The position numbers and the translations under genes are program-made. Of a DNA stretch of 32,650 nt, positions 1-32,650 are shown one piece after another. Source of the DNA: a bacterium (GTDB taxonomy: Bacteria > Cyanobacteriota > Vampirovibrionia > Gastranaerophilales > Gastranaerophilaceae); NCBI GenBank assembly GCA_017467605.1, contig JAFUSQ010000012.1:1-32650 (forward strand), given 5' to 3'. Each line of letters begins with the position of its first letter. Positions within the stretch are counted from its first letter, which is position 1. Below the pieces are notes generated by a model. The model had not been told where the DNA came from. It worked only from the letters and a program-made list of their open reading frames with translations, and ran no database searches.

Positions 1-467
1 ATTGTACTGAAATATGAACCTTTATTTTCAGTAACAATTAAATTATCTAAAGCATTATTTAATGTCTTTGTCATTCTTTCAAACCCTAAATCAAAAGATT
101 TCTGTCTGTATTTAGAGACAAAAATAGGTAATACAAGTGCTGATATTACCCCAACTATTACACAGGCTAATAAAACTTCGGTTAAAGTAAAGGCAGCATG
201 GGAAGCACCCCACCTAACCTGCGACTCGCTATCGCTCCCTGCACGCAGTCTCGCAAAACTCGTTCCTCGTTTGCTCGAACTTGTGTCCCCCTCTGGGGAG
301 GAACAATTTTTACACCCGTCATTGCGAGGAGCAAAGCGACGAAGCAATCCAAACTGCCTCCTCTCCTGTCCTTCGGACACCCTCTCCCGTTGGGCGAGGG
401 AATTACATTTACCCCTGTCACCCTGAACTTGATTCAGGGTCTTTTTTTTAATAGATTCTACTTTCAT
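1..467 (-). CDS. Type IV prepilin-like protein, 3' end beyond window, repeat-derived leader
   Basis: Pseudopilin/minor-pilin-like protein, exported and processed by prepilin peptidase. The hydrophobic N-terminal helix starts AFTLTEVLLACVIVGV at 194-147, with the conserved Glu five residues into the mature protein and Ala in place of Gly before the cleavage site. I translated the minus strand codon by codon from ATG 467 to the window edge and found no stop. GGAG lies about 10 nt before that ATG. A further in-frame ATG at 500 has no ribosome site. There is no ATG between 467 and the pilin motif, so the leader is about 92 residues instead of the usual 5-25. Almost all of it (TLNQVQGD, FAPRNDG, SSPEGD, QVRWGAS) is translated interspersed repeat. 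Only about 62 residues of mature protein are in the window. A start at an internal GTG (380) or TTG (347) cannot be excluded. Confidence 0.75.
   Translation of the reverse strand, partial: MKVESIKKKTLNQVQGDRGKCNSLAQRERVSEGQERRQFGLLRRFAPRNDGCKNCSSPEGDTSSSKRGTSFARLRAGSDSESQVRWGASHAAFTLTEVLLACVIVGVISALVLPIFVSKYRQKSFDLGFERMTKTLNNALDNLIVTENKGSYFST
205..458. repeat. Composite of interspersed palindromic repeats inside prepilin leader
   Basis: Several modules lie side by side. At 205-220 is GCACCCCACCTAACCT, at 286-303 TCCCCCTCTGGGGAGGAA, at 315-332 CCCGTCATTGCGAGGAGC, and at 418-443 an arm beginning GTCACCCTGAACTTG. The first three recur exactly at 32510-32525, 32525-32542 and 32464-32481. The last arm recurs with small changes at 23158-23184. 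In the right-hand copy the first two modules are contiguous; here about 65 bp (221-285) separate them, so this copy looks like an element with another inserted. The stretch is GC-richer than its surroundings and is open in the pilin frame throughout. Confidence 0.8.
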
Positions 468-542
468 ACTCAAATATCTCCAAATAAATCCCTTATACAT
501 AATGCAAATATAATCGTAGCATATAAACTAATAATTTTATAC

Positions 543-583
543 CTAATTAATATAATATTAATATCCTAAATACTAATTAATAT
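543..583. promoter_or_regulatory. Direct repeat CTAATTAATAT x2, possible regulator site
   Basis: CTAATTAATAT occurs at 543-553 and 573-583, exactly 30 bp apart (about three helical turns). The first copy overlaps an odd-centred palindrome, TTAATAT-A-ATATTAA, at 547-561. It lies between the divergent prepilin and MerR-type genes. The surrounding DNA is very AT-rich, so chance is a real alternative. Confidence 0.3.
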
Positions 584-603
584 ATACCTAAATTGAAAGA
601 TAT

Positions 604-619
604 TGATAATTAGCTATCA
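604..619. promoter_or_regulatory. Inverted repeat upstream of the MerR-type gene
   Basis: TGATA-N6-TATCA lies 18 bp before the MerR-type start codon. Its position suits an autoregulatory operator. No -35/-10 pair with 19-bp spacing typical of activated MerR promoters is evident. Confidence 0.3.
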
Positions 620-636
620 TTTATAGAGAGGGTATT

Positions 637-996
637 ATGTTAGATGAGAATTCTCCTATATTAACAGTAAGCAAAGTTGCCAAAATGCTGAATATTTCAG
701 CAGATAGGCTGCGTACATATGATGAAGAAAATCTTGTTGAACCGACAAGAACAGGTAATAATGCCAGAATGTACAGCTGCAATGACGTAAACTGGCTTGA
801 AGCTCTTAGAAAACTAATAAATAAACCAAATATTTCTATTCTTGGTATAAAAGAAATTTTACGTATAATATACTTTATGGACGATGACCAATTTGAAATA
901 TTTACACAAAAACAACCGAAAGATTCTATTTGGCAAACCTTTGCTCAAATGAAGAAAAACCCTAATTTCGAAAAACTCAGAAAATATTATACTTAA
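637..996 (+). CDS. MerR-family (HspR-like) transcriptional regulator
   Basis: A 119-residue DNA-binding protein. Residues about 9-78 match a MerR winged helix-turn-helix: LTVSKVAKMLNISADRLR, then a wing region ending in NARMYSCNDV and LEALRKLI. The ligand/dimer coiled coil of classic MerR sensors is short. The C-terminal 45 residues carry no cysteine or metal cluster, so the protein looks more like the HspR/GlnR-type short members than a metal sensor. AGAGAGGG precedes the ATG by about 7 nt. It stands alone on the plus strand, divergent from the prepilin at 467. The regulated genes are unknown; autoregulation or control of the neighbouring prepilin are both possible. Confidence 0.75.
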   Translation: MLDENSPILTVSKVAKMLNISADRLRTYDEENLVEPTRTGNNARMYSCNDVNWLEALRKLINKPNISILGIKEILRIIYFMDDDQFEIFTQKQPKDSIWQTFAQMKKNPNFEKLRKYYT

Positions 997-1075
997 TCTT
1001 TTAATTTTTATTATCGAACTGTACTCAATATAATACTTTTGTCCTACGAAAAAATAATTGAATATAAAAATATTA

Positions 1076-1102
1076 AAACTCCTATTATGTTCAATAGGTT
1101 TT
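1076..1102 (+). terminator. Weak intrinsic terminator after the MerR-type gene
   Basis: CCTATT (1081-1086) pairs with AATAGG (1093-1098) over a 6-nt loop, flanked by an A-run and TTTT that extend the stem. The stem is short and AT-rich. A TATAAT at 1029-1034 just upstream could be the -10 of the next gene, in which case this hairpin would sit in its leader. Confidence 0.35.
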
Positions 1103-1143
1103 AGTTATAAAAACTTTTATCCTTACCCTAAGGAGTTTTAAAT

Positions 1144-2118
1144 ATGAAAAAATTTCTAATTTTTATTACAATTATTCTAAGCTGCCAATATTCGTTTGCC
1201 GGTACAAACTCTCAAATACTTGATAAAATAGAAAATTCACTTTTCGGATACACATACTCAAATGAAGCTGAAAATTCACGACTTAACAGAATAGAAGAAA
1301 GTGTTTACGGCAAAAAATCAACAGCCCAAACTTCAGCAAGAATCGCAAAACTTAAAAAAGATATGTCTGCAGATTTGTTAGGACAAGAAATTGACCCGAA
1401 AGAGGATACTTTTAGAGAAGATGAAGACTCTTGGGTTTTTGCAAAGGAACCGACTGAAGCTTCAAAAATGGATTACCCTGCAATTAATGAATTGGAAAAA
1501 CAGGTGTTTAAAAAAGAATTTAAAGATCAAAATATTAAAACCCGTCTGTCAAACCTTGAAACCAAAACATTTGGCAAAACTTATGATAAAGACGATTTAT
1601 CAACTCGTGTAGATAGACTTAAAGCCGAAATTAAGCCAAACAATTTTATGTCAAATATGATTGCGCAACAAGAAAATGATTTTTACAACGGAGATATAGG
1701 AAAACTTGATCAAAATTATCACCTTCCATCATACGGAGATATGTTTGATTATGATGCTTACAACTATTCTCATAACCGAATGAACTATCCAAACTACTCG
1801 GATTATGACGATTTGGGACCGCACACATCATATTCAAAACCTGCAAAACCTTTAAATATATCAACTATCGAAAAAACACTATACCGACAAAAATTTGAAA
1901 ACGAATCAATGCCTCAAAGACTTTCAAGAATAGAATCGAGCGTATTTGGAACAACTTTTGCAAACGATAGCAACACCGAAAGAATTGCAAGAATTTCCAG
2001 CGCAATAAATGCTCAAAAAACAGCAAAACGATATGATAGCAACAGATTCAGCCAAAACATGGCAATAGCCGTTCAAATAGGAACTCTGATTTTAATGGTA
2101 TTAGCCTGTATTTTATAA
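1144..2118 (+). CDS. Secreted three-repeat protein with C-terminal membrane anchor
   Basis: A 324-residue protein I cannot assign to a named family. A Sec signal peptide (MKKFLIFITIILSCQYSFAG) is followed by three copies of a repeat of about 50 residues. Each copy has the plan IxxIExxLFG or LExxVF, a polar linker, then RLxxIExxxFG and RIxxLK; they start near residues 25, 111 and 240. A tyrosine- and asparagine-rich spacer separates copies two and three. A final hydrophobic segment (MAIAVQIGTLILMVLACIL) should anchor it in a membrane. AAGGAG lies about 10 nt before the ATG. Its stop codon directly abuts the stop of the convergent AsmA-like gene. A periplasmic or cell-surface scaffold role is a guess. 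Confidence 0.7.
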   Translation: MKKFLIFITIILSCQYSFAGTNSQILDKIENSLFGYTYSNEAENSRLNRIEESVYGKKSTAQTSARIAKLKKDMSADLLGQEIDPKEDTFREDEDSWVFAKEPTEASKMDYPAINELEKQVFKKEFKDQNIKTRLSNLETKTFGKTYDKDDLSTRVDRLKAEIKPNNFMSNMIAQQENDFYNGDIGKLDQNYHLPSYGDMFDYDAYNYSHNRMNYPNYSDYDDLGPHTSYSKPAKPLNISTIEKTLYRQKFENESMPQRLSRIESSVFGTTFANDSNTERIARISSAINAQKTAKRYDSNRFSQNMAIAVQIGTLILMVLACIL

Positions 2119-5100
2119 CTATTCAGACGTTTCAACAGTTTGACTCTCCTCAATTTTTACATCATCTTGAGAAGGCATTTTTTCTTGAGAATTTTTCAAA
2201 GCATTTTGGAATAAATTTTTTAAATTTTCTACACTCTGTTGAGAATTCTCTTTTGCATTTTGCAAATCTGTTTTCGTTTGTTCAAAATCTTTTTTCACCT
2301 GTTCAACTTGTTTTTTTTGATTATCGACAATATTTGTCACATTTTTTTGAACATTATCAACCTTAGTTTTTGTATTTTGAATACTGTTATTTATATTTGT
2401 TTTAACAGCATCTTTAGCATTCTGAAGATCCTGTTTAACATTCATTTGAGAAGTATCGCATTGAGATAACCATTTGAAACTTCTAACAGAGGTTGAACTT
2501 TCAACAGGTCCGTTATACATAACTTTAAAATCTTTGTACTTATCACTGCCGCTTGTTAATTGAGGGATTAAAGAGATGTTTTCATTATCGGGATCAGAGG
2601 TAAGTTGATTCAATATTTTTGCAGTAGTAATCCCAAATTTCGGGATATAAGATAACAATTTTTCTGCCGATAATTGACCTAATGGTCCAAGACAAGAAAC
2701 TACCTTAGATTCTAATCTGCCTAAAATAACCAAATTTGCACTATTTGGCAATATATTGTAAACTCCTTTAACATAATACGACATTAAAGGTCCTGATACG
2801 AGTATTTTTGATATATTTGCATTACCGTTCAAAATTGTCATTTCGCCTTTAATACTCTTAAACTGATCGGCTTCTTGTATAGCCGAGAATGTTGATAATG
2901 CAGATATTGCAGACTTCAAGACAGAATTAGAAGTTACATTTTGAGCGGCAACGAGATTTTCTAATTTCCCAATTCCGACAAATCTACCATCATCAATATT
3001 AAAAGTAATATTCCCTTTCATTGAATTTATAAGTTCTTTATCGGTATAACCCTGCATTGTAAGATTTGAGTCAAAACCCAAAGATCCTGTCAATGCATTT
3101 TTTATTCCAACCGCGCCTTCAACGGCCTTTGTTGAATTCATACCTTTTGCTATTAAACTCAGGGCAATTTTTGAACTGTTAAAATCATAGGAAAGTTTAC
3201 CATTAACATTACCGTTAAAAGATTTTGCACTTAATTCCGTCAAATAAAACTTTGAATAATCAGCCAAATTAATTTTTCCGGATAAATCTGTTGCAACAAT
3301 ACCGCCACATTTGAATTGACGAGCATTTGCAACACCATTTAATATTGCACCGGAAAGATCCGCAACCAAATCTGTTATTGCAAAATCCAAATCCTTTATT
3401 GATATATCGACAAGATTTACCGTACCGCGCATTTGAGGGTTATCGATATTTCCCACAACAGAAACCGAGCCGTTAGCTGTTATATTTGAAGCAGGGATTC
3501 CCCAAATTGGAAAAGATATTTCATTTGGAACAGCAATATTCAAATTTAACTTTGGATTTGAATATAATTTTGATATTCCGCCGCTAAGTATAGCTAATGC
3601 TCCTTTGTCATTAGAAATTCCCGAACCTGAAAAAGTTAAAGAATCTCCGATTATTTCAATATTTGAATGAATTTTAGTATTTTGATTTTTCAATTTATCA
3701 ACATCAATAAGAGAAATATAATTATTTTTATCAGCATTTATATCTAACTTTATATTTTGAACTTTAGTATTACCGGTTATAGACAAATTCAAAGGCAATT
3801 TACCTTTATATGAAATCAAATTTCTGAAATCAACCGGTAAAAATTTTGCAATATCAACACTTTGTAAATTCCCTTTTGCCGTCAGATTGATTGATAATTT
3901 TTCATTTAAATAATCCTTTACAGAACCTTTAATATCTACTCTTGAATTATTCATCAAAATATATGAATTTTTAATATTTATATCATTAGAATTTATCACG
4001 ACAAGAGTTTTTGGAACTGCCAAAACAGAACCGGCATAATTAATCATAAAAGAATTTATATCAACATCTCCTGATGCATTTTTACCGTCATAAAATAACT
4101 TAACCAAAGCATCTTTAAGAGAAAATTTGACTTGAGATTGCTTATTGAAAACACTTAAATCTTTTATTAGCAGAGAAATTTCAGGTTTAATCTCTTTTAA
4201 TTTACCATTTAATAAAACATCTAAAGATAACAACCCGCTATTAAATACATTTTCTTTCAGAACAGAAACCTGCCCCAAAGCTGTAAGTAAACCTTTTATT
4301 GATAGATTTTCGCCATTTAACCTTAAATTTGCAGTCGAATCCGAAAGAATAGTACCGGCGAGCTTTAACGGGTGTCCGAAAATTGAGAAGCCGGCTTTGG
4401 CAATATTTATATTATTATTTTCTAAATTAATATCAGCCGTAATATCACTAATTTTCACATTATAAAGGCCGTAAGACAATGATGACGGCAAAACTTTCAA
4501 ATATCCGTTTGAAGAAACGGTTTTCATATCAGAATTTATGTTAAAATCTGCATCTATACTTCCCGTTGCTGACAATGTATTAAAATCTTTTATATTAAAG
4601 GATTGTGCAATGCTATCCACAAGAGCAATAATATTTGAGAATTTTGCATTTGAACGCAAGGTCATATCTACAGAGGGGTTTTTACCGGAAGTAACGCTGC
4701 CGATAATCTGAGTTTTTTCTTCTTTATCAAATGAGGAATACAAAATTGAATCAATTTCGGTTTTGTTTCCATTAAAAATCATATCTAAATAACTTTCAGG
4801 AAGTTTTTTATTATCAACTGCAACAGATAATGCACTCACATTAAAATGTCCCTTTAAATGAGGTTCTTTAAATGTTCCGAAAGCTTTTATATCTGTTAAT
4901 AAATCTGCACTAAATTGATTCTTATTAACAGCCTTAAAAATATCCATTATATTAAAATTATTTTTCGCCTCAGATTTTGTATTTTTATACTCATCATCAA
5001 TCTTCGCAATCGAAATTTCTTGCGGAAACACCAAATCATTCAGCTGCAAATTTGGCATAATTCTGTTATCCAGTTTTAAATCATAATCAGATACAAGCAA

Positions 5101-5724
5101 ATTATCAAAAACGATTTTTCCTTTTGTTGATATTTTTACTTTTTTATCCAGAACGAAATCCGAAATTTTTAAATCATTACCTTTGATAAAATAAGATTTT
5201 AAATCCTGAGCATCAACAAAAGAAATTTTATATTCTTTTAAAATAATATTTGGCAATTTGTTTGACAATTTTATACCCAAAGGGAGTTCGAAAGGCTCAT
5301 TAGAAGGATTTTCCTGCTGAGGCAAATAATCCATAATAAGAAAGCTGCCGTCTTTTTTTACTACAATTTCGGTATTTAGATTTTCGGCAAACAGACTGTC
5401 AAGCTGTATTTTTTTCATAAAAACAGGTAACAAGGAAAGTTTTACGCCAACTTTTTCAGCTTCAAAAAAAGGATTTTCCGAAGCAGGCACAGATAACTTT
5501 AACTTATCCGCCTCTACACCTGCTGACAAATTCCAACCGGTAATAAATGATATATTTTCAATATTTGTTTCAAAGCCGGTAGAAGATTTTACGAAATTCT
5601 CAATATCTTTTGTATGAGATTTTAATACAGGTGATAACATAAACGGTAAAAGCAAAAACAAAACATATAATCCGCCCAAAACACCCGATAAAGACAAAAA
5701 AACTTTTTTCAATTTATTATTCAT
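2119..5724 (-). CDS. AsmA/TamB-like envelope protein
   Basis: A 1201-residue protein of the AsmA/TamB/YhdP group of bridge-like proteins linked to outer-membrane lipid homeostasis. A single N-terminal membrane helix (residues about 8-30, LSGVLGGLYVLFLLLPFML) is followed by roughly a thousand residues of beta-strand repeats with many short I.G..S.. and L.....G... units. An AsmA-type C-terminal region follows (GNANISKILVSGPLMSYYVKG, then a strand ending in the hydrophobic NLVILGRLE). The last 115 or so residues are a Lys/Gln/Asn-rich coiled coil with an acidic tail, an unusual addition for this family. A short GG-rich ribosome site touches the ATG. It implies a diderm cell envelope. The TamB versus AsmA assignment is uncertain because the repeats evolve quickly. 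Confidence 0.75.
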   Translation of the reverse strand: MNNKLKKVFLSLSGVLGGLYVLFLLLPFMLSPVLKSHTKDIENFVKSSTGFETNIENISFITGWNLSAGVEADKLKLSVPASENPFFEAEKVGVKLSLLPVFMKKIQLDSLFAENLNTEIVVKKDGSFLIMDYLPQQENPSNEPFELPLGIKLSNKLPNIILKEYKISFVDAQDLKSYFIKGNDLKISDFVLDKKVKISTKGKIVFDNLLVSDYDLKLDNRIMPNLQLNDLVFPQEISIAKIDDEYKNTKSEAKNNFNIMDIFKAVNKNQFSADLLTDIKAFGTFKEPHLKGHFNVSALSVAVDNKKLPESYLDMIFNGNKTEIDSILYSSFDKEEKTQIIGSVTSGKNPSVDMTLRSNAKFSNIIALVDSIAQSFNIKDFNTLSATGSIDADFNINSDMKTVSSNGYLKVLPSSLSYGLYNVKISDITADINLENNNINIAKAGFSIFGHPLKLAGTILSDSTANLRLNGENLSIKGLLTALGQVSVLKENVFNSGLLSLDVLLNGKLKEIKPEISLLIKDLSVFNKQSQVKFSLKDALVKLFYDGKNASGDVDINSFMINYAGSVLAVPKTLVVINSNDINIKNSYILMNNSRVDIKGSVKDYLNEKLSINLTAKGNLQSVDIAKFLPVDFRNLISYKGKLPLNLSITGNTKVQNIKLDINADKNNYISLIDVDKLKNQNTKIHSNIEIIGDSLTFSGSGISNDKGALAILSGGISKLYSNPKLNLNIAVPNEISFPIWGIPASNITANGSVSVVGNIDNPQMRGTVNLVDISIKDLDFAITDLVADLSGAILNGVANARQFKCGGIVATDLSGKINLADYSKFYLTELSAKSFNGNVNGKLSYDFNSSKIALSLIAKGMNSTKAVEGAVGIKNALTGSLGFDSNLTMQGYTDKELINSMKGNITFNIDDGRFVGIGKLENLVAAQNVTSNSVLKSAISALSTFSAIQEADQFKSIKGEMTILNGNANISKILVSGPLMSYYVKGVYNILPNSANLVILGRLESKVVSCLGPLGQLSAEKLLSYIPKFGITTAKILNQLTSDPDNENISLIPQLTSGSDKYKDFKVMYNGPVESSTSVRSFKWLSQCDTSQMNVKQDLQNAKDAVKTNINNSIQNTKTKVDNVQKNVTNIVDNQKKQVEQVKKDFEQTKTDLQNAKENSQQSVENLKNLFQNALKNSQEKMPSQDDVKIEESQTVETSE

Positions 5725-5765
5725 ATCCCTATACCTTTTCGCTATAAAGATATTTTAGCACAAAA

Positions 5766-7184
5766 TTAAAAACTGTTTTCTAAGGAAAGTACAAATTGAA
5801 CGGCATCATCTTTTGTCAAAATATCACCGGAAATTTGTCCTTCATAAAGAGCTTCCAAAATTTTACCGAGTTTAGGAGAAGGCTTAATTTTAAGAAGCTT
5901 CATAACATCATTGCCATCTAATAATTTTGGCAAAGGTTTCAAGGTTTCTTTTTTATCCAGATAATATTCCAGCAAATCATTCAAAGCAGATATATTTTCA
6001 TTTACAATCACATCTGTTATCTCAGGACCTCTTGCCGATAACCTGTCAGCTTGGGCTATTAAAATATTATCTATAGCATTATCTTCAGATTTTCTGATAT
6101 ATCGCATCATAACCTTTTCGCTGAGTTCGGGAGACGATACAACCGCAGACGGATACATGTGTTTTTTTATAATGTATGAAATATATTCAATTTGTTTATT
6201 TGAAAAGCACAGCTTTTTAAGAATTGGAACGCACATTTTTGCACCAATATCTTCATGTTTTATAAATCTGTGGCGTCCTGTATCTTCTTCAATCGTCCAG
6301 GTAGAGAACTTACCGATATCATGCATAAAACAGGCCAATCTTAAATGCGCAAGTCTGGAAAATCCGCCAAAATCAACTTTTTGTAAATGTTTTTTCACTT
6401 CCTCGGAAGAATTTTTATACAAAATTCCGACTTGTTTAACGACTTCAATTGAATGATAAAACAAATCCAGATGGTGATGCGAATTTGGCGGAACCTGTTT
6501 AAGCTCTTTTACAAAAGGAAATAATATTTCTAAAATTCCGCATTCGTCCATCTTTAATAAAGCTAAATCCGCATACTCCCCGTCAAATAATTTCATAATT
6601 TCATATTCAACACGCTCTTTTGCGGGATTATTTATAAGATTTTTATGCTTACGAACTATTTCAATCAGTTTCGGAGAAATTTCAAATCCCAAAACAGAAT
6701 AAAATCTGAATATGCGTAAAAGCCTTAACGGGTCATCAATAAAATTTTCTTCAGAGATTTCTCTAATAATTTTATTATTCAAATCTTCAAAAAACGGCTC
6801 ACAAATTTTTGGGATTTCACCTGTCCTTATATCAGCAGCAATTGCATTAATTGTTAAATCCCTTCTGAGAATATCATCTTCCAAACTTCCGCCGGCAGGA
6901 TTTGTTATGTCCATATAATCCTGCTTGTTTTTCAAAACAACACGATAAATTTTATTTTCTTCATCAAGCGGAACAAAAACTCCGTCAAAAAATTCACTAA
7001 CCTTTAATGCAAAATCTCCAGCATCACAATCGGTTACAATCAAATCCCTGTCATAAGAGGATTTTCCTAATATTGCATCACGAACAGAACCGCCGACAAG
7101 ATATATTTTATTCTCAAAAAAACTTGCCAAATTATTTAATATATAATCGTTTTTAATACTATTTGTTAAAGTTTGAATATTCAT
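5766..7184 (-). CDS. tRNA nucleotidyltransferase/poly(A) polymerase family protein with HD domain
   Basis: A class II nucleotidyltransferase that adds CCA, or part of it, to tRNA 3' ends. Residues 31-36 are GGSVRD and 45-47 the metal-binding DRD. RRDLTINA is at 107-114 and the RNA-binding DPLRLLRIFRF at 151-161. A C-terminal HD phosphohydrolase domain follows, with the H237-239 cluster, HD at 288-289 and H310. The length of 472 fits the bacterial HD-containing CCA enzymes. The start overlaps the end of rsmE by 26 bp, which suggests translational coupling in one operon. Whether it adds the whole CCA, only A, or only CC cannot be read from the motifs alone. Confidence 0.88.
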   Translation of the reverse strand: MNIQTLTNSIKNDYILNNLASFFENKIYLVGGSVRDAILGKSSYDRDLIVTDCDAGDFALKVSEFFDGVFVPLDEENKIYRVVLKNKQDYMDITNPAGGSLEDDILRRDLTINAIAADIRTGEIPKICEPFFEDLNNKIIREISEENFIDDPLRLLRIFRFYSVLGFEISPKLIEIVRKHKNLINNPAKERVEYEIMKLFDGEYADLALLKMDECGILEILFPFVKELKQVPPNSHHHLDLFYHSIEVVKQVGILYKNSSEEVKKHLQKVDFGGFSRLAHLRLACFMHDIGKFSTWTIEEDTGRHRFIKHEDIGAKMCVPILKKLCFSNKQIEYISYIIKKHMYPSAVVSSPELSEKVMMRYIRKSEDNAIDNILIAQADRLSARGPEITDVIVNENISALNDLLEYYLDKKETLKPLPKLLDGNDVMKLLKIKPSPKLGKILEALYEGQISGDILTKDDAVQFVLSLENSF

Positions 7185-7965
7185 AAATAATATTTCCTAA
7201 TGCAACAGTTACGGCGGTTTCAGCACGCAATATCATATCTCCCAGAGTGAGCATTTCAAAACCCCTCCTCGAAATCAAAGATTTCGGTCCTCCCTCAAGG
7301 GGAGGACATGCGAATTGTTGAAATTCCCTTTGTGAAAAACCGCCTTCCGGACCAATTATTACAAGAACTTTTTCTCCTTTTTTTATCGGATTTTCATTGA
7401 AACTGTCACGAATTGTTTTTGTCGCAATTCTTTCACAAAAAACATAAATTTTGTCAATATTTTGCGATTTTATAAGCGTTTCTATGGTTGTGCATTCAAA
7501 ACACTCAGGAACAATGGCACGTTCACATTGTTTTGAAGATTCATACATAATTTTTTGCCACTTAGCGATTTTTTTATCAATAACAGACTTGCTCAAAGTA
7601 CAAAAATCGGTTTTAATCGGATAAATTCCGCTGACACCTAATTCTGTCGCTTTTTCAATAATAAAATTCTGCCCGTCAGAGCGCAAAGGACTTTGTGCCA
7701 AATACAATTCAAAATCCAAAAATCTTTTACTGGGATAGCTTTTATCTATTTGGGTTCTTATTTCGTCTTTAGTAATTTCTTTTATCGTTGTTTCATACTG
7801 TACTTGATTTTCATCAATCAATAAAAGTTTTTCCCCGGGTTTTGAACGTAGAGAACGTGCAATGTGGAAATAATTTTCCTCATTTTGTCGGCGTGGCATC
7901 GCCGACCTGCTAATTATAATACTTTTATCATTTATTTGATTTGAATTAATAAAAAAATGCGGCAT
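7159..7965 (-). CDS. rsmE: 16S rRNA m3U1498 methyltransferase RsmE with two repeat insertions
   Basis: Transfers a methyl group from SAM to N3 of U1498 in 16S rRNA. The protein has 268 residues. An N-terminal PUA-like domain (MPHFFINSNQ) is followed by a SPOUT knot with EKATELG (104-110), QCERA (146-150), IGPEGGF (204-210) and LGDMILRAETA (241-251). The start at 7965 is chosen because AGAGG lies 5 nt upstream; a longer frame to 7995 lacks a site. Two stretches do not fit the family: residues 20-28 (RSAMPRRQN) and 220-234 (CPPLEGGPKSLISRR). Each is encoded by a GC-rich hairpin and looks like an in-frame mobile repeat. All family motifs remain intact, so the enzyme may still work. Confidence 0.88.
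   Translation of the reverse strand: MPHFFINSNQINDKSIIISRSAMPRRQNEENYFHIARSLRSKPGEKLLLIDENQVQYETTIKEITKDEIRTQIDKSYPSKRFLDFELYLAQSPLRSDGQNFIIEKATELGVSGIYPIKTDFCTLSKSVIDKKIAKWQKIMYESSKQCERAIVPECFECTTIETLIKSQNIDKIYVFCERIATKTIRDSFNENPIKKGEKVLVIIGPEGGFSQREFQQFACPPLEGGPKSLISRRGFEMLTLGDMILRAETAVTVALGNIIYEYSNFNK
7264..7308. repeat. In-frame palindromic repeat in rsmE (C-terminal site)
   Basis: Two adjacent perfect hairpins lie here: GAAATC-AAA-GATTTC at 7271-7285, and GTCCTCCC-TCAAG-GGGAGGAC at 7287-7307. They encode about 15 extra residues between FQQFA and GFEML, just before the SAM-binding knot. The unit is about 45 bp (a multiple of three) and richer in GC than the flanking gene. Confidence 0.75.
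7882..7908. repeat. In-frame palindromic repeat in rsmE (N-terminal site)
   Basis: GTCGGCG (7887-7893) pairs with CGCCGAC (7900-7906) over a 6-nt loop. The segment encodes about nine residues (RSAMPRRQN) that interrupt the PUA-like domain between SIIIS and EENYFHIARSLR. It is GC-rich within an AT-rich gene. A family alignment would be needed to fix the exact borders. Confidence 0.6.
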
Positions 7966-8013
7966 ACTACCTCTTTGAAAGTAATAATACCACAAATTTC
8001 TTAAAATTTTTAT

Positions 8014-8904
8014 CTAGTAATTCATCTTACCTTCTTCAATTAAGCGTGCACCGCAAAAAAATCCAAGTTTAATACTTCCATAGCACGATTCATTTACAAT
8101 GGAAGTTTTATCAGAAGCAATACAAGATTTATTGGGTCCCCATATATTCCCGCAAAATAGGTGATTCTCAGCTGGGTCTAAATAAACACCAAAAACATCT
8201 CTACCTAAAATATTTGGACCACTATCCGGACCATTTATATCTACATAACCATCACTTCCAAATAATGAAAAACCATTATGCCTTAAACTAAATAATATTC
8301 CGTCTAATGTTATAAATCCATATCCGCAAATATTTTCGCTACCTCCTTGCCTGCCTTTTCCATCATAAGTATCTGATATACCTAATTTCCTATAGCCGGC
8401 ACAAACTTCACCGTAATTATCCGGCGTAAAAATTCTAGCAACCTTAAAATATGATGCGAAATTCTTTAATTTTTCATCTGTCATATATTCATTGCTTGCA
8501 GCGTCCATTAAAACACCATAATCGTCCTCATATTGTCTTAATACATTTTCCAGTTGGCTTCTTGCCTTCATAAAACCTGTATAATATTGCTTTTTCTGGT
8601 AGTTTTTAATAAGTGCCGGAATAGTCAATGCTGCAACAACTCCAATAATACCGAGGGTTATAAGCACTTCTGAAAGAGTGAAGGCATATCTACCTCTTTT
8701 CCTAAGGTATCGTAAACTTTTCATTGATTGAGCAATAGGAGATTCCACGGTGCAAATTTCCGTGTCATTCAGAGCGAAGCGTGGAATCTCGGAAATTTGC
8801 ACCTCTGAATGACATGATTTTGTTAGTTTTTTGCAATGAAAAGTTAAGAATGTTCTTATAGAGGGAAAATTATTAGCACTACCGGATACAAATATCTTTT
8901 TCAT
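8014..8904 (-). CDS. Type IV prepilin-like protein with long repeat-bearing leader
   Basis: Minor-pilin/pseudopilin-like protein. The N-terminal helix AFTLSEVLITLGIIGVVA starts at residue 74, with Glu at mature position 5. The rest is a globular domain rich in Gly and Cys, with paired cysteines near the end (CGNIWGPNKSC, CYGSIKLGFFC). AGGAG lies 7 nt before ATG 8904, so I take the full 296-residue frame with a leader of about 74 residues. An internal ATG at 8724 would give a normal 14-residue leader but has no ribosome site. The extra leader sequence (CHSEVQISEIPRFALNDTE) comes from an inverted-repeat element. The gene is divergent from the XRE regulator at 9039 and probably controlled by it. 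Confidence 0.82.
   Translation of the reverse strand: MKKIFVSGSANNFPSIRTFLTFHCKKLTKSCHSEVQISEIPRFALNDTEICTVESPIAQSMKSLRYLRKRGRYAFTLSEVLITLGIIGVVAALTIPALIKNYQKKQYYTGFMKARSQLENVLRQYEDDYGVLMDAASNEYMTDEKLKNFASYFKVARIFTPDNYGEVCAGYRKLGISDTYDGKGRQGGSENICGYGFITLDGILFSLRHNGFSLFGSDGYVDINGPDSGPNILGRDVFGVYLDPAENHLFCGNIWGPNKSCIASDKTSIVNESCYGSIKLGFFCGARLIEEGKMNY
8715..8845. repeat. Nested, interleaved inverted repeats inside prepilin leader
   Basis: An outer perfect pair, AACTTTTCATTG (8715-8726) and CAATGAAAAGTT (8834-8845), encloses three perfect inverted pairs in the order A B C A' B' C'. A is 8739-8749 with 8780-8790 (11 bp). B is 8750-8761 with 8791-8802 (12 bp). C is 8763-8774 with 8803-8814 (12 bp). 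Because the pairs are interleaved, only one of A, B or C can form as a simple hairpin; forming them together would make a pseudoknot. The whole block is open in the pilin frame. Confidence 0.85.
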
Positions 8905-8928
8905 AAATTTCTCCTTTCAATTAAGCAA

Positions 8929-8957
8929 CATGTAGCATTAATTTTAAATCATGTCAA
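8929..8957 (-). promoter_or_regulatory. Candidate promoter of the prepilin at 8904
   Basis: On the minus strand TTGACA (8957-8952), a 17-bp spacer and TACATG (8934-8929) lie 25 bp before the prepilin ATG. The -35 is perfect and the -10 weak. The operator-like palindromes at 8990-9022 lie upstream of it. Confidence 0.5.
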
Positions 8958-8989
8958 TCATTAATATATAAGGATTATAGACATATTTT

Positions 8990-9022
8990 GTAATATCGAT
9001 ATTACTGTAATATTTACATTAC
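8990..9022. promoter_or_regulatory. Two tandem operator-like palindromes between prepilin and XRE genes
   Basis: GTAATATCGATATTAC (8990-9005) is a perfect 16-bp palindrome. GTAAT-N6-ATTAC (9007-9022) repeats the same half site 17 bp further on. The second site ends 16 bp before the XRE start codon. The arrangement fits autoregulation by the small XRE protein and control of the divergent prepilin. Confidence 0.6.
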
Positions 9023-9038
9023 ATGACACAATATTTTT

Positions 9039-9248
9039 ATGGGTATTCGCAAGATAAAAAATGCAATAGGCAGAAAAATTAAAAAATTGCGACTTGAAAA
9101 AGATATTTCGCAGGAAAAACTTGCCGAATACGTAAACATCTCAAGAGAACATATTTCCTGTATCGAACGAGGTAAACACCTCCCAACAATTGAAACCCTA
9201 TACAATTTTGCAAAATATTTTGAAATTGATATAAAGGATTTTTTTTAA
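9039..9248 (+). CDS. Small XRE-family helix-turn-helix regulator
   Basis: A 69-residue protein that is a bare HTH_3 domain: IGRKIKKLRLEKDISQEKLAEYVNISREHISCIERGKHLPTIETLYNFAKYFEI. It would bind DNA as a dimer, probably at the GTAAT palindromes just upstream. There is no Shine-Dalgarno. TGA-CACAAT (extended -10-like, hexamer 9027-9032) ends 7 nt before the ATG, so the mRNA may be leaderless. Its stop codon overlaps the stop of the convergent rqcH within the four bases TTAA. A relic of the same gene pair (XRE plus prepilin) exists at 12973-13615. Confidence 0.82.
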   Translation: MGIRKIKNAIGRKIKKLRLEKDISQEKLAEYVNISREHISCIERGKHLPTIETLYNFAKYFEIDIKDFF

Positions 9249-10681
9249 TCTAAAATTATTTCTTTTTCATTTTTGTAAGTAACATAGCCTAAATTAGCCC
9301 CCGGAGGCTTACGTAAATATTTTCTTCTTGTATAAATTACCCCTATTTTTGATGAATTTTTAACACTCGAATATTCTTTTGCAAATTTTGCACATTCTAA
9401 AATTAATTCATCAGTTATATCAGAAGTTTTTAATAACACGTGCGAGCCTGCATTATTATGCACGTGAAACCACAAATCATCATCATTTGCCAATTTTGAT
9501 ATTATATAATCATTTTGTTTGTTGTTTTTTCCTATATAAATTTTTGTACTATCGGATTTTGTAATTGTTATAATATTTTCTGCTATATTTTTTGAAGATT
9601 TTATTGGAATTTTAGACGAGTCTTTTATTTCCGGTGCGATTTCTAACAAATCTTCCGGAGTTTTTGCACTCTCAATTGAATAAATAATTTGTTCAAAATA
9701 TAATTTTTTATCTTTATTTAAAGAAATTAATTCACTTAATTTAGCCCTTGCATTTTTAGCTTTTGCATAAAGTTTATAAAAATGATTTGCATTTTCCTTA
9801 ATTGTTTTTGATTCATTAAGAGATATTGTAACTTCTTTACCATTTTCATAATCATAAACAGCAACACTTTTACTAAAATCTTTCAAATTATAAAGATTTG
9901 CCATCAACAAATCCCCCAAAAGTCTGAATTTATCAAAATCATTATCTGACAACAAACGGCTTTCCATTTGTTCTAAAGACTTTGAAGCTTTCCTCAACTT
10001 ATGGTCAATTAAAGTTTTGTATTGAGTTTTTAATTCATTGAATTTGCTATTATAAATATAATCGGAATAATAAGCGTCAATAAACTTATTAATAGAAGAA
10101 TACTTACCCAAATCGTACTCTGATATCAAACTTTTAAAATTGTTTCTATCAAAATTGGTTTGCCGCGGGGGGTAAATATATGGAATACCACCAAAAACTT
10201 CACGTTTTCTACTTTTTTCAGCACCGACATTATGTGCACAACCGATAATTACACCCGTATCAGAATTGTATAAAATTACATTTGAATGTTTTCCCATAAG
10301 CTCTATTGCTAAACAGGGATAAATACTTTCACCTACTGCATTATTTGTTTCTATATGAAGTTCTAAAATTCTTTCGTTTTCCGGTTGAACAACTTTGATA
10401 ATCTTTGCATTTTCAAGATATTTTCGCATTAACATACAAAACATTGGAGGTTTTTGAGGAATTTCAATCATACGTTTATTATTATTTTCTTCTATGAAAC
10501 AAACGTGATAAAATTGAGGATTGATATTCACATACAACTGACGAGTCTTGCCGTTATTTCGCAAAGAAAAAATAAATTCTCGTCTTGTAGGCTGCTGAAT
10601 TTTATTTATTCTTGCACCAGATAAAAAATTAATTTGTTCATCAAAAAAAGCTTTTAAGGTCAACACATCAAATGTAATCAT
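9245..10681 (-). CDS. rqcH: RqcH/NFACT-family ribosome quality control protein
   Basis: Binds peptidyl-tRNA on stalled 50S subunits and recruits tRNA-Ala for C-terminal alanine tailing (known from Bacillus RqcH; older name fibronectin-binding protein). The NFACT-N domain is at the start (MITFDVLTLKAFFDEQ, with FCMLMRKYLE at 81-90). A coiled-coil middle follows, then the NFACT-R domain with LWFHVHNNAGSHVLLK and YTRRKYLRKPPGANLG. The 478 residues are somewhat short compared with about 570 in Firmicutes. The acidic-basic pair that is Asp-Arg in Bacillus appears as Glu103-Arg104 (NERILEL). No ribosome site is obvious before the ATG. Confidence 0.87.
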   Translation of the reverse strand: MITFDVLTLKAFFDEQINFLSGARINKIQQPTRREFIFSLRNNGKTRQLYVNINPQFYHVCFIEENNNKRMIEIPQKPPMFCMLMRKYLENAKIIKVVQPENERILELHIETNNAVGESIYPCLAIELMGKHSNVILYNSDTGVIIGCAHNVGAEKSRKREVFGGIPYIYPPRQTNFDRNNFKSLISEYDLGKYSSINKFIDAYYSDYIYNSKFNELKTQYKTLIDHKLRKASKSLEQMESRLLSDNDFDKFRLLGDLLMANLYNLKDFSKSVAVYDYENGKEVTISLNESKTIKENANHFYKLYAKAKNARAKLSELISLNKDKKLYFEQIIYSIESAKTPEDLLEIAPEIKDSSKIPIKSSKNIAENIITITKSDSTKIYIGKNNKQNDYIISKLANDDDLWFHVHNNAGSHVLLKTSDITDELILECAKFAKEYSSVKNSSKIGVIYTRRKYLRKPPGANLGYVTYKNEKEIILD

Positions 10682-10709
10682 AGAATGAGCTTACTAAAAA
10701 GTTACATTA

Positions 10710-10738
10710 TTGTCCATTGAATAATTTTGTGGTATTAA
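10710..10738 (+). promoter_or_regulatory. Promoter of the 98-residue gene at 10762
   Basis: TTGTCC (10710-10715), a 17-bp spacer and TATTAA (10733-10738) with an extended TGG just before the -10. Transcription should begin near 10745, downstream of the longer frame's ATG at 10717, which argues for the start at 10762. Confidence 0.55.
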
Positions 10739-10761
10739 ATATACAGAAAGAAGGAATTGAA

Positions 10762-11058
10762 ATGAATTCAAAACAATATGAAGAAGATAGCAAAGAATAC
10801 GTAAAAGTTTTACTAACTTCCAATGAATATGTAATATCAGGGAAACTATACTTACCTTTACCATCTTCCGTAAAAAATCCGACAATAGAAAATCTGTTAT
10901 TTTATGCACTTAATAGCGGGAAAAAATTTATAGCACTGCATGAATGTATCATTACTGATAAAAATGAACCGGAATATCAACCCGAACATGTAAAATATTT
11001 TAATATCAATCTTGATATAGTACATACTTGCAGAATTATTCCTGACGATGATAAGTAA
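10762..11058 (+). CDS. Small conserved-looking protein of unknown function
   Basis: A 98-residue soluble protein with no signal peptide or membrane segment. The start at 10762 is chosen over 10717 because AAGGA lies 6 nt upstream and because the promoter at 10710-10738 overlaps the earlier ATG. The sequence reads as a small beta-rich domain: EYVKVLLTSNEYVISGKLYLP, then NLLFYALNSGKKFIALHECII, then NINLDIVHTCRII. A resemblance to small DUF6812-like beta domains is possible but not secure. It lies upstream of aspS in the same direction, but aspS has its own promoter. Confidence 0.7.
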   Translation: MNSKQYEEDSKEYVKVLLTSNEYVISGKLYLPLPSSVKNPTIENLLFYALNSGKKFIALHECIITDKNEPEYQPEHVKYFNINLDIVHTCRIIPDDDK

Positions 11059-11062
11059 AAAA

Positions 11063-11091
11063 TTACAATTGTTACATATTGTAGTTATAAT
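11063..11091 (+). promoter_or_regulatory. Promoter of aspS
   Basis: TTACAA (11063-11068), a 17-bp spacer and a perfect TATAAT (11086-11091). Transcription would start near 11098, giving a leader of about 50 nt with AAGGAA before the aspS ATG. Confidence 0.65.
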
Positions 11092-11149
11092 TTTGTGTTT
11101 TTGTTAGAATAAAATAGCGATATAAATAGACAAAAGGAAATAAGAAAAA

Positions 11150-12931
11150 ATGATTAAAACACAGTTTAAAGACCACGAATGCGGTAAGTTAAACCTGTCT
11201 AATGTTGGCGAAACAATCACATTATCAGGTTGGGTTTCAACAATAAGAGACTTAGGCGGAATTTTATTTGTAGAATTGAGAGACAGAAGCGGATTTTTCC
11301 AAATAGTCGCAAACCCGCAAATTAACCCTGAAATTCACAAAGTTTTAGAACATGTTCGTTCTGAATATGTAATAAAAGTAAGCGGAAAAGTTTCCAAAAG
11401 ACCGGAAGAAACATATAATGAAAAATATCCGACAGGTCAAGTTGAAATGTACCCGCAATCCATTGAAGTTTTATCAGAAGCTAAAACTTTACCGTTTGTT
11501 TTAGATGATGATAACGTTTCTGAGGACGTAAGATTAAAATACAGATACCTTGATTTAAGACGTGAACCAATGTTATCAAAACTTGTTATGCGCCACAACA
11601 TTGTTCAAGCTATCAGAAATTATATGAACAATTTGGACTTTTTGGAAGTAGAAACTCCAATTTTAATCAAAACAACTCCCGAAGGGGCAAGAGATTACCT
11701 TGTTCCGTCACGTGTTCAAGAAGGTAAATTTTACGCACTTCCTCAATCCCCTCAAATCTTCAAACAACTTTTAATGATTGGCGGGATTGAAAGATATTAC
11801 CAAATAGCAAAATGTTTTAGAGATGAAGATTTGCGTGCCGACAGACAACCTGAATTTACTCAGGTTGATATTGAAATGTCATTTGTAGAACAACAAGACG
11901 TTATAAAAGTAGTTGAAGGATTAATCGTTGATGCCTTTAAAGCTGCAGGAGTTGAAGTTAAACCTCCGTTCATACAAATGCCATGGCAGGAAGCAATGGA
12001 CAGATTTGGTTCCGATAAGCCTGATACAAGATTTGGTTTGGAATTGTTTGACATTGGGGATATTATTCTTCAATCAGAATTTCAAATTGTTAAAAACACT
12101 CTTGAAAACGGTGGTATAGTCCGTGGTATAAGAATTCCGGGCGGTGCAAAATATTCAAGAAAAGAAATTGATGATATTACAAAACTAGCAGTTTCATTCG
12201 GCGCAAAGGCTTTGGCTAATATCATTTACAACGAAGACGGAACGGCTAAATCTCCTGTTCTCAAATTTGTAACCGAAGAACAGGCAAAAGCTATTCAGGA
12301 AAGAGCCGGAGCACAAGCAGGAGATATTATATTCTTTGTAGCGGATAAGCCAAAACTTGTATATGATGTTATGGGCAGATTAAGATTACACTTCGGTAAA
12401 TCTTTGAATTTGATTGATGAATCAAAACATGCACTTCTTTGGGTTGTAGACTTCCCAATGTTTGAATGGTCTGACGAAGAAGGCAGATTTATGGCAATGC
12501 ACCACCCATTCACATCTCCTAACCTTGAAGATTTAGATAAATTAGATGCTGGAGATTTAGGAAACGTTAAATCTATCGCATACGATATTGTTTATAACGG
12601 TACAGAATTGGGCGGAGGTTCTGTCAGAATCCACTCATCAGAAGTTCAAAAGAAAATCTTTAAAGCTCTAGGCTTAACCGAAGAAGAAGCAACCGAAAAA
12701 TTCGGATTTATGGTAAATGCACTTCAATACGGAACACCACCTCACGCAGGTTTGGCAATAGGTTTGGATAGACTTGTTGCACTATTAGCAAGAACCGATT
12801 CTATCCGTGATGTTATTGCATTCCCTAAAAATGCGGCAGCAAAAGACTTGATGTCAGATGCTCCAGGAATTGCTTCCTTAAAACAATTAAGAGAACTTCA
12901 TATAAAAAGTACCGCAAATTTAGGTAAATAG
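11150..12931 (+). CDS. aspS: Aspartyl-tRNA synthetase
   Basis: Class IIb synthetase that charges tRNA-Asp (in organisms lacking AsnRS it may also charge tRNA-Asn). The 593 residues are the normal bacterial length. An OB-fold anticodon domain is at about 20-110 (SGWVSTIRDLGGILFVELRD). Motif 2 is at about 216-245 (YYQIAKCFRDEDLRADRQPEFTQ, split here). The bacterial GAD insertion domain lies in the middle, and motif 3 is GLAIGLDRLVALL at about 534-546. GTELGGGSVRIH of the active site is present. Codon use matches the neighbours. A strong hairpin terminator follows at once. Confidence 0.97.
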   Translation: MIKTQFKDHECGKLNLSNVGETITLSGWVSTIRDLGGILFVELRDRSGFFQIVANPQINPEIHKVLEHVRSEYVIKVSGKVSKRPEETYNEKYPTGQVEMYPQSIEVLSEAKTLPFVLDDDNVSEDVRLKYRYLDLRREPMLSKLVMRHNIVQAIRNYMNNLDFLEVETPILIKTTPEGARDYLVPSRVQEGKFYALPQSPQIFKQLLMIGGIERYYQIAKCFRDEDLRADRQPEFTQVDIEMSFVEQQDVIKVVEGLIVDAFKAAGVEVKPPFIQMPWQEAMDRFGSDKPDTRFGLELFDIGDIILQSEFQIVKNTLENGGIVRGIRIPGGAKYSRKEIDDITKLAVSFGAKALANIIYNEDGTAKSPVLKFVTEEQAKAIQERAGAQAGDIIFFVADKPKLVYDVMGRLRLHFGKSLNLIDESKHALLWVVDFPMFEWSDEEGRFMAMHHPFTSPNLEDLDKLDAGDLGNVKSIAYDIVYNGTELGGGSVRIHSSEVQKKIFKALGLTEEEATEKFGFMVNALQYGTPPHAGLAIGLDRLVALLARTDSIRDVIAFPKNAAAKDLMSDAPGIASLKQLRELHIKSTANLGK

Positions 12932-12933
12932 AC

Positions 12934-12963
12934 AAAAAGCCATCTTTTAAAAGATGGCTTTTT
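12934..12963. terminator. Bidirectional intrinsic terminator
   Basis: AAAGCCATCTTTT pairs with AAAAGATGGCTTT with almost no loop, flanked by an A-run on one side and a T-run on the other. It can end aspS on the plus strand and the prepilin relic on the minus strand. Confidence 0.85.
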
Positions 12964-12972
12964 ATATACAAA

Positions 12973-13551
12973 CTATAAATTACGTATTTCTGCAGAAATA
13001 TCACGTCTTAAATAATCCATATTTCCTTTTTTTATTGCCCACTTAGTACAATATGTGCCATTGTAAGCAGATTTATTGTTGTATTCACAAATCCAATTGC
13101 TATTAATAGGGGAACGAGGAGCTAATGTACCATCAGATATAAAACCAAATATAAAATAATCTACACCTGCCTTATTTGGAGGAGCAATACCGTTTACATC
13201 AACATATACAACCCCGCAAGAATTAGTAATATTTTGACAATTACCGTCTGAGAAAAATACAAAAGATACCCCATTTATTAACTGAGCCTGTCTTGAATAA
13301 TACATATTATTAGGCTGTTGTGCAAAAGCCGCACCAAATAAAGACTTATACTCTCCGGAATAAAAACAATATTTTTTATTTTTCTCACACACCCCTTCAA
13401 TTTTTAAATATGGTTTTAAATAATCAAAAAATATATTAGAGGAATTAGTACTAGCAGTCAAATTCCAACCATCGGGATCACCATATTCGTAAATAGCATG
13501 TTTATATGCCTGTGAAAATATTGAATAAGAAATGTCTTTATCTCTATACAA
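12973..13551 (-). pseudogene. Prepilin relic lacking leader, cleavage site and N-terminal helix
   Basis: The frame matches the globular part of the prepilin at 31723: SYSIFSQAYKHAIYEYGDPDGWN aligns with the region after the pilin helix (split here). Later come LINGVSFVFFSDG, VYVDVNGIAPPNKAGVDYF and the shared ending CTKWAIKKGNMDYLRR. The first 30 or so mature residues are absent. The only start-like codon is TTG 13551, without a ribosome site, and an in-frame TGA lies at 13588-13590. The upstream edge runs straight into the tail of an XRE gene on the other strand. This is best read as a deletion product; expression of a truncated cytoplasmic fragment is possible but unlikely to serve a pilus. 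Confidence 0.75.
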
Positions 13552-13615
13552 TTTTGTAAAAATTGCAAAAGCACTTGATTTAAATATTCAAGAATTTATT
13601 GATGAATTTTTATAA
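13529..13615 (+). pseudogene. C-terminal remnant of an XRE-family regulator
   Basis: The plus-strand frame reads SLYNFVKIAKALDLNIQEF then IDEFL and a stop at 13613-13615. This is a typical XRE C-terminal helix pair and resembles TLYNFAKYFEIDIKDFF of the gene at 9039. There is an in-frame stop at 13526-13528 and no HTH part. It overlaps the 5' edge of the prepilin relic, so the two are the outer ends of a divergent prepilin/XRE pair whose middle was lost. Confidence 0.65.
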
Positions 13616-14893
13616 AAATTCCCCGTAAATTATACCATCTTCATAATTCTTAATTTTTACACTTTGCAAAGTGTTATATAAATCTTCCCTGTCTGATTTA
13701 ATTTGAACAGTAAGATAATTTCTTGTAATACCTTTCAAATTACCGTTATGTTTATCACGACGTTTTTCAATAAGAACTTCGTGAATTTTTCCTATATTTT
13801 TTTGAATAAATTCCTCATACTTATTTTTTGAAATAGTTTTAATTATAGAAGCTCGTTCATTTTTAACATCATCAGGAACTTGATTGTCCATATAAGCACC
13901 AACAGTCCCGTTTCTTCTTGAATATGGGAAAGTATGAATCTGCACAAGCCCTGATTTTTCAAGATTTGAACGGGTAATTTCAAAATCTTCATCAGTTTCA
14001 CCAGCAAAGCCGGCAATAATATCACTACCTAAAAATGGAAGTTCAAACATTGAATTTATCTGTTCAATTTGTTTTAAATAGTCTTCGGTTTTGTAAAATC
14101 TATTCATTGAATGCAACATCTTGTCATTTGCAGACTGCAAGGAAAGATGAAAATGAGGACAAAATTTGTCAGATTCTTGAAGAAATTTCAACAATTCTGT
14201 ATCAATTTCTGTTGGATTTAAAGAGCCTAATCTGTAACGTTTTATATTAGTTTTTGTTTCAATTTCTTTTAATAAATCTAAAATAGTAAGTCCGAATTCT
14301 TTTCCCCATTGCCCGATATGAATACCGGTCAAAACAACTTCTTTAAAACCTATTTTTGAAAAGTTATTAATCTGTTCTACTATAAAATCAATACTTGCAC
14401 TCCTAGATTTACCCCTTGCTTTCCAAATAATACAATATGCGCATCTGTTGTCGCAGCCGTCTTGAATTTTTAAGCTTGCCCTGGTTTTAGAAGTATCAAT
14501 CAGTTCAACAGCATTAAAATCAGACATTTTCATCAAATCAGATACAATGCATTTTTCATTAGAATTTATATAATCTAAAATATGCAATTTTTCGTCATTT
14601 CCAATTACGTAATCAATAAAATCATATTTTAAAAGCTCATCTTTTTCGATTTGAGCGAAACAACCTGTTAAAACAACAATATTAGCAGGATTTTTATGTT
14701 TTGCAGCTCTTAGAAGATATAAAGCTTCGTTATCACTTTTATGGGTAACACTGCAGGAATTTAAAATATATAAATCAGCGTCTTGAATTTTTGAGACTTT
14801 TTCTAATTTATTATTTTTTAAATTTTCTTCAATAATAGAACTTTCAAATTGATTGGATTTGCAGCCCATTGTATGAATGTAAAATGTTCTCAT
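13610..14893 (-). CDS. mtaB: tRNA t6A37 methylthiotransferase MtaB
   Basis: Radical-SAM enzyme that converts t6A37 to ms2t6A37 in ANN-decoding tRNAs. The 427 residues comprise an UPF0004 domain with cluster cysteines C11, C47 and C78, a radical-SAM motif CDNRCAYC (C147, C151, C154) and a C-terminal TRAM-like segment. HTMGCKSNQ and LTGIHIGQWG favour MtaB over MiaB or RimO. There is no Shine-Dalgarno. TTTACA, 17 bp and TATTAT place the transcription start on the A of ATG 14893, so a leaderless mRNA is likely. Its stop abuts the stop of the XRE remnant. Confidence 0.9.
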   Translation of the reverse strand: MRTFYIHTMGCKSNQFESSIIEENLKNNKLEKVSKIQDADLYILNSCSVTHKSDNEALYLLRAAKHKNPANIVVLTGCFAQIEKDELLKYDFIDYVIGNDEKLHILDYINSNEKCIVSDLMKMSDFNAVELIDTSKTRASLKIQDGCDNRCAYCIIWKARGKSRSASIDFIVEQINNFSKIGFKEVVLTGIHIGQWGKEFGLTILDLLKEIETKTNIKRYRLGSLNPTEIDTELLKFLQESDKFCPHFHLSLQSANDKMLHSMNRFYKTEDYLKQIEQINSMFELPFLGSDIIAGFAGETDEDFEITRSNLEKSGLVQIHTFPYSRRNGTVGAYMDNQVPDDVKNERASIIKTISKNKYEEFIQKNIGKIHEVLIEKRRDKHNGNLKGITRNYLTVQIKSDREDLYNTLQSVKIKNYEDGIIYGEFL

Positions 14894-14899
14894 TTCTAC

Positions 14900-14928
14900 A
14901 TAATATTTTAAATAAAAACGAATGTAAA
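14900..14928 (-). promoter_or_regulatory. mtaB promoter, predicted leaderless
   Basis: On the minus strand TTTACA (14928-14923), a 17-bp spacer and TATTAT (14905-14900). Six nucleotides then precede the ATG, so the expected +1 is the A of the start codon. Both hexamers match the sigma-70 consensus at five of six positions. Confidence 0.65.
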
Positions 14929-14964
14929 CATTTATGTATTTATTTTATTAAAGTAGCAAAAAAA

Positions 14965-14993
14965 TTTACTTTCTGTTTTTACATGTGTATAAT
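14965..14993 (+). promoter_or_regulatory. Promoter of the membrane protein at 15020
   Basis: TTTACT (14965-14970), a 17-bp spacer and TATAAT (14988-14993). Transcription would start near 15000 and leave a short leader with GAAGGTG before the ATG at 15020. Confidence 0.6.
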
Positions 14994-15019
14994 CAAAGTG
15001 TGAAAGGTGAAGGTGTTAT

Positions 15020-15784
15020 ATGCAGGTAAATGCAGTAAATCCACAGTCAACGTTTGGACATCGCAACGCTCAGCGTGAGATTTTAGAAAATTTTGCCAAG
15101 GCTGATGATATGGAATTAAGAAGATTTGCAATTGAAAAAGCTTCAATTCAAGTCAATGACAAAAAACATAATAGAATTCAGAACACAATTTTGGCATCAT
15201 TACCTCTTTCAGTAGGGGTTGCGGCAATGTTACAAGATCCGAAGGCAATCGGAAGAATAAGTAAACTTAAATCTTTAACAAAATACGGCGCAATCGGTGC
15301 AGCAGCACTTCCTGCAGCATTACTGGTATTTGCAGCAGAAAGCAAAATGGTACGAGCAAGTGAAAATTTCAGAAACTTTGAACGTAATCACCCGCTTATT
15401 GCCACTGCCCTTTCTTTAACTGCAGCAGGTTTGGCAACAGTTGCTTCATCAATGGCAGTATTAGCATTGGGCGGAAAATTCGGACCAAAACTTATCGGTC
15501 AATTGAAAAAATGGAATGTTGATAAAGCAATTAAAGAATCTAAAATTCTTAATAAAGCTTCTGAATATTTAGCAAAAACTCCATCTTCAATCAAAACTAT
15601 CGGCAAATGGTCATTAAAATACAGTCCTTGGCTGCTTGGCGGTGTCGGCTTAGTTCATAACATGAGCCATAATGCAATGAGATCAGCTGCTATTGCTCAA
15701 AACTATGTTGAAGTTAAAAATGTTCAAAATCAAGTAAGAACAGCTTTAGAAAACGAAGCTATTGCAAGAAAACAAGAAGCTTAG
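15020..15784 (+). CDS. Unknown membrane protein, probably lineage-specific
   Basis: A 254-residue protein I do not recognise. After a polar start (MQVNAVNPQSTFGHRNAQRE) come hydrophobic segments near residues 58-70, 92-108, 130-152 and 200-212, separated by basic amphipathic stretches. There is no signal peptide. The C-terminus is a charged helix (VKNVQNQVRTALENEAIARK). The overall style (short NxQ..FG opening, Ala/Gly-rich membrane segments, Lys-rich linkers) resembles the 697-residue protein at 27380, and the two may belong to the same lineage-restricted group. It has its own promoter and terminator, so it is monocistronic. Confidence 0.65.
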   Translation: MQVNAVNPQSTFGHRNAQREILENFAKADDMELRRFAIEKASIQVNDKKHNRIQNTILASLPLSVGVAAMLQDPKAIGRISKLKSLTKYGAIGAAALPAALLVFAAESKMVRASENFRNFERNHPLIATALSLTAAGLATVASSMAVLALGGKFGPKLIGQLKKWNVDKAIKESKILNKASEYLAKTPSSIKTIGKWSLKYSPWLLGGVGLVHNMSHNAMRSAAIAQNYVEVKNVQNQVRTALENEAIARKQEA

Positions 15785-15810
15785 AAAGTTTTTGAATATA
15801 ATGAATGTTA

Positions 15811-15850
15811 AAAGTCTGTCACAAATTTAAACCGACAGACTTTTTATTTT
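15811..15850 (+). terminator. Intrinsic terminator after the gene at 15020
   Basis: AAAGTCTGTC (15811-15820) pairs with GACAGACTTT (15834-15843) over a 13-nt loop, followed by a T-rich tail. The TATAAT of the next gene (15850-15855) begins at the end of this tail. Confidence 0.8.
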
Positions 15851-15862
15851 ATAATAGACAAT

Positions 15863-16834
15863 ATGAAGGTTGTAATACTGGGCAAAGGTTTAATGCTGGC
15901 AAATCTTATTCTGGGCGCAATTGATGCAGGAGCAGAAATTGCCGGAGTTTTTCGCTACGAAAGTACCTGCACAAATCCCATAAAATTATTCTTTGATGAT
16001 ACTTTCCGTCCAAAACCGGAAGTTACCATAATAAAGCAATTTAAACTTAATCAAATAAGACTAAAATCAGCCAACAGTGAAGCTTTTAGAAAAATATTAA
16101 TAAACCAGAATATTGATTTGGTGTTAGTCGGAACATGGCGTGAAAAATTAAAGAAAGAGACTTTTGATATTCCAAAAATCGGCACAGTAAATGTTCACCC
16201 TTCATTACTCCCCAAATATAGAGGTCCGAATCCTTATATTCAAACAATTTTACACGGAGAGGAGTATTCGGGAGTAACATTACATCTTGTAGATGAACGT
16301 TTTGACAGCGGTGCCATATTATCTCAAAAAAGAATTAAAATACTTGAAACTGATACATCAAAGGAGCTTCGCGAAAAAAGTGCAAGAATTGCCAGAACAC
16401 TTGTTTGCAATTTTATAAATGATCTAAATGAAAAAATTATTACCCCTATAAAACAAGTCGAAAAAAATGCATCATATTATCCAAATATTACAGGAGAAGA
16501 AATGATGCTTGATTTTAAATTCCAAACATCTGATGAAATTTCACGTACAGTTAGGGCACTTCACCCATTTTTACCTTGCTATATTACATATGAAAACAGA
16601 TATTTTTCAGTTAATCCGTATGCGATAGAAATTCTTGATTCTGATACAGGAACAGCTAATCCAAATACAATAATTGGAAAAGATGCCCAAAAACGTTCAA
16701 TTACAATAGTTTGCAAGGATAAAAAGGCTATAAAATTTTCGGATTTAAAATTATACAAAGCAGAATCCAAAACAGAAAATTTCATTAAAAATGAAGTAAT
16801 TCAATTAAAAGATATAAATGTTGAAGTTTTATAA
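15863..16834 (+). CDS. Fmt-like formyltransferase family protein
   Basis: Uses a formyl-tetrahydrofolate-type donor fold. The formyltransferase catalytic triad is visible as N110 and H112 in TVNVHPSLLPKYRG and D148 in VDERFDSG. A C-terminal domain of about 120 residues follows. The length of 323 equals that of methionyl-tRNA formyltransferase, but the family's usual YRGAAP reads YRGPNP, and the N-terminal nucleotide-like start (MKVVILGKGLMLANLILGAI) differs from typical Fmt. It could be the organism's Fmt, or a paralogue acting on a sugar amine or another amine. No ribosome site is present; TATAAT ends 7 nt before the ATG, so a leaderless mRNA is likely. Confidence 0.75.
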   Translation: MKVVILGKGLMLANLILGAIDAGAEIAGVFRYESTCTNPIKLFFDDTFRPKPEVTIIKQFKLNQIRLKSANSEAFRKILINQNIDLVLVGTWREKLKKETFDIPKIGTVNVHPSLLPKYRGPNPYIQTILHGEEYSGVTLHLVDERFDSGAILSQKRIKILETDTSKELREKSARIARTLVCNFINDLNEKIITPIKQVEKNASYYPNITGEEMMLDFKFQTSDEISRTVRALHPFLPCYITYENRYFSVNPYAIEILDSDTGTANPNTIIGKDAQKRSITIVCKDKKAIKFSDLKLYKAESKTENFIKNEVIQLKDINVEVL

Positions 16835-16838
16835 ATTT

Positions 16839-18722
16839 TTATTTTCTTGCAACAGTATTTCTGTCAAGCATCACCATTAATATTGAAATATCAGCAGGCT
16901 TAACTCCGCCGATTCTGGAGGCTTGAGCTAATGTTTTCGGTTTAATTTTGGCAAGTTTTTCTTTTGTTTCTGAAGAAATATGTTCAATTTTTGAGTAGTC
17001 AATATTATCAGGAATTTTGAACTTTTCTAATTTCCCTGCTTGTTCAACCTGATCTTCCTGACGTTTTATATAGCCATCATATTTTACAATAACTTCAACC
17101 TGTTCATACACATCTTTTGAAAGATTTAATTCATTTGTTGAATTATCAATTTCCTTTAATATTTTGTATGTAATATTAGGGCGTTTAAGCAGTTCAGATG
17201 CTCTTATTCCTCTATCAATATGCTCATTATACTTTGCAAGTATTGCATTCACTTCTTCGGTTGCAGAAATTTTTAAGCCATCTAATCGCACTTTTTCTTC
17301 AAGTATATGAGTCTGCTTATTTTTAAATCTTTCAAACTGAGCATCATCAATCAACCCAATTTTATGACCAATAGGCGTTAATCTTTCATCAGCATTGTCT
17401 TGCCTTAATAATAATCTGTATTCTGAACGAGAAGTCAGCATTCTATAAGGATCTTGAATATCTTTTGTAACCAAATCGTCAATCAATGTCCCCGTATAAG
17501 ATGAACTTCTTGACAATTCAAGCATTTCACTACCATTCAAATAGTTATATGCATTAATTCCTGCAATTAACCCCTGCGCAGCGGCTTCTTCATATCCGCT
17601 GGTACCATTTATTTGTCCGCCGAAAAACAATCCTTTTATTTTCTTAGACATTAGAGAATGCGTTGTCTGAACTGCTGGTACATAGTCATATTCAACAGCA
17701 TAAGCAGGCTTGACAATATGGGCATTTTCTAATCCCGGCAAACTCCTTATCATTTTAACTTGAACATCTGCAGGCAAACTTGTTGAAAAACCTTGTATAT
17801 ACGTTTCATAAGTTCCCAACCCTTCAGGCTCAATAAATATATGATGGGAAGGATTTGATGCAAATCTTACAATTTTATCCTCAATTGAAGGGCAATATCT
17901 TGGTCCAACGCCATGAATTAACCCCTGATACATAGGAGATTTATCAAGATTTGCCCGAATAATATTATGGGTTTCTTCAGTTGTTCTTGTCAGATAACAA
18001 GGATAAGTTTTTCTGATAGGGCGATTTGGTCTGAAAGAAAAGAAGCTCAATTCCTCATCTCCGGGTTGAATTTCCATTTTGGAATAATCAATAGTACGCT
18101 TATCAACTCTGGCAGGAGTACCTGTTTTTAATTTTTTTGTTTCAATTCCTAATTTATGCAAAGATTCAGATAACCCTATCGCAGCCTTTTCTCCCAATCG
18201 ACCTGCACTATATGAGCGTAATCCTACAAAAATTCGTCCTTCTAAAGAGGTTCCGGTTGTTAAAACAATAGCATTTGCACTATATTCAATACCAAATTCA
18301 TCAATAGCACCGATAATCTTATCATCTTCTACCAACAAATCCGTTATGCAGCATTGTTTTAAATAAATATTTTGATTACTTTCAATTAAATTACGCATAT
18401 AACGAGAATATTCCGCCTTATCGGATTGTGCACGCAAAGCCCTGACGGCAGGGCCTTTTGACGAATTTAAAATCTTCATCTGCAAATATGTGGCATCTGT
18501 AACTTCACCCATTACGCCACCCAATGCATCAATTTCCCTGACTAAAGTTGATTTTGCAGGACCGCCAACCGCAGGATTACAAGGTTGAAGCGCAATATTA
18601 TCAACATTAAGTGTACATAATAACACTTTCATCCCCAGTTTTGCACAAGCCAATGCTGCCTCACAACCTGCATGACCTGCTCCGACAACAATTATATCGA
18701 ACTGATTTTTCAAGTAATTCAT
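16839..18722 (-). CDS. mnmG: tRNA uridine-5-carboxymethylaminomethyl modification enzyme MnmG
   Basis: FAD enzyme (GidA) that with MnmE installs the cmnm5 group on U34 of tRNAs. The Rossmann FAD motif VVGAGHAGCEAA sits at residues 12-23, followed by NPAVGGPAKSTLVREIDALGG (split here) and the C-terminal helical domain that binds MnmE. ATG 18722 gives 627 residues; a TTG at 18740 would add six. No Shine-Dalgarno exists; a perfect TATAAT (18734-18729) lies six bases before the ATG, predicting a leaderless message starting at the A. The -35 is weak. mnmE is not in the window. Confidence 0.95.
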   Translation of the reverse strand: MNYLKNQFDIIVVGAGHAGCEAALACAKLGMKVLLCTLNVDNIALQPCNPAVGGPAKSTLVREIDALGGVMGEVTDATYLQMKILNSSKGPAVRALRAQSDKAEYSRYMRNLIESNQNIYLKQCCITDLLVEDDKIIGAIDEFGIEYSANAIVLTTGTSLEGRIFVGLRSYSAGRLGEKAAIGLSESLHKLGIETKKLKTGTPARVDKRTIDYSKMEIQPGDEELSFFSFRPNRPIRKTYPCYLTRTTEETHNIIRANLDKSPMYQGLIHGVGPRYCPSIEDKIVRFASNPSHHIFIEPEGLGTYETYIQGFSTSLPADVQVKMIRSLPGLENAHIVKPAYAVEYDYVPAVQTTHSLMSKKIKGLFFGGQINGTSGYEEAAAQGLIAGINAYNYLNGSEMLELSRSSSYTGTLIDDLVTKDIQDPYRMLTSRSEYRLLLRQDNADERLTPIGHKIGLIDDAQFERFKNKQTHILEEKVRLDGLKISATEEVNAILAKYNEHIDRGIRASELLKRPNITYKILKEIDNSTNELNLSKDVYEQVEVIVKYDGYIKRQEDQVEQAGKLEKFKIPDNIDYSKIEHISSETKEKLAKIKPKTLAQASRIGGVKPADISILMVMLDRNTVARK

Positions 18723-18893
18723 AAAATCATTATAAAGCAAACAAATAATACTTAAAATAAATGCACAACAAACTTAACGTTTATTCTATAAACGTACAAT
18801 TAACACTAATTAGAACTCAATCTCCTACAAATGGCAAAAAACGAAATTTAAACTTTGGTTTAAGATTAGGCTTAGAAGGAATATATTAACCTT

Positions 18894-18986
18894 CTATCCT
18901 TCTGCAGTTAATTCTTCCCAAATACTTGGTACAACAATCAATGCAGTGTAGACAATAAATCCAAATAAAATCAGATTAATAGCCAT
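18894..18986 (-). CDS. 30-residue single-pass membrane protein
   Basis: MAINLILFGFIVYTALIVVP followed by SIWEELTAEG, 30 residues with one clear membrane helix and a short acidic tail. An ideal AAAGGAGG lies 5 nt before the ATG, among the strongest ribosome sites in the window, which makes chance unlikely. I do not recognise the family. The size and topology recall small accessory subunits of membrane complexes (such as CydX, KdpF or photosystem and cytochrome small subunits), but nothing in the sequence identifies a partner. It occupies most of the 370-bp gap between mnmG and the Cys4 protein; an AGAAGG/CCTTCT hairpin just downstream may end it. Confidence 0.72.
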   Translation of the reverse strand: MAINLILFGFIVYTALIVVPSIWEELTAEG

Positions 18987-19095
18987 GATAACCTCCTTTG
19001 GTTACATGTATATTAATCCCATTTTTTGAAGTAAAATAACAACATATACTATAAAAAGAGTAGAAAATTTACAAAACTTAATACAAAATATTGAT

Positions 19096-19380
19096 ATGAG
19101 AAACTATACAAAAAAGGATATAAATGTACTATTTTCAGGGCTTTGCTGCTCTCGATGCAAAAATGATTTCGCAGAAAATTCAATAAAAATTTTGGAAAGG
19201 GATTGCGATATCATGCTTTGTAGTTTAACATGTGCCAAATGCGGTAAAGATTTCGGAGAAATAGTTTTTAATTTTAACAGAAAATCAAACAAACATACCC
19301 CGCTTGAAATTATTGAAGGACCTCCGCCTATAAATTATGATGATGTAATTGAAGCACATAAATTTCTAAAAAATCTCTAA
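19096..19380 (+). CDS. Small Cys4 zinc-ribbon-like protein
   Basis: A 94-residue protein with two CxxC knuckles, CSRC at about 18-21 and CAKC at about 46-49, plus extra cysteines at 17 and 42. The pairs are separated by about 24 residues, as in a zinc ribbon. The fragment KCGKDFGEIVFNFNRK after the second knuckle fits a ribbon hairpin. The C-terminal part (PPPINYDDVIEAHKFLKNL) looks like a short helix. The function is unknown; a nucleic-acid or protein-binding adaptor is plausible. There is no ribosome site. TATACT at about 19042 or a CAAAAT seven nucleotides before the ATG could serve as -10. Confidence 0.7.
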   Translation: MRNYTKKDINVLFSGLCCSRCKNDFAENSIKILERDCDIMLCSLTCAKCGKDFGEIVFNFNRKSNKHTPLEIIEGPPPINYDDVIEAHKFLKNL

Positions 19381-19382
19381 AA

Positions 19383-19413
19383 AAATGGCTTTCACTATAT
19401 GTGAAAGCCATTT
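19383..19413. terminator. Hairpin terminator between convergent genes
   Basis: AAATGGCTTTCAC pairs with GTGAAAGCCATTT (13 bp, 5-nt loop). The adjoining A-run becomes a T-run on the minus strand, so it best ends glgP; it also blocks read-through from the Cys4 gene. Confidence 0.82.
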
Positions 19414-19430
19414 CAATTCAGAAAGGAATA

Positions 19431-21125
19431 TTATTTAATATTAGAGAAAGTCCAAGCATCAAATGTCGGAGCTTCTTTAATTTTCATTTCTTGTCTTTCT
19501 TCACCTGAGCATTCATCATCATGAGCAATCGGTTTATACAATCTGTTATAATATTCGATTACCATTCTGTCAGAATTGAAGTATGCTTCAGAAGTTCTGA
19601 TAGCCTGACGCATTAATCTTGCCCATTCCATTTTATTTTCATAATATGTAGGAATAATTTGATCTTCTATAATACTCATCAAACACTTATGATCTTTCCA
19701 ATGTCTTTCTTCCCAAGACATTTCATCATCAATTTCAGGATATTCAATAGCGTATCCGTTGATTCCGCTAAATGTTCCTTCAACAGTCCAGCCGTCAAAA
19801 ATTGATAAGTGAAGTGTGCCGTTCATATTAGCTGACATACCGGAAGTACCTGAAGCTTCAAACGGTCTTAACGGAGTATTTAACCAAATATCAGAACCGC
19901 GTTTCAACATGCCTGACAATTGTAATTCATAACCCGGAAGAACCACAACATTTTTTAATGAGTGAGAACGATTCAACAATTTATTGAACATTTCTTTACC
20001 CATAACATCATCAGGATGGAATTTACCTGCAAAAATAATCTGAACTTTATTTTCATCAAGCAATTTTCCAATTCTGTCTTTATCCATTAAGATAAGCCAA
20101 GCACGTTTATAATCTGCAAATCTTCTTGCCCATGTAATTGTCAAAACATCAGGATCAAATCTTTTACCTGCAACGTTAGCAATATATTTGAACAATTCTG
20201 ATTTCATTTCACGCTTAACATCTAACAAAGCTTGCGGATTATTTTCAGCTGCCTTAATTCTCTTATCCTGCCAATAAGGAAGGTTAACGGCATTTGTAAT
20301 AGCTCTGATAGGGCATCTTCCGTCAACCCATTCCCACATCTTGTTAGCAACAAGACCGTGTAATTGAGATACGGCATTGGCAATTCTTGACATTCTCAAT
20401 GCGGCAACAGTTAGAGAGAAGTTTTCTCCGCCTAAATTAACCGCAGTTTCGCGAGAAGCACCTGCAAAGAAGCCGCCTTCCAATAAAGTATCAACCCAAT
20501 GAACTTCATTACCTGCAGCAACAGGAGTGTGAGTAGTAAATACCGTACGTTTTTTAACTTCTGTTAAATCGCCGTTATACTGTCTTAATAATTCAAACGC
20601 AGCGGGAAGTGCATGACCTTCGTTCATATGGATAACATCAAATGTGTATCCCACTTGTTGAAGGATTCTAACCCCTGCAACCCCAAGAACAGTTTCTTGA
20701 GCAATTCTTATTCTTTCATTACCATCATACAGTCTGTGAGAAATGCTTCTTGCCCAATCACTGTTACCTTCGAAATCGGTTGTTAACAAGTAAACGGGAC
20801 AAGTTCCAAACAATTCCGGTTCAACTCTTAAAGCTTTAACTTTAACCTTTTCACCAAAGATATCAACTTCAGTTTGAACACCGGTATCTGTTAAGAAATC
20901 ATAATATTTTCTGATATAAGCAACTTCTACATTTCCGGAATGGTCAATTCGCTGATCATAATAACCGTAAGACCACAACATAGTTACGCCAACCATAGGC
21001 ATTTGTAAATAACCTGCAGAAAGCATATGTGACCCTGCCAAGAAGCCTAAACCGCCTGAATAGGTGCTTAAAGACTGATCCATAGCTATTTCCATTGAAA
21101 AATATGCTACATTTGGTAATGCCAT
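19431..21125 (-). CDS. Alpha-glucan phosphorylase family protein (GT35), PLP lysine replaced
   Basis: Short-form glycogen/maltodextrin phosphorylase, 564 residues. Family marks include VAYFSMEIAMD and YSGGLGFLAGSH at the start, HMNEGHALPAAFE, the basic FADYKRAW motif, and LNTPLRPFEASGTSGM near the glucose site. The start at 21125 follows GAGAGAGG; an upstream frame to 21206 lacks a site. Known phosphorylases bind pyridoxal phosphate through the lysine directly after EASGTxxM. Here that residue is Ser431 (EASGTSGMSANMNG). Either this branch works without Schiff-base PLP, has another activity, or is inactive. It stands as a single gene with its own promoter and terminator, which suggests it is used. 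I leave the symbol blank because the activity is in doubt. Confidence 0.82.
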   Translation of the reverse strand: MALPNVAYFSMEIAMDQSLSTYSGGLGFLAGSHMLSAGYLQMPMVGVTMLWSYGYYDQRIDHSGNVEVAYIRKYYDFLTDTGVQTEVDIFGEKVKVKALRVEPELFGTCPVYLLTTDFEGNSDWARSISHRLYDGNERIRIAQETVLGVAGVRILQQVGYTFDVIHMNEGHALPAAFELLRQYNGDLTEVKKRTVFTTHTPVAAGNEVHWVDTLLEGGFFAGASRETAVNLGGENFSLTVAALRMSRIANAVSQLHGLVANKMWEWVDGRCPIRAITNAVNLPYWQDKRIKAAENNPQALLDVKREMKSELFKYIANVAGKRFDPDVLTITWARRFADYKRAWLILMDKDRIGKLLDENKVQIIFAGKFHPDDVMGKEMFNKLLNRSHSLKNVVVLPGYELQLSGMLKRGSDIWLNTPLRPFEASGTSGMSANMNGTLHLSIFDGWTVEGTFSGINGYAIEYPEIDDEMSWEERHWKDHKCLMSIIEDQIIPTYYENKMEWARLMRQAIRTSEAYFNSDRMVIEYYNRLYKPIAHDDECSGEERQEMKIKEAPTFDAWTFSNIK

Positions 21126-21194
21126 AATTTTTACCTCTCTCTTTTTATAACTTCTATACACTAATTTTTCATGTACACTAAGATGTGCTCTAGT

Positions 21195-21203
21195 ATTATA
21201 ACA
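21195..21203 (-). promoter_or_regulatory. Extended -10 of the phosphorylase gene
   Basis: Minus strand TGT-TATAAT. Transcription would start near 21188 and leave a leader of about 63 nt. No good -35 is seen, as is usual with an extended -10. Confidence 0.5.
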
Positions 21204-21248
21204 CATAAAAAATAAAAATGGTAGTTTTTATTTTTTATTTCACAAATT

Positions 21249-21737
21249 TTATTTTTTATCTACATAACGAACTTCTTTGTGCTGAGTCGTTGTTACAGGT
21301 CCGCCTTTAACAATTCTTGTCGTTTCGGGATACATAATTTCATATTTAATACGTCCATCAGGCAATTCTAACATAGAGTAATCATAATCGGGTTTTGAAT
21401 AATCAGTCAAAACTTTAGAATCTTCCTTAACTACATAACCCTTATTCTTAGCAACAGGAGTAACAATACCTGTATTTCTATCCAATACATAATCTACTGT
21501 TTTAACACGAGTCGAAAGTATGTCAGAATCTTGATATGCAGAACGCTCAATAGTTCTTTCAACTTCTCTTTGATTATTTAATACAGTCTTTTTAGTCTCT
21601 ACTCTTGAAGAACGACCGGCAGAAAATAATCCCGGAGTATTCACCTTTTTACGGACAACTTTTCCGGAAGTTTTAGATTTGTAAACTACTTTACCGTATT
21701 TATAATAATCATACATATTTTCAAAAAATTTAATCAT
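21249..21737 (-). CDS. Hypothetical basic protein
   Basis: A 162-residue protein without signal peptide or membrane helix, rich in Lys, Arg, Tyr and Val. The N-terminus (MIKFFENMYDYYKYGKVVYK) is aromatic, the middle is polar with many Thr/Val alternations suggesting extended strands (VETKKTVLNNQREVERTI, VKTVDYVLDRNTGIVTPV), and the end is VRYVDKK. AAAGGC lies about 8 nt before the ATG. I recognise no family. It lies between the phosphorylase and the PLP enzyme on the same strand, but gaps of 81 and over 100 bp leave an operon undecided. Confidence 0.6.
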   Translation of the reverse strand: MIKFFENMYDYYKYGKVVYKSKTSGKVVRKKVNTPGLFSAGRSSRVETKKTVLNNQREVERTIERSAYQDSDILSTRVKTVDYVLDRNTGIVTPVAKNKGYVVKEDSKVLTDYSKPDYDYSMLELPDGRIKYEIMYPETTRIVKGGPVTTTQHKEVRYVDKK

Positions 21738-21818
21738 AACAAGCCTTTCTAACTTAGATTTTCTGTAGACATATTAAAAAGAGACATAAAAATTTTTGCC
21801 AATTTAATTTATAAATCT

Positions 21819-23057
21819 TTACAATATATTTAAACCACCTACAAAACGAGTGAGTGCAATTTTAACATGAGCATAATTTAACCCGCCCTGCAAATAAGCA
21901 ACATAAGGTTCTCTCATTGGACCGTCTGCAGACAATTCAATTGTAGAACCCTCAATAAAAGTTCCGCCTGCCATAATTACCTTATCTTCATACCCCGGAA
22001 TATATTCAGGAATCGGAGTTACATAACCGTTCACAGGAGATAATGATTGAATTGTTCTGCAAAATTGTTCTAAAAGCTCAGGTTTGCCAAATGTAATATT
22101 TTGAATAATATCCGTACGTTTTTCATAATATTTAGGACTTGAATTATATCCGATTTCATCAAATATTTTAGAAGCTAAAACAACCCCTTTAATAGCATCA
22201 CAAACAACAGACGGTGCCATAAACAATCCTTGAAAGATTAATCGGTGTTGATTAAACATAGCTCCGCCTTCAGAACCGATACCGGGTGCAGTCAAACGAT
22301 TTGCGCTACGCTCGACATACAACTCTTTTCCAGCTATATATCCGCCGGCTTCAACGATTCCGCCACCGGGATTTTTAATTAATGATCCGGCCATCAAATC
22401 AGCCCCAACTTCTGTCGGTTCTAATTTATCAACAAATTCTCCGTAACAATTATCGACAAAACAGATACAATTCGGATTTTTAGACTTAACAATTTTACAG
22501 ATTTTTCCAATTGTTTCAACAGTCAAAGATTTTCTTGTCGAATATCCTTTAGAACGCTGAATCAGAACCATTGTCGTACTTTCATCAACAGCATTTTTTA
22601 TACCTTCAAAATCGACATCAGAATTATCAATAAGAGGCACTTCTTCATATTCAATACCGTTACCTATTAAAGATGCTCTGCGGGTTTCTTCATCACCCAT
22701 TGTCCCAATAACTTCCTGCATCGTATCATAAGGTGTTCCAACGACAGAAATCAATTTATCTCCTGCACGCAAATTACCAAACAAAGCACAAGCAAGAGTA
22801 TGAGTTCCTGAAGCAAAATGAATGCGCACAAGTGCTTTTTCCGTACCAAACACTTGCGCAAAAACTTTATCTAAAACTTCTCTGCCTAAATCATCATGCC
22901 CGTAGCCAGAAACTGTATAAAAATGCTCCGGTGCAACCTTATTATCAATAAAAGCCTGCAAAACTTTTTCCTGATTATAATCTCTTATTTCATCAATTAC
23001 TTCAAATTGTTCTGCTAAGTCTTTTTCAGCTTTTTTAATTAAATCTTTGCTATTCAT
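21819..23057 (-). CDS. Methionine gamma-lyase-like PLP enzyme (aluminium-resistance/YnbB family)
   Basis: A fold-type I PLP enzyme of the Cys/Met metabolism superfamily. The substrate-cofactor region includes SGTHTLACALFG, the Asp that pairs with the PLP ring in CFVDNCYGEF, and the Schiff-base lysine in GSLIKNPGGG. The length of about 412 is typical. Members in Firmicutes and cyanobacteria are annotated as aluminium resistance or methionine gamma-lyase-like, and the true substrate is not established. The start at 23057 is chosen because GAGGG lies 8 nt upstream; ATG 23063 is only 3 nt from that site. A palindromic repeat lies about 100 bp upstream of the gene. Confidence 0.85.
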   Translation of the reverse strand: MNSKDLIKKAEKDLAEQFEVIDEIRDYNQEKVLQAFIDNKVAPEHFYTVSGYGHDDLGREVLDKVFAQVFGTEKALVRIHFASGTHTLACALFGNLRAGDKLISVVGTPYDTMQEVIGTMGDEETRRASLIGNGIEYEEVPLIDNSDVDFEGIKNAVDESTTMVLIQRSKGYSTRKSLTVETIGKICKIVKSKNPNCICFVDNCYGEFVDKLEPTEVGADLMAGSLIKNPGGGIVEAGGYIAGKELYVERSANRLTAPGIGSEGGAMFNQHRLIFQGLFMAPSVVCDAIKGVVLASKIFDEIGYNSSPKYYEKRTDIIQNITFGKPELLEQFCRTIQSLSPVNGYVTPIPEYIPGYEDKVIMAGGTFIEGSTIELSADGPMREPYVAYLQGGLNYAHVKIALTRFVGGLNIL

Positions 23058-23157
23058 ATTCATATCCCTCAATAAAATAATATTTCAAGCAAAGATAACA
23101 GTAAAGCCCTGAAAATTGGGATTTATATAGCAAATCCCACCCAATATATGTAGAATT

Positions 23158-23219
23158 GTCACCCTGAACTCGTTTCAGGGTCTAATGCCCAATAGATTCT
23201 GAAACAAGTTTAGAATGAC
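23158..23219. repeat. 62-bp imperfect palindromic interspersed repeat
   Basis: Arms of 27 nt (23158-23184 beginning GTCACCCTGAACTCG, and 23193-23219 ending AAGTTTAGAATGAC) are inverted copies with six differences around an 8-nt loop. The left arm is nearly identical to 418-443 in the left prepilin leader. This is the only copy of the family in the window that lies between genes. Confidence 0.85.
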
Positions 23220-23333
23220 ACTATAGTTTTATTAGAAAAATTTTAGTAGAAAATTCTATATAATTTCCTGAAAATTTTATATATTAGACGAATGAAGAAT
23301 TTAAAAATTTTAAGACTTGAATAAAATATTTCT

Positions 23334-24059
23334 ATGAAAAAAGTATTTTTCACTCTAATTTTACTAACTTTTTGTTGTACAGTATCAGCAAATCAATACG
23401 GGTTATACCAACCAAAAGAATACTCACAAAATTTCACATCAGATCAGGGAGAAAGAATCTTATTCATAATGGATTTTTCAAATAGCATGTCCGAATCTCT
23501 TGACGGTGCAAGAAAAGTTGACGTAATGCTCAAAACAATGAAAGAAATTCTTCCTAAAATAAATCCGAACACTTGGGTAGGTTTGCGAATTTACGGACAC
23601 AGAATGGGATTTACACCAGTGGAAGCCTGCAGAGCCTCTACACTTGTATCCCCAATTAATCAAAACAACAACAGTCAAATCCAACTTGCACTATCAAAAT
23701 CCCGTCCTCGAGGAATGACCCCTATAACCTATTCGCTTAAACAAGCTATAAAATATGATTTTATGGGGTTTTCAGGTAAAAAACATATAATTTTAATGAC
23801 AGATGGCGGGGAAAATTGTGATGAAAGCCCTTGCAAATTTGTTATGGAACTCATAAAAATTCGCAGAGATGTTTCAATTGATGTTATTGCATTTAACATA
23901 AAAGATCAGGACGACTTGGATCAATTACAATGCACCGCACTCGTCACAAGCGGTAAGTTTTATAACGCTCAAACCGCAGCCCAATTAGTTGATAGTTTTA
24001 ACAACAGTTTGGACGGGGTCAAAAACGTAGAAGCAAAAATTGTTTTGCCTAACCCTTAA
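23334..24059 (+). CDS. Secreted von Willebrand factor A domain protein
   Basis: A 241-residue protein with a Sec signal peptide (MKKVFFTLILLTFCCTVSA) and a vWA domain with a complete metal-ion-dependent adhesion site: D47-x-S49-x-S51 in MDFSNSMSE, T129 in RGMTPITY and D157 in LMTDGGENC. Cysteine pairs in the mature protein (C99, C162, C167, and one near 211) may form disulfides, in line with export. There is no Shine-Dalgarno; TAAAAT lies exactly at -12 to -7 relative to the A of ATG, so the mRNA may be leaderless. Its stop overlaps that of the convergent SNF2 gene within TTAA. The role is probably protein-protein binding in the periplasm or at the surface; the partner is unknown. Confidence 0.85.
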   Translation: MKKVFFTLILLTFCCTVSANQYGLYQPKEYSQNFTSDQGERILFIMDFSNSMSESLDGARKVDVMLKTMKEILPKINPNTWVGLRIYGHRMGFTPVEACRASTLVSPINQNNNSQIQLALSKSRPRGMTPITYSLKQAIKYDFMGFSGKKHIILMTDGGENCDESPCKFVMELIKIRRDVSIDVIAFNIKDQDDLDQLQCTALVTSGKFYNAQTAAQLVDSFNNSLDGVKNVEAKIVLPNP

Positions 24060-27000
24060 TCAACAGAGAAGATTTCACGAATATCGTCCATAGTAAGCGA
24101 TTTTGTAATATTTCTATCAACGGAAATTACGCTATCAACAAGATTTCGCTTGATTGTTTTGAGTTTTTGAATTTTTTCTTCAACCGTATTTTTAGTAATA
24201 AGCCTGTAAACAAAGACCTTCTTAGTCTGCCCGATACGATAAGCCCTATCTGTTGCTTGATCTTCAACAGCAGGATTCCACCACGGGTCATAATGAATAA
24301 CATAATCCGCACCGGTTAAGTTCAAACCTGTACCGCCGGCTTTCAAGCTTATTAAGAAAATCTTAATTGTAGGATCAGTATTAAAGCGTTCAACCGCACC
24401 TTGTCTGTCTTTTGTTTTCCCTGTTAAATACTCATACTTAATTCCGGTCTTATCAAGCCAAGCTTTAATTATATCAAGCATATCAACGAATTGGCTGAAT
24501 AATAAAATTCTATGCCCCTCATCAACGATTTCCTCAAGCATGACTTTAAGTTTTTCAAATTTCCCTGAAGAAATAATATTTTTAACATTATTCTTATCAT
24601 AAAGTTTAGGGTGGCAGCAGATTTGACGCATACGAAGAAGTGCGGAGAAAATAGATAATCTGCTCTTTTCAAGTCCGTTTTGTTCAATAGATTTGAACAA
24701 TTCTTCTTTTGTACTGTCTAATACTGTCAAGTAGAAGTCTTTTTGTTCATCAGTAAGTTCGCAGTATGCAATGTTTTCAACCTTATCAGGCAAATCTTTC
24801 GCGACATCACGCTTCATACGGCGTAAAATAAACGGATAAATCTGCAATTTAAGACGTTTTTCAACAACTTTATCCTGACGCTCCATTATCGGATTAACAT
24901 ACCTTGAATTAAAATCAGCCATAGAGAACAAAAATCCGGGCATAAGAAAATCAAATACTGACCACAATTCTTCCAATTTATTTTCAATAGGAGTTCCCGA
25001 AAGTGCTAATTTATGTTGAGAAGTAAGTTTTTTCACAGCTTGAGCAGTTTGAGAGGTAGCATTTTTAATATTTTGTGATTCATCAAGGATTATATATCTG
25101 AAATTTATATCTTTAAGCTTATCTATATCCCGTCTTAAAAGTGCATAACTTGTAATTACAACGTCATACTCAGGAATTTTTTTGAAAAATTGTTTACGTT
25201 CTCCACCCTGTAATTTCAAACAAGACAGGGTTGGAGCAAATTTCTGTATTTCAGCTTCCCAGTTAAATACAACAGTTGTAGGTGCGATTACTAGAGCCGG
25301 CATCGAACCGTCCTGTTCTTTCGCCTTTTGCAAAACAGTCAAAGCCTGCAAAGTTTTACCAAGCCCCATATCATCAGCCAAAATCCCATTCAGACCGTAT
25401 TTATACATAAACCATAACCAGCCGAAACCTTTTAACTGATATTCACGAAATTCTGCATTAATACCTTCAGGAAGCTCTAAATTTTCAGAAGTTGAGAATG
25501 TAGACATTTGTTCCCAAAATTCTTTAAATCTGTCGCTTAATATCAATTCAACATCAAGATTTTTCAATTCATTAATCAAACCTGCACGATAAGTCTTTAC
25601 TGTAAATCTGTTATCAGGATTTCTGTAAACATCAAACGAATTAAATGAACGCATCATTGAATAAATATTTTGGGCAGGATATTCAACAAAGCCCAAACTT
25701 CTTATACGAGAATACTTCTCACCGCTTTGAATAGTTTCATAAATTTCATCAAAATCAATAATTTCTTCCCCGGCCTGACCGTAAATTGAAATATCAAAAC
25801 TGTCAGGTTGTTCATCAGAAAAGTCAATTTTTGCACATAATCTGAAAGGATTTTCCATAAGTTTGAAAAATGACATGTCATCTTTTTCTTCAAACTTCCA
25901 GCCTTCGCCGGCTTGTTTTAAATAATAATTATAGAAATCAATTGCATTTTCTTTTTCCAAAGCCAAATTATTTGTCTGCATAGGAACGAATTTACAAGCT
26001 AACAACATCGCATAAGCTTCATTTTCGTGCTTTATATTACGTTTTACCCAATATATCAAATCTTCATCAGGCTTTTTAACCGTAATATATTGAGCTTTAT
26101 CACTTGCTGATTTAGAAAACGGAACTCTAACGCCATCATATTCAAAGTCTAATGAAGCTTTCAAACTCTGATCATAATCAATTCCCATAGTGACAATATT
26201 TATTGGCGGACGTTGCTCAAGCATCAATTTGGAAATTTTTTCATCAACAACAACTTTCATAACCTCTTGAAGCTTTGGTAAATCTTCATAAATGAATTTG
26301 CCGCCTTCGGAATCTTTCAAATCGGTAAATGAAGATTTTATAATATTTTGAGGAATATTCTGAATTGCAACATTTGTTGGGAAAATAATATTTTTATATC
26401 TGCCCCACTTTAGATGACGAGAAAAATATCTGACTTCTTCAAACGGGTAAATTTCATCACTATCAGGTCTCTGCCATTCTAAAGATAAAAGCAAAGTTCC
26501 GGCTGTATTTGAAGTATTAACATACAAAACAAGCTTCCATTCTTCATCAGTAAATCTTAAACGTTCTTTTGTTTTTTCATCTAAAACTTCATCAGCTTTT
26601 GATAATAAGGAAAACATATGCCCGAACTTTGATATCGGAATATCATACCAGCCGGCCTTTTTATCCTGTCTTGATACTTCCAATAATTCTTTAAATATTA
26701 ATAATTCAACTTTTTGAGAATTATTTAATTCAAAACTTTTATCCTGACGCTGAGTTTCTAAAACCGCACGCAAAATCGGTTCAATTTGTCTTACAATTTT
26801 TCCGGTTTCTCTCGAACGAACCAAAACAGAAAAGAAATTAGCTTTTCTTTTAGGATTAAAATGAAAAATATAACTTCCTTCCGGTTCTTCAGTTAATGCA
26901 GTATTTTCATCAGGAAACTCAAATTCCATGCCAAACTTTGTTTCAAGCCAATCTTCATAAGCATGTTCATCAATTGCTTTTAAAGCAACTGCAACAGAAT

Positions 27001-27238
27001 GCTTACACCATTCTTCTTTCAATGGGCAGTTGCATCTGGCTTCAACTTTATTCTTTTTAAATATGAGGTCTGTGTTATAGTAATCCTGAAAATTTCCTTT
27101 AACTTTACCTTTATAGAAATTTTTTTCAGGATAATTATCAAAAACCATATCTTTCGTATGGTATTCGTAACCTCTTCGCCAGCTTCCCGCACTTGCGTGA
27201 TCTTTTATAAACTTGTAATTAAATTCCGTTGTACTCAT
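24056..27238 (-). CDS. SNF2-family ATPase with N-terminal SWIM zinc finger
   Basis: A 1060-residue DNA-dependent ATPase of the bacterial SNF2 (HepA/RapA-like superfamily 2) group. A SWIM finger CNCPLKEEWCKH (C69, C71, C78, H80) is followed by a long regulatory region. The helicase core begins with REYQLKGFGWLW, Walker A ADDMGLGKT near residue 623 and motif II DESQ near 718. The C-terminal RecA lobe has LFSQFVDMLDII, SLKAGGTGLNL and the motif VI DRAYRIGQTKKV. Such proteins remodel protein-DNA or RNA polymerase complexes. A single gene with no nuclease or methylase neighbours does not resemble the SNF2 defence islands. TATACT sits just upstream of the ATG, so the 5' leader is very short. Confidence 0.92.
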   Translation of the reverse strand: MSTTEFNYKFIKDHASAGSWRRGYEYHTKDMVFDNYPEKNFYKGKVKGNFQDYYNTDLIFKKNKVEARCNCPLKEEWCKHSVAVALKAIDEHAYEDWLETKFGMEFEFPDENTALTEEPEGSYIFHFNPKRKANFFSVLVRSRETGKIVRQIEPILRAVLETQRQDKSFELNNSQKVELLIFKELLEVSRQDKKAGWYDIPISKFGHMFSLLSKADEVLDEKTKERLRFTDEEWKLVLYVNTSNTAGTLLLSLEWQRPDSDEIYPFEEVRYFSRHLKWGRYKNIIFPTNVAIQNIPQNIIKSSFTDLKDSEGGKFIYEDLPKLQEVMKVVVDEKISKLMLEQRPPINIVTMGIDYDQSLKASLDFEYDGVRVPFSKSASDKAQYITVKKPDEDLIYWVKRNIKHENEAYAMLLACKFVPMQTNNLALEKENAIDFYNYYLKQAGEGWKFEEKDDMSFFKLMENPFRLCAKIDFSDEQPDSFDISIYGQAGEEIIDFDEIYETIQSGEKYSRIRSLGFVEYPAQNIYSMMRSFNSFDVYRNPDNRFTVKTYRAGLINELKNLDVELILSDRFKEFWEQMSTFSTSENLELPEGINAEFREYQLKGFGWLWFMYKYGLNGILADDMGLGKTLQALTVLQKAKEQDGSMPALVIAPTTVVFNWEAEIQKFAPTLSCLKLQGGERKQFFKKIPEYDVVITSYALLRRDIDKLKDINFRYIILDESQNIKNATSQTAQAVKKLTSQHKLALSGTPIENKLEELWSVFDFLMPGFLFSMADFNSRYVNPIMERQDKVVEKRLKLQIYPFILRRMKRDVAKDLPDKVENIAYCELTDEQKDFYLTVLDSTKEELFKSIEQNGLEKSRLSIFSALLRMRQICCHPKLYDKNNVKNIISSGKFEKLKVMLEEIVDEGHRILLFSQFVDMLDIIKAWLDKTGIKYEYLTGKTKDRQGAVERFNTDPTIKIFLISLKAGGTGLNLTGADYVIHYDPWWNPAVEDQATDRAYRIGQTKKVFVYRLITKNTVEEKIQKLKTIKRNLVDSVISVDRNITKSLTMDDIREIFSVD

Positions 27239-27379
27239 CTAATGGAGTATATCTCTTTCCTTTGTAAGGGGACAACTTTCATTACGAGCCTTCCCGTAAA
27301 CCCTTAACTTACAATAAGAATTATACACAACAAAAATAAAATTGCAATAGGGAGAATTAGAATAAATTACAAATTAATT

Positions 27380-29473
27380 TTACTTCATTGATGCCAATGT
27401 TTCATTGATAAATTTTTCTGCTGTATCAGCATCTGCTAAAGCTTTTTCTGCAGGAGACAAATCAGGACCTTGCTGAACAACACCCTCAGGACTTGGAATA
27501 TAAGTTCTCAAAGGTTCTTGTTCTGTATCAACTTTGTCCGAATTTACAGTTGCAGTCGTTGTTGTGGTTGTTGTATTTACTCCGTTTTGGAACGGATTTT
27601 TTGCAGAATTTGATACTGGTTGAGGTGGTTTTTGACCATTTGCAGCCATTTTAATTAAATTTGTATCACTTTGATAATCCTGTGGAGATTTTGGTTTCAC
27701 CTGAGGAATATTAGGCTGAGTGCTTACAATTTCAGGTTGTTTTACTTGAGACGGATTTTGTTTAGATGAAGAATCTTCTGTTTTTTCTTCTTCATCTTCA
27801 TCTAGCACCGAATGAGTCGGTCTGCCAAAAATTTTATGTGCTAACGATGTTGTAAATTTTACAAAAATCGGAGTAACAATCGCTAATGGTATAAGGATTC
27901 TCATAGGAACACCTAAAATATTGCCGTTAGCAAGTTTTCTAAGCCAATTCATATTATATTTTGATTTAGAAACATATGAATGAACTCTTTCATTACCAAT
28001 ATTTATAAATGAACCGAGTTTTTGAAGAAGTTTTGTAATTGGATTTTTAATATTTTTTGTGCCTAATTTTGCCTTTAAAGCTTTGAATGCTTGATCATAA
28101 GCTTTCTTATCTTTAAATAAACCCGCATCAGCCTTTTTATTAAATTTTATTAAAGCTTTACGATATGCTTCTCGACCTGCATTATCAAGTCCTGCATACT
28201 TAAACCCGCCGACTTTGTGCATACCTATAATACCTAAAGTCATTGCAACAAAGTATGAAAAGTCATTTACGGCACGTTCAGCAAGGGTTTTAATTTTTTC
28301 ACCTTTTGGAGCTTTAAAGGTGTTAATAAACATATCTGCAAAGATAAATGCCTGCATAGCAACTGCTAATTTACCACCGCCAAATCTGTTTGTACCACCT
28401 TCAACAAGCCAGCCGAAAGCCTTTGACATAGCTCTGCCAAGTCTTGATTTATCGCCTTTACCAAGTGCAATTAAGTATTTATTTCTATATTCAGAAAAAC
28501 TAACATTTCTGCCAAATAAATGAGATTTTATCCTAAACCATGCCTTTGCAATCGGATTAGAGTTAGCTGTACCCATACCACGCCAAATTGAGACTTTCCA
28601 ATTCGGGTGTTTTTCAGCAATTGTATCGAACATTTTTAAGGCTTCTTCAGGGTTATCAATAAATTTACCCTTCAATTTATGAAATTCTTTAAGATTTTTA
28701 AATCCTAAATGTTGAGCCTTCAAATATTGGGCATATTTATTTAGCCCTGCTATACCACGTTTTTTCAGAATTTTTTCAACTATTTTTGAATCTGCACCCA
28801 ATTGTGCCAATTCTGTTTTTTGAATTGCAATAGTTTGAACATATTTAGACTTACCCTTCAAGCTTCTTACTAAAGCATCAATCCTAGCTTGAGGTACTCC
28901 ATATTGTTCCAAACGTTGGAATTTATGACCGATAGGCTTCATAAATTCTTCAATAACAGTTTCGGCATCAGCAGACAAAAAGCCCAACAACCCCTTACCC
29001 GGAATTTTTGCAAATTGGTTTTGAGGTTGAGTTGAATGATGTCTCAATGAATAAACTATCTTACTTTTTCCTGCAAGTTTATCAACCTGTCTGCCAAACC
29101 AGCTTATAACACCATCAATTTTCTTACCAACAAATGTATTAGAAAATTTATCTCCCAAACCGCCAATTTTACCGCCAAGAGAATCCTCATACTTACCCCC
29201 AAATTTAGGGTTTAATTTTTCCATTAACTGCCCGATTGCATACCACAAACCGGCACCAATACCAAATAAAGTCAAAGGATTTGTTTCTTTTGATGCTTTT
29301 GCTCTATTTGCTAAATAGTTATTATCAACAGATTGACGAACTTTTTCCTGATCAATCCCTGACATAGAAACACCCTGTCCCTGCATAGCAGGTACCGGAT
29401 TTTGTTGAAACACTATTTGTCTTTTAGGCTGTATTGCTGGTATATTTAAACCGTTAACAGATTGTTGCGACAT
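27380..29473 (-). CDS. Large unknown membrane protein, probably lineage-specific
   Basis: A 697-residue protein I cannot place. The N-terminal 45 residues are polar (VFQQNPVPAMQGQG). Hydrophobic segments lie near 66-84, 370-385, 408-424 and 525-548 (VPMRILIPLAIVTPIFVKF). Between them are Lys-rich helical stretches such as ALVRSLKGKSKYVQTIAIQK and HKLKGKFIDNPEEALKMFD. The last 140 residues are low-complexity and acidic or Pro/Gln-rich with a run of seven threonines (encoded by mixed ACA/ACC codons, so not simple slippage). AAGGG lies about 10 nt before the ATG. In composition and layout it resembles the 254-residue protein at 15020. Confidence 0.65.
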   Translation of the reverse strand: MSQQSVNGLNIPAIQPKRQIVFQQNPVPAMQGQGVSMSGIDQEKVRQSVDNNYLANRAKASKETNPLTLFGIGAGLWYAIGQLMEKLNPKFGGKYEDSLGGKIGGLGDKFSNTFVGKKIDGVISWFGRQVDKLAGKSKIVYSLRHHSTQPQNQFAKIPGKGLLGFLSADAETVIEEFMKPIGHKFQRLEQYGVPQARIDALVRSLKGKSKYVQTIAIQKTELAQLGADSKIVEKILKKRGIAGLNKYAQYLKAQHLGFKNLKEFHKLKGKFIDNPEEALKMFDTIAEKHPNWKVSIWRGMGTANSNPIAKAWFRIKSHLFGRNVSFSEYRNKYLIALGKGDKSRLGRAMSKAFGWLVEGGTNRFGGGKLAVAMQAFIFADMFINTFKAPKGEKIKTLAERAVNDFSYFVAMTLGIIGMHKVGGFKYAGLDNAGREAYRKALIKFNKKADAGLFKDKKAYDQAFKALKAKLGTKNIKNPITKLLQKLGSFINIGNERVHSYVSKSKYNMNWLRKLANGNILGVPMRILIPLAIVTPIFVKFTTSLAHKIFGRPTHSVLDEDEEEKTEDSSSKQNPSQVKQPEIVSTQPNIPQVKPKSPQDYQSDTNLIKMAANGQKPPQPVSNSAKNPFQNGVNTTTTTTTATVNSDKVDTEQEPLRTYIPSPEGVVQQGPDLSPAEKALADADTAEKFINETLASMK

Positions 29474-29649
29474 GAGAATTTCCCTTTTCCCTACTCTTAT
29501 ATAAAAACATTTTTTATTGATTAGTTGCTATTTTATTTAAAATTAGACATAAATATTACGAAATGTAACAAAAAAGCTTAACTCTGAAATTTTTCAAAAA
29601 GTATATACTTTATATATACATCAGAAGCAAATAAGAGAGAGATAAAAAA

Positions 29650-29823
29650 ATGGCACTTGCAAATTTGAAAAAAATTGATAACAAATTGAAAGACATTTAC
29701 AAAGATCAAGTTACAACAACAGTTGCAGTTCAACCTGAACCGTTTGTTGATAAATCAGACTTATTGTTTCAACAAATGAATTTCATAGCAACATATAACA
29801 AACAAATGTTGCATTTAGCATAA
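29650..29823 (+). CDS. 57-residue small protein
   Basis: The frame starts MALANLKKIDNKLKDIYKDQ, continues with VTTTVAVQPEPFVDKSDLLF and ends QQMNFIATYNKQMLHLA. AAGAGAGAG lies about 9-12 nt before the ATG and a strong terminator follows 52 bp after the stop, so it forms a complete small transcription unit. It has no membrane helix; the first half is a basic amphipathic helix. The family is unknown. AT-rich -10-like sequences (TATACT, TATATA) lie about 30-45 bp upstream. Confidence 0.65.
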   Translation: MALANLKKIDNKLKDIYKDQVTTTVAVQPEPFVDKSDLLFQQMNFIATYNKQMLHLA

Positions 29824-29875
29824 AAAGTTTTATTTAACAACTCCAATTTAATTTTTCCCCTACAAATTTTATTTC

Positions 29876-29903
29876 CCCGATATCAATGATGTCGGGTTTT
29901 TAT
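29876..29903 (+). terminator. Intrinsic terminator of the 57-residue gene
   Basis: CCCGATATC (29876-29884) pairs with GATGTCGGG (29888-29896, one G-T pair) over a 3-nt loop, followed by TTTTTATTT. Confidence 0.85.
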
Positions 29904-29921
29904 TTGGGAAATAATGAATTA

Positions 29922-30096
29922 AAAAAGCCCGATATAGGCGGATTTTGTTACCTGCTCGACTCGCAGGTGGGTGAGCACCCTGACTTAATCCGTTTCCCGC
30001 TGGCGATAAATTATCGGCGGGTATACTTCAATGTCTAGGAGTTAACTCTCCCTATTTATGTAAATGTAGGAACAAAATTAACACCTATATCAAGCT
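29922..30096 (-). ncRNA. ssrS: Structured RNA with 6S RNA architecture (candidate ssrS)
   Basis: About 175 nt transcribed leftward. The ends pair over 12 bp (30084-30095 with 29927-29938, with G-U pairs), then over 8 bp (30071-30078 with 29942-29949). A large central bubble follows, whose 3' strand carries two small hairpins, one closed by ACCUGC/GCAGGU and one by GGGU/ACCC. Beyond it CCUAGAC pairs with GUCAGGG, then an internal loop, and an apical CCCGC/GCGGG stem capped by CGAUA/UAUCG. The 3' end runs into six U residues. This rod with a central bubble is the 6S plan, in which the RNA mimics an open promoter and binds RNA polymerase. A promoter with perfect -10 sets the 5' end at A 30096. 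The family call rests on the fold, not on a sequence match. Confidence 0.62.
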
Positions 30097-30102
30097 ATTT
30101 TC

Positions 30103-30130
30103 ATTATAACATATTTAAAATTTATCGCAA
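30103..30130 (-). promoter_or_regulatory. Promoter of the 6S-like RNA
   Basis: Minus strand TTGCGA (30130-30125), a 16-bp spacer and perfect TATAAT (30108-30103). The predicted +1 is the A at 30096, one base before the closing stem. Its -35 directly touches the -35 of the divergent CpaE-like gene. Confidence 0.75.
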
Positions 30131-30159
30131 TTGCTAACTACACTGCTATGTGGTATAAT
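30131..30159 (+). promoter_or_regulatory. Promoter of the CpaE-like gene
   Basis: TTGCTA (30131-30136), a 17-bp spacer and perfect TATAAT (30154-30159) with extended TGG. The start lies near 30166, so the longer reading frame from 30131 cannot be the translated one. Confidence 0.75.
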
Positions 30160-30181
30160 TTATATGCAAAGGGTGTGTGTA

Positions 30182-31369
30182 ATGCAAAAAATTTCTACAA
30201 TAGTGTTGTCTGATGAAATTTCAACTACAGAAGTCATCAAACTTTACATAAGTGAATTCGATAATCTTGAATTGGTTAATGTTGACAAAAATTTTCAGAC
30301 AATCTATGAAACTATATCCAACTTGCAGAATAATTCCATATTCGTAATTGATTTATCAGAAAATAAACAAGAAAAACTTGATTTAATTCTGAAAATATCT
30401 AATGAATGCAAGAATTGTAAAATTTTAGCTTTAGCTGACAACCCTTCCGTCGATTTAATAATAAAAATTATGAGAGCCGGCGCAAGAGAATTCGTACCGG
30501 TTCCAATTATCAAAAATGAATTTTTTGAAGCTATTCACAAAACATTAGCACAATTTGAAGAAAGTAATAATAAAACGAACAAATGCAAGGTTATATCAAT
30601 ATTCTCAAACAAAGGCGGTATCGGTAAAACTTCTCTTGCAAGCAATTTGGCCTTAGAATTATCTAAAATAACAAAAGAAAACGTTGCGCTCATTGATATG
30701 AATTTTCAAATGGGAGATATAACAACATTTTTAGATTTAAGACCTTCATTTAATATTTCTTACATGCTTGAAAATATAGATAAAATTAACGAAACATTTT
30801 TATTAAGCACTCTGGAAAGATATAAAAATTCAAGTCTTTATATTCTGGCTGATCCGCCATATTTTAAACAGGCAGATAACATTCAGCCAAAACAAATTAC
30901 AAAACTTTTTAACACATTAAAAGAAACATTTTCATACATAATCGTTGATGCGGAAGCAAATTTTGGGAGCAAATGTATAACTGCACTTGATAATTCTGAC
31001 TTGATTTTATTGGTGACTGTAGCTAACCTTCCAGCTTTACGTAATACTCAAAGGTGTTTGGAATTATTTGAAAAACTCGGATACGACAAAAATAAAACTC
31101 AAATTGTAGTCAATCGCTACATGGAAAATGATGAAATTAAAGACTCTGATGTTGAAAAAGTACTTTCAAAAGAGATTTATTGGAAAATTCCGAATAATTA
31201 TTTTGCAATAATGTCCGCCATAAACAAAGGAATTCCGGTAAGTGATATAAACGCTGCAACAAACGTGGCTCAAAGCTACAGAGATTTGGCACAAAATATT
31301 GCTGATAATATTTATAAACAAAATATGGCTGAAAAATTTGAAAATATTTTTAACAACTCGTCATACTAA
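30182..31369 (+). CDS. CpaE/TadZ-like pilus assembly ATPase (receiver-like plus ParA domain)
   Basis: A 395-residue protein. Residues about 1-125 form a receiver-like domain (VFVID-type strand with Asp57 in FVIDLSEN, then MRAGAREFVPVP). A MinD/ParA ATPase follows, with deviant Walker A KGGIGKTS (144-151), IDMNFQMGDITTFLDL and IIVDAEANFG. This order is that of CpaE/TadZ, which places Tad-type pilus machinery at the cell pole in other bacteria. The start at 30182 follows AAAGGG by about 9 nt. The gene at 31390 follows after 20 bp and is probably co-transcribed. No secretin, CpaF ATPase or Tad membrane protein is in the window. Confidence 0.82.
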   Translation: MQKISTIVLSDEISTTEVIKLYISEFDNLELVNVDKNFQTIYETISNLQNNSIFVIDLSENKQEKLDLILKISNECKNCKILALADNPSVDLIIKIMRAGAREFVPVPIIKNEFFEAIHKTLAQFEESNNKTNKCKVISIFSNKGGIGKTSLASNLALELSKITKENVALIDMNFQMGDITTFLDLRPSFNISYMLENIDKINETFLLSTLERYKNSSLYILADPPYFKQADNIQPKQITKLFNTLKETFSYIIVDAEANFGSKCITALDNSDLILLVTVANLPALRNTQRCLELFEKLGYDKNKTQIVVNRYMENDEIKDSDVEKVLSKEIYWKIPNNYFAIMSAINKGIPVSDINAATNVAQSYRDLAQNIADNIYKQNMAEKFENIFNNSSY

Positions 31370-31389
31370 ATAATAAAATAGGAGATTAA

Positions 31390-31722
31390 ATGGGACTGGC
31401 AGAACGTTTTAAAGAAAAATTAAATCAAAAAAACTTATTCAAATCAGAAAAAATAGAATTAACAGACAACATAAAATACATTTCTAATCCTGTTCAAAAC
31501 ATTAAAAAAGAAGAAATACCTTCAAAATATAAATTTGAAGATATCGAAACCCAGATAATTGATAAAATAAGAAAAACTCCCTATTGGGAAGAATATACAA
31601 CCATTCAACAAGAAAAAATGATAAGTTCTTATCTTGATAAAAAAAGCATTACAAATCCTGTTACCTCGCAAGAAAGAAGCGAATTTATAAAAAATATTAT
31701 GAGTTTATCAAACAATCGCTAA
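31390..31722 (+). CDS. Small protein downstream of the CpaE-like gene
   Basis: A 110-residue, Lys- and Glu-rich soluble protein (MGLAERFKEKLNQKNLFKSE; later FEDIETQIIDKIRKTPYWEE). AGGAG lies 7 nt before the ATG, and the 20-bp gap to the CpaE-like gene argues for one operon. It could be a partner or regulator of that ATPase; a distant resemblance to the N-terminal helical part of CpaF-type ATPases is only a guess. Its stop codon abuts the stop of the convergent prepilin. Confidence 0.65.
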   Translation: MGLAERFKEKLNQKNLFKSEKIELTDNIKYISNPVQNIKKEEIPSKYKFEDIETQIIDKIRKTPYWEEYTTIQQEKMISSYLDKKSITNPVTSQERSEFIKNIMSLSNNR

Positions 31723-32650
31723 TTACCAATCTTGCGGAATAGGTTTGCGCAGGTAGTCCATATTGCCATGTTTCAAAAGCCACGTTGTACAAAATGTTCC
31801 GTTAACATTCGATAAGTCACCATATTTACACTTAACATTATAATAATTCATATTTGAAATTGAAGGGAGAAAAATAGTTTCCTTACCAATTCTAAATCCA
31901 AAATAATCAACTCCGGCTCTATTTGGAAGATCAATGCCATTTATATCAACAAAAATAGCTCCACATTGATCGTTATCGCACCCAGAACCATTTGACCAAA
32001 AGGCAATACTCGTACCATTTAATAATTGCCCGCGAGCATAAACAGAATGTGAATTAGGCTGCCATGCATATCTGTCACTAAACAATGCCTTGTATGTGCC
32101 TTCGTAAAAACAACCGTGAGACGTTCCACACTCTCTTGCAAGTTTTAAGTGAGGTTTATAAATTTCGTATAATTTCTTAGCTCCATTTGCAGTGTTCGCA
32201 ACTCCTATATCCCAGCCTTCTGCTGAACCATTTTCTGCAACCGCTAATTTGTGTGCTAGATTTAATATTGCATAAGTCGCTTTTAATTTATTATAAGTAG
32301 TTTTTTCCTGAATTTTTGTCATAAGAGTCGGAATTGTCATTGCACTCACAACACCGATTATGCCGAGGGTTATCAGCACTTCCGCGAGCGTAAATGCTGA
32401 TTTTTTAAAGTGGATAAGTTGATAAGTAGATGAGTTGATAAGTTCTTTACGGTTATTAAGCCTCCCGTCATTGCGAGGAGCGAAGGCAGCTTTCTTGTCC
32501 CTACGGGATGCACCCCACCTAACCTCCCCCTCTGGGGAGGAATAATATTTACCCCTGTCATTCTGAGGGCGAAGCCCGAAGAATCGCAATACCTTACAAG
32601 ATTTGCTTGACATTGAGATCTTTCGCCCTGCGGGCTCAAGATGACGATAA
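31723..32650 (-). CDS. Type IV prepilin-like protein, 5' end possibly beyond window
   Basis: Minor-pilin-like protein. The helix AFTLAEVLITLGIIGVVSAM starts at 32397, with Glu at mature position 5. The globular domain carries YAWQPNSHSVYARGQLLNG, FVDINGIDLPNRAGVDYFGF and the ending CTTWLLKHGNMDYLRK, shared with the relic at 12973. ATG 32613 would give 296 residues and a 73-residue leader. However, no ribosome site precedes it and the frame stays open to the window edge, so the true start may lie outside. There is no ATG or GTG between 32613 and the pilin motif. The leader (LRPQNDRG, SSPEGEVRWGAS, FAPRNDGR, then a tandem-repeat tract) is repeat-derived, as in the other two prepilins. Confidence 0.8.
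   Translation of the reverse strand, partial: YRHLEPAGRKISMSSKSCKVLRFFGLRPQNDRGKYYSSPEGEVRWGASRRDKKAAFAPRNDGRLNNRKELINSSTYQLIHFKKSAFTLAEVLITLGIIGVVSAMTIPTLMTKIQEKTTYNKLKATYAILNLAHKLAVAENGSAEGWDIGVANTANGAKKLYEIYKPHLKLARECGTSHGCFYEGTYKALFSDRYAWQPNSHSVYARGQLLNGTSIAFWSNGSGCDNDQCGAIFVDINGIDLPNRAGVDYFGFRIGKETIFLPSISNMNYYNVKCKYGDLSNVNGTFCTTWLLKHGNMDYLRKPIPQDW
32413..32645. repeat. Composite of palindromic and tandem repeats inside prepilin leader
   Basis: From left: four tandem octamers of GATAAGTT type (32413-32444); CCCGTCATTGCGAGGAGC (32464-32481); a contiguous GCACCCCACCTAACCT and TCCCCCTCTGGGGAGGAA block (32510-32542); and an inverted pair, 32557-32585 beginning GTCATTCTGAGGGCG with 32617-32645 ending GGCTCAAGATGAC. 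Three modules are shared exactly with 205-332. All are open in the pilin frame. Confidence 0.8.

Follow-up and report, generated by a model that had tools for sequence, protein, structure and literature searches.

Palindromic repeats that stand between genes and also lie in frame inside open reading frames (ORFs) are known from Rickettsia (Rickettsia palindromic elements, RPE) and Wolbachia, and tests have shown, at least for gmk, that the inserted element is translated (PMC2229807). ATGAC is frequent in RPE-4, RPE-6 and RPE-7 (PMC3767692). RPEs measure 105-146 bp, form a long stem-loop and enter many unrelated, conserved proteins, while the enterobacterial mobile sequences RU-1, RU-2 and RU-3 occur in isolated secretory signal peptides with no recurrent target. 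Prepilins are made with a class III signal peptide, whose described leaders comprise 6-26 residues, or about 15-30 in type IVb prepilins (PMC4471445).

The repeats found here in prepilin leaders share several of these traits: like the RPEs and the Wolbachia repeats they are dispersed between genes and in frame inside ORFs, and like RPE-4, RPE-6 and RPE-7 they are rich in ATGAC (9.9-11.1 per kb in repeats, 1.5 in ORFs). Unlike RPEs, they leave other ORFs almost free, with strict GC-filtered repeat runs in 44 of 177 prepilin leaders versus 8 of 852 other ORFs, most of the latter repeat-only ORFs, and at one site of a single gene family many elements, up to 200 codons, have accumulated. As to the size and fold seen in RPEs, one element here measures about 100 nt and has a hairpin, the others are shorter or unfolded, and several are not palindromic. 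Since the range of unrelated target genes typical of RPEs was not found and the phylum is a different one, we do not file these repeats as RPEs. They also differ from RU-1, RU-2 and RU-3 in that the target is the class III leader of dozens of paralogues. The extended hydrophilic leader recalls the long-leader, type IVb-like prepilins, but reaches 213 residues and is built of dispersed repeats. A further likeness is to phase-variable contingency genes, since relatives in the same order carry G or C tracts of 8-12 in prepilin leaders, but the leaders of the genome under study are without such homopolymers. What sets the present case apart from known in-frame repeats is the single, putatively cleavable target site and the size of the mosaics. 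No paper describing a build-up of repeats in prepilin leaders was found in the open literature searched.

The window analysed is the entire contig C49 (32,650 nucleotides) of a 79-contig, 2.19 Mb metagenome assembly. The named relatives of its prepilins are from Candidatus Gastranaerophilales, non-photosynthetic gut relatives of cyanobacteria. A genome-wide search with the Pfam N-methylation motif PF07963 gave 149 places, and a search model built from the stretches selected in this way gave 177 prepilins in 1.22 of the 2.19 Mb; the 1.22 Mb read are stretches picked for holding prepilins, with ORFs called mechanically. Features of the window are collected in Table 1.

Table 1 Prepilin loci and leader repeats in the window, and homopolymer tracts in leaders of related genomes.
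Feature	Position	Strand	Details
Left prepilin, truncated by contig end	3..467	-	92-codon leader 192-467, then AFTLTEV (F codon 189-191)
Left-leader repeat mosaic: TLNQVQGD, RFAPRND and SSPEG...VRWGAS elements	200..459	-	masked 200-305, 315-351, 360-389, 392-459 (392-442 + 445-459)
GGAG upstream of ATG 467	478..481	-	10-nt spacing
Middle prepilin	8014..8904	-	74-codon leader 8683-8904, then AFTLSEV (F codon 8680-8682); PF07963 at residues 70-93
Shine-Dalgarno AGGAG upstream of ATG 8904	8911..8915	-	
Palindromic element CHSEVQISEIPRFALNDTEICTVESPIAQSMKS within middle leader	8716..8816	-	hairpin about -28 kcal/mol; masked 8715-8847
Right prepilin	31723..32613	-	leader of at least 73 codons (32395-32613), then AFTLAEV (F codon 32392-32394); PF07963
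Non-palindromic element NNRKELINSSTYQLIHFKKSA adjoining right cleavage site	32392..32460	-	masked 32390-32459; no predicted fold
Right-leader repeat mosaic: FAPRNDG, SSPEGEVRWGAS, FFGLRPQND	32464..32588	-	masked 32464-32485, 32510-32588
Repeat YRHLEPAGRKIS running past contig end	32613..32650	-	masked 32613-32650; same block mid-leader in C61:115228 and C12:24771
Poly-G/poly-C leader tracts, genome G022	L141:13391, L141:14766, L148:2386, L148:8253, L153:16144, L155:9314		
Poly-G/poly-C leader tracts, other relatives	L195, L196, L215-L217, L220, L225, L234 and others		

The original prediction held that the window contains three intact prepilins whose unusually long leaders are made largely of palindromic repeats. 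Their lengths of 92, 74 and at least 73 codons and the repeat content were borne out by masking and by copies in other leaders and intergenic DNA. Three prepilins are indeed present, but the left one runs off the contig and is not intact. Elements of the left leader recur in 15-36 leaders and 5-27 intergenic places in the genome parts read, CHSEVQISEIPRFALNDTEICTVESPIAQSMKS has 6 copies in leaders and 21 in intergenic DNA, and NNRKELINSSTYQLIHFKKSA occurs in 25 leaders with 6 intergenic copies. The description as palindromic suits CHSEVQISEIPRFALNDTEICTVESPIAQSMKS with its strong hairpin but not several others; since the 3'-most block of the right leader folds into no hairpin, not every element is a palindrome. 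Likewise, the elements had been said to be read in the same frame and orientation each time, which applies to 345 of 469 leader-to-leader matches genome-wide and not to the remainder. Another stretch, at 12973-13551, resembles the right-hand prepilin as a fragment without the N-terminal motif, and was left out of the prepilin tally because its N-terminus is missing. Within the window, Rfam returned a 6S RNA (29921-30100, minus strand) as the sole match and nothing at the prepilin leaders. Among the contigs examined, 24 of 116 contig ends, including both ends of the window, lie less than 700 bp from a prepilin motif, about twice a rough chance expectation; the repeats probably break the assembly there.

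At the left and right loci there is, as first noted, no ATG between the repeat and the AFTLxEV motif. The middle locus likewise has its strong Shine-Dalgarno sequence (SD) on the far side of the repeat; a second in-frame ATG (8722-8724), 14 codons before the motif, has no SD and lies inside the CHSEVQISEIPRFALNDTEICTVESPIAQSMKS repeat, and 'QSMKS' around it recurs in other copies of that repeat. The right prepilin probably begins beyond the contig end with a leader longer than 73 codons, because its ATG lacks an SD, no stop interrupts the frame up to 32650, and in a fuller copy (C61:115228) the SD-ATG lies further upstream. In an AlphaFold model of this protein, disorder extends over residues 1-73 (pLDDT about 45) and a long pilin-like helix starts at residue 76; a fold search with the model gave nothing significant, the best match being a pilin (1ay2, E 0.78).

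Genome-wide, dispersed repeats separate the start codon from the cleavage site in about 75 prepilins, and leader lengths fall into two groups. When leader length was taken over all readable prepilins, a check that had been proposed at the outset, about half were of 4-25 residues, and among the 168 there were 78 above 30, 55 above 50 and 27 above 100 residues. Leaders reach up to ten times the known length, with the mature protein intact. For repeat density, prepilin loci were excluded when a dictionary of repeated 14-mers was compiled, which kept leader-specific sequence from biasing the result. Repeat cover with this dictionary was 17.0% in leaders, 4.3% in intergenic DNA, 0.33% in other ORFs and 0.04% in mature prepilins, and leaders are the most repeat-dense DNA class among those tested in this genome. 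The flanks differed, with 1.1% in the 300 bases before prepilin starts and 9.1% in the 300 bases after the genes; elements are placed 3' of the start codon and not 5' of it. A dictionary from all sequence marked 46% of leader bases as repeat, and strict runs numbered 73 in 24.9 kb of leaders versus 0.63 per kb of intergenic DNA. The expectation that leaders are richer in repeats than intergenic DNA therefore stood in this genome, but was not borne out in the sister genome G020, where the two were about equal (3.7% versus 3.3%, with a dictionary from a smaller sample); a replicate of the density comparison in G022 found no usable repeats. As a separate observation, one of the few other repeat-bearing ORFs (C61:48863, 558 aa) has its repeats within residues 1-44, directly ahead of a hydrophobic stretch and thus again at a cytoplasmic N-terminus.

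Such repeats are usually intergenic and the leader motif requires few residues, so they might be untranslated 5' DNA, with translation beginning at a non-standard codon beside FTLxEV. Where a prepilin has no start close by, the nearest ATG that lies outside repeats and has a strong SD was located in any frame, the chance of agreement with the motif being 1/3. This ATG was in frame with FTLxEV in 58 of 62 cases (58:2:2; p = 2.4e-23), 57 of them open throughout over 27-206 codons, and in G020, which has other repeats, in all 11 (11:0:0; p = 5.6e-6). In the leader frame, the share of stop codons was 2.0% for intergenic element copies versus 0.37% for leader copies, and that of net frameshifts 40% versus 26%. 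The distant SD-ATGs in frame with the motif support the earlier proposal that the leader repeats are translated. Together with the avoidance of the region before the SD-ATG and the depletion of stops and frameshifts, the frame counts make initiation beside the motif very improbable. Fourteen of the 75 repeat-bearing prepilins have no open SD-ATG within 750 bp, some of them on account of contig ends. These few genes without a usable start, and the window fragment lacking its N-terminus, could be taken to mean that repeat-bearing prepilins are decaying pseudogenes. We consider this scarcely credible: Gly or Ala at -1 and Glu5 are present in 72 of 72 repeat-bearing genes and in 80 of 80 short-leader genes, and dN/dS (0.24 versus 0.25) and mature length (226.5 versus 227) are the same in the two groups.

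In other respects, too, the repeat-bearing genes look alive. The last ten residues before the cleavage site carry a charge of +2.2 in repeat-bearing and +2.1 in short-leader genes, and 1 of 72 repeat leaders contains a membrane-like stretch. Gly/Ala at -1, Glu at +5 and a PF07963 match identify these proteins as type IV prepilins; only the leader falls outside 6-26 residues, and as that range is descriptive and no functional requirement, the long-leader genes are still filed as prepilins. A search for the prepilin peptidase at E 0.001 was empty, but an absent enzyme was rejected, since a laxer search and reading of ORFs gave a divergent, full-length gene (C46:13282-14403), the only one in the genome, with GEGD, two CxxC pairs and a weak PF01478 score. 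Weak PF01478 scores are a feature of the prepilin peptidase throughout the genus, whereas scores in other families of the order are normal. This single putative peptidase probably cuts off the long leaders. Removal by it, as originally suggested, is consistent with the tolerance of insertions, given one peptidase gene, an intact cleavage site in all 72 and a leader that is predicted to be disordered.

Our preferred reading, to which we give a probability of roughly 0.6, is that short dispersed repeats find a safe harbour in prepilin leaders and are translated there, the leader later being cut off and the mature pilin left unchanged. Elements would land downstream of the start codon but short of the final few codons ahead of the cleavage site, and the survivors would be insertions that preserve the frame and contain no stop codon. 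The translated repeats would form a soluble, disordered extension of the N-terminus that remains cytoplasmic, and the prepilin peptidase would cut this off after the conserved Ala/Gly. In-frame insertions could survive there because the leader appears disordered, cytoplasmic and probably removed, and they would be close to neutral. Tolerance alone predicts a density no higher than that of intergenic DNA; the density in this genome is fourfold higher, so something more is needed. The excess, which is seen here and not in G020, suggests recombination between paralogous leaders or a site preference; redundancy (about 175 paralogues) and recombination between leaders would explain it, and recombination among paralogues probably spreads the repeats.

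In the likeliest of the alternatives, blocks of leader sequence are copied among the roughly 175 paralogues by homologous recombination or gene conversion, so that repeats multiply with leaders and not by repeated insertion. A near-identical start of the mature domain and common leader repeats are shared among the paralogues, some blocks stop at one point ahead of FTLAEV in numerous genes whose mature domains are unrelated, and C40:863 and C28:7171 share a block and the start downstream of it but have unlike 5' leaders. Third-position identity over the first 14 mature codons is 0.45-0.51 where 3' modules are shared versus 0.38 in short-leader genes, but the difference is small and not tied to particular modules (E7-E5, 0.476). 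Most element families also stand alone in intergenic DNA. Moreover, the 85 leaders of at least 30 aa represent 71 architectures, so most were assembled independently, and as the modules are also spread over unrelated mature-domain families, the leaders do not descend from one duplicated ancestor. We therefore regard copying of leaders as the main route as possible but doubtful. One element, AFTLAEGPRRTGYSATNFGKTPRLLRSAG followed by FTLAEV, is an insertion of about 84 nt exactly at the FTLAE codons with the FTLAE coding sequence repeated on both sides. It is present in about 30 prepilins of this genome (e.g. C40:918-1006 and C28:7102-7190) and almost confined to prepilins, and the leader up to FTLAE is common to C58:2662, where the site is empty, and C40:863, where it is filled. 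A different element at the same spot, FTLAEGATHV...RRAA followed by FTLAEV, was found in 32 of 192 genomes and 7 of 45 genera of the order, all in one family. As a mover, RAYT was rejected: short palindromes such as GTTGGGTGAAACCCAAC lie beside each of three RAYT-like Y1 transposase genes (PF01797; C46:15917, C5:2752, C30:14333) and are unrelated to the leader repeats, none of which was found directly at these three genes.

It is also conceivable that the repeats are functional, tuning or switching single prepilins through mRNA hairpins near the start, or serving as a substrate of recombination or slippage for surface variation. Several elements have strong hairpins, and the prepilin family is very large and variable, prepilin-query matches within the genus (G000-G024) ranging from 3-20 to about 90-150 per genome at similar genome sizes; in genomes with few prepilins the leaders seen are short. 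In G022 and several other species, a run of 8-12 G or C follows directly on the SD-ATG of the leader, ahead of the motif (Table 1), and 31 of 33 assembled frames are off, with 24 needing +1 or -2 nt, 7 the other shift and 2 in frame by length (24:7:2). These tracts, at the same leader position, may reflect phase variation or programmed slippage. In the genome under study, 0 of 177 prepilins have a poly-G tract of at least 7 within 250 bp before the motif, so poly-G phase variation was rejected there, and frames are on, not off. Element order and identity vary among leaders, which argues against a shared regulatory structure. A function of this kind for the repeats thus seems unlikely. Likewise unlikely is the broader idea that the Gastranaerophilales leader is an evolved variation module, which collects repeats and homopolymers because it is cut off; through slippage, frameshift or recombination, these would switch or recombine single members of a family of more than 100 surface subunits and so change the pilus repertoire.

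In-frame repeat insertion was already known, as scattered accidents in unrelated proteins. In the present genome, most insertions into coding sequence have gathered in one putatively cleavable segment of a single gene family, assembled independently many times, and related species do likewise with different elements. As a practical consequence, automatic annotation will put the starts of many prepilins of these gut bacteria in the wrong place. The prepilins also lend themselves, as a natural experiment, to studying what length of leader a prepilin peptidase accepts and how repeats turn into coding sequence.
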